Source of the DNA: Polynucleobacter sp. MWH-HuK1
GTDB taxonomy: Bacteria; Pseudomonadota; Gammaproteobacteria; Burkholderiales; Burkholderiaceae
Length of the DNA: 64,000 nt
Direction of reading: 5' to 3'
NCBI RefSeq assembly: GCF_018881815.1
Contig: NZ_JACVPP010000001.1
Span: forward strand, 1,171,097 to 1,235,096
The notes below the pieces were generated by a model that was given only the letters and a program-made list of their open reading frames with translations, had not been told where the DNA came from and made no database searches. How positions within the stretch are numbered: position 1 is the stretch's first letter; every line of letters starts with the position of its first letter. Made by a program: the position numbers and the translations under genes. Positions 1-64,000 of this stretch are shown piece after piece.

Positions 1-2283
1 ACTCTGATGGGCTTGTATGTTTCTAATGGCAATTTCTTTACTCAGTGTGAGGCAGAGGGTTTTAGAAAGATTACCTATTTCCTGGATCGTCCAGACGTCA
101 TGGCGCGCTTCAAAGTAACGCTACGCGCTCGTGAATCAGAGTGCCCAATCTTGTTATCTAACGGTAACTTGATTCATACAGAAAAACTTCCTAATGGTTG
201 GCACAGCGCGACCTGGGAAGATCCGTTTCCTAAGCCATCGTACTTGTTTGCCTTGGTGGCAGGTAAGTTGGAGTGCATTGAAGAGACCATTACGACCAGC
301 AGTGGGGCTAAGAAGCTATTGCAGATCTGGGTTGAGCCGCATGATCTGAATAAGACCCGTCATGCCATGGACTCTTTAATCGCTTCCATCCATTGGGATG
401 AAAAACGCTTTGGCCTAGAACTGGATTTAGAGCGCTTCATGATTGTGGCTGTTAGTGATTTCAATATGGGCGCAATGGAGAACAAGGGATTAAATATTTT
501 CAATACCAAGTTTGTTCTCGCTCAACCAGAAACAGCGACTGATGCTGACTTTGCCAATATTGAAAGCGTTGTTGCGCATGAGTACTTTCATAACTGGACC
601 GGTAATCGCGTCACTTGTCAGGATTGGTTTCAGTTATCACTGAAAGAAGGCTTAACGGTATTTAGAGATCAAGAGTTTTCTGCTGACCAAATGGGTAGCG
701 AGTCTGGTAGGGCAGTCAAGCGAATTGAAGACGTTCGCTTGCTGCGTCAGCTCCAGTTCCCGGAAGATGCGGGTCCGATGGCGCATCCGATTCGTCCTGA
801 TGAGTACCAAGAGATTAATAATTTCTATACCGTTACCGTATATGAGAAAGGCTCTGAGGTGGTCCGAATGTACCAAACCTTGCTTGGTAAGGATGGTTTC
901 CGTAAGGGTATGGATCTCTATTTCAAGCGTCATGATGGGCAAGCGGTGACCTGCGATGATTTTTTGATGGCGATGGCTGATGCAAATGGTAAAGACCTGA
1001 CTCAGTTTAAGAATTGGTATAGCCAAGCAGGCACCCCGAGAGTTCAAGTTCAAGAGCATTACGACTCCGCCAAAAAACAGTACCAACTCACGCTGACGCA
1101 AAGTTGTGCGCCTAGCCCAGGACAGCCAGAGAAAAAGCCTTTTCATATTCCGCTGAAGATGCGCTTAATAACCAAAGCAAACAATCAAAAAGAGCAACTG
1201 CTAGAGCTCACGCAAGAGAGTCAGGTATGGACCTTTAACAATATTGTAGAGTGTCCAGTGCTGTCGATTAATCGTAATTTCTCGGCACCAATTAACTTGG
1301 ATTTTGAGCAGTCTGAAGCGGATCTCTTAACGCAATTCTCCAGCGATGACGATGCGTTTAATCGCTGGGAGGCTGGTCAAAAATTGGCAATGCAAATGAT
1401 TTTGAATAATCGTTTGCCAGATGCTCAATTAATCGAGGCCTATCGCAATATTCTCCTTGATCCTATCTTGGATCCCGCCTTTAAAGATTTGGCTCTGACG
1501 CTACCTGCCGAGTCTTATTTGTATGAGCAATGTACGAGCGTTGATCCGCAGACGATATTTACTGCACGCCGCGCCTTCCGCAGGGAAATTGCAAAGCAAC
1601 TTCAGCTAGAGTGGGCTGCCTTGTATCAGCAAATGCAAACACCCGGACCATTTAAGTCAGACGGAGTGGATTCTGGAAAGCGCGCACTCAAGAACTTGTC
1701 TTTAAGCATGTTGCTTGAAGCGGCGCCGGGAGTGTGGGCGCCAATGGCAGCCAATCAATATCAGATTGCTGACAATATGACTGATCGCTATGCTGCATTA
1801 TCTGCGCTGGTAGTACATGGCGCTAAACCAGCCAAAGATTGTTTAATTGATTTCTACAATCGATTTGCCAATGATGCTTTAGTGATTGATAAGTGGTTTG
1901 GCTTGCAATCAAGCCGTCCACCAGTTGATGGTCTTGACTCCACTCTGGTGGAGGTGAAGAAGCTGCGCGAGCATCCTGCATTTAAGTTAAATAACCCTAA
2001 CCGAGTACGTAGCGTCATTCACGCCTTCTGCGCCAATAACCCAGCAAGCTTTCATCAGGCTGATGGTAGTGGCTACGAGTTTTGGGCTGATAGCGTCCTG
2101 GCGCTTGATCCTATTAATCCTCAGGTTGCCGCTCGTCTTGCGAGATCCCTGGATCGCTGGCGCTTGTTTGCTCAACCCTATCAAGATCGCATGAAAGCCG
2201 CTCTGGAGCGGGTTTCAGCGTGCCAGACCCTCTCTCCGGATGTGAGGGAGGTAATTGGGAAGGCGTTGGGAAATTCAGTTTAA
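1..2283 (+). CDS. pepN: Aminopeptidase N, 5'-truncated by window edge
   Basis: Zinc aminopeptidase of family M1 that removes N-terminal residues from peptides in the cytoplasm. The frame is open from base 1, so the true start lies upstream; 760 residues are visible of the usual 870-890. The text begins near the conserved TQCEAEGFR segment. The exopeptidase motif GAMEN is at visible residue about 157 and the zinc motif HEYFH at about 193, followed by KEGLTVF, which carries the third zinc ligand. The C-terminal helical domain runs to a normal stop. Its TAA overlaps the stop codon of the convergent small gene at 2280-2456. Identification is firm; only the N-terminus is missing, and for positional reasons. 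Confidence 0.96.
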
Positions 2284-2456
2284 CGTGGGATATCCTTCAT
2301 TTCGGGGGCTATCCCACCAAGTGCTGACAGTTTTTTAGCGGCTTGTAATCGAATAAGTGTCGTAATTGCCTCATGAATAAGCTTGCTTGGGCTTAATTGT
2401 GGGTTGAAATGCTTCATCGCCTCACGAATTAACTCATCATCTACATTAATTATCAT
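2280..2456 (-). CDS. Orphan VapB-type (DUF2191-like) antitoxin
   Basis: A 58-residue reading frame starting [10 protein letters not shown] and containing [20 protein letters not shown]. This is the pattern of short VapB-family antitoxins: an N-terminal beta-strand of the ribbon-helix-helix type followed by two helices ending in LIRL. Such proteins normally precede a PIN toxin. Here the next DNA downstream on this strand is the pepN 3' end in antisense, so no toxin is present and the gene is solitary. The stop codon overlaps the pepN stop by two bases. A real VapBC pair of a different antitoxin class lies at 36.2-36.8 kb. The family assignment is by eye and moderate. Confidence 0.6.
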
Positions 2457-2573
2457 AATTAAATCCCCGTCTTAAGGTGTGTAATTTCGTGTTCTTACGC
2501 CTTAAATTATGATTGCATCCAGGAACAAGGCAAAATAGACCCTAATTTTCAATAGAGCTTTGGAGAAATACCT

Positions 2574-3572
2574 TTGTCCCCAAGTACCCATATTAATTTC
2601 AAGCAATACTTAGCATCCGCAAAACCTGCGGGTGCGGCAATTCCTGCTGGATTGCAGGAATTGCTGACTGCAGTAGTCAATACCTGTTCAACACTGAGTC
2701 ATGAAGTGGCTCAAGGTGCGTTGATTGGGTTACTCGGCTCAGCAGGCACTGGGAATGTACAAGGCGAGGTTCAACAAAAGCTCGACATCATTGCAAATGA
2801 TTTGCTAATTGATGGAGTCAAGGGTTGCAAGTCTCTTGCTGGCTTGGCATCCGAAGAGATGGAGTTGCCAGTTCCCGTTCAAGGAACAGGGGATTACTTG
2901 CTCCTGTTTGATCCACTTGATGGATCATCCAATATTGATGTGAACGTTTCTATTGGGACAATTTTTTCTGTTCTAAAGAAGCAAGACCCTAATGCACCTT
3001 TAGAGACTTCTGATTTCTTATTGTCAGGCCGTCATCAAGTTGCTGCTGGTTATGTTGTATATGGTCCTCAAACCACGATGGCGCTGACCTTAGGTGATGG
3101 TGTGGTGATGTTTACGCTCAATAAAGTCACTGGCGAGTTTTTATTGATCAAAGATTCGGTAACTATTTCTCATTCCACCAAAGAATTTGCAATCAATATG
3201 TCCAATATGCGTCACTGGGCTGATCCAGTACGACGTTATGTTGAAGAATGTCTTGCTGGCGTTAGTGGCGCTCGTGATAAGGACTTCAATATGCGCTGGA
3301 TCGCCTCTATGGTGGCAGATGTACATCGCGTTCTGTCCCGTGGCGGTGTATTTATGTACCCATGGGATCAGCGTGAGCCTCATAAGCCTGGCAAGTTACG
3401 CTTAATGTACGAAGCCAACCCCATGAGTTTCTTGGTGGAGCAAGCGGGTGGCGCCTCTACCAATGGCACAGATCTCATTATGGATTTACAGCCAACCGAT
3501 TTGCATGAGCGTGTTTCTGTGATGCTGGGCTCTAAAGAAGAGATTGATCGTATTCAGCACTACCACTCATAA
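2574..3572 (+). CDS. fbp: Class 1 fructose-1,6-bisphosphatase
   Basis: Hydrolyses fructose 1,6-bisphosphate to fructose 6-phosphate in gluconeogenesis. The 332-residue length is normal for class 1 enzymes. The metal-binding signature [13 protein letters not shown] lies near residue 110 and the C-terminal substrate region ([15 protein letters not shown]) near residue 280. The start is TTG: no in-frame ATG precedes the conserved region, and GGAGA sits 8 nt upstream. A strong terminator follows at 3592-3621, so the gene appears monocistronic. Confidence 0.95.
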
Positions 3573-3591
3573 GCAGTTATATCTCCAAAAT

Positions 3592-3621
3592 AAAAAACCC
3601 AATCAGTTGATTGGGTTTTTT
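3592..3621 (+). terminator. Rho-independent terminator after fbp
   Basis: The inverted repeat AAAAAACCCAATCA / TGATTGGGTTTTTT has a 2-nt centre and ends in a T run. It lies 20 nt after the fbp stop. The A run on the other side means it could also serve the convergent cphA gene. Confidence 0.9.
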
Positions 3622-3660
3622 ACTCTGAAAAAACTTTAGAGCATGTGCCTATATTCTTTC

Positions 3661-6231
3661 CTAAGGCTTTACCTTTTCTTTAAGGTAGGCGAGCGACTCT
3701 TCTACTTGATCAATGAGGATAAGGCAGATATCACCAGCAGATAGATCATCTAGGGCGGTATCAATAGCTTTAAATTCACCATGAATCTCTTTAATTTGCC
3801 TTGCTTTGGTAGCGCCAACTAGGCCCTCTTGAAGCAGTTTTAATACTTCACCGTCTTCGCGACCACGCTGGCAGGCATCTTGATAGAGGATGACGTTGTC
3901 AAACGCATTGCCTAAGATGCGGGTGAGATCGCGAATATCTTCATCACGACGATCGCCTGCACCACTAATCACTACATGACTCTTATTTGGCTTCATTGCT
4001 TCAATGGCGCTGGTTAAGGCGCGCATCGCATCTGGGTTGTGACCATAGTCAGCAATGACAGTTGCACCATTGTGCTGGAATTGATTGAAGCGACCCGGTA
4101 CTGAATTAGCATTGCTTTCAAAGCTATGTAAGCCACGTGCAATCTTTTCTGCATCTAGGCCTAGAGCCCAAGCTGCGCCGATTGCGGCCATCGCATTTTC
4201 CACCTGGAATCCAAGTACCCCATTTTGAGTTAATGGAATCTCGCTGACAGGGAAGCGGAACATCACACGTGCACCTTTGGATGCAACGATGTAGGTGCCG
4301 TCAAAGTAAATAACTTTTTTGTTTTTGGCGCGATGTGCTGCAATAACTGGGTGGTGTTGGTTTTGGGCAAAGAAAATAACTCGACCAGAGCACTTATCCC
4401 CCATCTTTGCAACCATTGGGTCAGCCGCATTGAGAACTGCCGCTCCAGTGGGGGCTACGTTTTGCACAATCACACGCTTCAGAATGGCCAAGTCTTCAAC
4501 ACTAGTAATGTAATTGAGGCCTAGGTGATCGCCTTCACCAATATTGGTTACTACTGCTACTTCGCAACGATCGAAGCCAAGTCCCTCGCGTAGCATGCCG
4601 CCTCGAGCGGTTTCTAGAACTGCTGCATCTACGTCAGGGTGCATTAATACATTGCGTGCACTCTTAGGGCCGCTGCAATCGCCTGTATCGATTAAGCGAT
4701 GGTTGATATAAACACCATCTGTGCCAGTCAAGCCAACACGCAAACCGGTTTCAGAAATCAAGTGGGAGATTAATCGAACGGTGGTGGTTTTGCCATTGGT
4801 GCCGGTAACCGCTACAACAGGTATGCGCCCATCTTCGCCTGGAGGGAACATCATATTGACAATGTCTTCACCGACTGGACGACCTTTGCCGTAGGAGGGT
4901 TTCAGATGCATGCGCAAACCAGGTGCAGCATTGACTTCAACAATACCGCCACCTTGTTGCTCGAGTGGCTTGTAGATGGATTCGCAAAGAATATCTACAC
5001 CAGCAATATCAAGGCCGATCATCTGAGCGGCAGCAACAGCACTTGCTGCAACATCAGGATGAACGTCATCGGTAACATCGGTTGCAGTGCCGCCGGTACT
5101 CAGGTTAGCGTTGTTACGTAGTAGAACGCGTTCACCAGTTTTGGGAATATGTTGTGGGGTGAGGCCGGAACTTGCTAAATGTGCCAGGGCAATGTCATCA
5201 AAGCGAATTTTGGTGAGGGCAGTAGCATGACCATCACCACGCAATGGATTTTTGTTTTCTATTTCAACTAATTCAGCAACGGTGTGGGTGCCGTCACCAA
5301 CTACCTGAGCAGGTTCGCGGCGTGCAGCAGCAGAAAGGCGATTGCCAACTACTAGTAAGCGGTAGTCTGCGCCTGGCAGATAGCGCTCAACAATGGTTTC
5401 ACGACCAAAGGCTTGAGTCACGATAAACCCAGCGCGCACCTCTTCTTCAGTCTGAATATTGGCAACAACGCCTTTACCTTGATTGCCGTCCTTTGGCTTA
5501 AGCACAATAGGACCACCAATTTTTTGAGCAGCGCGCCAAGCATCATCGGCTGTAGTTACCACTTCACCGATTGGAACTGAAACGCCAGCAGCAGCAAGTA
5601 GGTTTTTGGTGAGCTCCTTGTCTTGCGCAATAGCTTCAGCAATGGCACTAGTGTCACTGGTTTCTGCTGCTTGAATACGCTTTTGTTTACTACCCCAGCC
5701 AAATTGCACCATGCTGCCTTCGGTCATGCGGCGATAGGGGATATTGCGTTGTACTGCTGCATCGACGATGGATCCAGTGCTGGGGCCTAAACGGACATCT
5801 TCATACAGTGCCTCTAGTTCGGAGAGGGCTGCAGCCAGATCAAAAGGCGCATCGTTGAGTGTTGCTTGTATTAATGCAAAGCCAAAGTCAAAAGCCATCC
5901 GACCAACGACTTCTTCGGTGTATTCAACAACAACTTGGTAGACACCGGTATCTATGGTTTGAACGGTGCGACTAAAGGTGACTGGACAACCTGCTTGCGC
6001 TTGCAGACCTAGGGCTGCATGCTCTAAAGCATGTGCAAGCGAAAGTACTTCATTGTGGCCGCCGCGACGCATGCTACCAAGTTGCGGAAAGCGTTCACGA
6101 ATCTTGATTTCAAACTGGGGAATCGAGTCGATTGAGCGCTCTGATTCATCACAGGAAACAATAGCTTCTAAAGCGGTATGACGGCTCCATAAATTTGGGC
6201 CGCGCAACATGCGAATACGGGTAATTTCCAA
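3661..6231 (-). CDS. cphA: Cyanophycin synthetase, full-length
   Basis: Polymerises aspartate and arginine into the storage polymer cyanophycin using ATP. The 856-residue chain shows the family order: an N-terminal region starting MEITRIRMLRGPN; an ATP-grasp domain (about 160-470, with VLKPKDGNQGKGV) that adds Asp; and a Mur-ligase-like domain with P-loop GTNGKTTT near residue 480 plus the C-terminal Mur domain (DYGHNPDAM) that adds Arg. The start is TTG, directly abutting the TAA of the upstream paralogue and in the same frame; alignment of the first residues with the family supports it. It is cotranscribed with, and probably translationally coupled to, the gene before it. Confidence 0.95.
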   Translation of the reverse strand: MEITRIRMLRGPNLWSRHTALEAIVSCDESERSIDSIPQFEIKIRERFPQLGSMRRGGHNEVLSLAHALEHAALGLQAQAGCPVTFSRTVQTIDTGVYQVVVEYTEEVVGRMAFDFGFALIQATLNDAPFDLAAALSELEALYEDVRLGPSTGSIVDAAVQRNIPYRRMTEGSMVQFGWGSKQKRIQAAETSDTSAIAEAIAQDKELTKNLLAAAGVSVPIGEVVTTADDAWRAAQKIGGPIVLKPKDGNQGKGVVANIQTEEEVRAGFIVTQAFGRETIVERYLPGADYRLLVVGNRLSAAARREPAQVVGDGTHTVAELVEIENKNPLRGDGHATALTKIRFDDIALAHLASSGLTPQHIPKTGERVLLRNNANLSTGGTATDVTDDVHPDVAASAVAAAQMIGLDIAGVDILCESIYKPLEQQGGGIVEVNAAPGLRMHLKPSYGKGRPVGEDIVNMMFPPGEDGRIPVVAVTGTNGKTTTVRLISHLISETGLRVGLTGTDGVYINHRLIDTGDCSGPKSARNVLMHPDVDAAVLETARGGMLREGLGFDRCEVAVVTNIGEGDHLGLNYITSVEDLAILKRVIVQNVAPTGAAVLNAADPMVAKMGDKCSGRVIFFAQNQHHPVIAAHRAKNKKVIYFDGTYIVASKGARVMFRFPVSEIPLTQNGVLGFQVENAMAAIGAAWALGLDAEKIARGLHSFESNANSVPGRFNQFQHNGATVIADYGHNPDAMRALTSAIEAMKPNKSHVVISGAGDRRDEDIRDLTRILGNAFDNVILYQDACQRGREDGEVLKLLQEGLVGATKARQIKEIHGEFKAIDTALDDLSAGDICLILIDQVEESLAYLKEKVKP

Positions 6232-8424
6232 TTAAGCCCCTGTAGCAGTGGTGGCGTCAGGCACGAAAGTTTCCGCACCTGCTTCAATAACATTAAACGG
6301 AATATCTAAAGCCCAGGCGGCGGCAATCGCTGCGCCTAAATTCATAGTCTTCCAAGGAGTAGAGCTGTTTGCCTCAGAGTGGCGTGGAACCGGAATAGAT
6401 TTCTGATCCAATTTGCCAGACTTCAGAGTAATTTGTTGTTTGCCAACCGTGACTGCACGTCCACCATTTAGAAGATGTGTCTTCACGATTTCAGATTCAG
6501 GATTCTCGCTAAAGAATATTACTTCGCCATCGCAAAGTTCTGCCATTTGCACGCACATTGGATCGTCGGCATTCAGAACAGCTACGCCTGTGGGTAGCAC
6601 AACATCTACTTGAGTTCGAACAATGCTAAAGACTTGATCTTCATCGTAGATTGCATACTGCGGGAAGTTGGCTTTGGGGTCGACATTCAACACTACGCCG
6701 ACCTGGCAACGATCGTAGGCTAAGCCTTCAATTAGCATCGATAAATGATTGTTCTCAATGACTACCGCTTCTACAGCGCGATTGAGAAGGGTGCGACGTG
6801 CATTCTCCCAATTGGATGCGTTGGAATTCGGGATGGCGCGATTGCCAAAGAACAGGCCCTTGCTGCAAGAAAGACCAACATAGACGTTGGTTAGACGCAA
6901 GAAGTGCGCAATCATTTCAGCAACAGGGGTTTTGCCACGTTCACCACAAACACCAACTACTGGGATGCGGAAGTCCGCACCTGGAGGGAAGAGGTGGTTT
7001 GCAATCTCTTTGCCAACAGGCTGGGGTTTACCGCTTGCTGGCTTTAGGTGCATTAATAAACCAGGGCCGGCATTGACCTCAACAATAGCGGCATTTTGAT
7101 CCGCTAGTGGTTTGCTAATGTCTTGTGCAACTAAATCAACACCAGCGATTTCTAAGCCCACAACACGAGCAGCTAAAGCTACTTGGCTAGCAACATCTGG
7201 GTGAATTAAATCAGTGACATCAAATGCAACGTTACCGTTACTTTGAATCAATACTTTTTGATCAACAGCAGGAATGCTGTCACCAGTTAATTTCTGGCGC
7301 GCTAGTTCAAGCTCTACTGCAGAGTCAATACGAACTGGATTAAGAGGGTGTTCTTCAGCAGTGCCACGACGTGGATCAGAGTTAATCTGAATTTGAATGA
7401 GTTCATTAACGGTGTGTTTGCCATCACCGGTGACCCAAACCGTTTCACCTTTTGCAGCAGCAACGACTTTATTGCCAACTACGAGCAAGCGATGTTCATC
7501 ACCAACAATGTGACGCTCAACCAATACCTCGCTACCTTCATCAATCGCAACTGCATAGGCAGCTTCAATTTCTTGTTGGGTGTAGAGATTAATAAATACG
7601 CCACGACCATGATTGCCATCGATCGGTTTCACTACCACTGGCAAGCCGATATCTTGCGCTGCTTCCCATGCATCATCAGGGCTGGTGACGGTTCTCCCTT
7701 CAGGTGTTGGTACGCCTGCGCTACGCAGTAAGCTCTTGGTTAAATCTTTGTCGCGAGAAATCGTTTCTGCAATAGCGCTTGTTTGATCGGTCTCAGCCGT
7801 CCAGATGCGACGTTGCTTAGCGCCATATCCCAACTGCACTAAGTTACCTTCAGATAAACGAATCGATGGAATGCCACGCTCTTCAGCAGCATTAACAATG
7901 CAAGCAGTACTTGGACCAAGTAAAAGATCGTCACCAAGGTCACGTAAATTTTCGATGATGGTTTGCACTAGAGCAGCGCAATCACTGTTGTCTTGTGCCA
8001 AAGCTAAGTAAAGATCACGTGCATATTTGAGGGCAGTTAATGTGACCTCTTCGTTGATGGCGCTAACCATGACTTTGTAAACACCACGACGATCACCGTC
8101 ACGTGCTTTGCCAAACCCACCAGGAATGCCGGCTAAATTTTGTAGCTCAAGCGTCAGGTGCTCCATGATGTGAGCAGGCCAAGTGCCTTCCTCGACGCGC
8201 TTTAAGAACCCGCCAGTTTCGCCATAGCTGCAACGATGTTCAACCAAGCTTGGCATTGCTTTCACAAGACGATCGTAAAAGCCAGGAATGAGGTTAGAGG
8301 GGTAATCCTCTAAATCGCCAATATCGACCCAAACCTCGATAACAGGGTGGTAGGTCCACATATTGGGGCCACGGAGATGCTTAACGCTCAGAATCTCGAT
8401 GGATTTATCTAGTAATTGGGGCAT
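6232..8424 (-). CDS. Short cyanophycin synthetase paralogue (CphA'-like)
   Basis: A 730-residue homologue of the adjacent cphA. The N-terminal domain (KHLRGPNMW) and ATP-grasp domain (VVKPIDGNHGRGVF) are well conserved. The Mur-like P-loop near residue 495 reads GERGKTP instead of GTNGKTTT. The chain ends after the central Mur domain, with no counterpart of the C-terminal Mur domain. By family knowledge that leaves a protein able to bind ATP in the first domain but doubtful for the arginine-adding step. Tandem cphA'-cphA pairs occur in Burkholderiales such as Cupriavidus. It is first in the two-gene minus-strand operon, divergent from the ABC transporter at 8629. Confidence 0.88.
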   Translation of the reverse strand: MPQLLDKSIEILSVKHLRGPNMWTYHPVIEVWVDIGDLEDYPSNLIPGFYDRLVKAMPSLVEHRCSYGETGGFLKRVEEGTWPAHIMEHLTLELQNLAGIPGGFGKARDGDRRGVYKVMVSAINEEVTLTALKYARDLYLALAQDNSDCAALVQTIIENLRDLGDDLLLGPSTACIVNAAEERGIPSIRLSEGNLVQLGYGAKQRRIWTAETDQTSAIAETISRDKDLTKSLLRSAGVPTPEGRTVTSPDDAWEAAQDIGLPVVVKPIDGNHGRGVFINLYTQQEIEAAYAVAIDEGSEVLVERHIVGDEHRLLVVGNKVVAAAKGETVWVTGDGKHTVNELIQIQINSDPRRGTAEEHPLNPVRIDSAVELELARQKLTGDSIPAVDQKVLIQSNGNVAFDVTDLIHPDVASQVALAARVVGLEIAGVDLVAQDISKPLADQNAAIVEVNAGPGLLMHLKPASGKPQPVGKEIANHLFPPGADFRIPVVGVCGERGKTPVAEMIAHFLRLTNVYVGLSCSKGLFFGNRAIPNSNASNWENARRTLLNRAVEAVVIENNHLSMLIEGLAYDRCQVGVVLNVDPKANFPQYAIYDEDQVFSIVRTQVDVVLPTGVAVLNADDPMCVQMAELCDGEVIFFSENPESEIVKTHLLNGGRAVTVGKQQITLKSGKLDQKSIPVPRHSEANSSTPWKTMNLGAAIAAAWALDIPFNVIEAGAETFVPDATTATGA

Positions 8425-8628
8425 ATGCTGTGTTGCGATGGCCGTCGCCTGGGTTTTGGCTTTGACGCGTCAGACAGTCTCTCTGTTTCTAGTAGTTATT
8501 GAAAAACTCACAAAAATAGCAAAAATACATAAAAAGGCCTATATAGACAATTTAACGGCTTTTGACCCCCTAAAGTTGACAGGAGTAATAAATCTAAATA
8601 ATTCAGCTCCACTATACTTTTAAGGTCA
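8425..8628. promoter_or_regulatory. Divergent promoter region of the cyanophycin locus
   Basis: A 204-bp AT-rich gap between the divergent cphA' and ABC-transporter genes must hold promoters in both directions. It contains the 10-bp palindrome TGACGCGTCA at 8463-8472. A TTGACA at 8576-8581 faces the ABC gene, but no good -10 follows at standard spacing. Shared control of storage and transport genes is plausible but not shown. Confidence 0.4.
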
Positions 8629-10974
8629 ATGAAGCCACAAATCTTACCTTTTGCACCCGCGCTGCCAAGCGCTTGGGAAATTGTTTTAGCGAATCAAAAT
8701 ACCCCAGTAAAGAGTCCTGAAGACCTGCTGGCTTGGGTTGAGCTCGATCTGGATGCGGATTTGCGCTTTGAAAAAAGCCTGCTTTTACTCAGTCAAGAGG
8801 GCCTATTTTGGACAGATGGCAAGGTATTTGAGTCTTGGCAGTTGGGTCAAGGCACCCATTTAGTCCATGGCGATCATGCAGGAGTAGGGAATTTAAGGCT
8901 AGAAACTGCCGATAAGTTACTCAAGTCTTGGAATTTCACCTTAGCTGTAAATCCCCAGGTGCTTCGATTGCAATCGAGCTTTAAGCAACTCAATCGTGGT
9001 GAAGAAATTAGTAGTGGTGAGGTTGGTGAGTACGATAAACAGGTATGCCCAGCTTGCTTAAGTCCTAAGCCGGCAAACTCTGAAAGTTGCCCAACTTGCG
9101 ATCCTGAAGATGATGTTCCGCCATCCACTTGGACATTATTTAAGCTTTGGCGTTTTGCCCGTCCATACAAAAAACAATTACTACTCGGTTTTGTATTGAC
9201 TCTGTTATCCACTGGCGCAACATTAATTCCGCCGTATCTCACGATGCCGCTAATGGATCACGTGTTGATCCCATATGAGAAGGGTAACCCGATTGATTTC
9301 CATTTGGCCAGCATGTATCTCTTGGCTTTGTTTGGTGCTGCGATCGTTGCATGGGGCTTGGGTTGGTGGAAAACCTATTTACTTGCTTTAGTGAGTGAGC
9401 GTATCGGCGCTGACTTGCGAAACACTACTTTTGAGCATTTGCTCAAACTCTCATTAGAATATTTCGGTGGAAAACGTACAGGCGACTTGATTGCACGTAT
9501 CGGCGCAGAGACTGATCGCATCTGCGTTTTCTTGTCTTTATACGCACTCGATTTTGCAACTGATGTGTTGATGATCACCATGACAGCTGCGATCTTGGTA
9601 TCTATCGATCCTTTGCTAGCCTTGGTTACCTTGGCGCCTTTGCCATTCATCGTCTGGATGATTCACGTAGTGCGTGATCGTCTACGTTTTGGTTTTGAAA
9701 AGATTGATCGCATCTGGTCTGAAGTAACCAATATTCTTGCTGACACGATTCCGGGTATTCGTGTTGTCAAAGCGTTTGCACAAGAAGATCGCGAACTCAA
9801 ACGCTTTGTAGATTCCAATAAACATAATCTGCAAATTAATGACCGTGTGAATCGTGTCTGGGGCTTGTTTTCTCCTACAGTGACACTGCTGACAGAAACG
9901 GGTTTGTTGGTGGTATGGGGTTTTGGTATCTGGCAAGTAGCGCATCAGAAAGTCACTGTTGGTGTCTTGATTGCATTCTTGGCATACATCGGACGTTTTT
10001 ATATTCGCCTCGATTCAATGAGCCGCATTGTTTCGCATACCCAAAAAGCAGCTGCGGGTGCTAAGCGTATTTTTGATATTCTCGATCACGTCTCCAGTGT
10101 TCCTGAGCCCATTAACCCAGCCCCCTTGGGTGAGGTCAAAGGCCGCATCTCTATGCGTGGCGTAGGTTTCCGCTACGGTAATCGCGCTGTTACCAAAGGG
10201 ATTGATTTAGATATTGCTCCTGGTGAAATGATCGGCTTAGTAGGGCATAGCGGATCAGGGAAAAGCACTTTAGTAAACTTGATTTGTCGCTTCTATGATG
10301 TGAGCTCTGGCTCTATTTCATTGGATGGGCGCGATATTCGCAGCATCGCTATTGCCGACTATCGCAAGCGCATTGGCCTTGTGCTACAAGAACCATTTTT
10401 ATTTTTTGGCACGATTGCTGAGAATATTGCTTACGGCAAACCTGATGCCACTCGTGAAGAAATCATCGATGCAGCGCGTGCAGCCCATGCCCATGAATTT
10501 ATTCTGCGATTGCCTTTAGGTTATGACTCACTGGTTGGTGAGCGCGGTCAGTCTTTGTCGGGCGGTGAACGTCAGCGTATCTCCATTGCGCGTGCCTTGT
10601 TAATTAATCCAAGCATTTTGATTTTGGATGAGGCGACATCATCTGTAGACACGACAACTGAAAAAGAAATTCAGCGTGCTTTAGATAACTTAGTTAAAGG
10701 TCGCACGACGATTGCGATTGCGCACCGTCTCTCCACCTTGAGAAAAGCAGACCGCTTAGTTGTTTTAGACAAAGGTGAGATTGTTGAAATTGGCTCACAC
10801 GAGCAGCTAATGGAAGCGCAAGGTGCTTATTACACTTTGTATCAAGCCCAGTTGCGCCATGCAGCAGAGTTGGTTGAGGGCGGCGCTATTGGAGAGAGCT
10901 TGGAAGAAGAACAGGCCGAGCAGCAAGAAGAAAAACTAGAAGAAGTTGCCAAGAAAATTGGGGGTGGGGTATGA
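8629..10974 (+). CDS. Cyanophycin-associated ABC transporter (fused permease-ATPase)
   Basis: A 781-residue type IV exporter-like protein. Residues 1-165 form an unusual cytoplasmic extension ending in a zinc-ribbon-like pair, CPAC at about 140 and CPTC about 15 residues later. A six-helix ABC membrane domain follows, then the ATPase with Walker A GHSGSGKST near 545, signature LSGGERQR near 643 and Walker B ILILDEATSS. The C-terminal tail is Glu-rich. Families annotated as cyanophycin metabolism-associated ABC transporters have this layout and sit beside cphA together with a DUF1854 gene, as here. Its substrate is unknown. The stop overlaps the next start (ATGA), indicating an operon. Confidence 0.88.
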   Translation: MKPQILPFAPALPSAWEIVLANQNTPVKSPEDLLAWVELDLDADLRFEKSLLLLSQEGLFWTDGKVFESWQLGQGTHLVHGDHAGVGNLRLETADKLLKSWNFTLAVNPQVLRLQSSFKQLNRGEEISSGEVGEYDKQVCPACLSPKPANSESCPTCDPEDDVPPSTWTLFKLWRFARPYKKQLLLGFVLTLLSTGATLIPPYLTMPLMDHVLIPYEKGNPIDFHLASMYLLALFGAAIVAWGLGWWKTYLLALVSERIGADLRNTTFEHLLKLSLEYFGGKRTGDLIARIGAETDRICVFLSLYALDFATDVLMITMTAAILVSIDPLLALVTLAPLPFIVWMIHVVRDRLRFGFEKIDRIWSEVTNILADTIPGIRVVKAFAQEDRELKRFVDSNKHNLQINDRVNRVWGLFSPTVTLLTETGLLVVWGFGIWQVAHQKVTVGVLIAFLAYIGRFYIRLDSMSRIVSHTQKAAAGAKRIFDILDHVSSVPEPINPAPLGEVKGRISMRGVGFRYGNRAVTKGIDLDIAPGEMIGLVGHSGSGKSTLVNLICRFYDVSSGSISLDGRDIRSIAIADYRKRIGLVLQEPFLFFGTIAENIAYGKPDATREEIIDAARAAHAHEFILRLPLGYDSLVGERGQSLSGGERQRISIARALLINPSILILDEATSSVDTTTEKEIQRALDNLVKGRTTIAIAHRLSTLRKADRLVVLDKGEIVEIGSHEQLMEAQGAYYTLYQAQLRHAAELVEGGAIGESLEEEQAEQQEEKLEEVAKKIGGGV

Positions 10975-11450
10975 CGCAAATCAATCAATCCACTCATCAA
11001 CTCGAGCGTGATGCCTTAGGTCGACTAGTCTTTATTGATAACAAAGGCGAGCGTCATGTAGGCGTGCATCCTGTCAGAGCTTTTCCAATAACCGCACCTG
11101 GCGCTGGCATTGCCATCATGAATCAATCTGGTAAAGAGCTTTGCTGGTTTCCAAACATGGCTGCGATTTCTGAAGCAGAACTTGGATTGATTGAAGAAGA
11201 GTTGGCCGAGCGAGAGTTCATGCCGGTCATTGAAAAAATCACCAAAGTCTCTACCTTCGCTACTCCAAGTATTTGGGACATTGAAACCGATCGTGGCCCA
11301 ACACGTATACGCCTCAAAGGCGAAGAAGATATTCGTAGGATTGCTGGCAATACATTGCTAATCGCCGACTCGAATGGTTTGCAGTTCTTAATCAAAGACT
11401 CCACACAGTTGGATAAAGTGAGTAAAAAACTTCTCGATCGCTTCCGTTAA
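10971..11450 (+). CDS. Cyanophycin-associated DUF1854 protein
   Basis: A 159-residue soluble protein of the DUF1854 family, with no signal peptide or membrane helix. It overlaps the ABC transporter by four bases and should be translationally coupled to it. In Burkholderiales this family is found almost as a fixed partner of that transporter beside cphA, which suggests an accessory or regulatory role, but no biochemical function is known to me. Conserved-looking features include an N-terminal GRLVFID-type strand and a C-terminal segment ending KKLLDRFR. The call rests on family resemblance plus context. Confidence 0.82.
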   Translation: MTQINQSTHQLERDALGRLVFIDNKGERHVGVHPVRAFPITAPGAGIAIMNQSGKELCWFPNMAAISEAELGLIEEELAEREFMPVIEKITKVSTFATPSIWDIETDRGPTRIRLKGEEDIRRIAGNTLLIADSNGLQFLIKDSTQLDKVSKKLLDRFR

Positions 11451-11749
11451 ACAAGGTTGACCATCATTCAATTTAAGGGAAAACCCTTAATAAAAATTAG
11501 CATTTATGGCATTTTAAAAAAAGTGCATTTTTCGTGCATTAAATGCGGTTTTTTGTCTCAGATATAAGTACACTATCTGCGGTCTTTGGCTTGATTTATC
11601 AGGGTTTCTACTAGATTTCAGAAGCTCGTGTGATTCGATTGCGAAATTATTGATGGCAGTCAAGTTTTACTGGCACATCTTGTTTAAAAATCATTCACAC
11701 AACAAATAAGCCGAATTTAAATTGGTTAACCACAACGGAGACTTACTTT
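11451..11749 (+). promoter_or_regulatory. Leader region of the tripartite transporter operon
   Basis: A 299-bp non-coding stretch. A hairpin with 7-bp arms TTAAGGG/CCCTTAA at 11473-11490 follows the DUF1854 stop but lacks a T run. Further on, GCATT is repeated four times between 11500 and 11540. No full promoter consensus was convincing. The tctC-like gene starts at 11750 behind a weak GGAG. Confidence 0.35.
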
Positions 11750-12754
11750 ATGAAGATGAAGTTAAAAGGGGCTTTGATTTCAACCGCACTCGCCCTTGGT
11801 GTAGCTGGTGTTTCACCTGCATTTGCAGCGTGGGAGCCTACCAAGCCTGTTGAGTTCATTATTCCTGCTGGTCCTGGTGGCGGCGCTGATCAAATGGCGC
11901 GCATGATCCAAGGCATCATCACTAAAAATAATTTGATGAAGCAGGCTGTTATCCCTGTGAACAAGGGTGCAGGTGCTGGTGCAGAAGGTTTCTTGGCAAT
12001 GAAAGAAGCGAAGGGCGATCCAAATAAGATCGTGATTACGCTCTCCAACTTGTTTACTACCCCTTTGGCAACTGGTGTTCCATTTAACTGGCAAGACATC
12101 ACTCCAGTAGCGATGTTGGCACTAGACCAATTCGTTTTGTGGGACAACGCTGAAAAGCCTTACAAGACTGCTAAGGAGTATATCGACGCAGCTAAAGCAG
12201 CTGGTCCAGGTAAATTCAAAATGGGTGGTACAGGCTCTAAGTCTGAAGACCAGATCATTACAGTAGCGATTGAGAAAGCAACTGGTGCTAAGTTCACTTA
12301 CATCCCATTCAAGGGAGGCGGCGACGTTGCGGTTCAGTTGGTCGGTAACCACATTGATTCTTCTGTGAACAATCCAATTGAAGCGGTTGCTCAGTGGCGC
12401 GCTGGTAAGTTGCGTGCATTGTGTGTATTTGATGACACACGTATGCCATACAAAGAAAAAATCACTCCAACCCAATCTTGGTATGACGTACCTACCTGTA
12501 AAGAAGCGGGCGTTCCAACTGACTACGTTATGTTGCGCGGCATCTTCATGGCACCAGGTGTAACCCAAGAGCAAGTGGACTTCTATATCGATTTGTTTAA
12601 GAAGGTTCGTGAGACAGCTGAATGGAAAAAGTTCATGGCTGATGGTGCATTCAATCAGACATTCATGACTGGTAAAGAGTTCCGAAACTGGCTCACTTTG
12701 AACGAAGCTTTGCACAAGCAGTTGATGGGTGATGCTGGATTCTTAGCTAAGTAA
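11750..12754 (+). CDS. Tripartite tricarboxylate transporter substrate-binding protein (BUG family)
   Basis: Periplasmic solute receptor of a TctCBA-type secondary transporter for carboxylates. The 334 residues begin with a Sec signal peptide cleaved after about residue 26 (SPAFA). The mature start is the family hallmark: WEP-KPVEFIIPAGPGGGADQMAR, the anion-binding beta-hairpin region. The length is usual for BUG proteins. It is followed by an attenuator-like terminator and then the tctB and tctA homologues, so all three parts of one transporter are present. The substrate (citrate-like or another acid) cannot be read from sequence. Confidence 0.93.
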   Translation: MKMKLKGALISTALALGVAGVSPAFAAWEPTKPVEFIIPAGPGGGADQMARMIQGIITKNNLMKQAVIPVNKGAGAGAEGFLAMKEAKGDPNKIVITLSNLFTTPLATGVPFNWQDITPVAMLALDQFVLWDNAEKPYKTAKEYIDAAKAAGPGKFKMGGTGSKSEDQIITVAIEKATGAKFTYIPFKGGGDVAVQLVGNHIDSSVNNPIEAVAQWRAGKLRALCVFDDTRMPYKEKITPTQSWYDVPTCKEAGVPTDYVMLRGIFMAPGVTQEQVDFYIDLFKKVRETAEWKKFMADGAFNQTFMTGKEFRNWLTLNEALHKQLMGDAGFLAK

Positions 12755-12770
12755 TTTTGCAACTTCAAGG

Positions 12771-12800
12771 TGGGGCCTCCAGTAGGGGGTCCCATTTTTT
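12771..12800 (+). terminator. Intra-operon terminator after the binding-protein gene
   Basis: The stem TGGGGCC / GGTCCCA (one G-T pair) is followed by six T residues, between the binding-protein gene and tctB. In this position it would raise receptor mRNA relative to the membrane subunits by partial termination, which is an inference. Confidence 0.75.
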
Positions 12801-12838
12801 GAGTAAATGCGTTAACCAACTTTACAAAAAATATAAAA

Positions 12839-13366
12839 ATGTCTGAACATACAAATAATTCAAATCAAGAGTCAGCAATTAGTGTGAGGGCGATGGATAT
12901 TATTACTTCTATCGGGTTCCTCGCTATTGGCTTGACAGTAATGATTGGCAGCCTAAAGCTGGGTGCTAGCTGGGGTTCTGATGGCCCTGAGGCAGGATAT
13001 TTCCCGTTCTACATCAGTTTGATTATTCTCCTTTCAAGCACAGTCACACTTTATCAAGCTGCCATTGTTAACAAGAAAAAGAAAACAGAATCTTTTGTTG
13101 ATAGCGAGCCTTTAAAGCAAGTGATGGCCGTACTTTTGCCAGCAATCGTCTTTGTGTTGGGCGTGCAATTGATTGGCATTTATGTTTCCGCTGCTCTATA
13201 CATTGCAATATTTATGGTGTGGTTAGGGAAATATCCAATTTGGAAGGCTGTTGCTGTGGCTGTAGGTGTGAGCGCCGCCCTCTACCTTATGTTCGAGTAC
13301 TGGTTCCAAGTTCCATTGCCACACGGATCTTGGTTTAACCCACTTGAGTTCTTGGGTGTACGTTAA
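12839..13366 (+). CDS. TctB-family small membrane subunit
   Basis: Small membrane subunit of the tripartite tricarboxylate transporter, 175 residues with four predicted helices. The first helix (about 22-43) and the GPEAGYFPFYIS segment near 52 are typical of the TctB family. No clear Shine-Dalgarno sequence precedes the ATG, whose upstream DNA is A-rich. It stands between the binding protein and TctA, which is normal order. Confidence 0.9.
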   Translation: MSEHTNNSNQESAISVRAMDIITSIGFLAIGLTVMIGSLKLGASWGSDGPEAGYFPFYISLIILLSSTVTLYQAAIVNKKKKTESFVDSEPLKQVMAVLLPAIVFVLGVQLIGIYVSAALYIAIFMVWLGKYPIWKAVAVAVGVSAALYLMFEYWFQVPLPHGSWFNPLEFLGVR

Positions 13367-13407
13367 AAAATAATAACTATTAAAAAAGATTAAAAAAGGA
13401 GTTCAAG

Positions 13408-14904
13408 TTGGAAGAAATTAGCGCTCTATTCAACGGCTTTGCCGTTGCAATGACACCCTTTAACTTGCTGTTAATGTTGGTAGGTGTAACGCTTGGCGTG
13501 ATCATCGGCGTGTTACCAGGTTTGGGTGGTGCAAACGGTATTGCGATTTTGCTGCCGTTGACATTTACAATGCCACCAACTTCCGCAATCATCATGCTCT
13601 CCTGTATTTACTGGGGTGCGTTGTTTGGCGGAGCGATTACATCGGTGCTTTTTAATATTCCTGGTGAGCCGTGGTCCGTTGCGACAACCTTTGATGGTTA
13701 TCCAATGGCCCGTAATGGTAAAGCTGGTGAAGCATTGACCGCAGCCTTCACATCTTCATTTGTGGGCGCTTTCTTTGCGATCGTGATGATTACCTTCTTG
13801 GCGCCATTGGTTGCGAAGTTTGCACTCCAATTTGGTCCACCAGAGTTCTTCTCGGTCTACCTGCTTACCTTCTGTAGTTTTGTGGGTATGAACAAGGGAT
13901 CACCATTCAAGACCATCTCAGCAATGATGTTGGGCTTCGCATTGGCTACTGTTGGTATGGATACCGTTACTGGCCAATTGCGCTTGACATTCGGCAACCC
14001 AGAATTGATGCGCGGCTTTGACTTCTTGATCGCTGTGATCGGTTTGTTCGGTATCGGTGAGATTCTCCTGTCTATGGAAGAGGGCTTGGCGTTCCAAGGT
14101 GCGGCAGCGAAGATTCGCGGCAAAGTGGTTTGGGAAACTTGGAAACAATTGCCTAAGTACTGGGCCACCTCATTACGCAGCTGCTTAATTGGTTGCTGGA
14201 TGGGTATTACTCCAGGTGGTGCAACACCTGCATCTTTCATGGCTTACGGCGTTGCTAAGCGTGTTTCTAAAGAGGGCGACAAGTTCGGTACCGGTAAGAT
14301 GGAGGGTATCGTAGCTCCAGAAACTGCAGCCCACGCTGCTGGTACTGCAGCGCTTCTCCCAATGTTGTCCCTCGGTATTCCAGGCTCACCAACAGCAGCG
14401 GTATTGCTCGGTGGCTTGTTGATCTGGGGTTTGCAACCTGGTCCTTTGCTTTTCGTAGAGAAGCCAGACTTTGTTTGGGGCTTGATCGCTAGTATGTACT
14501 TAGGTAACTTGGCTGGCTTGTTTGTGGTTCTCACTTGCGTGCCATTGTTTGCCTCCATCTTGAGGATTCCGTTCTCAATCATTGCGCCAGTCATTATTGT
14601 GATTTGTGCAGTGGGTGCATACACCGTTCACAACGCGATGTTTGACGTGTGGTTGATGTTGGGCTTCGGTATTTTGGGTTATCTCTTTAAGAAATTAGAT
14701 TACCCAATGGCGCCAATGGTCTTGGCCTTGGTGCTGGGTGACCGTGCTGAAGATTCTTTCCGCCAATCTATGTTGTTGTCTCAAGGAAGCTTGGATATTT
14801 TCTTCTCCAACTACTTGGTAGGCTTTATTACTACTCTTGCATTGGTTCTCCTCTTCTGGCCATTGATTGGCAAGTTGATTGGCAAGAAAAAGGCAGTAGC
14901 ATAA
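13408..14904 (+). CDS. TctA-family large permease subunit
   Basis: Large transmembrane subunit of the tripartite tricarboxylate transporter, 498 residues with about 11-12 helices. The family motif GVLPGLGGANG appears near residue 35, and a second GITPGGATPA-type motif near 270 marks the internal repeat. The start is TTG with AAGGAG 8 nt upstream; no nearer ATG fits the conserved N-terminus. A strong terminator at 14937-14960 closes the operon. Confidence 0.94.
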   Translation: MEEISALFNGFAVAMTPFNLLLMLVGVTLGVIIGVLPGLGGANGIAILLPLTFTMPPTSAIIMLSCIYWGALFGGAITSVLFNIPGEPWSVATTFDGYPMARNGKAGEALTAAFTSSFVGAFFAIVMITFLAPLVAKFALQFGPPEFFSVYLLTFCSFVGMNKGSPFKTISAMMLGFALATVGMDTVTGQLRLTFGNPELMRGFDFLIAVIGLFGIGEILLSMEEGLAFQGAAAKIRGKVVWETWKQLPKYWATSLRSCLIGCWMGITPGGATPASFMAYGVAKRVSKEGDKFGTGKMEGIVAPETAAHAAGTAALLPMLSLGIPGSPTAAVLLGGLLIWGLQPGPLLFVEKPDFVWGLIASMYLGNLAGLFVVLTCVPLFASILRIPFSIIAPVIIVICAVGAYTVHNAMFDVWLMLGFGILGYLFKKLDYPMAPMVLALVLGDRAEDSFRQSMLLSQGSLDIFFSNYLVGFITTLALVLLFWPLIGKLIGKKKAVA

Positions 14905-14936
14905 AGAAACCCGCTAGAAATAGCGATTTCAAAGGG

Positions 14937-14960
14937 AAAAGGGGCATCAGCCCCTTTTTT
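14937..14960 (+). terminator. Rho-independent terminator after tctA
   Basis: The perfect stem AAAAGGGGC / GCCCCTTTT with a 4-nt ATCA loop ends in TTTTTT, 32 nt after the tctA stop. Confidence 0.92.
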
Positions 14961-15019
14961 CATGCCAAAAACAAGAGAAGCGCAAAAGAAATACAAAATT
15001 CCGATAAAATCCCACCATA

Positions 15020-15391
15020 ATGTATTTCCATAAAAACCGCCTCATTCACTGGATTGCAGCTGCAGCCATTGCAATGAGTGCGCTTGCGCCCGCCGTTTCT
15101 CAAGCAGTATCGCTTGCTAAACACGGCCAAGGTTTTGCGATGGAGATTTGTTCGGTTGATGGCAGTAAGATTCAGATTCAAGTGCAAGGCGATGAGCAAG
15201 AGGTGGCGGAACAAGCTCAGCCATGTCCTTATTGTGTTGCTCAAAACAGCATCACCCCAGCATTCAATACGAACCTTACATTCCAAGCACCGCAAACATT
15301 GGCTTTGCTGCCAGCACTTTTCTATCAATCACCCAAGCCACTCGCTGTTTGGGTAACTCCTCCTTCAGCAGCACCTCCCACACAAGCCTAA
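15020..15391 (+). CDS. DUF2946 protein, CruR-like copper-responsive leader ORF (copy 1)
   Basis: A 123-residue protein with an N-terminal hydrophobic segment (about 8-30), an EIC near residue 42, a CPYC motif near 72 and the C-terminal tail PPSAAPPTQA. In Bordetella pertussis the DUF2946 protein CruR is translated as an upstream ORF. Its CXXC senses copper and a C-terminal RAPP motif causes a translation arrest, controlling Rho-dependent termination ahead of a TonB receptor gene. This copy also stands directly before a TonB receptor, but its tail has AAPP instead of RAPP. A regulatory role is inferred from family and position. The second copy at 19647 has an exact RAPP. Confidence 0.85.
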   Translation: MYFHKNRLIHWIAAAAIAMSALAPAVSQAVSLAKHGQGFAMEICSVDGSKIQIQVQGDEQEVAEQAQPCPYCVAQNSITPAFNTNLTFQAPQTLALLPALFYQSPKPLAVWVTPPSAAPPTQA

Positions 15392-15404
15392 ATCTTTTTT
15401 AGGG

Positions 15405-15421
15405 CATAGCGTCTAGCTATG
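15405..15421 (+). promoter_or_regulatory. Hairpin 13 nt downstream of the first DUF2946 gene
   Basis: CATAGC-GTCTA-GCTATG forms a 6-bp stem starting exactly 13 nt after the stop codon and ending 45 nt before the TonB-receptor ATG. A hairpin of the same stem length and spacing follows the second DUF2946 gene. It may act in the uORF-controlled switch, but could be chance. Confidence 0.45.
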
Positions 15422-15465
15422 TAATTGGCAGCTATAAGTTGCTGTGTATTTGTGTTGAGTTAAAA

Positions 15466-17529
15466 ATGAAGTTGAAAAAATTAGTAGTTGCAATGGGTAT
15501 CTCATTGCTTATTCCCGAGGTTTATTCTGCAGAGCCTTCTATGCCACCCGTTCTTGTATCGGGTTGGCATGATAATTTGGACTCTAATAGCCCGAAAAAT
15601 CCTTTTAGAACTGCACCAAGTAGCGAATCCCATGTAGAGGTGATTACAAGGGAACAAATTGAAGAGCTGCATGCCACTAATATTTTTGAGGTAATGAACA
15701 CTGCATCTGGTGTTGTAAGTACTCTCGGCAGTAGAAAAGGTGGATTTGGTGGATTGATGATTCGTGGCGACTCAAATTTTCGCTGGATTGTTGATGGGGC
15801 CTATTTGCAGCCGGATATGGCATCTAGAATTTTGGCCGCCCTCCCAGTATTTTCAATTCAAGAAATTAAAATCGTACGGGGATCTAGTTCATTGACCTTA
15901 GGTCCTATGGTGGGTTCAGCCACTGCAAGTGGTGCACCAGTTGATGGATTTGTTGTGGTTGAAACTAGAAAGCCTAGAAAAGATGAGGTTCAGTTAAGGG
16001 GTTCGGCCGGGACATATAACACTTATCAAGCTGATCTTTGGGGTGGAAAAGTGATGACCGATCAGGATTTAAAGGCTTATGTTGCTGGCTTGGTCTTTAA
16101 AAATAGCACCGATGGCCCAAATGAAACGGTTTATAACTCTCTGACATATAACGCTGGAAGTCAAACCGGTGGAGGGCTTATTAAAGGAGGTATGCAAGCT
16201 TACGGGCTTAATATTGATGTGATGGGGTATGTAGCCCGCGGCACTTCGCAAATTCAAAACTATAACAAGAGTTTTTCCTCCACAACAGCACCTGGCAATT
16301 GGAATGTAAATCCTTCAGATAATGATTTATTTATCCTGAATGCAACAAAATCCTGGGATGAAACTAATACAACCTTGGCAAGCATCTCAGGAAATACGAG
16401 TTATCAAAACCTTAACACACCAAAGACATTGGCTGCTCCGGCGGCATCATATAGCAATAACAATGAAAATAATTTTATGAATTTAAAGCATGTTTTTGCT
16501 AAAGATACTTATAGGGTTACCTTGGGGGCTGATTATTTGCATTGGAATAACCCAACTGGGATGAATTATTACGAAGGAGTTCAACGCGAGGAAAGTACCA
16601 CAGGTTTATTTACGCAGTTAGAAAAGTCCTTTTTGGATAAGGATTTAAATTTTGACGTTAGTTATCGACAAGATCAAGTTAAGGTACAGCATGGTCTTGA
16701 CTCATACTTTGGTGGTCAAGCGGGTCAAAGAAATGCATCGCTGCAGTATTCAAATAGGACATTGAATCCTGCAAAGTTCTACACTCTAGGCGCTCAGTAT
16801 CGAGTAATGCCTGAGACGAAAGTGAACGCAAGATACGGCGGCGCAAATCAATCCCCTCAAAATGTGACACCGATGCCTGGAGTGACACTTGGAAATGATC
16901 AACAAACCAAAATTGAATTTGGTGTTGAGCAAAAAGTATCACCCCTATTAAATCCTGCAGTCAATTATTTCTCTAGGCAGGTTACAAATGAAAAAATATT
17001 GGGTGGCTATAATAGATTATCAGGTACACCAGTAAGAAATTGCTCGTTGCCCGAATCTTCTGTGATTGGTCAAACAACCGGAATATATGCGGCATGTTAT
17101 AACCAAAGTGATACCAATCGAAGCGGTATTGAATATTCAACCCAAGGCGTGTTTGCTGAGAGAAGTAATTACCGCGCAAGTTGGACAAATTTCACTACGC
17201 TTAGTGGAGCATATACAAGTCTGATTACTCCAAGAAATATTGGGGATTTTACGTTTGCTCATGGCATTGATAAGTTCACTATAACTGGTAGCGTTAAGTA
17301 TGTTGCTCAATACTATGGAATTACTGCTACCTCAACAGTTCCAACAGTCAAAATTGGAAATTTCACAAATTTTGATGCGGGAATCAGTTACGACATGCTG
17401 GTAGATTCAGTTGCCCTTACCACCACTTTGTATGGAAAAAATTTGTCAAATATTAAATACCAAACCACAACCGGCATTCAGGACTGGGGTCGGGTATTTG
17501 GTGTTGAAGTAATAGCGAGATTTCAATAA
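15466..17529 (+). CDS. TonB-dependent outer-membrane receptor, probably for copper
   Basis: A 687-residue outer-membrane transporter. The ATG at 15466 gives MKLKKLVVAMG and a signal peptide ending near VYSA, so it is preferred to the in-frame TTG 27 nt upstream. The plug domain follows (VEVITREQIEELHATN, later IKIVRGSSSLTLGP), then a beta-barrel ending in an aromatic residue (VIARFQ), as outer-membrane proteins do. The cargo cannot be read directly. Position after a CruR-type leader and near a PCu(A)C chaperone favours copper or a copper chelate, as proposed for BfrG of Bordetella, over ferric siderophores. The stop overlaps the next start (TAATG). Confidence 0.88.
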   Translation: MKLKKLVVAMGISLLIPEVYSAEPSMPPVLVSGWHDNLDSNSPKNPFRTAPSSESHVEVITREQIEELHATNIFEVMNTASGVVSTLGSRKGGFGGLMIRGDSNFRWIVDGAYLQPDMASRILAALPVFSIQEIKIVRGSSSLTLGPMVGSATASGAPVDGFVVVETRKPRKDEVQLRGSAGTYNTYQADLWGGKVMTDQDLKAYVAGLVFKNSTDGPNETVYNSLTYNAGSQTGGGLIKGGMQAYGLNIDVMGYVARGTSQIQNYNKSFSSTTAPGNWNVNPSDNDLFILNATKSWDETNTTLASISGNTSYQNLNTPKTLAAPAASYSNNNENNFMNLKHVFAKDTYRVTLGADYLHWNNPTGMNYYEGVQREESTTGLFTQLEKSFLDKDLNFDVSYRQDQVKVQHGLDSYFGGQAGQRNASLQYSNRTLNPAKFYTLGAQYRVMPETKVNARYGGANQSPQNVTPMPGVTLGNDQQTKIEFGVEQKVSPLLNPAVNYFSRQVTNEKILGGYNRLSGTPVRNCSLPESSVIGQTTGIYAACYNQSDTNRSGIEYSTQGVFAERSNYRASWTNFTTLSGAYTSLITPRNIGDFTFAHGIDKFTITGSVKYVAQYYGITATSTVPTVKIGNFTNFDAGISYDMLVDSVALTTTLYGKNLSNIKYQTTTGIQDWGRVFGVEVIARFQ

Positions 17530-18260
17530 TGAAAAACAAAAATCCTTGGACAATGCGCCGTGCCCACTTCTGGGTTGGGACTATTCTTGCTTTGCCATTC
17601 CTGTTGATGGCGCTTAGTGGCATCTTTATATCCATGAGAAGTGTTACTAATATCAAGGTTCCGTTAAGTTGGTCTGGCGCTGAAAAAGTTCCTGAGCGCC
17701 TCCCTGTAATGGCTTATCTAGAGATTAGTAATGAGATAGCATGGATAGGAAACGCCCAAGGACTGCATAAGGTAAGCAATGGAAATGCCGAAGAAGTTAC
17801 TCATTTTTCAGGTCAAGAAATCATGTTTCTTGCGGCTTTGCCAAATAAACCATTGCCACTAGTGGCAACAAGAATGGCAGTATGGTCACCCACTTCCAAT
17901 GGGGAGTGGAAACCATTAATTCGTGGCAGAGTAAGGCAGCTTTCGTCCTTACCCGATGGTAGGGTGCTTGCAATTGCTGGTGGTAGAGGAGAGATGGCGG
18001 ACGGCAAGCCCATGGCAACCTTTGATGGAATGCATTGGGAGCCTTACATGCCAGTGATGAAAGCAAATCGCGATCTTCCTGCGCTTGAAAATCCTAAGAT
18101 TGCACTTCACCAGTGGATGCGTGAATTGCATTCAGGCGCTTACTTTTGGGGCAAAGGGGTTGGAGAGATGATATGGAGCAATATCTTGGGTTGGGTACTG
18201 GCAATCCTCGTGTTAACGGGCTTATGGATGTGGATTAAGACCCTTAAGCGGAATGGGTAA
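17529..18260 (+). CDS. Two-TM PepSY-like membrane protein of the copper operon
   Basis: A 243-residue inner-membrane protein with a helix at about 13-33 and another at about 213-236, separated by a large periplasmic domain. Histidines border the helices: RRAHFWVG at the first and HQWMRELHSG before the second, the arrangement of PepSY-associated TM proteins that may carry haem or metal. It overlaps the receptor gene by one base and abuts the ferredoxin gene, so all are one operon. A role in reducing or moving the imported metal across the inner membrane is plausible but unproven. Confidence 0.65.
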   Translation: MKNKNPWTMRRAHFWVGTILALPFLLMALSGIFISMRSVTNIKVPLSWSGAEKVPERLPVMAYLEISNEIAWIGNAQGLHKVSNGNAEEVTHFSGQEIMFLAALPNKPLPLVATRMAVWSPTSNGEWKPLIRGRVRQLSSLPDGRVLAIAGGRGEMADGKPMATFDGMHWEPYMPVMKANRDLPALENPKIALHQWMRELHSGAYFWGKGVGEMIWSNILGWVLAILVLTGLWMWIKTLKRNG

Positions 18261-18638
18261 GTGAAAATGATCTGTTTAATCATACTAAGCTCAATTGTTG
18301 GGTGCCTAGCCTTGGGTTTATTTGCTTATGGCATATTTACCTTGATTATTAGTGCAAGAGTCCGCCAAACAACTCGTATGAAAATCATTGAACCACTCTC
18401 TTTGTCTATTAATGGCGAAAATCTCCCAATTGAGGAGGGCGTGCTTCTAAATACGCTTTGGGCTCATTTGCCTGATGCGGATTGTAAGGAGGGTGAGTGC
18501 GGTGGTTGTCGTGTAAAGCTATTAAAGGGTGATATTGAATGGGTAAGAAATCCCATTTACCAATTGACGGATACAACCCATATCTTGCCCTGTAGTTGTA
18601 GGGCCAAAACATCCCTGGTTTGTGAGTCAGTAGCTTAA
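18261..18638 (+). CDS. Membrane-anchored [2Fe-2S] ferredoxin
   Basis: A 125-residue protein with one N-terminal membrane helix (about 5-28) followed by a plant-type ferredoxin fold. The cluster ligands are visible as C-X4-C-X2-C (CKEGECGGC, near residue 75), with a further Cys in LPCSC about 30 residues later. The GTG start directly follows the previous stop; an ATG two codons on is possible. As the last gene of the receptor operon it could feed electrons to reduction of the imported metal ion. That is inference, but a dedicated ferredoxin in such an operon is notable. Confidence 0.8.
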   Translation: MKMICLIILSSIVGCLALGLFAYGIFTLIISARVRQTTRMKIIEPLSLSINGENLPIEEGVLLNTLWAHLPDADCKEGECGGCRVKLLKGDIEWVRNPIYQLTDTTHILPCSCRAKTSLVCESVA

Positions 18639-18752
18639 TATATCTATTTTTATTTGGATCAAAGTCATAATTTTGTAACAATAAAACTCCTTATCTACTC
18701 TTAAAAATTGTGAATTAGATTAGATTGATTCTTAATCAGAAATTAAATACTT

Positions 18753-19067
18753 ATGCTAATACGAATATTTAAATTCTTATTATTTTTATTGTCTTTAATT
18801 CTTTATGCTTGTGCAAATCAGCCAGGTACTTGGGTTAAAAGTGATGTTGCGCCACTCCAATTTAATCAAGACAACTACGCCTGTCTTCAGGAGTCTCAGC
18901 AACCCTATGGATACAGTCAAGGTGGTTTTGGCTGGGGGTATGGTTGGGGTCCTGGGTGGAGTGGATATAACGGTTATTCGGGGGTGCAAACCAATCAAGA
19001 GCTTTACTCGGCCTGTATGAAGGCTCGTGGCTACAGCTGGCAGCCAGATAAAGCCCTCAGCCAGTAA
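18753..19067 (+). CDS. Small Gly/Tyr-rich lipoprotein
   Basis: A 104-residue predicted lipoprotein. The hydrophobic N-terminus ends in a lipobox LYAC with Cys at about 20. The mature part has a Gly-Trp-Tyr-rich stretch (GGFGWGYGWGPG) and two further cysteines (NYACLQ, SACMKARGY) that could form a disulfide. I do not recognise a named family. It is separated from the ferredoxin gene by 114 bp, so it may have its own promoter. Confidence 0.7.
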   Translation: MLIRIFKFLLFLLSLILYACANQPGTWVKSDVAPLQFNQDNYACLQESQQPYGYSQGGFGWGYGWGPGWSGYNGYSGVQTNQELYSACMKARGYSWQPDKALSQ

Positions 19068-19136
19068 GCTCTATTTGTATATTTGGATTGTATTTCAAAA
19101 GAATTGATGATTCAGTCGGTATTGGGAGTTGAGTAT

Positions 19137-19150
19137 TTGATGTAAGTCAA
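19137..19150 (+). promoter_or_regulatory. FNR/FixK-like box upstream of the DsrE-like gene
   Basis: TTGAT-N4-GTCAA, extended to TTTGAT/GTCAAA, centred about 63 nt before the DsrE-like start. It matches the Crp/Fnr-family half-site layout. The same sequence with a different N4 occurs at 44892-44905. Confidence 0.45.
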
Positions 19151-19206
19151 ATAGGTGATGAGTATTACCGAGAAAATTATTCGTTAAATTTAACAGGGAG
19201 TAGGAT

Positions 19207-19623
19207 ATGTTCATCAAGACTTTGAAATCAGTGTTAATCGCTTTATTAGCCGCTTTGTCACTCTCAGCTTTTGCTGGTGCGAACGATCCTTTATTTATTA
19301 ATTTATCAACTGATGAAACGCATCGTTCAACGATGGCTATTAATTTTGGCAAGCATCATTCTGCAAATGGTCATCCATTGAGCATTTTCTTGAATGACAA
19401 AGCAGTAATTTTAGGTGTGAAGGCTGGCTCAGAAAAGTTTGCTGACCAGCAAAAAGAATTATCCGAAATAATTGCTAAAGGCGGTCTCGTGATTATGTGT
19501 CCAATGTGCTTAAAACAAGCTGGTTATTCAGAATCTGATTTGATTGCTGGCGTGAAGCTCGGAAGCCCTAAGGTTACAGGTGACGCTTTATTCAAAGACG
19601 GCACTAAGACAATGAGTTGGTAA
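19207..19623 (+). CDS. Periplasmic DsrE-like protein with CPMC motif
   Basis: A 138-residue protein with a Sec signal peptide (cleavage after SAFA, about residue 22). The mature domain has the DsrE/DsrF-like alternating pattern (LFINLSTDE, HPLSIFLND, LVIMCPMCLKQAGY). The CPMC near residue 99 is at the position where DsrE-type proteins carry a functional Cys. Members of this fold handle sulfur or metals; this exported type is often beside metal or sulfur genes. It lies 23 bp before the second DUF2946 gene, so copper or thiol chemistry in the periplasm is likely. The good RBS AGGGAG supports the start. Confidence 0.75.
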   Translation: MFIKTLKSVLIALLAALSLSAFAGANDPLFINLSTDETHRSTMAINFGKHHSANGHPLSIFLNDKAVILGVKAGSEKFADQQKELSEIIAKGGLVIMCPMCLKQAGYSESDLIAGVKLGSPKVTGDALFKDGTKTMSW

Positions 19624-19646
19624 TTAGAAATGTTTGATTTCTGAAA

Positions 19647-20024
19647 ATGTATTTAATTAAGCACCGCAAACTCATCCACTGGATAGCCGCTCTGGCTATC
19701 TTGCTGGGTGCGCTTGCGCCTGCTGTTTCACAGGCTTTATCTTTGGCCAGCAATGGTCAAGGATTTGTCGTTGAGATTTGCACTACCAGCGGCACTAAGA
19801 TGACTCAGGTCATCGTGGATGAAGATTCGTCTCCATCTGCTGTCATGGCTGGTCACTGCCCATACTGCGTGGTTCAGCCGATTTATTTGTTGCCTGACAT
19901 TAGTGCGTTTGAGTTTGTGGCTCCTCAAAGCTACGCCACTCAATCGCTATCTACTTATCAACCCCCGCAGATTCTATCTGCTTGGGTTACGCTACCCTCG
20001 AGAGCGCCTCCTACTGACTCTTAA
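19647..20024 (+). CDS. DUF2946 protein, CruR-like copper-responsive leader ORF (copy 2)
   Basis: A 125-residue paralogue of the protein at 15020, sharing the IHWIAA and GALAPAVSQA segments, an EIC near residue 44, the CPYC motif near 73 and a C-terminal LPSRAPPTDS. Here both hallmarks of CruR, CXXC and RAPP, are exact. It precedes two genes of unknown function and a PCu(A)C chaperone. By analogy with CruR its translation would gate expression of those genes in response to copper. No arrest can be proven from sequence. Confidence 0.88.
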   Translation: MYLIKHRKLIHWIAALAILLGALAPAVSQALSLASNGQGFVVEICTTSGTKMTQVIVDEDSSPSAVMAGHCPYCVVQPIYLLPDISAFEFVAPQSYATQSLSTYQPPQILSAWVTLPSRAPPTDS

Positions 20025-20037
20025 CTCACTTTGTATG

Positions 20038-20052
20038 CATGGCTTTGCCATG
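20038..20052 (+). promoter_or_regulatory. Hairpin 13 nt downstream of the second DUF2946 gene
   Basis: CATGGC-TTT-GCCATG, a perfect 6-bp stem starting exactly 13 nt after the DUF2946 stop, as at 15405. It lies 52 nt before the next ATG. Confidence 0.45.
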
Positions 20053-20104
20053 TTGTTGGGCAAGAAAACTTGCCTTTGATTTGAGGTTGAAATTGGAGGT
20101 TTTA

Positions 20105-20692
20105 ATGTACGCCATTATTGAACGCCCAGAGAATGGGGCTACAGCAAAACAAATTATTACCAAGCTTTCCCAAGAGGTGCTACTGCCGGCGGAGCGGATA
20201 GAGGGGCATTACTGTGATAATCGCTTTCCATCACGCAAGCCTATTGATCGCTACTCTTGTGTAGAGTTGATTCGGTATATCTGGATCAATCAATCATCTA
20301 GGAGAGCATTTGTGGTCAAGCTCCCAAAGGATTTGCCTACTGATAATGCCTTTATCCAGGGCTTTAATGATCACTATCTAGGATATGTCCCCCAAAAGCT
20401 GGGTAGGGCACACTTAAAAGAATTGGCTGTCCTTTATAAGAAGATAAATGATATTGAGAAATATAAACGTCAATTAGGTACAGGTATCTTTGCTTTGATG
20501 GGTACTGCTGGCATGAGTGCTTTCTCTAAAAGGGAGCTGAGCAGCTTGTTATCAGAGCAAGCCAAATCCCTCAGACCGGTTTATGCCATGATTGAGGAAC
20601 GCTTGGAAGTCTTAAAGAGTGAGTTAGCTAGTAAGAAAGGCATTTTTCAACGTGGTAACTCGCATAGCTATTACGACAGGCTGGCAGCATGA
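20105..20692 (+). CDS. Unknown protein in second copper locus
   Basis: A 195-residue soluble protein that I do not recognise. The start at 20105 (MYAIIERPENGATAKQ) is chosen because GGAGG lies 4-8 nt upstream; a longer frame from 20039 would run through the hairpin region. The C-terminal half is strongly charged and probably helical (about 115-195), with no signal peptide and few cysteines. It overlaps the following membrane-protein gene by four bases (ATGA), so the two are coupled. Both may be under the DUF2946 leader control. Confidence 0.65.
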   Translation: MYAIIERPENGATAKQIITKLSQEVLLPAERIEGHYCDNRFPSRKPIDRYSCVELIRYIWINQSSRRAFVVKLPKDLPTDNAFIQGFNDHYLGYVPQKLGRAHLKELAVLYKKINDIEKYKRQLGTGIFALMGTAGMSAFSKRELSSLLSEQAKSLRPVYAMIEERLEVLKSELASKKGIFQRGNSHSYYDRLAA

Positions 20693-21003
20693 GTAAATGG
20701 TTTAGAAAGTTACCCGGTTATCAAGTCTACGAGCCGGATCTTGAGCGCAAGGTCTTGCACGAGCTTCCTCAATTTATCGTATTTGGAAGTTTGGCCTTAG
20801 CTCTGCCAAGCTTGCTCTCAAGGCTATTGCTGTCTACTAAGGCGCAAAGAATTATTGATATTTTGGTAATTAGTACGGAAATCTTCTTCTTAGCCTTGGT
20901 GCTGACCTTGGCTATTGCAGCATTTATTGTGATGCTATCTAAGGGGCCTGCTTATGTGGCTGATGCATATCCTTTAATAGACTCTGATAAACCATCGAAA
21001 TAG
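20689..21003 (+). CDS. Small two-TM protein with KGPAYVADAYP motif (copy 1)
   Basis: A 104-residue inner-membrane protein with helices at about 27-47 and 61-84 and a conserved C-terminal KGPAYVADAYP. A paralogue at 44064-44399 has the same layout, the same motif and a shared ERKVLH/ERKILH near residue 20. I do not know a named family. Coupling to the preceding gene suggests a joint job in the copper locus, while the paralogue sits beside sulfur and redox genes. Confidence 0.68.
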   Translation: MSKWFRKLPGYQVYEPDLERKVLHELPQFIVFGSLALALPSLLSRLLLSTKAQRIIDILVISTEIFFLALVLTLAIAAFIVMLSKGPAYVADAYPLIDSDKPSK

Positions 21004-21100
21004 TGATTTTTCTAAGATCGATTTAAAGTAGGACAATGTAATTTAGTAGATATTTGGCTCAATAAGAATCAGAATTTGTATTTAACTAAGGGGAGTAAGA

Positions 21101-21586
21101 ATGAAAAGTAATACTTTATTAAAAGCATTGTTGATCTCAGCAATCGGCTTTGGTTTTGGTGGCTTTGCAAATGCACAAAACGCTAAAGTTGGTAGCGTAC
21201 AAATTGAAAATGCTTATACGCGTGCTACTGTTCCTGGACAGCAAGTTGCAGGTGGCTTTATGAAGATTGAAAACAAAGGTGCTGCTGATCAATTGGTATC
21301 CGCAAGCTCACCAGTTGCTGGTGAAGTGCAATTGCACGAAATGGCGATGGATGGCAATGTTATGAAAATGCGTCAGGTTAAAGATATCGCTGTGCCTGCT
21401 GGCGGTGCTGTGGAATTAAAGCCAGGTGGCTTGCATCTCATGTTCATGAACATCAAGGCGCCATTAACCGCTGGTGAAACTGTTCCAGTCAAACTCAAAT
21501 TCGCTAAAGCAGGTGAAGTTGAAGTGAAGATGCCTGTAAATGCGATGGGTGCAGGCGCAGGTCATGGCGGAGCTATGAAGCACTAA
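21101..21586 (+). CDS. Periplasmic PCu(A)C copper chaperone
   Basis: A 161-residue protein with a signal peptide cleaved near residue 25 (GFANA-QN). The copper-site motif of the PCu(A)C/DUF461 family is visible: LHEMAMDG with MKMR ten residues on, then GGLHLMFM. These are His and Met residues that hold Cu(I) for delivery to cytochrome oxidase or other cuproproteins in the periplasm. The tail is rich in Gly, His and Met (GHGGAMKH), suggesting extra copper binding. It has its own RBS (AGGGGAG) and ends at the terminator at 21618. The presence of this gene anchors the copper interpretation of the neighbourhood. Confidence 0.92.
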   Translation: MKSNTLLKALLISAIGFGFGGFANAQNAKVGSVQIENAYTRATVPGQQVAGGFMKIENKGAADQLVSASSPVAGEVQLHEMAMDGNVMKMRQVKDIAVPAGGAVELKPGGLHLMFMNIKAPLTAGETVPVKLKFAKAGEVEVKMPVNAMGAGAGHGGAMKH

Positions 21587-21617
21587 GATTTAGATTCAGC
21601 AGCAATGCTGAGGTAAT

Positions 21618-21650
21618 AAAAAAGCCCCTAGTTTTACTTAGGGGCTTTTT
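21618..21650 (+). terminator. Bidirectional terminator between the copper chaperone and ilvD
   Basis: The stem AAAAAGCCCCTA / TAGGGGCTTTTT has an 8-nt loop and A and T runs on both sides. It serves the two convergent genes. Confidence 0.92.
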
Positions 21651-21665
21651 CTTTGGTGTAGCAAC

Positions 21666-23357
21666 TTAGATTTTTAAATCCAAGTCCGTCACCGCACCTT
21701 TGCTAGCGCTGCTCGCCAAACTTGCATATTTAGCCAATAAGCCGCGGGTATAACGTGGCTTAGGCTGTTTCCAGGCTGCGCGACGCTTTGCAATCTCGGC
21801 TTCATCTACATTAAGTTGAATCAGCAATTTGTGAGCATCGATTGTTACTGAGTCACCTTCATTGATGAGGGCAATCGTGCCGCCCACATAAGCTTCAGGA
21901 GCTACGTGGCCAACTACCATGCCCCATGTGCCACCAGAGAAACGGCCATCGGTAATAAGACCTACAGACTCGCCTAAACCTTGGCCAACGAGGGCAGATG
22001 TGGGGGCGAGCATTTCACGCATACCGGGACCGCCTTTAGGGCCTTCGTAACGAATGACAACCACGTCACCATCTTTGATCTTCTGCGCCATGATGGCTGC
22101 CATAGCATCATCTTCGGAATCAAAGACGCGTGCTGGACCAGTGATGGACGGGTTCTTCAATCCGGTAATCTTAGCAACGCAACCCTCGGGAGAGATATTT
22201 CCTTTGAGAATTGCCAAGTGACCTTGTTTATACAAAGGATTATCTAAGGTGCGAATGACTTTCTGATCAGCGCGAGGGACTGATGGCACATCTTTCAATG
22301 TTTCAGCAATGGTTTTACCAGTGATTGTCATGCAATCGCCGTGAAGCAATCCTCCATCGAGCAAAATCTTCATCACTTGTGGAATACCACCGGCTTGATG
22401 CAAATCAGTAGCTAAGTAAGTGCCAGATGGTTTCATATCCACGATTACTGGAACGCGCTTACGAATGCGTTCGAAGTCATCAATGGTCCAGTCGATTTCA
22501 GCAGCGCTAGTAATGGCCAAGAAATGCAATACCGCATTGGTAGAGCCACCAACAGCCATGATGACACTTACAGCGTTCTCAATAGACTTTTTAGTGATGA
22601 TGTCGCGTGGACGCAGGTTATTTTTGACTGCTTCAACTAAAACACGCGCTGATTCAGCTGCGCTGGCAACCTTTTCAGCATCAACGTTAGCCATCGTAGA
22701 AGAGTAGGGAAGGCTCATGCCCAGTGCTTCAAATGAAGAACTCATGGTGTTCGCTGTATACATGCCACCACAGGAGCCGCTGCCCGGACAAGCGTGCTGC
22801 TCAACGCCTTTTAAATCTTCCTCACTGAGTCGGCCAGAGGTAAATTCGCCAACTGCTTCAAATGCAGAAACAATATTGAGCTCTTTGCCTTTGTAATGGC
22901 CTGGCTTAATAGTGCCGCCATAAACATAAATACCAGGAACGTTGGTGCGAGCTAAAGCCATCATGCCACCTGGCATATTTTTATCGCAACCACCAATCAC
23001 AACTACACCGTCTTGCCAAAGGCCATTGACACAAACTTCAATACTGTCGGCAATGACTTCGCGTGAGACGAGGGAGTATTTCATACCCTCAGTACCCATA
23101 CCGATACCATCAGAAACTGTTGGCGTACCAAACAATTGTGCTTTTGCACCTGCTGCTTCGAGAGCTTCAACCGCAGCATCAGCTAATTTTTGCAAGCCAC
23201 TATTGCAAGGAGTAATGGTGGAATGCCCATTCGCAACGCCAACCATAGGCTTTACGAAATCCTTTTCTTCGTAACCCATTGCGTAATACATCGAACGATT
23301 AGGTGCGCGAGCAACCCCTTCGGTGACCATGCGCGAGCGTTCATTAAGGCGTTTCAT
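21666..23357 (-). CDS. ilvD: Dihydroxy-acid dehydratase
   Basis: Dehydrates 2,3-dihydroxy-isovalerate and its homologue to the 2-keto acids of valine, isoleucine and leucine synthesis. The 563 residues match the IlvD/Edd family. Iron-sulfur ligands are seen in GGCDKNMPG (near 123) and [16 protein letters not shown] (near 195), with the C-terminal [11 protein letters not shown] segment near 470. Length and motifs indicate the IlvD branch rather than 6-phosphogluconate dehydratase. The gene is monocistronic. Confidence 0.95.
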
Positions 23358-23578
23358 GCTTATTACTCCAGAAAAGGTTTGTGTCGAAAGGCTCTATTGT
23401 GCCGTGAGATCGATTTGAGGGTCCTGCCGGGGGTGGCACGTTCCCAAATTGTTGCAATGCAGTATAAATATGTCAATGAAATCATTGATTTAGGCCTAAA
23501 TATTAGCTTGATAGCTAATAGCTTACTGAAAAGCACTGCAGTACATTAGCTCAACTATTACTTTTTCCTTTGAATTCA

Positions 23579-24208
23579 ATGACTAAAGTCGGCCACATAT
23601 ACTTAATTGATGATGATGAATCCATGCGCATTTCTCTCTCCAGAATGCTGCGGGAACTTGGCTACTTAGTTGAAGACTATGCCTCTGCAACCCAGTTTCT
23701 AGAGAAGTCTGTGCCTGTATCCCCAGCAGTCATTCTGCTAGATATGCAGATGCCTGATATGACAGGCTTAGATTTGCAGGACAGGCTTCTCAAGTTCGGA
23801 CGCAAGACCCCTATCATCTTTGTTAGCGGCCAAAGCCACCCCCATCAAATTGTTCAGGGACTCAAGAAGGGGGCGGTCGATTTCTTATTTAAGCCATTTA
23901 ACCTTGAAGAGCTTTTAAAAGCGGTTGCAGAAGCAATTGACTTTGACAGTCGCCAGCTTAAGCGCGTTTCTTTAGATGTTGAGGCTAAAAAGGATTATGA
24001 AAGCCTGACCCCGAGAGAGCGTGAAGTGTGTGGATGGCTTGTAAAGGGCCTTTTAAACAAGGATATTGCGGTAAAACTAGGAACAACCGATGCCACGATT
24101 AAGGTTCACAAGGCAAGAGTGATGGATAAAATGCATGCCGATTCAGTTCAGGTTTTAGTGAAGAAATATCTCGAGTCCAATCTTGAAAACCACCCTTTAA
24201 ATAATTAG
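23579..24208 (+). CDS. Orphan FixJ/NarL-type response regulator
   Basis: A 209-residue two-domain regulator. The receiver domain (about 5-120) shows the acidic pocket (LIDDDES), the phospho-acceptor region ILLDMQMPD near 58 and the Thr/Ser and Lys signature (FVSGQS, FKPF). The C-terminal LuxR-type helix-turn-helix (about 140-200) starts LTPREREV. No histidine kinase is adjacent, so the partner must be elsewhere. The ATG at 23579 is preferred; a TTG three codons upstream is possible. Neither has a clear RBS. Confidence 0.88.
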   Translation: MTKVGHIYLIDDDESMRISLSRMLRELGYLVEDYASATQFLEKSVPVSPAVILLDMQMPDMTGLDLQDRLLKFGRKTPIIFVSGQSHPHQIVQGLKKGAVDFLFKPFNLEELLKAVAEAIDFDSRQLKRVSLDVEAKKDYESLTPREREVCGWLVKGLLNKDIAVKLGTTDATIKVHKARVMDKMHADSVQVLVKKYLESNLENHPLNN

Positions 24209-24286
24209 CTTGGCAGCTAATTACCCTTGCACCATTTTGGTATTAGTATCAATCTTGTTACTTCCATATAAGGTAGTTGCCGCGTA

Positions 24287-25336
24287 GTGAATAAATCAGA
24301 AAAACTTCCAGAGATTCGTAAAGAAGCTTTTACTAAGGCTAGAGAAAGCCTTGGTCTAAGCACGAAGGATTTATCTGGAATGGCTTGCCTATCTGCTCGT
24401 CAAATTGAGCAGATTGAGAATGGTGAGAGTAGTAGTTTTTATGGTGCTCAAATTAAATTCACGGCAGCAAAAAAAGTTGCTGGTTTATTAAAACTCACCC
24501 CAGAAGAAGCATTTGATTTTTCTGGAGTAGCGCAACCCATTAAACCAGTTGAAGTGGAAGAAAAATTGCAGGAGGAGACAAAAGCCTCTGCAGTAGAAAA
24601 AAATGCAAAGCCTGAAAAGTCAAAAGAATCTATAGAAGAGAAAGATGCCACTCCGCTAGCCAAAGCTGCAGAGTCTAAAACCGAAAAGAATGATGCGAAA
24701 AAAATAACGCCAAGCGTTGTTGATTACAGCGTGAAGTCAAAAGCATCCGTAGATCCAAAAAAGAAAATCATTCTGTTGTTAGCAATTGCTGCAGCCGTAA
24801 TTTTTTCCTTGGTCAACTTACGTCCGCTCTTCTTCCCTGAGTCAGTCAAAGAAGAGGTGGTTCTTGTTCAAGAAGTTGCACCAGAGACGCCGCCAGCAAG
24901 CGTGCCTGCTGAGCAAGCGCCAGCCGCCCAACCTGCAGCTGCTGTTCCTGCTCCTGCTCCGTCTACTCAGTCTGTTGCTGCAGTCGTTACAGCTGAGTGC
25001 CCACTTGCCGATGCTTCGGCTCTCAATTACAAACCAGACGCACCTAAAAAGGCGGGTGACATGGTGTATTTGCAATCCAAGACAGCGCAAACGGTTTGTG
25101 TGGTAGATGCTGCCGGTAAAACTCAAAACAAAATGCTTGAGCCTGGAGTTGGGGCTAGCGTCTATGGCAAGCCACCATTCAAGGTCTTAACGGGCGGCTT
25201 GAATCAAATAGATTTGTATTACCAAGGTGCAAAGGTGCGCACTGGCAATACGAGCAGCAAGACCATTATTTTGGAGCCAGCTGAGATTGTTCAGTCTGTC
25301 GTTCCAGCAACTTCCACAGATTCTCAATTACGTTAA
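24287..25336 (+). CDS. RodZ-like helix-turn-helix membrane protein
   Basis: A 349-residue protein with an N-terminal Cro/C1-type HTH (about 12-75, ESLGLSTKDLSGMACLSARQ), a charged Ala/Glu/Lys-rich linker, one membrane helix at about 162-182, a Pro/Ala-rich periplasmic stretch (about 200-240) and a C-terminal DUF4115-like beta domain (GKPPFKVLTGG). This is the layout of RodZ, which links MreB to the cell wall machinery. rodZ usually neighbours ispG, absent here, so the orthology is uncertain. The start is GTG. Confidence 0.75.
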   Translation: MNKSEKLPEIRKEAFTKARESLGLSTKDLSGMACLSARQIEQIENGESSSFYGAQIKFTAAKKVAGLLKLTPEEAFDFSGVAQPIKPVEVEEKLQEETKASAVEKNAKPEKSKESIEEKDATPLAKAAESKTEKNDAKKITPSVVDYSVKSKASVDPKKKIILLLAIAAAVIFSLVNLRPLFFPESVKEEVVLVQEVAPETPPASVPAEQAPAAQPAAAVPAPAPSTQSVAAVVTAECPLADASALNYKPDAPKKAGDMVYLQSKTAQTVCVVDAAGKTQNKMLEPGVGASVYGKPPFKVLTGGLNQIDLYYQGAKVRTGNTSSKTIILEPAEIVQSVVPATSTDSQLR

Positions 25337-25343
25337 TCCAAAT

Positions 25344-25373
25344 AAAAACAGCGGCTAATTAAGCCGCTGTTTT
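25344..25373. terminator. Bidirectional terminator between the rodZ-like gene and glnB
   Basis: The stem AAAACAGCGGCT / AGCCGCTGTTTT has a short TAATTA-type loop between convergent genes, with A and T runs on both sides. Confidence 0.9.
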
Positions 25374-25395
25374 GAGTAAAGCATTAAAGCGATCG

Positions 25396-25734
<339 letters not shown>

Positions 25735-25806
25735 TTATTCCCCCTAATGCAGTAATCATACCTAGAACTTCAATGGCTTGCCAAAAAATGCCTATTTTCT
25801 GGACGT

Positions 25807-27426
25807 CTAGGCTCTAAATTGTGATGTGATTGGATAGCGCCAATCCCGCCCAAAAGCACGGGTTGTGACACGAACCCCTGGGGGCGCCTGACGGCGCTTA
25901 TATTCATTGAGCTTAATGAGGCGAGTAACTTTTTCTACGCTCTCCGCATCAAAGCCTGCGGCAATAATCTGGGCGATCGATTGGTTTTGCTCCATGTAGC
26001 GCTCAACAATACCGTCTAACACTTCATATGAAGGCAGGCTGTCTTGATCTTTTTGGTCGGGGCGCAATTCTGCTGAAGGGGCGCGAGTCAAAATACGTTC
26101 TGGAATGATCGGCTTAATGCTATTGCGATAAGCGCACAAGCGATACACCAAAGTCTTGGCAATATCTTTAATCACTGCAAAGCCGCCGGCCATATCTCCG
26201 TAGAGAGTGCAGTAGCCAACAGCCATTTCACTTTTGTTACCGGTAGTTAAAACCAGGCGACCGGTTTTATTGGATAGAGCCATGAGTAGGGTGCCGCGTA
26301 CACGTGCCTGAATGTTCTCTTCAGTGGCATCGACCTTTAAGCCTTTAAATTGTTCGGCTAGAGAAGCCTCTAAAGCATCAACTGGTCCGCTGATCGGAAT
26401 CTCATCATATTGCACACCTAGGTTCTGTGCCATCTCCCGTGCATCGATCCAGGAGATGTCTGCCGTATAGCGGGAAGCCATCATGACTGCACGTACCTTG
26501 TCAGCGCCTAGAGCGTCTACAGCAATTGCAAGAACCAATGCTGAGTCCACGCCGCCAGATAGCCCAATGATCACGCCAGGGAAGCGATTTTTGGTGACAT
26601 AGTCACGTACACCTAAGACCAATGCTTGATAGGCCTGCGCTTCAACAGACTGGGGTGGGGTAATTGAGCCTTTTTCCAGTTCGCCGGATGAGGAGGCTGT
26701 AACAATGCCTAAACCCGTTTCAAACTGAGGCATGGCCATTACAACCTCACCTTTGCTATTTAACGCAAATGATCCGCCATCAAAAACCAATTCATCTTGG
26801 CCACCAACGGCATTGACATAGACCAGCGGCATTTTGGTTTGAGCAATATGGTCACGCAGTACATCAATGCGTAGTGCTTCTTTTTTCAAGTGATAGGGTG
26901 ATGCGTTTGGCACAAGCAGCACTTGTGCGCCAGCGGCATGTGCTTGTTTAGCGGGGCCAGCATGCCAGGCATCTTCACACAGAATTAATCCGTAACAAAT
27001 GCCTTCGCATTCAAATACACAAGCTTGATTACCGGGAACGAAGTAACGTACTTCGTCGAAGACTTCATGGTTAGGCAATTCCTGTTTTGCATAGGCTGCA
27101 ATGACTTTGCCGTTTTGTAAAACGGAAGCGTAGTTTTGCAAGCCTGCTGCTGTCTTTTTAGGGTGTCCGACGATAACAGTCAGATCAGAATACTGAGCGA
27201 GCTCTTTCATTAAGAGTTCAAGTTGCTCTTGCGCTGCTGCAATAAAAGCTGGGCGGAGCAATAGGTCTTCTGGGGGATAGCCAGTGAGCGAGAGCTCAGG
27301 GGTTACTACGAGTTTGGCGCCTTGGGAATAGGCCTCTAGAGCGGACTTGTGAATCAGTTGCGCGTTGCCAGCCAAATCACCCAGTAATGGGTTGATCTGG
27401 GCTAAAGCAATTTTTTGTGCACTCAC
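25807..27426 (-). CDS. nadE: Glutamine-dependent NAD+ synthetase
   Basis: Last step of NAD synthesis: amidation of deamido-NAD using glutamine and ATP. The 539 residues comprise an N-terminal nitrilase-like glutaminase domain (about 1-260; catalytic Glu in TPELSLTGYPPE, Lys in AKQELPNHEVFDE, Cys in LCEDAW) and a C-terminal synthetase with the ATP pyrophosphatase loop GLSGGVDSA near 295. It lies 72 bp upstream of glnB on the same strand and 34 bp downstream of ppa, a likely operon. Shared expression would tie NAD supply to nitrogen status. Confidence 0.95.
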   Translation of the reverse strand: MSAQKIALAQINPLLGDLAGNAQLIHKSALEAYSQGAKLVVTPELSLTGYPPEDLLLRPAFIAAAQEQLELLMKELAQYSDLTVIVGHPKKTAAGLQNYASVLQNGKVIAAYAKQELPNHEVFDEVRYFVPGNQACVFECEGICYGLILCEDAWHAGPAKQAHAAGAQVLLVPNASPYHLKKEALRIDVLRDHIAQTKMPLVYVNAVGGQDELVFDGGSFALNSKGEVVMAMPQFETGLGIVTASSSGELEKGSITPPQSVEAQAYQALVLGVRDYVTKNRFPGVIIGLSGGVDSALVLAIAVDALGADKVRAVMMASRYTADISWIDAREMAQNLGVQYDEIPISGPVDALEASLAEQFKGLKVDATEENIQARVRGTLLMALSNKTGRLVLTTGNKSEMAVGYCTLYGDMAGGFAVIKDIAKTLVYRLCAYRNSIKPIIPERILTRAPSAELRPDQKDQDSLPSYEVLDGIVERYMEQNQSIAQIIAAGFDAESVEKVTRLIKLNEYKRRQAPPGVRVTTRAFGRDWRYPITSQFRA

Positions 27427-27460
27427 TCCGATTCACAAAGCCTTTTAATAATTTAAAAAA

Positions 27461-27997
27461 TTACTTGTTCTCTTTGTTGTAGCGCTCGATACCTTCCAGG
27501 ATTTCCTGGTGAGCTTCTGCAACGCCACCCCAACCCTTCACTTTTACCCATTTGCCTTTTTCAAGATCTTTATAGTGCTCGAAGAAGTGTTGAATTTGGT
27601 TTAAGCGCAAAGGATTGATGTCCTCTGGTTTTTGCCAGTGAGTGTAGATAGGCAAAATTTTGTCTTCTGGAACAGCTAACAGCTTTGCGTCTTGACCGCC
27701 TTCATCTTCCATTTGTAAAACACCAATTGCGCGGCAGCTAACAACCACACCTGGGATCAATGGAAATGGAGTAATCACGAGAACGTCAACAGGGTCGCCA
27801 TCACCAGCAATTGTTTTATTGATGTAGCCATAGTTACATGGATAGTGCATTGCAGTACCCATAAAACGGTCAACGAAAATAGCGCCACTCTCTTTATCTA
27901 CTTCATACTTGATTGGATCCGCATTCATTGGGATTTCAATAATGACGTTGAAGCTCTCAGGGATCTTTTTACCTGGCTTGACGTTGTCGAGACTCAT
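27461..27997 (-). CDS. ppa: Soluble inorganic pyrophosphatase
   Basis: A 178-residue family I pyrophosphatase of the cytoplasm that hydrolyses the PPi released by biosynthesis. The active-site signature DGDPVDVLV is near residue 67, with the earlier basic and Tyr residues ([17 protein letters not shown]) and ending residues typical of the E. coli-type enzyme. It is first in the ppa-nadE-glnB direction and divergent from the membrane pyrophosphatase hppA. Confidence 0.95.
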
Positions 27998-28180
27998 AAA
28001 TACTCCGAATAGTGATTAGTAAATACCCTGATCCTATAGAGGGGGCGCAGGGGTGATTCTGTTACATACTGGTACTACTTAAAGACCATAGTTTAAAGCT
28101 TTCGGGAACCGGGTCTACCTAAGTGCAGGTTATGCAAATCAATAAAGATTAACAAATGATTAACTTTAGGGAGTTCAAGC

Positions 28181-30241
28181 ATGAGTAATGTCACTTTAGG
28201 CTTGTATTTTGCCTTGGCGTGCGGTGTCCTGGCCGTGGTTTACGGTTTTGTGATGCGCGGCTGGATTTTGAAGCAAAGTACGGGCAATGCCAAGATGCAA
28301 GAAATTGCGGAGGCGATTCAGCAGGGTGCGGCAGCCTATTTGGCACGCCAATATAAGACGATCGCCGTAGTTGGGGTAATCCTGACCATTTTGATGGCGC
28401 TCTTCCTCGATTTTGCGACTGCCATTGGTTTTGTTATCGGCGCCGTGCTTTCCGGTGCTTGCGGTTTTATTGGTATGAATGTCTCAGTGCGTGCAAACGT
28501 TCGTACTGCAGAAGCAGCTACTAAGGGAATGAATGAAGCACTCAATGTGGCGTTTAAAGGTGGTGCCATTACCGGCATGTTGGTAGTGGGCCTCGGCCTC
28601 TTGGGTGTTGGCTTGTTCTTCATGTTCCTTGTCTCTATTGGCGCAGGACAAGACCTCTCTTCTGTATTGCACCCACTAATTGGTTTGGCATTTGGCTCTT
28701 CGCTGATTTCAATTTTCGCCCGTTTAGGTGGTGGCATCTTTACTAAGGGCGCAGACGTTGGTGCTGACTTGGTAGGAAAAGTGGAAGCGGGTATTCCTGA
28801 AGATGATCCACGCAATCCTGCGGTGATTGCTGACAACGTTGGCGATAACGTTGGCGACTGTGCCGGTATGGCCGCTGATTTATTTGAAACGTATGCAGTG
28901 ACTTTGATTGCAACCATGGTGTTGGGTTCGCTCATGGTGACTGGGGCACCAGTAGCAGCGATCATTTATCCATTAGTACTCGGTGGCGTTTCAATCATTG
29001 CCTCCATCATCGGTTGCTCGTTTGTAAAAGCTACGCCTGGCATGAAGAATGTGATGCCCGCTTTATATAAAGGTCTCATCATTGCCGGTGGTTTGTCATT
29101 GATCGCTTTCTACTTCGTCACCAACTACGTCATGCCGGACGACGCTTTGGGCATTCCTGGTAGTCAATGGCGTTTGTTTGGCTCAACAGTAGTAGGTCTC
29201 TTACTAACAGCAGGCTTGGTATGGATTACTGAGTACTACACCGGCACGCAGTTCAAGCCAGTACAGCATATTGCTGAAGCTTCTACTAAGGGTCACGGTA
29301 CAAACATTATTGCTGGCCTTGGTATTTCGATGAAGTCGACTGCTTATCCAGTACTGTTTGTATGTGCTGCAATTTTCGCAGCATATTGGCTGGCTGGCTT
29401 GTACGGCATTGCAATTGCAGCAACCGCTATGTTATCGATGGCCGGTATTGTGGTTGCACTTGATGCTTACGGTCCAATCACTGATAACGCTGGCGGTATT
29501 GCAGAGATGGCAGGTTTGCCACAATCGGTACGCGATATTACCGACCCATTAGATGCGGTTGGTAACACTACTAAAGCAGTTACCAAAGGTTATGCGATTG
29601 GATCTGCTGGTTTGGCATCACTCGTGCTGTTTGCTGACTACACCCATGCTTTAGAGGGTATTGGTCAACAAGTGTCATTCGACCTTTCGAACCATATGGT
29701 GATCATTGGTCTCTTTATCGGCGGCATGATTCCTTACTTGTTTGGCGCCATGGCCATGGAAGCAGTTGGTCGTTGCGCTGGTGCGGTGGTTGAAGAAGTG
29801 CGTCGTCAGTTCCGCGACATTCCTGGAATCATGGAGGGTACAGCTAAGCCAGAATACGGCAAAGCAGTGGATATGCTTACCTCAGCAGCGATTAAAGAGA
29901 TGATCATTCCTTCACTCTTGCCAGTGGTTGCGCCAATCGTAGTTGGTCTCTTGCTAGGACCTGCTGCATTGGGTGGCTTACTCATGGGTACGATCGTGAC
30001 TGGCTTGTTTGTGGCGATCTCGATGTGTACTGGTGGTGGTGCTTGGGACAATGCAAAGAAATACATCGAAGAGGGTAACTTTGGTGGCAAAGGTTCTGAA
30101 GCGCATAAAGCTGCAGTAACTGGCGATACTGTAGGCGACCCTTACAAAGATACTGCAGGTCCTGCAGTAAACCCACTGATTAAGATCATCAACATCGTGG
30201 CATTGCTTATCGTGCCATTACTGCCAGTGATCTCACGTTAA
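28181..30241 (+). CDS. hppA: Membrane proton-pumping pyrophosphatase, K+-independent type
   Basis: A 686-residue integral membrane enzyme with about 16 helices that couples PPi hydrolysis to ion export. The catalytic loops are [11 protein letters not shown] near 195 and [13 protein letters not shown] near 217. The discriminating motif near 460 reads GNTTKA: Lys at this site marks K+-independent H+-pumping members, Ala the K+-dependent ones. The start ATG has RBS TAGGGAG. It is divergent from soluble ppa, so both PPi-consuming enzymes share one intergenic region. A terminator follows at 30262. Confidence 0.95.
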
Positions 30242-30261
30242 GTACTCAAGGTGCAACAAAC

Positions 30262-30290
30262 AAAAACGCCTAGCATTGCTAGGCGTTTTT
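30262..30290. terminator. Bidirectional terminator between hppA and trxB
   Basis: AAAAACGCCTAGCA / TGCTAGGCGTTTTT form a long stem with a minimal loop, between convergent genes. Confidence 0.92.
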
Positions 30291-30317
30291 CATTCAAAGC
30301 TTACGTAGCTGAAAATA

Positions 30318-33626
<3,309 letters not shown>

Positions 33627-33636
33627 GGCAGTCATT

Positions 33637-35680
<2,044 letters not shown>

Positions 35681-35691
35681 TGTTTCAGTAA

Positions 35692-36096
35692 ATGAAAAAG
35701 TTCTCATTACTCATGACTCTCATTTGCTCAGCATTGATCTCGCCGGCTGCTTTGGCTGGTGACAAAACCTATCGATGCGAGGTTTTGAGTGATGCCTATA
35801 TAAAAAGTAATGGAGAGTTAGATATCGTTAAAGATAGTCCCCGAATTGGTCAAGAATTTGCGGTAGTTAAGAAAACCGGTGAGGTTATTGGTGATGTGAT
35901 GGATTCTCTGGGAAAGCCTAAGCTAATCGCAGCTGGCGGCAAGGGCAATCCTTATAAAGTGATTTGGACGAAAAATTCTGCAGGTAAAGATAGCGCCTTT
36001 GTTGACTATCTCAGTATCGAAGGATTTGCAAAAGATGGTAAGTATCCTTTTGGATTTTTCTCTGGCGTACTCTTAATGACGGGTGTGTGTCAGTAA
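35692..36096 (+). CDS. Exported protein of unknown function
   Basis: A 134-residue protein with a clear signal peptide cleaved after PAALA (about 22). The mature part is small, with cysteines in YRCEV and near the end (TGVCQ) that could form one disulfide. I recognise no family. It starts 12 bp after serS, so it is probably read through from it. No further function can be inferred. Confidence 0.7.
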   Translation: MKKFSLLMTLICSALISPAALAGDKTYRCEVLSDAYIKSNGELDIVKDSPRIGQEFAVVKKTGEVIGDVMDSLGKPKLIAAGGKGNPYKVIWTKNSAGKDSAFVDYLSIEGFAKDGKYPFGFFSGVLLMTGVCQ

Positions 36097-36171
36097 GGCG
36101 CTCCTCTGGCCTGAATTATTAGTGGCTTTACCCCAAGTTATAGATAACTTGGTGACGCGATGACAGAAGTC

Positions 36172-36597
36172 TTAAATAACGATAGTTTTTATTTTCAAAC
36201 GAGAAGCATTCTTTTCGAGTACTTTATCAAGAGTGACAATTGATTTCGCTTTAAAAGATTTTGCTGCTGCGAGATGGAGTGCATCACCAGCCCTGAGGTT
36301 TGACTTGCTGTCAATTACTAGGATCCCTGCAGAGTAATATGTTTTGCTCTCAATGGGCATTAGCTCGATATCATTTTGGCAAAGAATGTCAAATTTTTTC
36401 CAAGCCTCGCGACTCTGCTTTTCTGTTATTTGATTGGTTCTGACTTTAAGACTAAGTGCGCTGGAAAATTCAGTAAATGTCCAGGTGGATGAAATCATTT
36501 TTGCAGAGCTACTATCATGCCATCTATCAACAGCATCGCTTTTCTGTTCAGTTGTACATAACGCCACAAAAATACTTGTATCAATGTAGATCATCAA
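36172..36597 (-). CDS. vapC: PIN-domain toxin VapC
   Basis: A 141-residue PIN-domain ribonuclease toxin. The conserved acidic residues are visible: Asp in MIYIDTS at 6, Glu in TFTEFSS near 42, Asp in LRAGDALHLAAA near 103 and a later Asp in VTLDKV. It overlaps its antitoxin gene by four bases, as VapBC pairs usually do. The target RNA cannot be predicted. It sits about 375 bp from the tRNA-Ser gene in accessory DNA. Confidence 0.88.
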   Translation of the reverse strand: MMIYIDTSIFVALCTTEQKSDAVDRWHDSSSAKMISSTWTFTEFSSALSLKVRTNQITEKQSREAWKKFDILCQNDIELMPIESKTYYSAGILVIDSKSNLRAGDALHLAAAKSFKAKSIVTLDKVLEKNASRLKIKTIVI

Positions 36598-36839
36598 TAG
36601 CGCGCCTTTGAGCGAACCTCATCCATTACTGATGTGCCCATCTTCAACGTAGCCCTGAATGCTCTTAGTTGAGCGGCGATCTCTTTACGTTCTAGTTTCT
36701 GGGGTCGAATAATTAATGAGCCATCCTTTGAGAGAGTTGCTTCAACCTTATCCCCCTCTTTAAGCCCGATTTCTTTGATAAATGTAGCGGGGATGCGAAG
36801 TGCCAAGCTATTGCCCCATTTAGAAATTTGGATATTCAT
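36594..36839 (-). CDS. vapB: AbrB/SpoVT-type antitoxin VapB
   Basis: An 81-residue antitoxin. The N-terminal swapped-hairpin AbrB domain (about 1-50) reads IQISKWGNSLALRIPATF and EGDKVEAT; the C-terminal tail is the toxin-binding part. It is first in the operon, and a perfect inverted repeat immediately upstream (36851-36880) is the expected autoregulatory site. Confidence 0.88.
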   Translation of the reverse strand: MNIQISKWGNSLALRIPATFIKEIGLKEGDKVEATLSKDGSLIIRPQKLERKEIAAQLRAFRATLKMGTSVMDEVRSKARY

Positions 36840-36850
36840 GATCTAGTCCC

Positions 36851-36880
36851 ATATAGATATACTTAAATGTATATCTATAT
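36851..36880. promoter_or_regulatory. VapBC operator (perfect inverted repeat)
   Basis: Arms ATATAGATATAC and GTATATCTATAT, 12 bp each without mismatch, with a 6-nt centre. It begins 12 nt upstream of the antitoxin start, where an AbrB-type dimer would repress the operon. Confidence 0.75.
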
Positions 36881-36972
36881 TAATCGCACCTATCCAGTTT
36901 GCCTAGCTCATGCTTAAGTCCCTATCGACCATATGGCTGCATGTATCGCTGGATATAATGATTTACCGGTTC

Positions 36973-37062
<90 letters not shown>

Positions 37063-37132
37063 AGTCAATAAGTATTTCAAGGGTTTGCAAAGATGCAACA
37101 TCCTAGTTACCAAAATCGTTACCAAATATATC

Positions 37133-37168
37133 CGTGGCGAGATTCAAACCCGCGTTCAACGGATTATG
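37133..37168 (-). pseudogene. Degenerate 3' half of a CAU-anticodon tRNA
   Basis: Read on the minus strand this is CATAATCCGTTG, then a GCGGG-TTTGAAT-CTCGC T-arm, then CCACGG: the order of the anticodon, 3' anticodon stem, variable loop and T-arm of a tRNA. The forward-strand translation DSNPRSTDYE is the usual sign of an antisense tRNA. No 5' half exists; its CAT overlaps the end of the methyltransferase gene, and homology between the two efflux modules stops here. Confidence 0.5.
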
Positions 37169-37838
37169 AAAACATTGGCATCATAATTGCCGCTATGATG
37201 AATTGCCATATTGATACGGGTTTTTTTATTGCTACCGCTCCCACTAAAGCCGACATTCCAGAATGTGCTTTGCCTTCACTTAATTCTGCTTCATAGACTT
37301 TTAGTACTTCAATTTTTGTATTCTTAAGTAAATTCTTTATAACTTGTTCTGTGTACAAATTTTCAATCTGACTTGGTCCGCCGGTTTTATATTCCAATTG
37401 CTTTGGTGTGTAACCTTGAAGAATTAAGACGCCGCCTGGTTTTAATGCTAACAACATATCTTTAAATAATCTGGAGCGTTCTTTGGGATTCGAGAATTGA
37501 ATGAATATCGCAATGACTGCATCGTAATCGCCTGCCTCCCAATTGATAGATTCACAATCTGATACGACGTAATTGACCGATACATTTTTGCTGCTAGCAA
37601 ACTTTTTTGCTTTCTCAATTGCAATATCAGAATAATCAAACGCATCAACTTGGTGATTCTGCTGGGCTAGCCAAGTAGAGTTTCTGCCTTCGCCATCTGC
37701 AACACACAAAATTCGTGCATTCTCTTTGAGGTACTTTGGAGCCATCTCTTGTAAAAATTCGTTTGCTTCAGTTCCAAATAGGAAACCTTCGCTATTAAAG
37801 CGGTCATCCCACATTTTTTTGGCTTCTAAATGTTTCAT
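37164..37838 (-). CDS. Class I SAM-dependent methyltransferase (module copy 1)
   Basis: A 224-residue methyltransferase. The SAM-binding region is seen as ILCVADGEGRNSTWLA near 45-60 (the GxGxG-like motif I) with the acidic residue of the second strand in VDAFDYSD. The C-terminus ends in a hydrophobic stretch (SIWQFIIAAIMMPMFS). The substrate is unknown; TehB-like detoxifying or thiol methyltransferases have similar cores. It is last in the minus-strand efflux module. The second copy at 58741 differs only in the C-terminal two thirds; the first 80 or so codons appear identical at the DNA level. Confidence 0.85.
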   Translation of the reverse strand: MKHLEAKKMWDDRFNSEGFLFGTEANEFLQEMAPKYLKENARILCVADGEGRNSTWLAQQNHQVDAFDYSDIAIEKAKKFASSKNVSVNYVVSDCESINWEAGDYDAVIAIFIQFSNPKERSRLFKDMLLALKPGGVLILQGYTPKQLEYKTGGPSQIENLYTEQVIKNLLKNTKIEVLKVYEAELSEGKAHSGMSALVGAVAIKKPVSIWQFIIAAIMMPMFS

Positions 37839-37877
37839 CTGATTTTTTCTCGTTCTTCTAAGATTGCATTTGTTGAA

Positions 37878-39260
37878 TCAATTAAGGTAGGCATTCACCA
37901 TTGAAAGATCCTGCTCTGAGATTTCACCGGTAAGTGCAGCTATGCGTAACCGATTCAGTAGGTAGTTCACTTTTTCCATATAAAGTGCATAGTCATTTGC
38001 GATGAGGTCACTTTCAGCTCCCAAAAGTTCCATCGTGGTGCGAGAACCATTCGAATACCCGATCCGTGTAGAGCTTAACCTTGCTTCTCCAGTCTTTTGG
38101 GCATTTGATAGTGCCGTTAACTTATCCTTTGCGCCATAGAGCGAATACCAAACCGATCTTAAAGTTCTCTCTAAATTCTGCTCAGACTTGTTGTACTCGG
38201 CTTTAGTTTTTTCAACTAAGAGCAATGACTCCTCTTGCTTGGCTGTGCGGTAGCCGCCAGTATATAGAGGGATTGAAAGCTGTAATCCAACAAGATAATT
38301 ATTAGTTGCTGTATTGCTGGCGGGACCAAAATTACCAGATCCACTTAAACTATCTTTAGAGGACTGTGCAACCGCATCGAGCTTAGGTGAGGCTGCTGTA
38401 CTGTACTTTTCAGCCTCTTCTTTTGCTGCTTTTTCTTGCGTTGAAAGCATTTGCAGTTGGAGGTTTTGGGACTTTAACTTTCCTACATGTGTTTCGAGGC
38501 TTGGAAGTGATAGTTGTGCAACATTTAAGTTGATTCTTGATGTGTCAATATTGACTGCGCCTCCATATAAATCCTGTAAGGCGAGTTTTTTGACGGAGAG
38601 ATTATTGCTTGCATCTAAGGCGCGTACTTTTATGGTGTCCAATCGCTCGTTTGCTTCTTGCATATCTGTTTGACTGGCATCGCCAAGCCTAAAGCGCTTC
38701 TCAATTTGTTGGCGAGTATTGGCAATTGCTGCTTCTTGTTTTTTGACCAATCTAACGGCCTCTTCGGCACTAAGGACATCGAAATAGCGTTCAGCAACCA
38801 ACAAAATTAGATTTTGGTTAGCTATCTGAGCCCCAAGATTGGATGCATCAGCCGAGAGATTGAGATGTCGGCTTTGGGCAAGGCGTTCGCGGTTATAAAT
38901 TGATTGGGTAGCGCCGACGGTATATCGGTTAACGAAACCATTATTAACTGAGGTATTGAAATTAGCCCCATTAAAAGTCCCCATACCTGGCGCATAGAAT
39001 TGCGCACCAGTAGTTGAGGTGTTATAGCTCATGCTGCCGGTGAGGGCGGTTAAGTTGACGCTTGGAAGCCATAAGGAAGTTCCCTGATCACGCCTTTTCT
39101 CTCCAGCCATCTGCTCATACCGACTGGCAATGAAATCCGGGTCCCTATTTTGTGCTTCATGCCATACCTCCATTAAGCTTGTTGCCATTGTTGGATTGGA
39201 TGAAATGGCTAGCAACGCCATCGCAGCTGCTGCAAAAGGTTTTATATCAAGAAGTTTCAT
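37878..39260 (-). CDS. TolC-family outer-membrane efflux protein (module copy 1)
   Basis: Outer-membrane channel for tripartite efflux, 460 residues with a signal peptide ending near PTMA (about 26). Two repeats of beta-strand plus long helices are evident; NYLVGLQLSIPLYTGG marks the second repeat. It is 40 bp upstream of the methyltransferase and 15 bp downstream of the DUF2892 gene. The translated protein is identical in every residue to the second copy at 59455, and the DNA looks identical too. Confidence 0.92.
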   Translation of the reverse strand: MKLLDIKPFAAAAMALLAISSNPTMATSLMEVWHEAQNRDPDFIASRYEQMAGEKRRDQGTSLWLPSVNLTALTGSMSYNTSTTGAQFYAPGMGTFNGANFNTSVNNGFVNRYTVGATQSIYNRERLAQSRHLNLSADASNLGAQIANQNLILLVAERYFDVLSAEEAVRLVKKQEAAIANTRQQIEKRFRLGDASQTDMQEANERLDTIKVRALDASNNLSVKKLALQDLYGGAVNIDTSRINLNVAQLSLPSLETHVGKLKSQNLQLQMLSTQEKAAKEEAEKYSTAASPKLDAVAQSSKDSLSGSGNFGPASNTATNNYLVGLQLSIPLYTGGYRTAKQEESLLLVEKTKAEYNKSEQNLERTLRSVWYSLYGAKDKLTALSNAQKTGEARLSSTRIGYSNGSRTTMELLGAESDLIANDYALYMEKVNYLLNRLRIAALTGEISEQDLSMVNAYLN

Positions 39261-39275
39261 TGGTAACCTTTGAAT

Positions 39276-39485
39276 TTATGCGCCAGCTTTAGCGCCCAAC
39301 TTACGAACAATTGTTTCCATGAGGCACCAGCCGGTTAAACCACTTTGCAAAATATTGGCGCCAACAAAAGCGGTAAAGGCTAAAAACCATTCATTTGCGA
39401 ACCCTGGACTTCCAGGGGCGCCAAGCGCTATTGAGATCAAAATGAAAGTGCCTGCAATGATGTCAACAATTTTCCAAGAGGTCAT
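39276..39485 (-). CDS. DUF2892 inner-membrane protein (module copy 1)
   Basis: A 69-residue protein with two membrane helices and the WKIVDIIAG start and TGWCLMETIVRKLG end of the DUF2892 family, the same domain as the membrane part of the rhodanese YgaP. It carries one Cys at the end of the second helix. Such proteins accompany sulfide- and persulfide-responsive genes controlled by BigR-type repressors, which fits the ArsR gene at 42824. Identical to the copy at 60853. Confidence 0.85.
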   Translation of the reverse strand: MTSWKIVDIIAGTFILISIALGAPGSPGFANEWFLAFTAFVGANILQSGLTGWCLMETIVRKLGAKAGA

Positions 39486-39504
39486 GATGAATTCCTTAGA
39501 TTAA

Positions 39505-42500
39505 TTAATCAGTAGATTTGAGAATTTTGTCTGCTCGATGAGCATAAGCCGAGTAATACAGCAAGGGAATTACCACTAAGGTGAGTGCAGTTGATACCAG
39601 AATCCCAAAGATTAATGAGATTGCAAGGCCGTTGAAAATAGGATCATCCAATATAAAGAATGCCCCTAGCATTGCCGCTAACCCTGTAAGTGCAATAGGT
39701 TGGGCTCGCGTGATGGCAGCATCCACCACGGCATCCTTAAAAGCAATTCCTTGGCGAACCTGGAGGTTAATAAAGTCAACTAGCAGTATTGAGTTACGCA
39801 CAATGATGCCAGCCAGTGCAATCATGCCAATCATGGAGGTTGCTGTAAATTGCGCGCCGAGCAGAGCATGCCCAGGCATTACCCCAATAATCGTGAGGGG
39901 AATCGGCGCCATGATGACGAGTGGTGTGAGATAGGAGCCAAAGTGCGCTACAACTAGTAGATAAATGAGTATTAAGCCAACTGCATAAGCAGCGCCCATA
40001 TCACGGAAGGTCTCATAAGTAACTTGCCATTCACCATCCCACTTAATAGCATAGCTCTGGTAAGGATTGCTAGGAGCGGCAGTAAAGAATTCTTCCACTT
40101 GCTTGCCATTTGAATCTTTAATTTCCCTGGTCAGCGATCTAGCCTTAAATAAGCCGTACAAAGGGCTATCCACTTTTCCGGCGGTATCTGCAATAACATA
40201 ACTTACTGGCAGAAGATCCTTGCGATAGATGGTTTGCTCTCGGTCTGCGTCTGCGATAGAAACTAGCTGGCCTAGAGGCACCGCCTCCCGCTGTGAGTTT
40301 CTGACAGTCAATTTCAGCAACTCTTTTAATGAGTCCTGTTTATTTTCTGGGAGTCTAATTTCAGTAGGCGCGGGGTATTTGGATTTGTCATGAACGTAAG
40401 CAATATTTTCTCCGGAAAGCCCAGCCTTCAAAGTTGTCACGATTGCTTGTTGAGAAATGCCCATCAGACTTGCCTTATGACGATCAACTAACAAGAATTG
40501 CTTTGGTGATTTTGCAATGCTGCTGTCATCAATGTCGACAATGCCATCGGTTCTCTCAAGAGCGGATCTTACTGATTTACTAACATTCAGTCTGCCCTCT
40601 GGGGTGGGGCCATAGATCTCGGCAACGATAGGTGAAAGGACTGGGGGGCCTGGAGGCACTTCTACCACCTTGACATTGGCGTTATATTTTTTTGCAATCT
40701 CTTGCAATGCTGGGCGAATGCGACTTGCAATAAGATGGCTTTGATCTGAGCGATGGTGCTTATCTACGAGGTTAACTTGAATATCGCCTAATGCTGGATT
40801 TTGTCTAAAGTAGTACTGGCGTACCAAGCCATTAAAGTTTATCGGGGCGGAAGTGCCTGCATAAATCTGGTAGCTACTTACTTCAGGAGATTTAGATAAG
40901 GCTCCCCCCATTTCCCTCAAAACCTCTGAGGTCTTTTCGACCCTAGTGCTTGGTGGCATATCCAAGATCACTTGAAATTCTGACTTGTTATCAAATGGCA
41001 ACATCTTTAATACCACTAAGCCAATCATTGGCAGTGAGAGTGAAATCAAGATTGCTACAATCACCCCGCCTGCCAACAATTTTCTATTTCTTTTTCCAAA
41101 TTGATCACTTAGCAGGGGATCAAATATTTTCTTAAACTTCGGGCTGATCCACTGGGCTAGATTGAAGTGTGCCTTTTGACTGGACGAATGTGGAGCAAGC
41201 CAAATTCTCGCCATCCAAGGTGTAACCATGAAGGCAATTGCTAGTGATAGCAGCATGCCCATACTTGAATTAATTGGAATGGGGCTCATATACGGACCCA
41301 TCAGCCCACTAATAAATGCCATGGGTAATAGTGCGGCAATCACAGTAAGCGTTGCTAAAATAGTAGGCCCGCCAACTTCATCTACTGCGCTAGGAATAAT
41401 TTCTTTTAAGCTTTTATTGGGGAATAGCAGTTGATGTCGATGAATGTTTTCAACTACCACAATGGCATCGTCCACCAAAATTCCAATTGAAAATATCAAG
41501 GCAAAAAGGGAGACTCTATTGATGGTAAATCCCCAGGCCCATGAGGCGAATAATGTTGTAGCCAAGGTAAGAACAACCGCTGAGCCAACAATCATTGCCT
41601 CTCTACGGCCTAATGCAAAGAAAATTAGAGCTACTACTGACAATGTCGCAAAAATGAGTTTTTGGATTAACTTCGTAGCCTTTTCATTGGCAGTTTCGCC
41701 ATAGTTACGGGAGACTGCAATTTCAATATCTTTTGGTATTAAGGTGGATCTTAGAAATTGCAACTGATTTAAAACTTGGTTTGACACGTCAACGGCATTC
41801 TCGCCGGGTTTCTTGGTAACTGAAATAGTGACGGCTGGATGATCTGCAGTACCATTTTCTGAGGCTTCTGCGTGCCAAACTAGTCTTTGATTTTGGATTG
41901 GTCCATCAATAACTGTGGCTACATCTTTGATATAGATAGGATTGCCTTGACGAACCCCCAAGGCAATATCTTCCACGTCCTCTAGGTTTTTCAGAAATGG
42001 GCCAGTCTCAACCGCAATTGATCCTTGCTCAGTGAGTAAGTCTCCTACCGGCATTCCTAGGTTGGCTGTTTCCAGCGCCATTCTAAGCTCGGGAATAGTC
42101 ACGCCTTTAAGAGCCATCCTCTCGGGACTGACTTCAATTCGGATCGCGCGTTTAGGTCCACCAATAGTGGTAACTTCCCGAGTGCCCTTTATTCGCTTCA
42201 AGTCTATTTCAATTCGGTTGGCTATTTTTTCCAACTCATAAGAGCTAATTGATGAATTTTTAGAAAATAAAGTGAGGGTAAGCATTGGAACATCATCTAT
42301 GCCTTTTGGCTTAATGATGGCAGGCATGACTCCAAGCCCTTTCGGTAGCCAGTCTGAATTTGCTGCTACGGTGTCATGCAGCCGTACCAATGCTTCCGTC
42401 CTTGGTACCCCAACTTTAAATTGAACGGTGATGACTGAAAGCCCAGTTTGAGACATTGACATCACATGTTCGATCCCAGCAATCTGCGAAAGTACTTGTT

Positions 42501-42723
42501 CTGCCGGTATTGAAACCATTTCCTCTACGTTTTTAGCGCTTGCACCAGGAAAGGGGATGATGACATTAGCCATCGTCACATTAATTTGAGGCTCCTCTTC
42601 ACGCGGAGTCACGATGATGGCAAATAAACCTAAAAGCAAAGCAAGAATCGCTAGCAGGGGGGTAATTTGTGCCCCTTGAAAGAATGCTGCTATTCGGCCT
42701 GAAATCCCTAGTTTTTTATCCAT
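39505..42723 (-). CDS. RND efflux permease (module copy 1)
   Basis: A 1072-residue inner-membrane proton antiporter with 12 helices and two large periplasmic loops. The proton-relay aspartates are in GILVDDAIVVVENIHR near 417. N-terminal features include PREEEPQ and PGASAKNVEEMV. The exact export substrate is not readable. No periplasmic adaptor gene belongs to this module in the window; the HlyD protein at 49233 is paired with an ABC system. Divergent from an ArsR repressor with an AT-rich operator between them. Confidence 0.92.
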   Translation of the reverse strand: MDKKLGISGRIAAFFQGAQITPLLAILALLLGLFAIIVTPREEEPQINVTMANVIIPFPGASAKNVEEMVSIPAEQVLSQIAGIEHVMSMSQTGLSVITVQFKVGVPRTEALVRLHDTVAANSDWLPKGLGVMPAIIKPKGIDDVPMLTLTLFSKNSSISSYELEKIANRIEIDLKRIKGTREVTTIGGPKRAIRIEVSPERMALKGVTIPELRMALETANLGMPVGDLLTEQGSIAVETGPFLKNLEDVEDIALGVRQGNPIYIKDVATVIDGPIQNQRLVWHAEASENGTADHPAVTISVTKKPGENAVDVSNQVLNQLQFLRSTLIPKDIEIAVSRNYGETANEKATKLIQKLIFATLSVVALIFFALGRREAMIVGSAVVLTLATTLFASWAWGFTINRVSLFALIFSIGILVDDAIVVVENIHRHQLLFPNKSLKEIIPSAVDEVGGPTILATLTVIAALLPMAFISGLMGPYMSPIPINSSMGMLLSLAIAFMVTPWMARIWLAPHSSSQKAHFNLAQWISPKFKKIFDPLLSDQFGKRNRKLLAGGVIVAILISLSLPMIGLVVLKMLPFDNKSEFQVILDMPPSTRVEKTSEVLREMGGALSKSPEVSSYQIYAGTSAPINFNGLVRQYYFRQNPALGDIQVNLVDKHHRSDQSHLIASRIRPALQEIAKKYNANVKVVEVPPGPPVLSPIVAEIYGPTPEGRLNVSKSVRSALERTDGIVDIDDSSIAKSPKQFLLVDRHKASLMGISQQAIVTTLKAGLSGENIAYVHDKSKYPAPTEIRLPENKQDSLKELLKLTVRNSQREAVPLGQLVSIADADREQTIYRKDLLPVSYVIADTAGKVDSPLYGLFKARSLTREIKDSNGKQVEEFFTAAPSNPYQSYAIKWDGEWQVTYETFRDMGAAYAVGLILIYLLVVAHFGSYLTPLVIMAPIPLTIIGVMPGHALLGAQFTATSMIGMIALAGIIVRNSILLVDFINLQVRQGIAFKDAVVDAAITRAQPIALTGLAAMLGAFFILDDPIFNGLAISLIFGILVSTALTLVVIPLLYYSAYAHRADKILKSTD

Positions 42724-42745
42724 GACTCTGCATTCGGTTATTTAA

Positions 42746-42776
42746 TTTACTTAATTATATTATATAATAAAGTAAA
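42746..42776. promoter_or_regulatory. AT-rich palindrome between RND and ArsR genes
   Basis: 15-bp arms (TTTACTTAATTATAT and its complement, one mismatch) around a single central base, midway between the divergent starts. This is the expected operator of the ArsR/BigR-like protein encoded next to it, controlling both genes. Confidence 0.7.
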
Positions 42777-42823
42777 ATGAATGAGATGTGCGAATTTGTT
42801 CTAAAAAATCTTGGGGGCCTGAT

Positions 42824-43132
42824 ATGGCTGTGAATATGGATCTGGAAAGAATGCAGGAGTCTGCAAATGAGGCTTGTAGGCTACTTAAAACGCTAGGAAA
42901 TAGCGATAGATTGCTATTGTTGTGCCAGATAAGTCAAAGTGAAAAGTGTGTTGGAGATCTCGAGAGTGCCTTAGGAATACATCAACCCACGCTTTCTCAG
43001 CAATTAACTGTATTACGCAATGAGGGTTTGGTTCAAACTAGGAGGGAAGGCAAGCAGATTTATTATTCACTATCTAGTGAGGTAGCGCTTGATGTAATGG
43101 GTATTCTCTACAAGACCTACTGCAATCACTAG
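42824..43132 (+). CDS. ArsR-family repressor of the SqrR/BigR (persulfide-sensing) type
   Basis: A 102-residue winged-helix repressor, starting at the ATG behind a G-rich RBS rather than the GTG 12 codons upstream. The recognition region reads LGIHQPTLSQQLTVLRNEGLVQTRREGKQIYYSL. Cysteines fall at 34 (LLLLCQ) and 100 (KTYCNH). Their 66-residue spacing equals that of the two redox cysteines of SqrR (41/107) and BigR (42/108), which form a tetrasulfide link with reactive sulfur; a third Cys is at 42. Its likely targets are the adjacent DUF2892/RND module and nearby rhodanese genes. Confidence 0.85.
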   Translation: MAVNMDLERMQESANEACRLLKTLGNSDRLLLLCQISQSEKCVGDLESALGIHQPTLSQQLTVLRNEGLVQTRREGKQIYYSLSSEVALDVMGILYKTYCNH

Positions 43133-43157
43133 TTAAATTATTGATTTAATGCATTTT

Positions 43158-43577
43158 TTAAAGTATTCGCAAAATAAACTGATCTAACTGTTGGGCAGAA
43201 AGTGCTCCACTCACCCTCTCCATTTCGGCACCATTTTTAAAACCTGCCAAAGTTGGAATTGATCTAATTGAAAATTCCTGACCGATTGCTGGATTTGCTT
43301 CGGTATCGAGTTTGATGTGAAGAATACTTTCACCATGCTTTTTAGCGCTAGATAGAAAGGTGGGGGCAAACATTTTGCAGGGACCGCACCAAGGAGCCCA
43401 AAAATCAACAAGGACAGGCATCTTGCTTTGGCTCAAGATTTCCTTAATGCTCGCTTGGTCGGCGTCGATAGGCCCTAAGAGTAGGCTCGATTTACAAATC
43501 CCGCAAATGGGCTTTTGATTAATTCTATCTAGTGGTAAGCGATTAAATTTATGACAGCTAGGGCACTTGATCAGCAT
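43158..43577 (-). CDS. trxC: Thioredoxin 2
   Basis: A 139-residue thioredoxin with the N-terminal zinc finger of the TrxC type (CPSC at 5-8, CGIC about 17 residues on), then the thioredoxin fold with active site WCGPC near 63 and the cis-Pro in SIPTL. It reduces disulfides in the cytoplasm and is often induced by oxidative stress. The gene is 23 bp downstream of an unknown gene on the same strand, and the trxB that would recycle it is at 30318. Confidence 0.93.
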   Translation of the reverse strand: MLIKCPSCHKFNRLPLDRINQKPICGICKSSLLLGPIDADQASIKEILSQSKMPVLVDFWAPWCGPCKMFAPTFLSSAKKHGESILHIKLDTEANPAIGQEFSIRSIPTLAGFKNGAEMERVSGALSAQQLDQFILRIL

Positions 43578-43600
43578 GATTTCACCTTTTAATTATTGAA

Positions 43601-43912
43601 TCACCCAATAGATTGATGTACTTGCAGTAGTTTATAAATTGATTCGTGAATTGGTCCAGGTAGGGGCTCCATACCAGCGTCTCCGACCTGCATGCAGATT
43701 TGTCCTCTTAAGACAATCAGACCTTTCAATGTTTCGCGTTTATGAAAATGATCGTGCGTGCGATCAATATCGGCCGTTAAGAACTCATGCAAGTACGCAT
43801 GATTGGATAAATCCAAATTCAAGGCAAAGGCAAGTCTGACAATTTCACGATTAAGCTCATGAATTGTTTTCTCATAATCATTTTCTTGTACTGGTCCTGA
43901 AATTGTATTCAT
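43601..43912 (-). CDS. Unknown 103-residue protein upstream of trxC
   Basis: A small acidic, soluble, mainly helical protein with a His-rich middle (DIDRTHDHFHKRE near 50-60) that could bind metal. I recognise no family. It is first in a two-gene unit with trxC, which suggests a link to thiol or metal stress. No membrane helix or signal peptide. Confidence 0.6.
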   Translation of the reverse strand: MNTISGPVQENDYEKTIHELNREIVRLAFALNLDLSNHAYLHEFLTADIDRTHDHFHKRETLKGLIVLRGQICMQVGDAGMEPLPGPIHESIYKLLQVHQSIG

Positions 43913-44063
43913 ATTTTTTTATTGTAGCGGGCAGGGAATGAATTTATAGGGTATTTGATCAAATTCTCCTCTTAGTGGGGTTGGCGCTCTTAATGGGTGG
44001 CGGTGAAATATGTTTGATTTAAAACAAAGTGGCGTGAATGAATTGAGCTTAGAGTAAGAGCCT

Positions 44064-44399
44064 ATGAATACTCTCTTAAATATTCTTCCTGGCTTTGTAA
44101 CATGCCCTCCTGGGGTTGAGCGAAAGATTCTTCATGGCGTGCCTGCAATATTGGGCATCGGAAGTTTAATCATTCTCCTTCCATCTATTGTGACCAGGGC
44201 CCTAGTTGCATATGACTATATTCAGGTTACAGGATCGACTATCAAGTTAATTGATATTTTGGTGATTGGTACCCTAGTGGTGTATTGGCTCACAATCCTT
44301 ACTATAGCCATTGGGGCATTTTTGGTGAAGGTGATGAAGGGACCAGCATATGTTGCTGATGCTTATCCAATGGAAGATGTTGAACTTCCTCAGGTCTAA
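44064..44399 (+). CDS. Small two-TM protein with KGPAYVADAYP motif (copy 2)
   Basis: A 111-residue membrane protein, paralogue of the one at 20689. Shared features are LPG near the start, ERKILH near 20, two helices (about 28-48 and 66-92) and the C-terminal KGPAYVADAYP. Here it is single, followed by a palindrome and a rhodanese gene. Unknown function; two copies in functionally distinct redox/metal clusters suggest a general stress-related membrane role. Confidence 0.68.
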   Translation: MNTLLNILPGFVTCPPGVERKILHGVPAILGIGSLIILLPSIVTRALVAYDYIQVTGSTIKLIDILVIGTLVVYWLTILTIAIGAFLVKVMKGPAYVADAYPMEDVELPQV

Positions 44400-44408
44400 C
44401 CTTCTTGC

Positions 44409-44438
44409 TTATCATTATATATTATCATATAATGATAA
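44409..44438. promoter_or_regulatory. AT-rich inverted repeat upstream of rhodanese gene
   Basis: Perfect 12-bp arms TTATCATTATAT / ATATAATGATAA around 6 nt, ending 24 nt before the rhodanese ATG. It is a probable operator, similar in character to the one at 42746. Confidence 0.62.
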
Positions 44439-44462
44439 TTACACCATTTAATAAGGATTGAG

Positions 44463-44843
44463 ATGAAGACGGCACATGATTTGGTTGCAGCAGCAAAGTC
44501 TGAAATAAAGGAAGTTGAATTAGCTGATGCAACGCAGGCTATTCAGGATGCAGATGTATTGCTAGACGTCCGTGAGACAGATGAGTATGCAAGTGGCCAT
44601 ATCCCAGGTGCAATCCATATATCTAGAGGGCTACTGGAGTTTAAGTTAAGCAATGATCCGAGTTTTAGCGCTCGAGACATGAAAATTGTGTTGTACTGCA
44701 AGAATAGCGGTAGGGCAGCACTTGCATCTAAGGCCCTTCATGAAATGGGCTATCTTCATGTGCAGTCTATATCAGGTGGATTCGATGCTTGGGCAGCAGC
44801 AGGCGAACCTATTGCAAAGCCAGAAGCCATTAAATTCGAGTAA
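44463..44843 (+). CDS. Single-domain cytoplasmic rhodanese
   Basis: A 126-residue sulfurtransferase-like domain. The family segments are DVRETDEYASGHIPGAIHI near 38-55 and the active-site loop YCKNSGRAA with catalytic Cys near 78. No signal peptide is present, so it is cytoplasmic. Rhodaneses transfer sulfane sulfur from thiosulfate or persulfides to cyanide or thiols. The operator-like palindrome just upstream points to control by the SqrR/BigR-type repressor. Confidence 0.9.
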   Translation: MKTAHDLVAAAKSEIKEVELADATQAIQDADVLLDVRETDEYASGHIPGAIHISRGLLEFKLSNDPSFSARDMKIVLYCKNSGRAALASKALHEMGYLHVQSISGGFDAWAAAGEPIAKPEAIKFE

Positions 44844-44891
44844 TACCATCATAAAATATTTATCACTCTCATGTTGATATAGGCAATTTTT

Positions 44892-44905
44892 TTGATATCA
44901 GTCAA
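44892..44905 (+). promoter_or_regulatory. FNR/FixK-like box upstream of the DUF3149 gene
   Basis: TTGAT-N4-GTCAA, extended to TTTGAT/GTCAAA exactly as at 19137. It is centred about 58 nt upstream of the ATG at 44957. Confidence 0.45.
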
Positions 44906-44956
44906 ATTGATCTTTATTTGAAAGTTCTATAGTCATAAAGTAGGAGGTAGGTCAAA

Positions 44957-45085
44957 ATGAAAATGTGGATAGAACTATTTGGATCTTTTGCTGGTCAGTT
45001 AAGTTTGGCTGTAATTTTATTTATGATTGGGATGGCTATTTTCTTTATCAGACTATTTGTTAAAAAAAGTGCTGAGGGCGGATAG
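44957..45085 (+). CDS. DUF3149-type single-helix small protein
   Basis: A 42-residue protein starting MKMWIELFGSF, with one membrane helix (about 13-35, ending FFIRLFV) and a basic, then Glu-containing tail. The start has a strong RBS, AGGAGG. Length and pattern match DUF3149 proteins, whose function is unknown; many small one-helix proteins of this kind assist respiratory complexes. An FNR-like box upstream suggests expression at low oxygen. Confidence 0.75.
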   Translation: MKMWIELFGSFAGQLSLAVILFMIGMAIFFIRLFVKKSAEGG

Positions 45086-45130
45086 ATTATTTACCAACAT
45101 CGGTCTGGGTTTTTGCCAGACTTCAAAGAA

Positions 45131-45348
45131 GCATTACTTTAAGTAACGCCTGGCGCATTCTTTAAAAGTGCTCTGGAGTAGCGAGGTATTGAGATCATTG
45201 CTCCAAAGCACTTTTTTTGAAATCCAATGGGTGAACTTGAGTTTCTTCTCCTCTTATCAAATTAGTCACACAAATACACGCACCGATATTTTGGAGGCGT
45301 AACCACACAAAATCCCAGTGTTTTTCTTTGGATTTCTGCTCTCATAAC
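45131..45348 (+). repeat. Diverged repeat, copy A
   Basis: About 218 bp resembling 52337-52558 over its length. Shared landmarks, in order, are the palindrome around TTACTT/AAGTAA at 45131-45149, a TGGAG...TTGCTCCA hairpin region, AAATTAGTCACACAAA, and TCTGCTCTCATAA at the end. No gene is supported in 45086-45503; the apparent reading frames there are in the repeat and lack RBS or family signals. Confidence 0.75.
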
Positions 45349-45370
45349 CCTTTGGTCCCAGGTTCAAGTC
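45349..45370 (+). pseudogene. Intron-less 3' scrap of the tRNA(CAU) gene
   Basis: 22 nt identical to 52969-52990 of the intron-bearing tRNA gene, covering part of the anticodon stem, variable loop and T-arm. After this the match decays (ATGACGGGCCACTA against CTGGTGGGCCCACCA). The 5' half and the intron are absent: repeat copy A joins directly to this scrap. Confidence 0.75.
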
Positions 45371-45503
45371 ATGACGGGCCACTAAGAAGCGCTTAAACCA
45401 TCTTCGGCTGATTTTATTATCTGCGACCGTCTCTTATGGGTCGGCAGCTGCCTAACGCTAGAAACTGGCCCAAAGTCTCATATCGGCCAATAAATGCCAT
45501 TGC

Positions 45504-45854
45504 CTATAGCAGATTAATTCCAAAGCCCTTCATCATCAAGGCAAATAGGCCAAAGCAGATGATAGTTGCCACTACGCAAGCCCCCATCGTTAGCCAAAAT
45601 CCTAACTTTGGAAGTAGCAGTGGAAACAATAGAAACATTGGCAATGTTGGAATTACATACCAAAAGGTGTAATAGGCATGATTGGCTATCTTTTCCTCGG
45701 GCTGGTTTTCAACATACAACCACACCAGAGTTAAAAGCGTCATCAAGGGCAATGCCGCAATAAAGCCACCCAGTCGATCGCTTCGCTTTGCAACTTCAGA
45801 AATGAATACAACCATCCCTGCTGTTAGGAGATACTTAGTAATAATCCAAGCCAT
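45504..45854 (-). CDS. DUF3147 membrane protein
   Basis: A 116-residue inner-membrane protein with four helices and the family start (MAWIITKYLLTAGMVVFISEVAKRSD). The Met at 45854 is preferred to one ten codons earlier because AAGG precedes it and it matches the usual DUF3147 start. Function unknown. A near-palindrome at 45917-45939, 63 bp upstream, closely resembles one before the Crp/Fnr gene at 57978. Confidence 0.82.
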   Translation of the reverse strand: MAWIITKYLLTAGMVVFISEVAKRSDRLGGFIAALPLMTLLTLVWLYVENQPEEKIANHAYYTFWYVIPTLPMFLLFPLLLPKLGFWLTMGACVVATIICFGLFALMMKGFGINLL

Positions 45855-45916
45855 AGACGCCTTAAGTGTTTTTGCTTGCCCCATTATAGGAATATCGTTT
45901 AAAACGACATTACAAA

Positions 45917-45939
45917 TATATGCGCATAGACGTATGTAC
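45917..45939. promoter_or_regulatory. Near-palindrome TATATGCG-N6-CGTATGTAC
   Basis: Imperfect inverted repeat upstream of the DUF3147 gene. It matches the element at 57905-57928 at most positions (shared TATATGCG, ATA, ACGTAT, TAC). Candidate binding site of a common regulator. Confidence 0.5.
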
Positions 45940-45944
45940 GTGAA

Positions 45945-46754
45945 CTACTTTCTTTGATTTAGATTGCTTGACCCCCATTGATCTAGCTGTCGCTGATTAT
46001 GAGCGGCCACACCTTCAATAGAATCCTGAGGTAATTGTTTGAGGCACTCTGCTAATGCTTCAGGACCGAGCTTTTCGGCAGGCTTATTTTGTTTTATCCC
46101 TTGCGGTGATTTGCCATCCCATGCGAATGGATTGTTAAATGATGGTGGATCAGGTAAACAGTCATCACTGTAAATGGGTGTGTCATCAGTAGCAAATGGC
46201 GTAAATGAAATTGTCTTTTCAAAGATGAGTGGTTTGCCAGTTGGCGTGGGCGGTGGCGGTGGCATTGAATAAATTGCTTTACGAGCAAGGGCTTCAGCCT
46301 TATCAGATGTCTTCCAGAGTGTTTCAACTTTAGTGATGCTTCCATTTGGAGCAATCTCGATTCTGAATCTCACCTGCCCTTGATCGGCACCTTCAACAGC
46401 TGTTCCCATCATGCTACGCACTTGCTTGCCCCAGGTGTGTCTGTAGCCTTTACTATTTTTTAATGTGTAGGTTGAGGCAAAAGCCCATTCCTCTGCTGTT
46501 GGGGCATTTGGAGCTGCTTGTGTTGCTGGGGCCTTCTTTGTGAGCGTCTGATTCTTCTGGATGTTGACGGGCTCTTGCTTTTCTTGCGGCTCGTTCAGTT
46601 TGATAACAACGACATCTTCTTTAACTGTTTTTAGCGGCTTTACTGTTGATGGAGCCCATAAAAGTAGAAAGCAGACATGTAAAGCTAAAGAAAGTACAAG
46701 CGCCGACTTAAAAGCAGACTGTGGCGTTTGAATAAGGCGATTAAGACGGAACAA
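45945..46754 (-). CDS. TonB-family energy-transducer protein
   Basis: A 269-residue protein with a cytoplasmic start, one membrane helix (about 18-36), a periplasmic linker and a TonB C-terminal-like domain (GQVRFRIEIAPNGSITKVETLWK, then ARKAIYSMPPPPP). An extra C-terminal segment of some 80 residues (CLPDPPSFNNPF onward, with two Cys) is unusual. No exbB or exbD is adjacent. It starts 3 bp after the ArsR-rhodanese gene, so they form an operon. Its partner receptor may be at 15466 or elsewhere. Confidence 0.75.
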   Translation of the reverse strand: MFRLNRLIQTPQSAFKSALVLSLALHVCFLLLWAPSTVKPLKTVKEDVVVIKLNEPQEKQEPVNIQKNQTLTKKAPATQAAPNAPTAEEWAFASTYTLKNSKGYRHTWGKQVRSMMGTAVEGADQGQVRFRIEIAPNGSITKVETLWKTSDKAEALARKAIYSMPPPPPTPTGKPLIFEKTISFTPFATDDTPIYSDDCLPDPPSFNNPFAWDGKSPQGIKQNKPAEKLGPEALAECLKQLPQDSIEGVAAHNQRQLDQWGSSNLNQRK

Positions 46755-46757
46755 TCA

Positions 46758-47438
46758 CTACTCGTCTTGTTTAGCTAGCTTCAAATTCATATTGAGCCAA
46801 TTGGGTATGCCATCTTCTGCTCGTACTGCCTTAAATCCTTTTTCTCTGAGGCGCTTTACAGCTTCATAAGATAGTACGCAGTACGTGCCCCTACAGTAAG
46901 CGACAATCGTTTTAGATTTTGGAAAATCCCCCAATCTCTCTTCTAATTCCTCAAGGGTGATATTGAGTGCCCCTTCAAGATGGGAGTGAGCGTACTCTTC
47001 ACTAGGCCGCACATCTAAAAGCGTGATTTCTCCACGCTTGGCTAATTTAAGTACTTGATTAACTGGCATGCCTTCTAAGCTATCTCGCGAGGTGAGGTAC
47101 TTATTGACGAGGCTATCGACTTCTTCAATGTGGCGCTGTCCAACACCTTGTAGCTTTAAGAACAAATCAATGACATCTGAGTCCGCTATCTCATAAACAA
47201 TGGATTTACCTTGTCTGATCGTATTCACAATGCCTACTTGTTTAAGTACTTGTAGATGTTGCGATACATTGGCAATTGGCAGCTTAACCTTTTTAGCTAG
47301 GTCTTCAACAGCTGTAGGGCACTGAATAATCAGTTCAATCAGCTCTAAGCGCACTTCTGAGCCAAGGGCTTTCCCGAGTTTGGCAAATTGCTCGAACAGT
47401 TTTTGCTTGAAAGTAGATTTTTGTCTAGGCATAATCAT
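46758..47438 (-). CDS. ArsR-type repressor fused to a rhodanese domain
   Basis: A 226-residue fusion: residues 1-105 form an ArsR winged helix (LAKKVKLPIANVSQHLQVLKQ) and residues 120-220 a rhodanese domain (LLDVRPSEEYAHSHLEGALNI) with active loop YCRGTYCVLS holding two cysteines. Such fusions are thought to sense sulfane sulfur through the rhodanese Cys. A start at 47432 (second Met) is also possible. A small inverted repeat overlaps the start, consistent with autoregulation and control of the divergent operon at 47473. Confidence 0.9.
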   Translation of the reverse strand: MIMPRQKSTFKQKLFEQFAKLGKALGSEVRLELIELIIQCPTAVEDLAKKVKLPIANVSQHLQVLKQVGIVNTIRQGKSIVYEIADSDVIDLFLKLQGVGQRHIEEVDSLVNKYLTSRDSLEGMPVNQVLKLAKRGEITLLDVRPSEEYAHSHLEGALNITLEELEERLGDFPKSKTIVAYCRGTYCVLSYEAVKRLREKGFKAVRAEDGIPNWLNMNLKLAKQDE

Positions 47439-47456
47439 TCAATGATTTTATTGAAT
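47437..47456. promoter_or_regulatory. Operator candidate of the ArsR-rhodanese protein
   Basis: ATTCAAT-N6-ATTGAAT, perfect 7-bp arms, in the 34-bp gap between divergent starts. Confidence 0.55.
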
Positions 47457-47472
47457 ATAAGTGAGGGTGTAA

Positions 47473-47898
47473 ATGCTTAAAAAGCTCGTGGGGGTCATTA
47501 TCTCTTTGTTCTCATTAAGCGTTCTTGCTAACAGCCCTGTCCCGCTAGAGATTAACGGGCAAAAAGCCTTGGTATTCATTAATCAAGATCCTCCTGGGAC
47601 CAGATGTAACACCAATGTTCAAATTGCCGCAGAAATTGCTAATGCGTATCGACTACCAATTTTGGTTCTGCCCCAAACAGCCGTTCCGCCATTAACGCCA
47701 GCTCCTTCAGTTTGGTACAACGGACAAAACATAGCGGCAAGTGGTGGCGCTCACAATGGCATGGTGAGCTATCAAATCATTGCGGACATTCTGGAGTTAG
47801 AGGGAACCACCAAGCAGAAGAAGCAAGGTAAGTTATTTAACGATAGCGTGAGACCTGAATTCGATAAGTTCAAATCAACTATTAAGACTGGGAAATAA
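47473..47898 (+). CDS. Exported unknown protein of rhodanese operon
   Basis: A 141-residue protein with a signal peptide ending near VLANS (about 20). The mature part (LEINGQKALVFINQDPPGTRC, PILVLPQTAVPP, PSVWYNGQNIAAS) resembles a thioredoxin-like layout without a CXXC motif. A single Cys near 45 is its only one. I cannot name the family. It abuts the exported rhodanese gene directly, so a periplasmic sulfur-carrier or partner role is possible. Confidence 0.7.
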   Translation: MLKKLVGVIISLFSLSVLANSPVPLEINGQKALVFINQDPPGTRCNTNVQIAAEIANAYRLPILVLPQTAVPPLTPAPSVWYNGQNIAASGGAHNGMVSYQIIADILELEGTTKQKKQGKLFNDSVRPEFDKFKSTIKTGK

Positions 47899-48354
47899 AT
47901 GAGAAAACTATTCATTGCGCTTGCGCTCACATCATTCATAGCAAGCCCTACATTTGCTGATAACAAAGCTATTGCTGTTGATGAGATGGCGGGTTATCTT
48001 GAGTTTGTGGACTATGGCGGTGCTACGATATTTCCTGAGCAGATACCCGCAGAAGAATATAAGAAGATGATGGTGATTGATGCTAGAGATAAGGCTCAGT
48101 TTGATAAGAGCCATATTCCTGGAGCAGTCAACATTGAGTGGCGCCAAGTCTTGGCACAAAAGGATAAGATTCCTAAGAACAAGCCTGTCTTAATCTACTG
48201 TAATACCGGCAGTCTCTCAGCGCAGGCAGGCTTTGCTTTGCGTGTTGCTGGCTATGAGAATTTGCGCATTCTTCAGGGTGGCTATGAAGAGTGGAAAACT
48301 AAAGGTGGCATGGATGCTTACAAGAAGGCTGTTAACAAACAGCCTAAGCACTAG
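47899..48354 (+). CDS. Periplasmic rhodanese
   Basis: A 151-residue protein with a signal peptide ending ASPTFA (about 20) and a rhodanese domain: VIDARDKAQFDKSHIPGAVNI near 58-78 and active loop YCNTGSLSAQ with catalytic Cys near 102. It starts directly after the preceding stop, without a gap. Together with the cytoplasmic rhodanese (44463) and the fusion (46758) it makes three rhodanese domains in 4 kb. Confidence 0.9.
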   Translation: MRKLFIALALTSFIASPTFADNKAIAVDEMAGYLEFVDYGGATIFPEQIPAEEYKKMMVIDARDKAQFDKSHIPGAVNIEWRQVLAQKDKIPKNKPVLIYCNTGSLSAQAGFALRVAGYENLRILQGGYEEWKTKGGMDAYKKAVNKQPKH

Positions 48355-48357
48355 CAA

Positions 48358-48972
48358 ATGAACAAAAAAGAACATTGGGAGAAGGTCTACGGCGACAAGG
48401 CACCGGATGCGCTGAGTTGGTATGCGCCACACCTTGATACATCCCTCAGTCTTATTCATCAAGCAGCACACAGTAAAGATGCCGTCATTATTGATATTGG
48501 TGGTGGCGAATCTACGCTAGTTGACGACCTTTTGTCTGAGGGTTATGAGGACATCAGCGTTTTAGATATTTCTCAAAAAGCAATTGATGTAGCTAGGGAT
48601 CGTATTGGTAAGCGGGCTGTTCAGGTTCACTGGTACTGCGCTGATATTACACAAGCAACATTACCGCAAGGCTATTTTGACGTTTGGCACGACAGAGCCG
48701 TCTTTCATTTTTTAACTGAAGAAGCACAACGAGCAAGATATGTAGAACAAGTGATGCGCTCAGTAAAGCATGGTGGCTATGTGATTATGTCGACCTTTGG
48801 ACCCGAGGGCCCTGAGAAGTGCAGTGGTTTAGACATCGTTCGCTATGACTCAGAAAATCTTCACAGTCAGTTTGGTCAGACATTCAAGCTGATTGACAGC
48901 TCAACAGAGCTCCATCAAACCCCTATGGGGACCACCCAGCAGTTCTTATATTGCTTTTGTAGGATGGAATAG
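48358..48972 (+). CDS. Class I SAM-dependent methyltransferase
   Basis: A 204-residue cytoplasmic methyltransferase. Motif I is VIIDIGGGESTLVDDLL near 44-60, the acidic residue of strand 2 in ISVLDISQ and motif IV region YFDVWHDRAVFHFL near 104. It is last in the operon with the periplasmic rhodanese and unrelated in detail to the methyltransferases of the efflux modules. Such genes commonly accompany rhodanese genes in sulfur-detoxification clusters; methylation of a small thiol is a guess. Confidence 0.85.
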   Translation: MNKKEHWEKVYGDKAPDALSWYAPHLDTSLSLIHQAAHSKDAVIIDIGGGESTLVDDLLSEGYEDISVLDISQKAIDVARDRIGKRAVQVHWYCADITQATLPQGYFDVWHDRAVFHFLTEEAQRARYVEQVMRSVKHGGYVIMSTFGPEGPEKCSGLDIVRYDSENLHSQFGQTFKLIDSSTELHQTPMGTTQQFLYCFCRME

Positions 48973-49035
48973 GCTTTACTTAGCTTAGATATTTTTTTAC
49001 CCAAGTAGGGATCGTTCGACGTAACAAGTTTGGTG

Positions 49036-49085
49036 TTAAAGCTATCATACATTATATAATAATATATAGTGTATGATAGCTTTAA
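49036..49085. promoter_or_regulatory. Long AT-rich inverted repeat upstream of the HlyD operon
   Basis: 23-bp arms, TTAAAGCTATCATAC then mostly AT, with one G-T pair and a 4-nt centre. It lies 63 nt after the methyltransferase and 148 nt before the HlyD gene. It could be an operator or a hairpin terminator without a T run. The inner part TTATATAAT is shared with the palindrome at 42746. Confidence 0.6.
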
Positions 49086-49232
49086 ATAGTGCAAAAAGAT
49101 TAATATTAGGGATTAATAACGATTGCGTTGATTTCCATCGTAATAGGTAATTAAATCACCCCTTAAACAACTAAAGGGAGCATGATTAAAAGATAGGCAT
49201 CTTTTATTCAAGTACATTAATGGCTCAAAAAA

Positions 49233-50390
49233 ATGAATAGCACCATTAAATTAAAAGAACTCTTAAGTTCGCTTCTACTCCGAATGCGTGAATTGAACAT
49301 TACCCGCCGTCAATTACTGATGGGTCTCACGCTTACATTTTTATTAGTCGTATTTGGATTTGTTGTTCTAAATTCTGGGCCTTTAGCGTCCACAAAAGTG
49401 ACGACCATTAAAGTCAGCGACCAATCGCTTGCACCCACACTATTTGGAGTGGGAACAATTGAAGCGAGGCGGTCATATTTGATGGGACCAGTAGTTGCTG
49501 GACGCGTTTCAAACGTATATGTAGATGTAGGCAATTTGGTTAAAGAGGGTCAACTACTTGCCGAGATGGATTCTATTGATCTGAATCAGAGAATGATTGC
49601 TGCTGAGGCACAAGTGACTGATGCAAAGGCACGCTTACTGCTGGCTTCTGAAACGTACAAGCGATATGTGGAGTTGGGAAAGAAAAATTTTATTAGCCCA
49701 ATTGTTGTTGAAGGCAAGTCACAGGAACTCAATTCAGCAAAAGCGATTGTTCAAAAAACAACTGCTGATTTGGCTGGGCTTAAACAACAAGAGCTTAATA
49801 TTAAATTAAGGGCTCCAGTAGATGGGATCATTACATCTAGAGATGCCGAGCCAGGCTCAACCGTTATTGCTGGTCAGGCGGTTTTAAAATTAATCGACCC
49901 AACGAGCCTATGGATTAAGACGCGTTTTGACCAAGGTAAGTCAATGGGATTAGCCGTTGGCTTAGATGCAAATGTGATATTGCGCTCTAATCCACATCAC
50001 CCAATCTCGGGCAAGGTAGTTCGCGTTGAGATGCTCAGTGATAGTGTCGCGGAAGAACGCATTGCCCAAATTGAAATGATAGATATGCCCAAGACTGTTT
50101 CAATTGGGGAGATGGCAGAAGTGACATTGCAATTAGCCTCTAGTGAATATGGCCTTAGCTTGCCCAATGCAAGCATTAAAAAGAGGGGTGATGAAACTGG
50201 GGTATGGGTGCTCAAGGATGGCAAGCCCCATTTTGCTCGGGTACAAATTGGACAAAACGGCTTAAATGGTCAAGTGGTTATTCTGAGTGGACTTAAGAGT
50301 GGTGATGAAGTTGTTCTCTATAGCGATGCTGAAATTAAAGAAGGGCAGCGTATTAAGGTGGTTGATTCTTTATTGAAGAAAACGCCGTGA
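49233..50390 (+). CDS. HlyD/MacA-type periplasmic adaptor of an ABC exporter
   Basis: A 385-residue membrane-fusion protein with an N-terminal membrane helix (about 24-48), a lipoyl-like half (GRVSNVYVDVGNLVKEGQLLAEMDS near 92), a coiled-coil hairpin (about 115-185), the second lipoyl half (RAPVDGIITSRDAEPGSTV) and a beta-barrel region. It overlaps the permease gene (stop TGA inside GTGA). Together with the next two genes it forms a MacAB/DevBCA-like exporter. Confidence 0.9.
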   Translation: MNSTIKLKELLSSLLLRMRELNITRRQLLMGLTLTFLLVVFGFVVLNSGPLASTKVTTIKVSDQSLAPTLFGVGTIEARRSYLMGPVVAGRVSNVYVDVGNLVKEGQLLAEMDSIDLNQRMIAAEAQVTDAKARLLLASETYKRYVELGKKNFISPIVVEGKSQELNSAKAIVQKTTADLAGLKQQELNIKLRAPVDGIITSRDAEPGSTVIAGQAVLKLIDPTSLWIKTRFDQGKSMGLAVGLDANVILRSNPHHPISGKVVRVEMLSDSVAEERIAQIEMIDMPKTVSIGEMAEVTLQLASSEYGLSLPNASIKKRGDETGVWVLKDGKPHFARVQIGQNGLNGQVVILSGLKSGDEVVLYSDAEIKEGQRIKVVDSLLKKTP

Positions 50391-51577
50391 TTAGCCTAGC
50401 GGGTCGTGACATTGCGCATTCTTGGGGTAAGTTTGCTCTAACGGGATTGGGCCTCGGACTGCTAATCGGTGTCACTCTAACAATGGCAGGGGTATATCGA
50501 GGCATGGTGGATGATGCCATGGCCCTACTAAACAATAGCGGTGCAGATCTTTGGGTGGTACAAAAAGATACCCAAGGCCCTTATGCTGAAGCATCCAGCA
50601 TTCGAGATGACTATGTAAGAGGCGTGCTGGGAATGCCAGGCGTTGCACGCGCAGCTAACATCACCTATCTCACAATGCAGGTTCGTAAAGGGCAGAGTGA
50701 CACTAGAGCCATGGTGGTTGGGGTAGAAAGTGGGCAGCTTGGTGAGCCGGCCTATTTGATTTCTGGTCGACACATAGTCCAATCACACTATGAAGCTTTA
50801 GCGGATATCAAAACGGGGTTTGAGCTAAACGACCTCATTCAAATTAAGCGCCATCAGTATCGGGTAGTGGGTTTAACTCGACGCATGGTTTCATCGGGCG
50901 GTGATCCAATGGTATTCATTCCAATTAAAGATGCACAAGAGGCGCAATTTCTAAAGGACAACGATGCGATTCTGAATGATCGCGCCAGAAACGTAGCCAA
51001 TCCCAGTTTGAATCGCCCCATTCCTGGGTTATTGGATGCTATTACGGCATCGCAATCTACCAATCACAGTGTGAATGCCATCCTTGTTCAAATCCAAGAA
51101 GGAAGAACTCCGGAGGAGGTGGCTAAACCAATCCGTCGCTGGAAACATCTTGAGGTGTATACAAGAGCGCAGATGGAAGAAATCCTTGTTGCCAAGTTGA
51201 TTGCAAATTCTGCGAAACAAATTGGTATGTTTCTAGTGATCTTGGCGGTAGTAAGCGCTGCCATTGTGGCTTTCATTATCTACACCATGACCCTAGGAAA
51301 GATTAGGGAGATTGCCGTGTTGAAATTGATTGGCACTCAAAATAGCACTATTGCTAGCATGATCTTGCAACAAGCCCTTGGATTGGGTTTAATCGGGTTT
51401 ATTGTGGGAAAAACTTCAGCTACTTTTTGGGCGCCGCTGTTTCCAAAATATGTTTTATTGGAGCCGATAGATGCAGTCATCGGATTCATTTTAGTGATGG
51501 TCATATGCGCTTTAGCTAGTACCTTGGCGATCAGGACTGCATTGCTAGTAGATCCTGCCCAAGCGATAGGGGGCTGA
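50387..51577 (+). CDS. FtsX/MacB-type ABC permease
   Basis: A 396-residue permease with the four-helix layout of the FtsX family: one N-terminal helix (about 15-36), a large periplasmic domain, and three helices near the C-terminus (about 278-385, with the family segment GKIREIAVLKLIG). The ATPase is on a separate gene, unlike MacB itself. The start is GTG, overlapping the previous stop. Confidence 0.9.
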   Translation: MISLAGRDIAHSWGKFALTGLGLGLLIGVTLTMAGVYRGMVDDAMALLNNSGADLWVVQKDTQGPYAEASSIRDDYVRGVLGMPGVARAANITYLTMQVRKGQSDTRAMVVGVESGQLGEPAYLISGRHIVQSHYEALADIKTGFELNDLIQIKRHQYRVVGLTRRMVSSGGDPMVFIPIKDAQEAQFLKDNDAILNDRARNVANPSLNRPIPGLLDAITASQSTNHSVNAILVQIQEGRTPEEVAKPIRRWKHLEVYTRAQMEEILVAKLIANSAKQIGMFLVILAVVSAAIVAFIIYTMTLGKIREIAVLKLIGTQNSTIASMILQQALGLGLIGFIVGKTSATFWAPLFPKYVLLEPIDAVIGFILVMVICALASTLAIRTALLVDPAQAIGG

Positions 51578-51578
51578 T

Positions 51579-52271
51579 ATGAGTACATACAGTATTCAAT
51601 TAGAGGGACTTCGAAAAACTTACGGACATGGTGATGCTGCTGTAGATGCCCTAAAAAATGTCAACATGCAAATTGCTCCTGGTGAAGTGGTTGGGCTTAT
51701 AGGCCCATCTGGGTCTGGAAAAAGTACGCTACTGAAATGTCTAGGAGCAGTCATTGAGCCCACAGCAGGTCGCATGACTTTGGGTGGTGAAGTGATCTAC
51801 GAGAATGGTTGGAAGATTAAGGACTTAAGGGCTCTGAGAAGAGACAAAATTGGCTTTATTTTTCAAGCGCCTTACTTAATTCCCTTTCTGAACGTGACGG
51901 ATAACGTGGCGCTTTTACCTATGCTTGCGGGGGTGCCAAACAATATTGCTAGAGCGAGGGCTAAGGAGTTACTAGAAGCTTTAGATGTTGCGCATCGGGC
52001 GAATGCTAACCCATCAGAATTATCTGGGGGTGAGCAACAACGAGTTTCCATTGCAAGGGCTTTGGCAAATAGACCCCCAGTGATTTTAGCCGACGAACCG
52101 ACAGCTCCTTTAGATAGCGAAAGAGCCTTAGGAGTGATGGGGATCTTAAATCAAATGGCCAGCCAATATCAGACTGCAATTATTGTGGTTACCCATGATG
52201 AAAAAATTATCCCTCTATTTAAGCGAATTTACGCTATTAGAGATGGGCAAACTATTGAGGAATCTAGATAG
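51579..52271 (+). CDS. LolD/MacB-type ABC ATPase
   Basis: A 230-residue ATPase with Walker A GPSGSGKST near 45, Q-loop FIFQAPYLIP, signature LSGGEQQRVSIARAL near 148 and Walker B PVILADEPTAPLD. It starts one base after the permease stop. The exporter probably moves a lipid, peptide or small hydrophobic compound to the periplasm; no dedicated outer-membrane gene lies in the operon, although TolC homologues are nearby. Confidence 0.92.
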   Translation: MSTYSIQLEGLRKTYGHGDAAVDALKNVNMQIAPGEVVGLIGPSGSGKSTLLKCLGAVIEPTAGRMTLGGEVIYENGWKIKDLRALRRDKIGFIFQAPYLIPFLNVTDNVALLPMLAGVPNNIARARAKELLEALDVAHRANANPSELSGGEQQRVSIARALANRPPVILADEPTAPLDSERALGVMGILNQMASQYQTAIIVVTHDEKIIPLFKRIYAIRDGQTIEESR

Positions 52272-52335
52272 GAATTCATGATTAATTTCCGAGGCAAGAA
52301 AATTCACCTTAGGTCGTTATCCCCAGTTTTCCAAA

Positions 52336-52558
52336 CGAGCGTTACTTAAAGTAACGCTCGCAATGCTAATAAAAGAACCCTTTGGAGCAACGAAGTGTTA
52401 GATGGTTGCTCCAAAATCCTTTGGTTTTGAAAACCAAAGAGTGAACCAGCGTTTCTTGCGATCTCGTTAAATTAGTCACACAAACGCTTACACACCGATA
52501 ATCGTGCGGCGTAAGCTCTTGAAATCCTAGTGGTTTTCTTTGGATATCTGCTCTCATA
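52336..52558 (+). repeat. Diverged repeat, copy B, in front of the intron-bearing tRNA
   Basis: Starts with a 25-nt palindrome, arms CGAGCGTTACTT/AAGTAACGCTCG around one A (52336-52360), followed by a hairpin with 11-bp arms TTTGGAGCAAC/GTTGCTCCAAA (52381-52415). It parallels copy A at 45131. From 52559 to 52718 I see no gene; this includes whatever promoter drives the tRNA. Confidence 0.75.
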
Positions 52559-52718
52559 AGAGAGATAACCTCGTTGTATTTTGCTAAGAACCTAATAAAC
52601 ATAAGGGTCTTAGCGTGGTAAGGGTAGATAGGTTTGCTTACACACCGCTTACACACCGAGGCAAGTTGTAAAGCAGTAGTTTTAGCCCAGTTTTATCGGG
52701 TTAAAAAGTGTAGTTTTA

Positions 52719-53005
52719 GGGCCTATAGCTCAGTTGGTTAGAGCAGAGGACTCATGGCGTAAGTTGTGCCATATACGTGGAAACTGTATATGGGATGGTG
52801 TCAAATTCGGAGAAAGCTAAAGGTAGCCAAAAGCTGCACAAGCTAACGCCGAGCGAAGCTTAGTAGAAATACTTTGAACGTGTAGAGACTAGACGGCACC
52901 CATCTAAGTGCGCGAGCATATGATGAAGGCATAGTCCAGGGAGTAGTGAAAGCTACACAAACCGGAATCCTTTGGTCCCAGGTTCAAGTCCTGGTGGGCC
53001 CACCA
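52719..53005 (+). tRNA. tRNA(CAU), probably tRNA-Ile2, interrupted by a group I intron
   Basis: Exon 1 is 52719-52755 and exon 2 is 52966-53005. Joined they give a 77-nt tRNA with encoded CCA: acceptor GGGCCTA/TGGGCCC (one G-T), D-arm GCTC/GAGC, anticodon stem GAGGA/TCCTT around CTCATAA, T-arm CCAGG-TTCAAGT-CCTGG. The anticodon CAU fits lysidine-modified tRNA-Ile2 or elongator Met; exon resemblance to tRNA-Ile2 and the intron type favour Ile2. A terminator follows at 53011. Confidence 0.9.
52756..52965 (+). ncRNA. Self-splicing group I intron of the Azoarcus tRNA-Ile type
   Basis: A 210-nt insertion directly after the anticodon. It contains the core blocks of the Azoarcus tRNA-Ile intron: GGGATGGTGTCAAATTCGG (52792-52810), AACGCCGAGC, the P7-region GTAGAGACTAGACGGCACC (from 52882), GCATAGTCCAGGGAG (52929-52943) and the 3' end ACACAAACCGG with terminal omega-G at 52965. 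The exon end CAT can pair with the internal guide GTG at 52766-52768, with the conserved T-G pair at the splice site. There is no internal reading frame, so it is ribozyme only. Confidence 0.93.
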
Positions 53006-53010
53006 GAAAA

Positions 53011-53041
53011 GCAAACCCTCATCAGAAATGGTGGGGGTTTT
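53011..53041 (+). terminator. Terminator-like stem after tRNA(CAU)
   Basis: AAACCCTCATCA pairs imperfectly with TGGTGGGGGTTTT, ending in a T run, six bases after the tRNA. Confidence 0.6.
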
Positions 53042-53049
53042 GTCTTTTG

Positions 53050-53070
53050 AGCGTTACTTAAAGTAACGCT
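53050..53070. repeat. Third copy of the GCGTTACTT palindrome
   Basis: AGCGTTACTT-A-AAGTAACGCT, the same palindrome as at 52336 and a one-mismatch version of 45131. It is followed at about 53076 by CTGCTAT-CGGCCA-ATAGCAG, another 7-bp inverted repeat. Confidence 0.8.
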
Positions 53071-53162
53071 TGCGGGTCTGCTATCGGCCAATAGCAGCCG
53101 TAAGAGCGGAGGATTACGCATCCCTGTATCAGTCGATGTCGCTTTAAACGACATCGTTGGAT

Positions 53163-53639
53163 TTACTCCTCCAATAGGCTTCTTAGCATCCAAGCAGTTT
53201 TCTCATGGATATCTTGTCGTTGAGTCAGAAGATCTGCGGAAGGTTGATCGTTTGCTTTTTCAACTAAGGGAAAAAGTTTACGAGCAGTTTTCGCTGTTGC
53301 TTCTTGAGCCTTAACAAGATGCTTCACCATATCCATTGCCTTTGGCACCCCTTCAACTTCTTTGATTGAGGTCAGTTTTGCGAACTCTCTATAAGTTCCA
53401 GGTGCTGGCTCCCCAAGTGCCCTTATGCGTTCTGCTATTAAATCTAGTGCCGCCCACTGCTCTGTATATTGAGCCATGAACATAGTGTGAAGCGTGTTAA
53501 ACATCGGACCCTTTACATTCCAATGGAAGTTGTGGGTCATCAAATACAAAGAGTAGCTGTCAGCTAAAAGCTCAGATAATCCTTTTGCGATGGCTTTTCG
53601 ATCTTTTTCACTAATACCAATATCTATTTTTGTGCTCAT
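53163..53639 (-). CDS. dps: Dps-family ferritin-like DNA-protection protein
   Basis: A 158-residue four-helix protein that oxidises and stores iron in a dodecamer and protects DNA. The ferroxidase ligands are recognisable: HNFHWNVKGP near 38 and the DLIAERIRALGE helix near 68, with the final helix ending RSLLEE. It is single, with AT-rich DNA upstream. Neighbouring peroxiredoxin and bd oxidase genes support an oxidative-stress setting. Confidence 0.92.
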   Translation of the reverse strand: MSTKIDIGISEKDRKAIAKGLSELLADSYSLYLMTHNFHWNVKGPMFNTLHTMFMAQYTEQWAALDLIAERIRALGEPAPGTYREFAKLTSIKEVEGVPKAMDMVKHLVKAQEATAKTARKLFPLVEKANDQPSADLLTQRQDIHEKTAWMLRSLLEE

Positions 53640-54122
53640 TTTATGCCCTTGTTTTTATAAAAATTTCAATGTGAAGTTACTTATCTGCTCATCATGCGCT
53701 ACTAAGCAAGCAAAAGATAGGGCGGTGCTGTAGGCAGCGGTCAACTTCTCCCAACCCAGTTACAAGCACCACAGCCCTTTCTTTTACTGAGGATATATTT
53801 GGGGCTTTAGGATGGTTGCTAAATCTTTCTCATAGCCATGATTAATAAAATACAAGCCCTCGGCGATAACTGCTAATCTATTTTGGATTTTCATTTTTAA
53901 CTCCATCAGTTATTGATTGCGATGTGGTTATCTTGTTCCTTATATGGATATCAGTCCAACGAATTTAACTGGGCAAGGTAATCGAATAAATCGATGAGTG
54001 GGCTAGATCCTCAGCCCCGGTCGATTCCACCCCGGGCCGTCAAGAACTCAAACTGCTGCCTTTCGGCGGCTTTGATTTGGCCACCGAGCTCTCCAAAGGC
54101 TCGCTAAATCAGCTATACCGCT
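53640..54122. other. 483-bp intergenic stretch with little recognisable content
   Basis: It holds the upstream region of dps and a possible 36-residue gene at 53784-53894. The segment 53990-54110 is more GC-rich than its surroundings. It has a protein-like frame (ELKLLPFGGFDLATELSKGS) without a start or RBS, perhaps the remnant of a lost gene. Confidence 0.4.
53784..53894 (-). CDS. Possible 36-residue small protein
   Basis: Frame MKIQNRLAVIAEGLYFIN... ending IYPQ. GGAG lies seven bases before the ATG, which is why it is listed. No family is recognised and no membrane helix is obvious. It may be real or chance. Confidence 0.35.
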   Translation of the reverse strand: MKIQNRLAVIAEGLYFINHGYEKDLATILKPQIYPQ

Positions 54123-54614
54123 TTATTGACTCTCAAGGATTTTCTGAAGTGATTCGGTATTTTTAACAAACTCAATCTTGGTAACTCTCCCTTGATTAAG
54201 AAAGGCTGCCGTTACGGCATCATCCTCTCTTGGCCAAGATTGACTTTCATCTGCGTTCAGAACTATTCCTACGGAGTAGGGTAGATCTCTCATAGAAGGA
54301 AGCGCAAAAGTTCTCGTGATAAATCCCGGCATTTTGCTGAGATCTGAAAAATATACTGTTTTCTTCGAGCTTAAATAATCAGCCCCTTTTTGAGTCAGGA
54401 GGCTTTGTACGATAGTGTTGGCATTTCGACTGCCGCTAAAAAGTACAAGTTTTGTATCAGCAGGAATTGACCATGGTTTGTCATGCTGATCATTGATAGT
54501 TATCTTGGGGGTAGGGTCGCCTGCCTTAAGCAATGGTACTTGCGCCCATGTAGCTGAGCATATTACGGTTAATGTCAGTGCTAAGCCAATGAAGTTTCTC
54601 TGAATGCGGTTCAT
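54123..54614 (-). CDS. Exported thioredoxin-like protein, function unknown
   Basis: A 163-residue protein with a signal peptide cleaved near ATWAQ (about 25). Start at 54614 is chosen because AAGGA precedes it; a Met six codons upstream has none. The mature part (PTPKITINDQHDKPWSIP, LVLFSGSRNANTIV) looks like a thioredoxin or YtfJ-type fold lacking the redox cysteines. It is divergent from the peroxiredoxin gene. Confidence 0.65.
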   Translation of the reverse strand: MNRIQRNFIGLALTLTVICSATWAQVPLLKAGDPTPKITINDQHDKPWSIPADTKLVLFSGSRNANTIVQSLLTQKGADYLSSKKTVYFSDLSKMPGFITRTFALPSMRDLPYSVGIVLNADESQSWPREDDAVTAAFLNQGRVTKIEFVKNTESLQKILESQ

Positions 54615-54730
54615 ATATTCCTTTTTTTGCAATTTGAGCCCTAAATAACCTTACTGAATAAATGTCATATAAAAATATATAAAGTAGTGTACTATGAAGT
54701 TGTGACACTAATTAGATAAAGGAAATCATC

Positions 54731-55375
54731 ATGAGTGAAATGACAGTGCAGTTCCCAAGATTAAACGAGCGAGCTCCAGAATTTAGTGCAAAAACCACTT
54801 TTGGAGATAAGAAGCTTTCTGATTATGAAGGTAAGTGGCTTATTCTTTTCTCGCACCCAGCAGATTTCACGCCAGTATGTACAACTGAATTTATTGGTTT
54901 TGCTAAAGCAGCAGAGACCTTCAAATCCATGAATTGTGAGTTATTGGGCTTGTCAATCGACAGTCTCTTCTCCCATTTAGCATGGGTAAGAAACATTGAA
55001 GAGAAATTTGGTCAAAAAATTACTTTCCCTATTATTGAAGATATCAAGATGGAAGTGGCTTCTGCCTACGGTATGGTCCATCCAGGTGCGGCCGATACTC
55101 AAGCAGTGCGCGCTACCTTCTTTATCGATCCTAAAGGCATCTTACGTGCCATGGTTTATTACCCAATGAGTAATGGCCGCTCTATTGATGAATTTGTTCG
55201 CTTATTGCAGGCAATGCAAACAAGCGATAAGAATTCAGTAGCGACCCCAGAAGGATGGACTCCAGGATGCGATGTTATCGTGCCACCACCAAAAACTTCT
55301 GAGGCAGCTGATAAGCGCGCTAGTGAAGGTTACAACACGGTGGATTGGTATTACAGCACTAAAAAGTTAAATTAA
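54731..55375 (+). CDS. Prx6-type peroxiredoxin
   Basis: A 214-residue thiol peroxidase. Peroxidatic Cys50 is in HPADFTPVCTTEF, with the conserved Arg in AVRATFFIDPKG. The long C-terminal arm (about 165-214) with PGCDV is typical of Prx6/archaeal-type enzymes, where the late Cys can resolve the sulfenic acid. It reduces peroxides and organic hydroperoxides in the cytoplasm. The upstream AT-rich DNA may hold a regulator site. A strong hairpin separates it from the oxidase genes. Confidence 0.93.
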   Translation: MSEMTVQFPRLNERAPEFSAKTTFGDKKLSDYEGKWLILFSHPADFTPVCTTEFIGFAKAAETFKSMNCELLGLSIDSLFSHLAWVRNIEEKFGQKITFPIIEDIKMEVASAYGMVHPGAADTQAVRATFFIDPKGILRAMVYYPMSNGRSIDEFVRLLQAMQTSDKNSVATPEGWTPGCDVIVPPPKTSEAADKRASEGYNTVDWYYSTKKLN

Positions 55376-55390
55376 CCTGGTATCTTAACC

Positions 55391-55426
55391 ATTCCAAATC
55401 CTTGCTAATACGAAAGGATTTGGAAT
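55391..55426 (+). promoter_or_regulatory. Strong hairpin between peroxiredoxin and cytochrome bd genes
   Basis: ATTCCAAATCCTT / AAGGATTTGGAAT, perfect 13-bp arms and a 10-nt loop, 16 nt after the peroxiredoxin stop. No T run follows, so it may end transcription weakly or protect the peroxiredoxin mRNA 3' end. Confidence 0.65.
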
Positions 55427-55492
55427 ATGTCCTTCCAGCGCCATAGTCAATTTAGTGACACAATATTTGCATCACTTTAATTTGGAGATATC

Positions 55493-56854
55493 GTGCTCGA
55501 TTCGTTGCTTTATAGTCGCATTCAATTTGGTGCGAATATTTCCTTCCATATTCTTTTCCCGACAATTTCGATTGCATTAGGTTGGTTTCTTTTTTACTTC
55601 AAGATTCAACATAACCGAACTGGATTAGATTGCTGGCAAGAGGCATATCAGTTCTGGATAAAAATCTTCGCTTTAACTTTTGCTTTAGGTGTCGTAAGTG
55701 GCATCACGATGAGTTTTCAGTTTGGGACAAACTGGCCCGGCTATATGGAAACAGTCGGCAATATTGCTGGCCCATTACTAGCTTATGAAGTTTTAACGGC
55801 ATTTTTTCTTGAGGCAACTTTTCTAGGAGTCATGCTCTTTGGCGCAAAGCGTGTTTCGCAACGAGTCCATACATTGGCCACCTTTCTCGTGGCTTTTGGA
55901 ACCAGTCTTTCTGCCTTCTGGATCATTGCTTTAAATTCATGGATGCAAACCCCGCAGGGATTTACCATGATTGACGGTAGGGCACATGCCGTTGATTGGA
56001 TGGCTATTATCTTTAATCCATCGATGCCTTATCGGCTTGCTCACATGCTTCTGGCCTCCTTTCTGACGGTATCATTTTTCTTGGCTGGAATTTCTGCATA
56101 TCGATATCTGCGGAATAGTCGCTCACCAGCAAACTTACTGGTAATGAAGTTGGCTCTCACTGTTGCCATGGTTTTAACGCCTATTCAAATCATGCTTGGA
56201 GATTTGCACGGCCTCAATACCCTTCATCATCAGCCTGCAAAGTTAGCTGCCATGGAGGGGATTTGGAATGGCGGTACTGGTGTACCTGCAGTGATCTTTG
56301 GAATACCGAATCAACAAACTCGCACCAATGATTATGAGATCAGTATTCCTAAGTTGGCATCGCTGTACTTAACTCATAGCTGGGATGGTGAGGTTAAGGG
56401 TTTGAATGAATTTGGAGAGAAGATTCCTCCTGTCGCCCCTGTATTTTTTGCTTTTCGGATCATGGTTGGCATGGGTATCTTAATGCTCTTATTTTCATGG
56501 TTAGGGCGGTGGCAGTTACGTCAAAATCGACATCTACCAAGGTTGATAGCTAAAGGTTTGGTGTTGATGACCTTTTCTGGCTGGGTTGCAGTCTTAGCTG
56601 GTTGGTATGTGACCGAAATTGGACGTCAACCCTACTTAGTTACTGGCGTGCTTACAACTGCTCAAGCCGCAACAACTTTGCCAACAAGCATGGTCTTTTC
56701 TACACTTTTTGCTTATTTAACTCTTTATGTAGGTTTGTTGAGCGCATACATTTGGGTGGTTTTCTATCTGGCTCGTCAGGCTGATGATAAAGAAAATCCC
56801 AATGCTCAAATTGAGAAAAAATCCGAATCCTCGTGGAGCCCCTTTAGGACTTAA
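55493..56854 (+). CDS. Cytochrome bd-type quinol oxidase subunit I (cyanide-insensitive type)
   Basis: A 453-residue haem-bearing subunit that oxidises quinol and reduces oxygen. His19 (ANISFH), a haem ligand, and the haem/proton Glu pair in AYEVLTAFFLEATFLG are in place. The quinol region GWYVTEIGRQPYLVTG is present but the Q-loop is short, and total length is well below the E. coli CydA; both features mark the CioA type, which resists cyanide and sulfide. The start is GTG behind GGAG. Subunit II follows after 3 bp. Confidence 0.93.
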   Translation: MLDSLLYSRIQFGANISFHILFPTISIALGWFLFYFKIQHNRTGLDCWQEAYQFWIKIFALTFALGVVSGITMSFQFGTNWPGYMETVGNIAGPLLAYEVLTAFFLEATFLGVMLFGAKRVSQRVHTLATFLVAFGTSLSAFWIIALNSWMQTPQGFTMIDGRAHAVDWMAIIFNPSMPYRLAHMLLASFLTVSFFLAGISAYRYLRNSRSPANLLVMKLALTVAMVLTPIQIMLGDLHGLNTLHHQPAKLAAMEGIWNGGTGVPAVIFGIPNQQTRTNDYEISIPKLASLYLTHSWDGEVKGLNEFGEKIPPVAPVFFAFRIMVGMGILMLLFSWLGRWQLRQNRHLPRLIAKGLVLMTFSGWVAVLAGWYVTEIGRQPYLVTGVLTTAQAATTLPTSMVFSTLFAYLTLYVGLLSAYIWVVFYLARQADDKENPNAQIEKKSESSWSPFRT

Positions 56855-56857
56855 GTT

Positions 56858-57874
56858 ATGACGCCAATTGACTTCACCCAAGCATCAGTCTGGTTGCCAC
56901 TATTTTTCTTTGTCGCGATGGGTATTGCCATGCTGTCATATGTAGTTCTGGATGGTTACGACTTGGGAATCGGAATGCTCCTTAATCGGGCATCGGATCA
57001 TGATAAGGACATGATGATTGCATCGATTGGTCCATTCTGGGATGCTAATGAAACCTGGATTGTTTTGGGTGTCGGCTTATTGCTAGTTGCATTTCCTCTG
57101 GCTCACGGGGTAATACTGACAGAGCTTTACTTGCCTGTAGCGGCAATGTTGATTGGATTAATTTTGCGAGGCGTCTCATTTGACTTTAGGGTCAAGGTCA
57201 ATATTGAGCAAAAGCCACTTTGGAACTTATTGTTTTACGTCGGCAGTTTGATCGCCTCGGTCTCTCAGGGCATCATGATCGGCCGGCTGATTGTGGGTTT
57301 TGATTCAGGAATTCTGGGCTGGGTCTTTTCACTCCTTGTTGGAATATGTTTACCAGCAGGTTATATTCTCTTGGGATCTGCCTGGTTAATTTTAAAAACT
57401 GAAGGAACCCTTCAGCAACAATCATTTCGATGGGCTAAAACAAGTTTATGGCTCACTGGATTTGGGGTCGCATTAGTCTCTGCTGCTACTCCATACTTCA
57501 GTCCTGAAATTATGCATAAATGGTTTTCTTGGCCACAAATTCTTTGGCTTTCCCCAATTCCCATTGCGACCGCTATTTTATTTTTTCTCGCCAATCATTT
57601 TATTTGTGCATTAGAAAAAGGCTCCAGCAAGAGGGAGTGGTTACCTTTTGCCTGTGTTGTTGCCATTTTTTGGCTGGCATTTTTTGGTATTGCTTATAGT
57701 ATTTTTCCATATGTCATTATTGGGAAAATGACGTTGTGGCAAGCGGCTGCAGCTACTGAATCCCTATGGTTTATTTTTTGGGGTGCAATCGTAGTTCTGC
57801 CTACCATTCTTGGTTATACCCTTTTTTCATACAGAATCTTTAAGGGTAAAGCTAGCGTACTCACTTATTATTAG
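56858..57874 (+). CDS. Cytochrome bd-type quinol oxidase subunit II
   Basis: A 338-residue membrane subunit with about eight helices, containing the family stretch YVVLDGYDLGIGML near 30 and FWDANETWIVLG near 68. It partners the preceding subunit. I see no cydX-like small gene after it. A high-affinity, sulfide-tolerant oxidase suits the reactive-sulfur genes around it. Confidence 0.93.
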   Translation: MTPIDFTQASVWLPLFFFVAMGIAMLSYVVLDGYDLGIGMLLNRASDHDKDMMIASIGPFWDANETWIVLGVGLLLVAFPLAHGVILTELYLPVAAMLIGLILRGVSFDFRVKVNIEQKPLWNLLFYVGSLIASVSQGIMIGRLIVGFDSGILGWVFSLLVGICLPAGYILLGSAWLILKTEGTLQQQSFRWAKTSLWLTGFGVALVSAATPYFSPEIMHKWFSWPQILWLSPIPIATAILFFLANHFICALEKGSSKREWLPFACVVAIFWLAFFGIAYSIFPYVIIGKMTLWQAAAATESLWFIFWGAIVVLPTILGYTLFSYRIFKGKASVLTYY

Positions 57875-57904
57875 TAACGTTTTACCCCATTTATTATTCA
57901 GCAT

Positions 57905-57928
57905 GTATATGCGTATAAACGTATATAC
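57905..57928. promoter_or_regulatory. Near-palindrome GTATATGCGT-N4-ACGTATATAC
   Basis: 10-bp arms with one mismatch, 50 nt upstream of the Crp/Fnr start and 31 nt after subunit II. It is closely similar to 45917-45939. Confidence 0.6.
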
Positions 57929-57977
57929 AAATGTACGCATAAAATAATGTCTATAGAGTTAACTTGAGAATATCGCG

Positions 57978-58697
57978 ATGATGAAGCCTGTAGATATAAA
58001 GATTGCTTGGCAGGGTCAGAGCGACTGTGAGTCATGCTCTATCCGGAGCTCTGCTTTGTTCGCAGAGTTAAATGAGGAGGATTTCTCTAAAATTCATTCT
58101 CCAATAGACGATTTAAAGTATGAAGCAAATTCTTTGATTTATTCCCAGGGTGAATCTGCTCAGCATGTTTATACCTTGCGTCAAGGTTATTTAAAGTTAC
58201 TCCATCTCAATCCTGATGGCACCAGCAGGATTGTACGGCTTGTAAAGCCGGGAGATTTATTTGGGATGGAGGCACTATTGGGTGATCATTACAAGCACGC
58301 TGCTACTGCGCTTACTAATATTCGTGCGTGTAAGATTCCTAAAAATGTTATTTCAAGTCTGGGGGAGGAATCTCCAAGATTGCATCGTCAGATAGTGAAG
58401 AAATGGGGTGAGGCGCTCTCGGAATCTGAAGCATGGTTTTCAGAGATTAATACTGGGCGCATTGAAATTCGCCTAGCCAGATTTTTTATTCAACTGGCAA
58501 GGGAAACGAGCTCCCACACAGTCGCACCTCTTTTTAGACGTGAGGATCTGGGTTTGATGATGGATGTCAAATTTGAAACAATTAGTAGAGCCTTAGCATC
58601 TATGTCAGAGCAGGGGTTGATTTCAGATGTTACAAGGCTTTCAGTCCAAATTCCCAATATGAATGCGCTCAAGGATTTTGCAAAACGAGGAATGTAA
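57978..58697 (+). CDS. Crp/Fnr-family regulator
   Basis: A 239-residue regulator with an N-terminal CESC pair (Cys17, Cys20), a cyclic-nucleotide-binding-like beta domain (about 35-135), a dimer helix and a Crp helix-turn-helix (about 175-230, LMMDVKFETISRALASM). FNR needs four cysteines for its [4Fe-4S] cluster. Here Cys118 (RACKIP) corresponds to the distal one, but the third N-terminal Cys is missing, so a classical oxygen-sensing cluster is doubtful. It could bind the FNR-like boxes at 19137 and 44892. Confidence 0.88.
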   Translation: MMKPVDIKIAWQGQSDCESCSIRSSALFAELNEEDFSKIHSPIDDLKYEANSLIYSQGESAQHVYTLRQGYLKLLHLNPDGTSRIVRLVKPGDLFGMEALLGDHYKHAATALTNIRACKIPKNVISSLGEESPRLHRQIVKKWGEALSESEAWFSEINTGRIEIRLARFFIQLARETSSHTVAPLFRREDLGLMMDVKFETISRALASMSEQGLISDVTRLSVQIPNMNALKDFAKRGM

Positions 58698-58740
58698 TTC
58701 GCTGATAGTAATTAATAGCTAGAAAATAATTCACCGCTGA

Positions 58741-59415
58741 TTATGAAAACATCGGCATCATAATTGCTGATAGGGCGAACTGCCATATCGATACTGGCTT
58801 CTTAATTGCCACCACCCCAATTAGCGCTGATTTTCCAGAATGCGCTTTTCCCTCGCTTAATTCTGCTTCATAGCTTTTTAAGACTTCAATTTTTGTATTC
58901 TTAAGCAAACTCTTTATAACTCGCTCTGTGTACAAATTTTCAATCTGACTTGGCCCACCGGTTTTATATTCCAATTGCTTGGGCGTGTAACCCTGCAGGA
59001 TTAAGACGCCGCCCGGCTTTAATGCTAGTAGCATATCTTTAAATAATCGTGAGCGTTCTTTGGGGTTTGAGAATTGAATGAATATCGCAATGATTGCATC
59101 GTAATCGCCCGCCTCCCAATTGATTGACTCGCAATCAGATACAACGTAATTGACCTCTACATTTTTACTGCTAGCAAACTTTTTTGCTTTCTCAATTGCA
59201 ATATCAGAATAATCAAACGCATCAACTTGGTGATTCTGCTGGGCTAGCCAAGTAGAGTTTCTGCCTTCGCCATCTGCAACACACAAAATTCGTGCATTCT
59301 CTTTGAGGTACTTTGGAGCCATCTCTTGTAAAAATTCGTTTGCTTCAGTTCCAAATAGGAAACCTTCGCTATTAAAGCGGTCATCCCACATTTTTTTGGC
59401 TTCTAAATGTTTCAT
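58741..59415 (-). CDS. Class I SAM-dependent methyltransferase (module copy 2)
   Basis: 224 residues with the same SAM-binding motif (VADGEGRNS) as the protein at 37164. Substitutions occur from about residue 86 on (for example NVEVNY for NVSVNY, KSYEAE for KVYEAE, ALSAIMM for IIAAIMM), while the first third is unchanged at the DNA level. All motifs are intact, so both copies look functional. Confidence 0.85.
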   Translation of the reverse strand: MKHLEAKKMWDDRFNSEGFLFGTEANEFLQEMAPKYLKENARILCVADGEGRNSTWLAQQNHQVDAFDYSDIAIEKAKKFASSKNVEVNYVVSDCESINWEAGDYDAIIAIFIQFSNPKERSRLFKDMLLALKPGGVLILQGYTPKQLEYKTGGPSQIENLYTERVIKSLLKNTKIEVLKSYEAELSEGKAHSGKSALIGVVAIKKPVSIWQFALSAIMMPMFS

Positions 59416-59454
59416 CTGATTTTTTCTCGTTCTTCTAAGATTGCATTTGTTGAA

Positions 59455-60837
59455 TCAATTAAGGTAGGCATTCACCATTGAAAGATCCTGCTCTGAGATT
59501 TCACCGGTAAGTGCAGCTATGCGTAACCGATTCAGTAGGTAGTTCACTTTTTCCATATAAAGTGCATAGTCATTTGCGATGAGGTCACTTTCAGCTCCCA
59601 AAAGTTCCATCGTGGTGCGAGAACCATTCGAATACCCGATCCGTGTAGAGCTTAACCTTGCTTCTCCAGTCTTTTGGGCATTTGATAGTGCCGTTAACTT
59701 ATCCTTTGCGCCATAGAGCGAATACCAAACCGATCTTAAAGTTCTCTCTAAATTCTGCTCAGACTTGTTGTACTCGGCTTTAGTTTTTTCAACTAAGAGC
59801 AATGACTCCTCTTGCTTGGCTGTGCGGTAGCCGCCAGTATATAGAGGGATTGAAAGCTGTAATCCAACAAGATAATTATTAGTTGCTGTATTGCTGGCGG
59901 GACCAAAATTACCAGATCCACTTAAACTATCTTTAGAGGACTGTGCAACCGCATCGAGCTTAGGTGAGGCTGCTGTACTGTACTTTTCAGCCTCTTCTTT
60001 TGCTGCTTTTTCTTGCGTTGAAAGCATTTGCAGTTGGAGGTTTTGGGACTTTAACTTTCCTACATGTGTTTCGAGGCTTGGAAGTGATAGTTGTGCAACA
60101 TTTAAGTTGATTCTTGATGTGTCAATATTGACTGCGCCTCCATATAAATCCTGTAAGGCGAGTTTTTTGACGGAGAGATTATTGCTTGCATCTAAGGCGC
60201 GTACTTTTATGGTGTCCAATCGCTCGTTTGCTTCTTGCATATCTGTTTGACTGGCATCGCCAAGCCTAAAGCGCTTCTCAATTTGTTGGCGAGTATTGGC
60301 AATTGCTGCTTCTTGTTTTTTGACCAATCTAACGGCCTCTTCGGCACTAAGGACATCGAAATAGCGTTCAGCAACCAACAAAATTAGATTTTGGTTAGCT
60401 ATCTGAGCCCCAAGATTGGATGCATCAGCCGAGAGATTGAGATGTCGGCTTTGGGCAAGGCGTTCGCGGTTATAAATTGATTGGGTAGCGCCGACGGTAT
60501 ATCGGTTAACGAAACCATTATTAACTGAGGTATTGAAATTAGCCCCATTAAAAGTCCCCATACCTGGCGCATAGAATTGCGCACCAGTAGTTGAGGTGTT
60601 ATAGCTCATGCTGCCGGTGAGGGCGGTTAAGTTGACGCTTGGAAGCCATAAGGAAGTTCCCTGATCACGCCTTTTCTCTCCAGCCATCTGCTCATACCGA
60701 CTGGCAATGAAATCCGGGTCCCTATTTTGTGCTTCATGCCATACCTCCATTAAGCTTGTTGCCATTGTTGGATTGGATGAAATGGCTAGCAACGCCATCG
60801 CAGCTGCTGCAAAAGGTTTTATATCAAGAAGTTTCAT
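59455..60837 (-). CDS. TolC-family outer-membrane efflux protein (module copy 2)
   Basis: 460 residues, identical in sequence to the protein at 37878. The absence even of silent differences, while the flanking permease has many, points to recent gene conversion or recent exchange instead of simple selection. Confidence 0.92.
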   Translation of the reverse strand: MKLLDIKPFAAAAMALLAISSNPTMATSLMEVWHEAQNRDPDFIASRYEQMAGEKRRDQGTSLWLPSVNLTALTGSMSYNTSTTGAQFYAPGMGTFNGANFNTSVNNGFVNRYTVGATQSIYNRERLAQSRHLNLSADASNLGAQIANQNLILLVAERYFDVLSAEEAVRLVKKQEAAIANTRQQIEKRFRLGDASQTDMQEANERLDTIKVRALDASNNLSVKKLALQDLYGGAVNIDTSRINLNVAQLSLPSLETHVGKLKSQNLQLQMLSTQEKAAKEEAEKYSTAASPKLDAVAQSSKDSLSGSGNFGPASNTATNNYLVGLQLSIPLYTGGYRTAKQEESLLLVEKTKAEYNKSEQNLERTLRSVWYSLYGAKDKLTALSNAQKTGEARLSSTRIGYSNGSRTTMELLGAESDLIANDYALYMEKVNYLLNRLRIAALTGEISEQDLSMVNAYLN

Positions 60838-60852
60838 TGGTAACCTTTGAAT

Positions 60853-61062
60853 TTATGCGCCAGCTTTAGCGCCCAACTTACGAACAATTGTTTCCATGAG
60901 GCACCAGCCGGTTAAACCACTTTGCAAAATATTGGCGCCAACAAAAGCGGTAAAGGCTAAAAACCATTCATTTGCGAACCCTGGACTTCCAGGGGCGCCA
61001 AGCGCTATTGAGATCAAAATGAAAGTGCCTGCAATGATGTCAACAATTTTCCAAGAGGTCAT
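60853..61062 (-). CDS. DUF2892 inner-membrane protein (module copy 2)
   Basis: 69 residues identical to the protein at 39276, with two helices and one Cys at the end of the second. It lies between TolC and the RND permease, within the identical tract. Confidence 0.85.
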   Translation of the reverse strand: MTSWKIVDIIAGTFILISIALGAPGSPGFANEWFLAFTAFVGANILQSGLTGWCLMETIVRKLGAKAGA

Positions 61063-61081
61063 GATGAATTCCTTAGATTAA

Positions 61082-64000
61082 TTAATCAGTAGATTTGAGA
61101 ATTTTGTCTGCTCGATGAGCATAAGCCGAGTAATACAGCAAGGGAATTACCACTAAGGTGAGTGCAGTTGATACCAGAATCCCAAAGATTAATGAGATTG
61201 CAAGGCCGTTGAAAATAGGATCATCCAATATAAAGAATGCCCCTAGCATTGCCGCTAACCCTGTAAGTGCAATAGGTTGGGCTCTCGTGATGGCAGCATT
61301 CACCACAGCATCCTTAAAAGATATTCCTGCGCGAACCTGGAGGTTAATAAAGTCAACTAGCAGTATTGAGTTACGCACAATAATGCCAGCTAGTGCAATC
61401 ATGCCAATCATAGAGGTTGCTGTAAATTGCGCGCCAAGTAGAGCATGCCCAGGCATTACCCCAATAATCGTGAGGGGAATCGGCGCCATGATCACGAGTG
61501 GCGTGAGGTAGGAGCCAAAGTGCGCTACAACCAGTAGATAAATGAGTATTAAGCCAACAGCATAAGCAGCACCCATATCGCGGAAAGTCTCATAAGTAAC
61601 TTGCCATTCACCATCCCACTTGATGGCATAGCTTTGGTATGGGTCACTTGGAGCAGCGGTAAAGAATTCTTCCACTTCTTTGCCGTTTGGATCTTTAATT
61701 TTCTTGGTTAGCGATCTGGCCTTAAATAAGCCATATAAAGGGCTATCCACTTTTCCGGCGGTATCTCCGATAACATAGCTTACCGGCAAAAGATCCTTGC
61801 GATAGATGATTTGCTCTCGGTCTGCGTCTACGATAGATACTAATTGGCTAAGAGGCACTGCCTCCCGCTGTGAGTTTCTGACAGTCAATTTCAGCAACTC
61901 TTTTAATGAGTCCTGTTTATTTTCTGGGAGCCTGATTTCAGTGGGCGCAGGATATTTTGATTCATCATGTAAATAAGCAACGTTTTCTCCAGCAAGTCCA
62001 GCCCTTAAGGTTGTCACAATCGCTTGTTGAGAAACGCCCATTAAGCTTGCCTTGCGACGATCAACTAACAGGAACTGCTTTGGCGATTTTGCGATGCTAC
62101 TGTCATCAATATCGACAATGCCATCGGTTCTCTCAAGAGCGGATCTCACTGATTTACTTACACTCAGCCTGCCCTCTGGGGTAGGGCCGTAGATCTCAGC
62201 AACGATTGGTGAAAGGACTGGGGGGCCTGGAGGTACCTCTACCACCTTGACATTGGCGTTATATTTTTTTGCAATCTCTTGCAATGCTGGGCGAATGCGA
62301 CTTGCAATAAGATGGCTTTGATCTGAGCGATGGTGCTTATCTACGAGGTTAACTTGAATATCGCCTAATGCTGGATTTTGTCTAAAGTAGTACTGGCGTA
62401 CCAAGCCATTAAAGTTTATCGGGGCGGAAGTGCCTGCATAAATCTGGTAGCTACTTACTTCAGGAGATTTAGATAAGGCTCCCCCCATTTCCCTCAAAAC
62501 CTCTGAGGTCTTTTCGACCCTAGTGCTTGGTGGCATATCCAAGATCACTTGAAATTCTGATTTGTTATCAAATGGCAGCATCTTTAATACTACTAAGCCT
62601 GTCATTGGTAGTGAGAGTGAAATCAAGATTGCTCCGATCACCCCACCTGCGAGTAGCTTTCTATTTCTTTTTCCAGATTGATCGCTGAGTAGGGGGTCAA
62701 ATATTTTCTTAAACTTTGGGCTGATCCACAGAGCGAGATTAAAGTGTGTCTTTTGACTATCTGAATGTTGAGCAAGCCATATTCTTGCCATCCAAGGTGT
62801 CACCATGAAGGCAATGGCAAGTGAGAGCAGCATGCCCATGCTGGAGTTAATAGGGATGGGGCTCATGTAGGGACCCATCAGACCGGTAATAAATGCCATG
62901 GGTAGGAGTGCAGCAATCACGGTAAGTGTTGCCAAAATGGTGGGCCCGCCAACTTCATCTACTGCGCCAGGAATGATTTCTTTTAAGCTTTTATTAGGGA
63001 ATAGTAGTTGATGTCGATGAATGTTTTCAACCACCACAATGGCATCATCCACCAAGATTCCAATTGAAAATATCAAGGCAAATAGGGAGACTCTGTTGAT
63101 AGTAAATCCCCAAGCCCAGGAGGCGAATAGTGTGGCGGCTAAGGTAAGTACAACCGCCGATCCAACAATCATCGCCTCTCTACGACCTAATGCAAAGAAA
63201 ATTAGAGCCACTACTGACAATGTCGCAAAAATGAGTTTCTGGATGAGTTTGCTAGCTTTTTCATTAGCAGTTTCACCATAATTCCGCGAGACTGCTATCT
63301 CGATATCTTTGGGTATTAGGGTGGATCTTAAGGATTGCAATTGGCTGAGTACTTGATTGGAAACATCGACGGCATTCTCACCAGGTTTCTTGGTAACTGA
63401 AATCGTGACTGCTGGATGATCTTCAGAGTCTTTATCAGTCACGTCCGTATGCCAAACTAAGCGTCGATTTTGTATCGGCCCCTCAACGACTGCAGCCACA
63501 TCCTTGACGTAAACGGGGTTCCCTTGGCGAACCCCTAAGGCAATGCTCTCCACATCTTTTAAGTTTCTTAGAAAAGGGCCGGTTTCAATGGCAACGGCTC
63601 CTTGTTCTGTAAGAAGATCACCGACTGGCATGCCTAGATTGGCAGTTTCTAGCGCCATTCTGAGTTCTGGAATAGTGACACCCTTGAGTGCCATTTGCTC
63701 GGGGCTAACCTCAATTCGGATTGCCCGTTTTGGGCCTCCAATGGTGGCGACTTCTCGTGTCCCTTTTACTCGTTTCAAATCAATTTCAATTTGATTGGCT
63801 ATTTTTTCCAACTCATACGATGTGATTGAAGGATTTTTTGAAAATAGCGTCAGTGACAGTATTGGAACGTCGTCAATTCCCTTGGGCTTAATGATGGCGG
63901 GCATGACCCCGAGATCTTTTGGCAACCAATCTGAATTGGCTGCTACGGTATCGTGCAGCCTTACCAGGGCTTCTGTTCTCGGGACACCAACCTTGAATTG
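61082..64000 (-). CDS. RND efflux permease (module copy 2), 5'-truncated by window edge
   Basis: The frame is open to the last base, so the N-terminus (about 100 residues by comparison with copy 1) is beyond the window. GILVDDAIVVVENIHR, the proton-relay motif, is intact. The C-terminal 140 residues or so and one internal stretch match copy 1 exactly at the DNA level. Elsewhere there are many silent and some amino-acid changes, including in the periplasmic loops (ASENGTADHP of copy 1 against VTDKDSEDHP). Different loops may mean different substrates. Confidence 0.92.
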   Translation of the reverse strand, partial: QFKVGVPRTEALVRLHDTVAANSDWLPKDLGVMPAIIKPKGIDDVPILSLTLFSKNPSITSYELEKIANQIEIDLKRVKGTREVATIGGPKRAIRIEVSPEQMALKGVTIPELRMALETANLGMPVGDLLTEQGAVAIETGPFLRNLKDVESIALGVRQGNPVYVKDVAAVVEGPIQNRRLVWHTDVTDKDSEDHPAVTISVTKKPGENAVDVSNQVLSQLQSLRSTLIPKDIEIAVSRNYGETANEKASKLIQKLIFATLSVVALIFFALGRREAMIVGSAVVLTLAATLFASWAWGFTINRVSLFALIFSIGILVDDAIVVVENIHRHQLLFPNKSLKEIIPGAVDEVGGPTILATLTVIAALLPMAFITGLMGPYMSPIPINSSMGMLLSLAIAFMVTPWMARIWLAQHSDSQKTHFNLALWISPKFKKIFDPLLSDQSGKRNRKLLAGGVIGAILISLSLPMTGLVVLKMLPFDNKSEFQVILDMPPSTRVEKTSEVLREMGGALSKSPEVSSYQIYAGTSAPINFNGLVRQYYFRQNPALGDIQVNLVDKHHRSDQSHLIASRIRPALQEIAKKYNANVKVVEVPPGPPVLSPIVAEIYGPTPEGRLSVSKSVRSALERTDGIVDIDDSSIAKSPKQFLLVDRRKASLMGVSQQAIVTTLRAGLAGENVAYLHDESKYPAPTEIRLPENKQDSLKELLKLTVRNSQREAVPLSQLVSIVDADREQIIYRKDLLPVSYVIGDTAGKVDSPLYGLFKARSLTKKIKDPNGKEVEEFFTAAPSDPYQSYAIKWDGEWQVTYETFRDMGAAYAVGLILIYLLVVAHFGSYLTPLVIMAPIPLTIIGVMPGHALLGAQFTATSMIGMIALAGIIVRNSILLVDFINLQVRAGISFKDAVVNAAITRAQPIALTGLAAMLGAFFILDDPIFNGLAISLIFGILVSTALTLVVIPLLYYSAYAHRADKILKSTD

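Follow-up and report, generated by a model that had tools for sequence, protein, structure and literature searches.

In our analysis, the intron-bearing tRNA-Ile2(CAU) gene of the window (the whole stretch of 64,000 nucleotides that was analysed) is probably the replacement tRNA of an integrative element, in which a group I intron shields the gene against insertion of its own element and of sibling elements. On the wider proposal that self-splicing ribozymes provide site immunity to bacterial elements that sever the sole tRNA-Ile2 of their host, with two introns at two positions of one 7-bp core, our confidence is evenly balanced. The intron itself is of a known kind, an Azoarcus-type group I intron in tRNA-Ile2. 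The initial annotation, borne out in part, had recognised it and missed the main point: the gene is an island-end replacement tRNA, and the island destroys the native gene at the same loop.

Exon 1 (52719-52755, plus strand) ends in the anticodon CAT (..GAGGACTCAT), the 210-nt intron occupies 52756-52965 (plus strand) and ends in CACAAACCGG, and exon 2 (52966-53005, plus strand) runs from AATCCTTTGG to an encoded CCA (..CCACCA), giving a gene that reads GGGCCTATAGCTCAGTTGGTTAGAGCAGAGGACTCAT, 210 nt and AATCCTTTGGTCCCAGGTTCAAGTCCTGGTGGGCCCACCA. The intron lies directly 3' of the anticodon and splits the core of the loop as CTCAT|AA (position 36/37). No tRNA was found by ARAGORN in the unspliced 52719-53005 stretch and the joined exons gave a 77-base CAU tRNA (labelled Met from its anticodon), just as had been claimed for a tRNA readable only after removal of these 210 nt. 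The Rfam group I model RF00028 matched 52751-52958 across its full length with an E-value of 1.6e-11; the score of 49.2 bits is 0.8 bits below the gathering score of 50, so that a default Rfam scan misses the intron and the Rfam check proposed earlier succeeded by E-value and narrowly failed by score. The introns of three sibling copies scored 51.7, 57.4 and 65.4 bits, above that limit.

Single-sequence thermodynamic folding of the intron gave no significant signal (z -0.93), and the evidence for its fold is therefore covariation. Among 76 distinct related introns gathered, 39 were aligned, and 26 of the 54 pairs of the RNAalifold structure, in which no pseudoknot is predicted, show two-sided pair-keeping changes in at least one aligned intron. 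The complementary P7 strands GACTA (52887-52891) and TAGTC (52932-52936), both on the plus strand, are invariant in the 39 introns; the P7 region and the Azoarcus-type class named in the initial annotation are thus confirmed, and the window intron has a group I core fold with both covariation and P7. Exon 1 ends in U and the intron in G, and T10, G11, T12 and G13 are invariant in the alignment; by the group I pairing rule, the guide GUG pairs with CAU. The absence of a homing endonuclease also held, as no listed open reading frame of at least 80 aa in the window overlaps the intron. The 76 introns look mosaic: different copies combine the variants of their peripheral helices in different ways, as if the cassettes often recombined with one another. 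The same intron core was also observed after CAT in a different tRNA (..GGTTAGAGCAATCGACTCAT) on three IMG/VR contigs (L222, L224 and L226).

The Polynucleobacter genome of the window (2.17 Mb, 100% complete by estimate) was found to hold four group I intron matches to RF00028, every one inside a tRNA-Ile2 gene, at C1:770176-770463, C1:797102-797390, C1:1223815-1224101 (the window copy) and, on the minus strand, C1:1966871-1967154. The gene is hence not the sole tRNA-Ile2 gene that had been supposed; the suggested genome search did turn up further copies, three in number, all of them intron-bearing, and no intronless full-length tRNA-Ile2 match was found in this genome. ARAGORN read CAU at two of the 37 RF00005 matches, which by their sequence encode the elongator and initiator Met tRNAs, and the CAU tRNA of the joined exons is distinct from both. 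A TilS gene is present (TIGR02432, 200.9 bits, C1:1607350-1607916), and AUA is rare but used, with 61 of 12507 codons in 22 open reading frames of the window. Since all four tRNA-Ile2 copies carry the intron and none without it was found, AUA decoding in this genome should depend on splicing, which we infer from the sequence, and the earlier suggestion of a dependence on the ribozyme still follows. Truncated intron 3' ends with tRNA-Ile2 3' halves, apparently remnants of decayed elements, were also seen at G000:C2:19984-20131 and 22795-22861 and at C1:1435033-1435112.

The anatomy of the island is well supported, and the split native gene, the cores and the junctions can be read directly in the DNA. 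Every copy in this genome belongs to an integrative element and lies some 160-190 bp in from its left end. At C1:769978-770016, directly behind an rpoD-like gene (named by its C-terminus), a tRNA-Ile2 5' half ends in CTCATAA and continues directly into GAGAGATAACC; the matching 3' half, preceded by TCTGCT-CTCATAA, lies at C1:830071-830108. Joined together, the two halves give a perfect 77-nt tRNA-Ile2, which is intact at 100% identity in 9 of 61 genomes among the matches listed. Both an unoccupied site and a split target are hence seen for the C1:770-830 kb island, as they are for that of a second genome, G038. In the window, the recombination core CTCATAA, the same 7 bp as the native anticodon loop, forms an attP-like junction at 52553-52559 (plus strand), followed by the element left end (GAGAGATAACCTCG.. 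up to the tRNA leader; 52560-52718, plus strand), which equals the left end joined to the lone native 5' half at C1:769978-770016.

In front of this core, at 52472-52552 (plus strand), lies a right-end arm (TTAGTCACACAAACGC..TTTGGATATCTGCT) that belongs to a neighbouring element. A further right-end arm at 45262-45347 (plus strand), with its core CTCATAA at 45341-45347, is joined to a degenerate tRNA-Ile2 3' half at 45348-45384 (plus strand, end approximate), an attR remnant. Two of the four copies (770 kb and 1967 kb) stand behind a lone tRNA 5' half, that of the 1967 kb copy not being at rpoD, and the other two (window and 797 kb) behind a right-end arm that meets a left end at CTCATAA, as expected between neighbouring elements. 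The window copy belongs to a rearranged array away from rpoD, with no lone 5' half, and no integrase gene was found near it in the window. An integrase gene lies downstream of two of the four copies. In one case, the element at C1:1967 kb, the cargo includes type I restriction genes, and the integrase of 452 aa, 8.6 kb downstream of the replacement gene, matches a PHROG integrase (E 3.4e-31) and received no name in a Pfam search at E 0.001. A simple tandem duplication of the tRNA was ruled out because the far ends have this core together with right-end arms and 3' halves. Copies of the palindrome GCGTTACTTAAAGTAACGC are found at many places in the islands; in the window they lie at 53051-53069 and 52339-52357, and elsewhere they flank, among others, the integrase genes at C1:799 kb and C1:1957 kb. 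The Polynucleobacter-1 RNA (RF01718), matched in 7 of 61 genomes, lies in this genome no more than about 2 kb from tyrosine recombinase genes (G000:C1:401229-401366 and 419563-419698).

From these features, the following course may be proposed. A tyrosine recombinase of about 450 aa would join the attP (TCTGCT-CTCATAA-GA[A/G]AGA) to the anticodon loop of the host tRNA-Ile2 behind the rpoD-like gene, leaving nonworking 5' and 3' halves, and the element would supply a full tRNA-Ile2 gene with its own leader near its left end. The group I intron of this replacement splits the 7-bp core, by which the integrase target would be lost from the DNA and kept in the RNA. The transcript would then mend itself by self-splicing, TilS would modify C34 and AUA would be read, so that the cassette may keep the host alive and also guard itself against its own and sibling elements. 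With its core broken up by the intron, the replacement should escape the integrase of its own element, and the intron probably prevents islands from cutting the replacement gene. Splicing, the activity and specificity of the integrase, and protection are what we infer from the anatomy; a protected replacement gene explains the sequence pattern best but is not proven.

In the survey of 61 Polynucleobacter genomes (G numbers; L numbers for loci), a full-length intronless tRNA-Ile2 match was found in at least 28 and a full-length intron-bearing match in 20, with 27 copies. Among the matches listed, 10 of the 17 single-contig genomes have an intact intronless gene and 6 have intron-bearing copies only; G031, also a single contig, has an intron-bearing copy and a damaged intronless one. 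RF00028 matches were present in 25 of 61 genomes, only part of the candidates being scored, and an rpoD-like end lies upstream in 36 of 40 loci. The simplest case is G038, where the element measures 3716 bp from core to core, the intron-bearing tRNA-Ile2 lies about 200 bp inside it and the flanking halves join exactly to the native 77-nt tRNA. Empty-site synteny was looked for through the gene adjoining the 3' half of the 770-830 kb island, which we take to be bactofilin-like; it was found at one (L152) of the 27 loci L129-L155, most with about 2 kb of downstream sequence, and in none of ten longer stretches (nine downstream of intact genes, one from G038). This weak synteny is taken to reflect other islands there.

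The replacement genes were counted through the left-end sequence and were hence not chosen by their intron. The search gave 42 pattern matches, and after 14 with two mismatches and one off-target match (G021) were dropped, 27 genuine left-end junctions were left, of which 4 are cut by contig ends and 23 are resolved. The intron lies at 36/37 in 17 of the resolved replacement genes and at 33/34 in 3, and the remaining 3 are intronless; at the native loci (behind rpoD, with no lone half), 21 genes are intronless and 3 carry an intron (G003, G023 and G025). A group I intron is thus present in 20 of 23 replacement genes versus 3 of 24 native ones (Fisher p 2.6e-7, uncorrected for relatedness). Left ends of other sequence stand outside this count (the C1:770 kb and window copies, G013, G026, G032, G040 and G043), and the native count omits G006 and G027, which have another type of element, G051 and the copy in G031, neither with a visible rpoD, and also G029 and G057. 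The leaders of the introns' host genes in G003 and G025 resemble replacement leaders, and these introns may lie in former replacement genes. Over all 65 junctions, 10 duplicates being skipped, the 36/37 intron was present at 50, a biased figure as most loci were found via the intron pattern.

The intron at 33/34 is of a second group I type, 245-250 nt long, and separates U33 from C34 in tRNA-Ile2 (CT|CATAA); it is carried by five loci (L168, L172, L173, L175 and L192 of G019, G043, G050, G025 and G001, respectively) with weak RF00028 scores of 31.3-33.2 bits in all five. Both positions, 36/37 and 33/34, break the 7-bp core. The cassette of G019 with the 33/34 intron and that of G050 with the 36/37 intron, 258 nt each, are 97.7% identical up to exon 1. 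Renewed splitting of a replacement was seen in one case: in P. sinensis (L054), a replacement gene with an element-type leader has been split again, and the replacement of the second element has the intron. The split gene was presumably intronless, as its half runs into CTCATAA.

Linked integrase genes were found in part of the elements. In eight genomes (G000 at its second copy, G007, G011, G016, G019, G031, G047 and G059), integrases 67-92% identical to the 452-aa protein lie 0.8-4.2 kb downstream of intron-bearing replacements; G005, G030, G038 and G050, all with intron-bearing replacements, gave no integrase match at E 1e-15. A further relative of the integrase is present in G009. In G026 and G032, whose elements have another left end, the integrase relative is at 39% identity. 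Against protection stand the 3 intronless genes among the 23 replacements; the one in G014 shares its island with an integrase of 90% identity, 6.7 kb downstream, and an intron can therefore be dispensed with. These three genes carry one common leader and perhaps form one lineage. RF01718 also occurs in the G014 island (L148, 4501-4641). Further, a different element was observed at the same loop in G006 and G027 (L153 and L154), with a 5' half behind rpoD and, 5.7 kb on, a complete intronless tRNA with the native leader, as if replacing the 5' half.

Outside the genus, a lone 5' half lies upstream in 8 of 28 intron loci, namely in Gulbenkiania, Sterolibacterium, Methylophilaceae, Massilia, Dechloromonas, Duganella and two MAGs whose name is less certain. 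At the other 20, no lone half was found within the 1.1 kb or less examined, and the intron sits in an apparently native gene or in surroundings of uncertain kind. A 290-bp stretch with the replacement tRNA is 98.6% identical between Gulbenkiania and Dechloromonas, compared with 86.1% for 600 bp upstream and about 60-64% for the cargo, which indicates that the cassette travels apart from its host; plasmid records gave no match over 80% of the cassette.

One alternative, in line with the initial annotation, is a plain Azoarcus-type intron in an unremarkable tRNA gene that has nothing to do with mobile elements; it agrees in class and site with the well-known Azoarcus case. This reading is already disfavoured by the junctions and is hardly tenable, given the attP-like junction about 160 bp upstream of the window tRNA, the linked integrases, and the right-end arms and lone 5' and 3' halves seen with other copies. 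A regulatory role, in which splicing delays or conditions the supply of tRNA-Ile2 and the element tunes AUA-rich cargo or host growth, would suit a codon as rare as AUA and a genome in which every tRNA-Ile2 found has the intron; the presence of two intron types in the same gene and the existence of intronless replacement genes speak against it, and we regard it as very improbable.

It is possible, and in our judgement rather unlikely, that the intron is a passive and neutral passenger, the tRNA-Ile2 having been captured from a donor that already had it, with any protection incidental. The same intron does occur in tRNA-Ile2 near rpoD-like genes of other betaproteobacteria with no lone half upstream (for example L056, L064, L085, L091, L118, L125 and L127); the three genus loci with no lone half and the 20 of 28 outside it show that the intron also lives without elements. 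Moreover, the cassette backbones that were compared agree at 82-99%, and many of the counts could go back to a single ancestral capture, and the replacement cassettes share ancestry, which means that the counts are not independent. The passenger reading is opposed by the enrichment in replacement genes, and also by the different intron at another loop position in the near-identical G019/G050 backbone, by which the presence of an intron appears to outlast its identity, unless recombination among cassettes has swapped the introns. On this balance, a replacement tRNA shielded by its ribozyme is still the reading that we prefer.

Classical tRNA-targeted islands use a tyrosine recombinase, a tRNA target and flanking repeats, and their attP carries an identical stretch of the tRNA by which the gene is made whole again. 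The Polynucleobacter elements are like these islands in recombinase, target and repeats; in contrast, they share a 7-bp core and bring a separate tRNA gene, whereas the elements of G006 and G027 at the same loop look mirrored-classical. The group I intron of the pre-tRNA-Ile(CAU) of Azoarcus sp. BH72 lies directly after the anticodon, has about 205-210 nt and no homing endonuclease. The window intron is alike in tRNA, site, length, core blocks and missing endonuclease, whereas the Polynucleobacter intron is carried by replacement genes that come with integrative elements, and a genome can have as many as four. Crystal structures of the Azoarcus pre-tRNA-Ile are noted in PMC3984707, and the word "integrase" is absent from that text. 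Tycheposons, as described in PMC10872708, are found in freshwater betaproteobacteria and are likewise islands that have a tyrosine recombinase and a tRNA; the word "intron" does not occur in that text.

In Caldiarchaeum, as described in PMC3293823, an element disrupted tRNA-Thr(GGU) and left a 5' fragment upstream of an intron-bearing tRNA, a likeness to our islands; its authors, building on the hypothesis of Randau and Soll 2008 as cited there, suggest that the intron could stop further invasion and state themselves that direct evidence is lacking. That case concerns an archaeal intron at 24/25 in one population, said to enter through attP (PMC3293823). The Polynucleobacter islands differ in being bacterial and spread over many species, in having a group I ribozyme at two intron positions, and in bringing a whole replacement gene with a leader of its own and a linked integrase. 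The archaeal protein-spliced intron type was considered and rejected, the host being bacterial and the intron group I. From what could be consulted, the archaeal case is the nearest precedent, the intron kind being known and its proposed use for island protection in bacteria new; by titles and the beginnings of abstracts, no bacterial case of this kind was found in the open literature.

Group I introns in tRNA genes are usually regarded as neutral passengers. In Polynucleobacter, both sides are visible, namely the integrase target and split native genes together with intron-bearing and intronless replacement genes, and these islands would offer a natural test of function for self-splicing introns, in a setting where an essential tRNA appears to have been handed to a mobile element.
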